Both the position numbers and the translations under genes were made by a program. From Chloroflexota bacterium (lineage in GTDB: Bacteria > Chloroflexota > Ktedonobacteria > Ktedonobacterales > Ktedonobacteraceae), in contig JAJZEJ010000329.1 in the NCBI GenBank assembly GCA_021828635.1, positions 1-6,558 on the forward strand: a DNA stretch of 6,558 nucleotides, given 5' to 3'. The notes beneath the pieces were generated by a model, which did no database searches, was not told the DNA's origin, and saw nothing but the letters and a program-made list of their open reading frames with translations. Positions 1-6,558 of the stretch are shown in pieces; position 1 is the stretch's first letter; each line of letters begins with the position of its first letter.

Positions 1-6
1 CATCTT

Positions 7-44
7 ATTCGTGTAAGAAAAACAAGCGGTATTCGTGTTAAGAA
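7..44. repeat. Imperfect direct repeat, two copies 24 bases apart
   Basis: ATTCGTGTAAGAA at 7-19 is repeated as ATTCGTGTTAAGAA at 31-44, differing by one inserted T. The start-to-start distance is 24 bases, a little over two turns of the helix. Two like sites on one face of the DNA, about 70-100 bases ahead of a biosynthetic gene, could be an operator, but this is only a guess. In frame 1 the repeat would encode two IRV-type octapeptide units, so a coding origin is also possible. Confidence 0.35.
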
Positions 45-97
45 CAACTACTGCAACAAAGTAGCCTGGCAGGCGTTTTTATGGTAGAGTTACTCTC

Positions 98-105
98 AAG
101 GAGGG
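98..105 (+). promoter_or_regulatory. Strong ribosome binding site for KS-alpha
   Basis: AAGGAGGG lies nine bases ahead of the ATG at 115. It fixes this ATG as the start: the same frame has a TAG at 85-87 and no other start codon between that stop and 115. The near-perfect match to the 16S 3' end suggests efficient translation. Confidence 0.8.
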
Positions 106-114
106 TCCAAGTAT

Positions 115-1386
115 ATGACACGGCGCGTCGTCATCACCGGACTTGGGGTAGTTGCCCCTAATGGTATCGGCAAGGAAGCATTTTGGCAAGCCTGTGTACA
201 GGGACGTTCAGGCGTCGTTCCTATCAGCCGTTTTGATGCCAGCCCTTTCTCAACACGCATCGCAGGTGAGGTGCAAGATTTTGACCCATTAGCGCAAGGT
301 CTGACCCCAGAAGAGATCGCATCCCTGGGGCGCGGCACACAGTTCGCACTTGCTGCCGCTAATCAGGCGCTGGCCGACGGCGCTCTCCCCGTACTTGATG
401 AGGCAGAACGCGAGACAACGGGCGTCATCATGGGCAACGCAATGGCGGCGGTTGAGGAAGGCGAGGATATCTGGGTACATTACACTGGTAACAGTCCATA
501 TGTTGAGCGCCATGCTTCTACGTCTCGCACGCTTGTACCAGATCATCCATCGGTCAAAATCGTCATGGCTTATGTTCCTTCGTCGGTCATAGCCGCGCAT
601 CATCAGCTCTACGGGCCATGTATGTCGGTCTCTACTGGTTGCTCGGCGGGCGGAGGCGCAATTGGACAGGCTTTCTGGACCATTCAGGAAGGACGCGCTG
701 AGCGTATGCTGGCTGGTGGCGCGGATGCCGCGATTACCCCCGGTGGCATCAATACCTTCGCCGTCATGCACGCTTTAAGTCGGCGCAACGATGACCCAGC
801 CCGTGCCTCACGTCCCTATGACGGTAAGCGCGATGGCTTTGTCATGGGTGAAGGTGCAGCTGTCCTGTTGCTAGAGGAACGCGAGGCCGCACTGGCACGA
901 CATGCTCGAATCTATGCTGAACTGATCACCTTCACCTCGAACTGCAATGCCTATCATATGACCGCCTTGCCGGAAAATGGTACGCCATTGCAAGAATTAT
1001 TACGCCAGACCTTACAGGAAGCCGATATTGAGCCGCACCAGCTTGGCTACATCAACTCGCATGGCAGTTCGACGCTACTCAACGAGGTTGCCGAGACGGC
1101 TGCCTATAAAGCGGTATTAGGAGAAAGCGCCTATCACATCCCCATCAGCGCCACTAAATCGATGATCGGCCACACCCAGGGTGCCGCGAGCGCCATTGAG
1201 ACGGTAGTGACAGCCCTCGCGCTCTACTACCAGATGCTTCCTCCAACGATTAATCAGGAGCAACCAGACGCCCGTTGTGACCTGGACTATGTGCCAAATG
1301 TAGCGCGAGCAGCGAACTTCGAGTTTGCGCTAACCCATTCAAGTGGCTTCGGCGGCGTCAACAGCGCCCTGATCTTACGACGCTAA
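115..1386 (+). CDS. Type II polyketide synthase ketosynthase, KS-alpha subunit
   Basis: This 423-residue protein is a complete condensing enzyme of the thiolase fold, the usual length for FabF and KS-alpha proteins. It should catalyse decarboxylative Claisen condensation of malonyl-ACP units in the cytoplasm. Catalytic residues are all present: nucleophile Cys176 in VSTGCSAGG, His316 in NSHGSST, Lys348 and His353 in TKSMIGH, and the C-terminal GFGGVNSA loop (411-418). Several segments point to aromatic polyketide KS-alpha rather than fatty acid FabF: CNAYHMT (277-283), RNDDPARASRPYDGKRDGF (224-242), CDLDYVP (388-394) and the N-terminal RRVVITG. The CLF-like partner begins 40 bases downstream, which strongly supports a KS-alpha/KS-beta heterodimer. 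No acyl carrier protein is visible in the window. The alternative, a FabF paralogue making a specialised lipid or polyene, is less likely given the partner. The product is unknown. Confidence 0.88.
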   Translation: MTRRVVITGLGVVAPNGIGKEAFWQACVQGRSGVVPISRFDASPFSTRIAGEVQDFDPLAQGLTPEEIASLGRGTQFALAAANQALADGALPVLDEAERETTGVIMGNAMAAVEEGEDIWVHYTGNSPYVERHASTSRTLVPDHPSVKIVMAYVPSSVIAAHHQLYGPCMSVSTGCSAGGGAIGQAFWTIQEGRAERMLAGGADAAITPGGINTFAVMHALSRRNDDPARASRPYDGKRDGFVMGEGAAVLLLEEREAALARHARIYAELITFTSNCNAYHMTALPENGTPLQELLRQTLQEADIEPHQLGYINSHGSSTLLNEVAETAAYKAVLGESAYHIPISATKSMIGHTQGAASAIETVVTALALYYQMLPPTINQEQPDARCDLDYVPNVARAANFEFALTHSSGFGGVNSALILRR

Positions 1387-1409
1387 CATTTATAGCGGCA
1401 CCAATTCTC

Positions 1410-1415
1410 AGGAGG
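1410..1415 (+). promoter_or_regulatory. Ribosome binding site for CLF
   Basis: AGGAGG lies 11 bases ahead of the ATG at 1427 and 14 ahead of a second in-frame ATG at 1430. The first ATG has the better spacing and is taken as the start. The two choices differ by one Met. Confidence 0.7.
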
Positions 1416-1426
1416 AGATACATTCC

Positions 1427-2704
1427 ATGATGGCACAATCAGAGCGGCGCGTCGTTGTAACGGGCATAGGGATTGTTGCCCCTAATGGTATCGGCAAACA
1501 TACATTCAACCATGCTATCGAGCAGGGAAAAATGGGTATTAAACCACTCCACTTAGCTGATACAACACTACCATTCAAGGTTGGAGGCAAGATCGATGAC
1601 TTTGTAGCAGAACACTATCTGGAACGCAAACTGGTTCAACGTACCGATAGAATGACACATCTGGTACTCGCGGCTATACAAGAAGCCATGCATGACTCAG
1701 CCATCAACATGGAGCAAGAAAATCCTCTGCGCGTCGGCGCGGTCATTGCTAATACAGTTGGTGGCGCTGCATTTGCCATTAAAGAGGTCAGGAAACTATA
1801 TATGGATGGACCACGTGCCATGAGTGCTTTTACCTCTATTGCCTGGATCCAAGTAGCTAATGTTGGGCAAGCCGCGTTGCTCTATGGTTTTCGCGGCTAC
1901 TGCACAACACCGGTCAACGATCTGGTGGGCGGGCTTGATGCTTTCGGCACAGCCTATCATGCTATACGTCACAACGTGGCTGACGTACTAATCACGGGTG
2001 GCTGTGAGGCTCCACTGGATCCTTATGTACTGATGACGCAGGGCCAAACCGGCTGGTTAACCACCGGTGACGACACAAGTGCCTATTGCCCTTTTGACCG
2101 CCAAGCCAGGGGCCTGCTGTTAGCCGAGGGTGCTGGCATCTGTATCCTGGAAGAGTACGAACATGCGATGCAACGTGGCGCGATCATCTACGGCGAAATC
2201 GTGGGCTATGGACAAACCAACGATGCCACAGGTTGGCGTTCACAGCCAGAGAATGGCAAACAATACGCTCGCGCAATCAGACAGGTCATGCAGGAGGGCC
2301 AGATTGACCCTCACAAAATCGGCTATTTCAGCCTGGATGGACGTGCGCTACCAGCCGCCGACCACGCCGAAGCTGACGCCCTCCAGCGCGTCTTTGGCAC
2401 ACAGATGGAACACCTGCCAGTCAGCGTACCGCGTACCATGCTGGGTCACAGCTATGCCGCCGCAGGAGCAATCGACACCATTACCGCACTACTCGCATTA
2501 CAAGAGAACTTCATTCCACCAACCCTGCACTGTCCTGACCTCAACCCGGATTACGGTCTCATGCTCGTTCGGGATGAAGCACGCTCATTACATGGCGATG
2601 TGGTCATGCTCGGCGCTCGCAGCTTCGGCGGCTCGAATGTTGTGTTAGCCCTACGCAAAATGCCAGCGAACCACCATTTGCAGTTTTGCGTATTACAGGA
2701 GTAG
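1427..2704 (+). CDS. Chain length factor (KS-beta) of a type II polyketide synthase
   Basis: This 425-residue protein has the ketosynthase fold but lost the active site. By alignment with the preceding gene, the nucleophile is Leu166 (NDLVGGLDAFG), the first His is Asp304 (SLDGRALP) and the Lys is Arg336 (VSVPRTMLGH). His341 is kept. It shares segments with CLF proteins: VRKLYMDGP (121-129), AWIQVANVGQ (139-148), GGLDAFG (168-174), PFDRQARGLLLAEGAG (222-237) and VSVPRTM (332-338). In known systems CLF pairs with KS-alpha, shapes the tunnel and sets polyketide length. Most CLFs have Gln at the lost nucleophile, so Leu is unusual. Residues matching the actinorhodin CLF gate are small (Ala114, Ala117, Val121). 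The gene follows KS-alpha by 40 bases and is surely co-transcribed. A dead KS partner in a non-aromatic pathway is the main alternative. Confidence 0.85.
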   Translation: MMAQSERRVVVTGIGIVAPNGIGKHTFNHAIEQGKMGIKPLHLADTTLPFKVGGKIDDFVAEHYLERKLVQRTDRMTHLVLAAIQEAMHDSAINMEQENPLRVGAVIANTVGGAAFAIKEVRKLYMDGPRAMSAFTSIAWIQVANVGQAALLYGFRGYCTTPVNDLVGGLDAFGTAYHAIRHNVADVLITGGCEAPLDPYVLMTQGQTGWLTTGDDTSAYCPFDRQARGLLLAEGAGICILEEYEHAMQRGAIIYGEIVGYGQTNDATGWRSQPENGKQYARAIRQVMQEGQIDPHKIGYFSLDGRALPAADHAEADALQRVFGTQMEHLPVSVPRTMLGHSYAAAGAIDTITALLALQENFIPPTLHCPDLNPDYGLMLVRDEARSLHGDVVMLGARSFGGSNVVLALRKMPANHHLQFCVLQE

Positions 2705-2763
2705 AATACAGAGCAGCATTCGGAAGAAATTTTTCACAATAGATAGTGTTCAGGAAGATGTGA

Positions 2764-3474
2764 ATGAAACAAAACCCTAAGAAACGTTCTGGCTTTGTAC
2801 GCGAAATTGTCGAAACCGTCGTACTGACCATTTTAATTTTTGTCGTAGTGCGCTTCGCGGTGCAAAGCTATTATGTTGATGGTATCAGTATGGAACCAAC
2901 GCTCCACAATACGGAACATATCATGGTCAACAAATTGGTCTATCTCTTTCACGCTCCTCAGCGTGGCGATATCATCGTCTTCGCGGCACCACCAGACCCC
3001 AGCCAGGATTATGTCAAACGCATCATCGGCCTGCCTGGTGATGTCATCACGGTCAAAAACACGACTGTGATTGTCGATGGCGTGACACTCAATGAAACAT
3101 ATGTCGCACCTCAAAACCAGGGTAATCCCTATGCATACAAGCCGTTAACAAATATCGTTGTGCCAGCGAATGACTACTTTGTGCTTGGGGATAATCGCGC
3201 TGTCAGTTCAGACTCGCGTGATTGGGGTTTCGTGCCACGTGCCAATATTGTCGGCGAGGCAGCTTTCGTCTACTGGCCTTTCAATGCCAACAATCTCGGC
3301 TGGTTGCCAAACGTGTCCGCCGTCTTCGCCCGCGTGCATCAAGGGCAGCCCAACGGTATAGGCTCCCATACGCCATATAGCAATGCACCACTCGATGCTG
3401 ATGGACTATTCCTCTTTCTATCGCTCGATGGAAGTCTCTTCCTCTATGCGTTCTTCTCGAAGATCAAAAGCTAA
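2764..3474 (+). CDS. lepB: Type I signal peptidase
   Basis: This is a 236-residue membrane-bound serine protease that removes signal peptides from exported proteins on the outer face of the cytoplasmic membrane. A short basic N-terminus (KKR) precedes one hydrophobic helix at about 14-34. The catalytic Ser42 lies in GISMEPTLH and the Lys85 partner in DYVKRIIGLPGD (82-93). The family box GDNRAVSSDSRDWG is at 142-155. One membrane helix is the Gram-positive and Chloroflexota style. The start is firm: an in-frame TGA directly precedes the ATG, and AGGAAG lies six bases upstream. The catalytic domain seems to end near residue 190. The last 45 or so residues are unusual and include a second hydrophobic stretch (214-231). 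The gene follows CLF by 59 bases, so read-through is possible, but a housekeeping role is more likely than one in polyketide synthesis. Confidence 0.93.
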   Translation: MKQNPKKRSGFVREIVETVVLTILIFVVVRFAVQSYYVDGISMEPTLHNTEHIMVNKLVYLFHAPQRGDIIVFAAPPDPSQDYVKRIIGLPGDVITVKNTTVIVDGVTLNETYVAPQNQGNPYAYKPLTNIVVPANDYFVLGDNRAVSSDSRDWGFVPRANIVGEAAFVYWPFNANNLGWLPNVSAVFARVHQGQPNGIGSHTPYSNAPLDADGLFLFLSLDGSLFLYAFFSKIKS

Positions 3475-4820
3475 ATAGAGATCAAACGCAGTTCGTTATA
3501 GGCGGCGAGGGCGCGGTCGATAAATACATCGGCGCTGCCCATATACGCCATTGGATCGAGTGCGCGGTCAATCTCCTCTGGTGAGAGAGCGGCGCGTACT
3601 CGCTCATCCGCTAGCGCCACCTGCTGTAGATTCTCTCCCACACTGGTAACATGCTTACAGAGAGCCTGTACAATACGATATGCCTCTGGTCTTCCCATAT
3701 GCGGCGCAAGGGCTATCGTTAGTGATTCTGCCATGACCAGCCCACCGGTCAGATCAAGATTGATCTTCATGCGCGTAGCATCGATCTGTAAGCCGGTAAC
3801 AGCTCCTCGCACTCCTTCAATCGCACCGGATGTATAGCAAAACAGATTAGGAATAGCGGCCCATTCCGCCTGCCACCCTCCCACGGCACGCTCGTGTTCT
3901 TGTGTCATCGCGGACAAGATGACTGGCACGACGCCCACAGCCAGTCGTGCTGCCGCAATGGCGCTGGTCGCATCGACGGGATTGTGCTTTTGCGGCATCG
4001 CCGATGAGCTGCCCTTGCCTTCTGCTGCGCCCTCCATTACCTCACCGACCTCAGTTTGCGCAAGCAGGGCTACATCGCTGGCAATCTTGGACATCGCACC
4101 AGCTACGATACCAAGCGTGGCAGCAATCTGCGCCACGCGGTCGCGTTCAGTGTGCCAGGGCAGGTCTGGTATGGGCAACTTCAGTTCATCGGCAAGTAGC
4201 TCAACAACCTGGAGACCTTTATCTCCCAACGAGGCCAATGTTCCGGCAGCACCACCCAATTGCACCGCCAGTGATCGTTCGCGCCGCTCACGCAATTCAC
4301 TAAGCAAGCGTATCGCCAAAGCCAGCCAGCGTGCTGCCTTGAGTCCAAAAGTGATTGGCAAGGCTTGTTGCAATAGGGTACGTCCGACCATCGGCGTATG
4401 CCTGTGCAGCTCAGCAAGCTTTGCACATGCGGCACATATTTCCAATAACTTGGCTATAAGAAGGTCGAGACCATCACGAATCTGGAGCATCAAAGCCGTA
4501 TCAATGGCGTCCTGACTCGTCGCTCCCCAATGGACAAATTTTTGGGCATCGCCTTCAACACGCGCCGTCAACATACGCACCAGAGGAATCGCGGGTGTAC
4601 CAGCGAGGACAGCTTCACGATACAGTGCCGCGACATCAAACAACTCTACCTTGCAACGGGCCGCGATAGCTTCGGCGGCTTTTTGGGGAATGATACCAGC
4701 GCGGGATTCCGCATGGGCCAACGCCGCCTCAAAACTCAACATGCCCCGCACATGGGCGTCGAGCGAGAAGGCGGCGGCCATCGCTGGTGTGCTATAGAGG
4801 AACTCGATTGATTCTGCCAT
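3471..4820 (-). CDS. pcaB: 3-carboxy-cis,cis-muconate cycloisomerase
   Basis: The 449-residue protein belongs to the fumarase/aspartase/argininosuccinate lyase superfamily. It should convert 3-carboxy-cis,cis-muconate to 4-carboxymuconolactone in the protocatechuate branch of the beta-ketoadipate pathway. The superfamily signature GSSSAMPQKHNP is at 270-281 and the HWGATSQD segment at 97-104. Segments GRTLLQQALP (146-155) and GGWQAEW (314-320) favour PcaB over the related adenylosuccinate lyase, as does the pcaHG context. The gene starts 15 bases after the pcaG stop. Its ribosome binding site is weak (AGAAG at 4830-4834), so it may rely on translation arriving from pcaG. Its TAG stop overlaps the stop of lepB on the other strand. 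The length is typical and there is no sign of damage. Confidence 0.92.
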   Translation of the reverse strand: MAESIEFLYSTPAMAAAFSLDAHVRGMLSFEAALAHAESRAGIIPQKAAEAIAARCKVELFDVAALYREAVLAGTPAIPLVRMLTARVEGDAQKFVHWGATSQDAIDTALMLQIRDGLDLLIAKLLEICAACAKLAELHRHTPMVGRTLLQQALPITFGLKAARWLALAIRLLSELRERRERSLAVQLGGAAGTLASLGDKGLQVVELLADELKLPIPDLPWHTERDRVAQIAATLGIVAGAMSKIASDVALLAQTEVGEVMEGAAEGKGSSSAMPQKHNPVDATSAIAAARLAVGVVPVILSAMTQEHERAVGGWQAEWAAIPNLFCYTSGAIEGVRGAVTGLQIDATRMKINLDLTGGLVMAESLTIALAPHMGRPEAYRIVQALCKHVTSVGENLQQVALADERVRAALSPEEIDRALDPMAYMGSADVFIDRALAAYNELRLISI

Positions 4821-4835
4821 ACAGTATTACTTCTA

Positions 4836-5426
4836 TCACACGTTAAAAAATGCCGTCTCATCTGTGCCTTGCATGATAATATCAAAGCGATAGATGACCG
4901 TGGTATCATACTGCTCATGCTGCTCACGTCGCGCTAAGAGTGTGGAGCGTCTCTCTTCAGGAACATATTGCAGCACCGGGTCGTCTGCGTTCGTGGCTTC
5001 GTCGGCAAAGTAGAGCCGCATCACAAGATGGTTGAGCAAGCCACGTGAGAAGATAGTAACACAGATATGCGGTGCCTGGAGCCGTTCCTTGTCAAACACG
5101 ACCCGCCCCGGCTTGATCGTTTCAAACCAGTAGACGCCATTCTCATCGGTACCAGAACGTCCAAAACCTACGAAAGTGGGGTCAAGCGGAGCCGCACTCT
5201 GATCGGCTGGATGATTGTAGCGTCCGTGCGCGTTGGCCTGCCAGATTTCGATCATGGCATCGGGTACTGGTAAGCCATCGCCATCGAGAACACGTCCCTC
5301 GATGCGGATACGCTCACCTACGGTTTCGGGCTGAGTCAGCACGTGACGACGCGCATCTTCGCGCAATAAAGCAGGCTCAAAAAATGGCCCAACCGTCTGT
5401 GAGCCAGTTAGCAACCAGGTAGTCAT
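4836..5426 (-). CDS. pcaG: Protocatechuate 3,4-dioxygenase, alpha subunit
   Basis: This 196-residue protein is the non-catalytic-iron half of the intradiol dioxygenase that cleaves protocatechuate to 3-carboxy-cis,cis-muconate. The N-terminal SQTVGPFF (9-16) and the C-terminal ETAFFNV are typical of alpha subunits. It has the shared domain EGRVLDGDG.PVPDA.IEIWQAN.HGRY (43-70). The iron ligands seen in the beta subunit are degraded: the second Tyr falls in GRVVF, and the His-X-His pair is His120-X-Cys122. Arg137 (MRLYF) matches an alpha residue known to line the pocket. The start at 5426 is chosen because it shares one base with the pcaH stop (TAATG) and has GGAGGGG five bases upstream. A start at 5501 is open but would add 25 unlike residues inside pcaH. 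Coupled translation would give equal subunits. Confidence 0.93.
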   Translation of the reverse strand: MTTWLLTGSQTVGPFFEPALLREDARRHVLTQPETVGERIRIEGRVLDGDGLPVPDAMIEIWQANAHGRYNHPADQSAAPLDPTFVGFGRSGTDENGVYWFETIKPGRVVFDKERLQAPHICVTIFSRGLLNHLVMRLYFADEATNADDPVLQYVPEERRSTLLARREQHEQYDTTVIYRFDIIMQGTDETAFFNV

Positions 5427-6151
5427 TAGCGCCCCTCCGACTCGAATGGCGTGGCATAAGCTCCGCGCACAACAATATCCCAGCGATAGCCCAGCGCCCA
5501 CTCAGGCTCGGTCACACTATGGTCATAGGCGGCAATCAGGCGTTGGCGGGCGGCCTCGGTTGGCACGGACTGCATGATGGGGTCAAGCGCGTGCAGCGGG
5601 TCGTCAGGAAAATACATCTGCGTCACCAGACGTGAGAGCATCGACGGGCCAAAGACCGCGAAATGGATGTGGGCTGGACGCCAAGCATTTGTATGATTTT
5701 TCCAGGGATACGCCCCCGGACGAATGGTCAGGAAGCGATAGACGCCCGCCTCGTTGGTCAAACAGCGACCCATGCCGAGAAAGTTGGGGTCGAGTGGCCC
5801 CGGCCATTGGTCGCGTTTGTGCAAATAGCGTCCAGAAGCGTTAGCCTGCCAGATTTCCAGCAGCATGTTCGGTACAGGATTGCCCTGGTCATCGAGGACA
5901 CGTCCGGTTACGATGATACGCTGACCAATAGCCTCGCTGTCAGTTCCGGCATTGCGCGTAAGATCAGCATCTTCGGGTGTAACAGCACTCATCACTGGTC
6001 CAGGGCCGGTCAATTCCGAGAGCGTCAGTGGCACATCAATCAGAGGCAGTAGGGGCGCACGACGGCGCGTAGATTGGTAGGCTTCATACAGATAAGGCGG
6101 GAAGACCTCTCTGTCTCCTCGAATGATTGCTCCAATAGTGGTTTGTTCCAT
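5426..6151 (-). CDS. pcaH: Protocatechuate 3,4-dioxygenase, beta subunit
   Basis: This 241-residue protein is the iron(III)-binding subunit of the intradiol dioxygenase and pairs with PcaG, encoded immediately downstream. All four iron ligands are visible: Tyr109 (ASGRYLH), Tyr148 (PGAYPW), His161 and His163 (RPAHIHF). Arg158 sits next to them, as in the family. Their spacing matches the Pseudomonas enzyme with an offset of one. The N-terminal region has the beta-subunit pattern (R.D.EVFPPYLYEAYQST and TLSELTGPGP, about 11-52). AGGAGG at 6156-6161 lies four bases ahead of the ATG. An ATG at 6153-6155 is out of frame and not used. The stop overlaps the pcaG start by one base. The protein is cytoplasmic and there is no signal peptide. 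Catechol or hydroxyquinol dioxygenase is unlikely because both subunits are present. Confidence 0.95.
   Translation of the reverse strand: MEQTTIGAIIRGDREVFPPYLYEAYQSTRRRAPLLPLIDVPLTLSELTGPGPVMSAVTPEDADLTRNAGTDSEAIGQRIIVTGRVLDDQGNPVPNMLLEIWQANASGRYLHKRDQWPGPLDPNFLGMGRCLTNEAGVYRFLTIRPGAYPWKNHTNAWRPAHIHFAVFGPSMLSRLVTQMYFPDDPLHALDPIMQSVPTEAARQRLIAAYDHSVTEPEWALGYRWDIVVRGAYATPFESEGR
5432..5438 (-). promoter_or_regulatory. Ribosome binding site deciding the pcaG start
   Basis: On the - strand GGAGGGG sits inside the end of pcaH, five bases ahead of the ATG at 5424-5426. With the TAATG stop-start overlap, it settles the pcaG start against the longer open frame that begins at 5501. Confidence 0.8.
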
Positions 6152-6216
6152 GCATCCTCCTGGCTCATTCCATAAAGTTGGTCTCTTCTACAGGACAGTA
6201 TGCTTCATTGATTGTA
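6152..6216 (-). other. Gap between methyltransferase and pcaH
   Basis: This 65-base gap is the only space ahead of pcaH and would have to hold any promoter of its own. TACAAT at 6211-6216 (- strand) looks like a -10 box, but I find no -35 match at a proper distance, so no promoter is called. No T-rich terminator is seen either, which leaves read-through from the methyltransferase gene possible. Confidence 0.35.
6156..6161 (-). promoter_or_regulatory. Ribosome binding site for pcaH
   Basis: AGGAGG on the - strand precedes the ATG at 6149-6151 with a short spacer of four bases. An out-of-frame ATG overlaps the spacer. The site supports the annotated pcaH start. Confidence 0.7.
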
Positions 6217-6229
6217 TCACAAGCTCAAT
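6207..6229 (-). other. Small stem-loop over the methyltransferase stop
   Basis: Nine bases can pair (ATTGA-TTGT with ACAA-TCAAT) around a three-base loop, with a two-base bulge on one side. The methyltransferase stop codon lies in and beside the loop. The stem is A+T rich and no run of T follows on the - strand, so it is not a standard terminator. It may be chance. Confidence 0.2.
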
Positions 6230-6558
6230 GCCGAATAAATCTCGTGCAAGAAGCTACTCGGCACGCGCTCTAGTAGCGTGGTACTGGCAAAGCCGTTGCG
6301 GAGCGAGAGAGCTTCCCATGTGCTATAAGAAAGCGGATACGGCACCCAGGGATTGCCGCGATCAGCGTTATATTCCACCAGAAGAAGCCTGCCACGCGGT
6401 TTCAGGTAGCCTTTCACTAGAGTCAGCACGCTCCCTTTGTTGCGCACAAAGTGTAGCGAGTTTGCCATCACAATGCCATCGAGTGGCGGCAGGGACAATG
6501 GGCGCGTGAAGTCAGCCTGTTGATAGTGAACGGTCTGTGTTGGGAAGCGGCGACGCAT
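6217..6558 (-). CDS. Class I SAM-dependent methyltransferase, C-terminal part
   Basis: At least 113 residues of the C-terminal half are present; the gene runs off the right edge, so the Met at the border is probably internal. The visible part has the second half of the Rossmann-like methyltransferase fold. ADF (15-17) fits the acidic residue that contacts the adenine. LDGIVMANSLHFV (26-38) fits the strand and helix after it, and LKPRGRLLLVEYN (52-64) is the typical motif that ends in a beta strand. The SAM-binding glycine motif (GxGxG) would lie in the missing part. The substrate cannot be told. It is on the same strand as the pca genes with a 65-base gap, so it could lead that operon, but a methyltransferase is not a usual part of the protocatechuate pathway. 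Confidence 0.8.
   Translation of the reverse strand: MRRRFPTQTVHYQQADFTRPLSLPPLDGIVMANSLHFVRNKGSVLTLVKGYLKPRGRLLLVEYNADRGNPWVPYPLSYSTWEALSLRNGFASTTLLERVPSSFLHEIYSALSL

Follow-up and report, generated by a model that had tools for sequence, protein, structure and literature searches.

The ketosynthase genes and their surroundings

We analysed a stretch of 6,558 nucleotides from a Chloroflexota bacterium of the Ktedonobacteraceae, hereafter the window, which carries two adjacent ketosynthase-fold genes on its forward strand. The gene at 115..1386 encodes a catalytically complete ketosynthase (KS), probably of KS-alpha type (423 aa), and the gene at 1427..2704 encodes an inactive, CLF-type partner (425 aa); each protein matches PF00109 and PF02801. 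Reading of the 40-nt gap between them (1387..1426, forward strand) reveals a Shine-Dalgarno-like AGGAGGAG ahead of the CLF start. The original prediction had proposed an adjacent active/inactive pair at this locus, and the two open reading frames (ORFs), their domains and the residue pattern described below bear it out.

Downstream, 59 nt past the CLF gene, lies lepB (2764..3474, forward strand), encoding signal peptidase I. It scores 169.1 bits against TIGR02227 (cut-off 47), and the signal peptidase quoted in the original prediction is by this model genuine. Three reverse-strand genes of protocatechuate catabolism (3471..6151) run convergent to lepB: pcaB (3471-4820), pcaG (4836-5501) and pcaH (5426-6151), which score above the cut-offs of TIGR02426, TIGR02423 and TIGR02422, respectively. 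A weak methyltransferase-like fragment lies beyond the pca genes. Our Pfam scan covered 17 of the 20 ORFs of at least 70 aa, the other three lying inside the KS and CLF genes. Among ORFs of this size in the 3,854 nt downstream of CLF, neither Pfam nor NCBIfam models recognised an ACP, a KR/reductase, a cyclase or a PPTase; upstream of KS-alpha, the window extends for 114 nt.

Base composition of the window is moderate, as had been predicted, at 54.0% G+C. The KS gene (56.4%) and the CLF gene (53.2%) fall within the range of their neighbours (48.9-57.4%), and GC3 is likewise neighbour-like. A terminator-like stem seen by eye just 5' of KS-alpha did not hold up: the scan made no call, and positions 40-114 fold about as well as shuffled sequences (z -0.64). 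No RNA family above threshold and no tRNA was found in the window.

Residue pattern, motifs and family scores

Alignment shows that the catalytic residues of the KS are complete: Cys176 (nt 640-642), His316, Lys348 and His353. This set is conserved in 183/183 ktedonobacterial KS rows (182 distinct sequences), which comprise 119 single rows, including the window row and an identical database copy, and the KS halves of 64 fusion proteins considered below. The references in this alignment were eight actinomycete KS-alphas, one Apilactobacillus KS and nine FabFs. In the window CLF, the Cys is replaced by Leu166 (nt 1922-1924), the first His by Asp304 and the Lys by Arg336, and the second His (His341) is retained. 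The pattern is nearly invariant among 209 ktedonobacterial CLF rows (146 single CLFs and 63 fusion CLF halves): the Cys is lost in 208, and the His-to-Asp change, the Lys-to-Arg change and the second His are each found in all 209.

This signature differs from that of the actinomycete CLFs. The change of the first His to Asp is common to both (8/8 references), but the references have Lys (8/8) where the window has Arg336, and Arg (8/8) where it has His341. At the Cys position, six of the eight actinomycete references carry Gln and the other two Gly and His; the window CLF lacks this Gln, with Leu166 in its place, and its relatives mostly have Thr. The window CLF also differs from the act CLF at Phe109, Thr112, Phe116 and Phe133 of the latter, which we take to be the chain-length gatekeeper positions. 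Our alignment confirmed the letters F, T, F and F at these sites in the act CLF, and the window CLF has the smaller residues Ala, Ala, Val and Ile. The actinorhodin chain is C16; at a guess from the alignment, the small residues would make the tunnel longer than in the actinorhodin enzyme.

All five motifs quoted in the original prediction are present where it had placed them. The KS carries CNAYHMT (nt 943-963), DLDYVP (1279-1296) and RNDDPARASRP (784-816), and the CLF carries VRKLYMDGP (1787-1813) and GGLDAFG (1928-1948). Because FabF references also carry DLDYVP (4/9) and RND[DE]P..ASRP (2/9), we regard motifs alone as weak evidence and set them aside. Stronger support for the pair comes from the active/inactive residue pattern and the trees.

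Neither NCBIfam model considered here draws a clean line between KS-alpha and the FabF family at large. The FabF equivalog is the top-scoring model for the KS, at 431.8 bits, which is under the cut-off of 493.75. The broad beta-ketoacyl-ACP synthase II subfamily NF005589 scores 411.8 bits, above its cut-off of 387. Five of five actinomycete KS-alphas behave alike, with 424.8-443.5 bits on the FabF model (all under the cut-off) and 414.4-432.2 on NF005589 (all above). The window KS thus scores like a KS-alpha, and its passing of NF005589 does not tell KS-alpha from FabF. The CLF, too, scores highest on FabF among the NCBIfam models (313.6 bits), and both this score and the 310.3 bits on NF005589 are under the cut-offs; the single actinomycete CLF used as a control scores 239.5 and 232.6, respectively. 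PDB sequence searches were similarly close. For the KS, the actinorhodin KS ranked best (333.9 bits), with the FabF 1e5m, presumably from Synechocystis, close behind (331.3). For the CLF, the FabF entries 3o04 and 5sxo (248.7 bits) outranked the act CLF (243.3).

Phylogenetic placement

The placement of both proteins was assessed in three tree samplings (support values are given in pairs). A 75-row IQ-TREE tree with 40 ktedonobacterial rows and 35 references grouped the ktedonobacterial, actinomycete and Apilactobacillus CLFs (100/99) and the corresponding KS-alphas (99/95), with the FabF, NodE and polyene rows apart. The sub-clade of the window is a starred branch with three sampled members in this tree. 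In a 59-row tree, which retained 20 of the 40 ktedonobacterial rows and added four rows, three of them aryl-polyene-like, the CLF group was again found at 100/99, and the split between KS-alpha and FabF was weaker (88/93). Very long rows were present in this sampling: L016, with an end branch of 3.84, joined the Apilactobacillus KS in a grouping flagged as doubtful, and the bootstrap was unsettled. In both trees, the aryl-polyene and polyene rows present lay outside the two clades that contain the window proteins, and we set aside a ketosynthase of that type, on few references with long branches.

For a 41-row tree and AU tests, 18 of the 59 rows were removed. Nine were long-branched or distant (L016, both Apilactobacillus rows, both polyene rows, L028, NodE, L018 and L029_APE1), and nine were removed by thinning (four ktedonobacterial rows, one FabF and four actinomycete rows), leaving one aryl-polyene type and zero polyene rows. 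The labels of unannotated references (Nonomuraea KS and CLF, Listeria FabF, aryl-polyene, polyene) were assigned from BLAST, model scores or gene order. This tree united the actinomycete and ktedonobacterial CLFs (100/100) and the KS-alphas (99/95), and set both groups against FabF (99/94). Within them, the ktedonobacterial KS rows form their own clade (100/100), as do the ktedonobacterial CLF rows (100/99). AU tests on this sampling rejected the topology expected from a duplication inside the ktedonobacterial lineage, with ktedonobacterial KS and CLF in one clade (p 2.3e-7). CLF with FabF was also rejected (p 4e-17); the topology with KS next to FabF was not rejected (p 0.099).

We therefore place the two proteins with different firmness. 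The original prediction had assigned KS-alpha and CLF identities to be checked by tree, against the FabF and polyene clades in particular. For the CLF, the assignment to known CLFs stands firmly. For the KS, a place among known KS-alphas is likely; the free trees support it, and the AU test keeps FabF as an alternative neighbour. Polyene rows fell outside both clades.

The KS shares with FabF (KAS II) its fold, the catalytic residues of KS-alpha, DLDYVP-type motifs and a score above the NF005589 cut-off. It differs in scoring under the equivalog cut-off, in having its own branch in the free trees and in having an inactive partner. The pair shares with the actinorhodin KS-CLF (PDB 1TQY) and other actinomycete pairs the order KS then CLF, the active/inactive pattern and the tree grouping.

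Fused relatives and proposed function

Some relatives of the pair carry KS and CLF in a single polypeptide. The first of these came from searches with the window proteins: P0086 (692 aa, in both the KS and CLF searches), P0124 (682 aa, CLF search) and P0013 (579 aa, KS search). Full sequence reading shows KS followed by CLF in each, with the CLF of P0013 incomplete. We then searched with P0124 and sorted all 327 proteins from these searches by length and by matches to both window proteins. Natural KS-alpha-then-CLF fusions accounted for 64 of them, a count that is not a frequency, since the P0124 query favours fusions; all but six of the 64 (58 proteins) have lengths of 837-910 aa. One is from Dictyobacter arantiisoli (class Ktedonobacteria). 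Three fusions that we scanned all exceed the FabF cut-off (688.5-787.3 bits, in two stretches each), probably since both halves contribute to the score.

The fusions are probably of several origins. Their linkers are greatly unlike one another, and on FastTree trees, which give local support only, the state fused or single needs 10 changes among the KS rows and 6 among the CLF rows. Starred branches alone force 6 changes for the fused group in both trees. Several fusions or splits are likely on this reading of the sequences. Inactivity of the CLF half may not be uniform across fusions: P0262 has Cys at the aligned site, and 29/63 halves have Cys one residue later, a position at which it occurs in 0/146 single CLFs.

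Our data suggest that the two window genes probably specify a ktedonobacterial type II polyketide synthase, one its KS-alpha and the other its CLF subunit. By analogy with such enzymes, KS-alpha would hold the growing chain on Cys176 and condense it with malonyl-ACP via His316 and His353. The inactive CLF would be its heterodimer partner and shape the tunnel that sets chain length, which may be fairly roomy given Ala/Ala/Val/Ile at the gatekeeper positions. Relatives that fuse both proteins in one chain, 64 single-polypeptide cases, support a one-to-one partnership of KS and CLF in this lineage, and a similar stoichiometry would be expected for the window pair. The ACP would be encoded elsewhere, malonyl decarboxylation would proceed without the Gln that most actinomycete CLFs have, and the product may be aromatic.

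More tentatively, Ktedonobacteria may have an ancient line of type II PKS to themselves, with repeated fusion of KS-alpha and CLF into proteins of about 850 aa that have a hard-wired 1:1 ratio. The Gln-less CLF would then imply priming without CLF-assisted decarboxylation, and the window pair would be an unfused sub-branch.

Two other accounts of the pair fare poorly. That a housekeeping FabF lies beside a decayed duplicate is suggested by the database name of the relatives (beta-ketoacyl-ACP synthase II) and by FabF being the top NCBIfam model for both proteins. We consider it very improbable: both score under the FabF cut-off, as do 5/5 actinomycete KS-alphas and one CLF, the inactive copy is constant, with its Asp and Arg in every row, and the AU test rejects a duplication within the lineage. 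The gene order, which is that of actinomycete clusters, could also mean that a type II PKS pair was recently acquired from an actinomycete by horizontal transfer, but the evidence makes this exceedingly improbable. The ktedonobacterial KS and CLF each have a clade to themselves, and the pair resembles its neighbours in G+C and GC3. The nearest relatives among the matches listed have 87 and 77% identity to the KS and 92, 85 and 74% to the CLF; the longest contig given for the protein cluster of the window KS has 7,876 bases, and that for the 77% KS relative, P0003, has 105,108. An organism label accompanies 14 of the 120 KS matches listed and 5 of the 120 CLF matches listed, and every label is Ktedonobacteraceae, Ktedonobacterales or Chloroflexota (some names are incomplete), the first such KS having 70% identity; the non-actinomycete origin claimed in the original prediction agrees with these names. 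The best-ranked plasmid-borne matches, which are actinomycete, reach about 45% for the KS (1240 records) and 38.7% for the CLF (910 records), with none at 60% identity or above in either set, a comparison with plasmid-borne genes. Recent transfer is unlikely because named relatives are all Ktedonobacteria or Chloroflexota and these plasmid-borne proteins stand at only about 39-45%. A contig search with one query sequence yielded four loci at 29-33% identity, in Bacteroidota and Pseudomonadota, and two scans of viral contigs found no relative.

A further alternative is that the pair is KS-CLF in form only, a heterodimeric ketosynthase that makes a specialised lipid, a pyrone or another non-aromatic acyl product. 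PUFA synthases, in the accessible part of one account, make lipids with a KS-CLF didomain (PMC9702510). The survival of the KS-with-FabF topology (p 0.099), the downstream ORFs with no recognised aromatic tailoring gene, and a CLF family that retains its second His and carries Leu or Thr, not Gln, at the Cys position all point the same way. Against this, the CLF is united with its actinomycete counterparts at 100/100, and no FabF, NodE, polyene or aryl-polyene-like row enters the CLF clade. The likeness to the PUFA didomain itself extends to the fused relatives, which also have KS and CLF in one polypeptide (PMC9702510); the window genes are two separate ORFs rather than one chain of a multidomain synthase, and the fused relatives consist of two domains and stand alone, as in P0290, which has ketoacyl-synthase domains and only a weak, overlapping Thiolase_N match. 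We consider a non-aromatic product unlikely and retain the type II polyketide synthase as the preferred reading.

Klein is said to have published in 2020 under a title on the Ktedonobacter racemifer KS/CLF (KraA/KraB) or on the T2PKS of Ktedonobacteria. The original prediction had suggested that this may be a little-studied aromatic polyketide pathway; its novelty is not supported, as type II PKS genes in Ktedonobacteria are already published (PMC6497799, PMC6638757, PMC12391972, PMC10132072). The available portions of these papers describe nine Ktedonobacteria genomes with 11 T2PKS clusters (PMC6497799), K. racemifer KS/CLF that is soluble in E. coli, with three clusters predicted (PMC6638757), a cluster of D. 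vulcani whose KS-CLF architecture is called 'triad-like' and whose PPTase activates its ACP (PMC12391972), and KS-CLF pairs in 14 phyla, Chloroflexi included (PMC10132072). In one data set, according to the accessible text, type II PKS clusters were confined to chromid-like contigs (PMC13289182). KraA/KraB and the other Ktedonobacteria clusters share organism class and gene pair with the window, a likeness drawn from these partial descriptions rather than from sequence. The window pair adds a member with its own CLF signature.

The accessible parts of two papers report that several KS-CLF pairs of non-actinomycetes can be expressed in E. coli (PMC11744666, PMC6638757), and aromatic polyketide synthases from such organisms are wanted for this reason. 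No published natural type II KS-CLF fusion was found in main texts, mostly outside subscription journals, although the 'triad' of D. vulcani may be a related case. The fused relatives, which lie outside the window, are the unexpected part of this analysis and most deserve follow-up. As single-chain KS-CLF proteins found in nature, they would be ready-made parts of fixed stoichiometry, and they would allow a direct check of the heterodimer's need for two free subunits. The differing residue at the CLF Cys site, in turn, makes chain priming testable in a second lineage.

Fusions of KS-alpha to CLF

Natural fusions of the active ketosynthase, KS-alpha, to its inactive partner, CLF, account for 64 of the 327 proteins retrieved, a count that is not a frequency, as the retrieval pooled KS, CLF and fusion queries and the last of these favours fusions. 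These database proteins (P0240-P0299, P0302, P0013, P0086 and P0124) lie outside the window, and the linkers between their KS-alpha and CLF halves are dissimilar. By eye, the linker at the KS/CLF junction of P0262 contains a stretch resembling translated repeat DNA, hinting that this fusion ran through an intergenic repeat.

We aligned the cysteine sites of CLF halves to residues 166-167 of the window CLF, in which Leu166 occupies the nucleophile position. A cysteine lies one residue past the lost nucleophile in 29 of 63 fused CLF halves, versus none of 146 single CLFs. The CLF half of P0262 has a cysteine at the nucleophile site itself.

Three fusions, P0290 (from Dictyobacter arantiisoli), P0240 and P0249, exceed the cut-off of the NCBIfam FabF model TIGR03150, probably because the scores of the two halves are summed. 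Passing the model in this way may be why databases use beta-ketoacyl-ACP synthase II and similar names.

A locus on an Apilactobacillus kunkeei plasmid

Positions 5986-13099 of the Apilactobacillus kunkeei plasmid record (L019) carry a KS gene and a CLF-like gene, adjoining genes annotated as benzoate-CoA ligase and putative polyketide cyclase. In this honeybee-associated lactobacillus, the locus resembles a type II PKS cluster of small size. In the 75-row tree, its KS groups with KS-alpha and its CLF with CLF, both on long branches.

Genes downstream of CLF

The signal peptidase I gene lepB (2764-3474, + strand) begins 59 nt downstream of CLF. Convergent to it are the protocatechuate catabolism genes pcaH-pcaG-pcaB (3471-6151, - strand), and the 3' ends overlap by 4 nt. 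The listed GTG start of pcaG appears by eye to be too early, an ATG 25 codons inward being the better fit. A methyltransferase-like fragment (6217-6558, - strand), cut by the window end, has weak matches to methyltransferase domains (best E 0.0015, under the curated cut-off).
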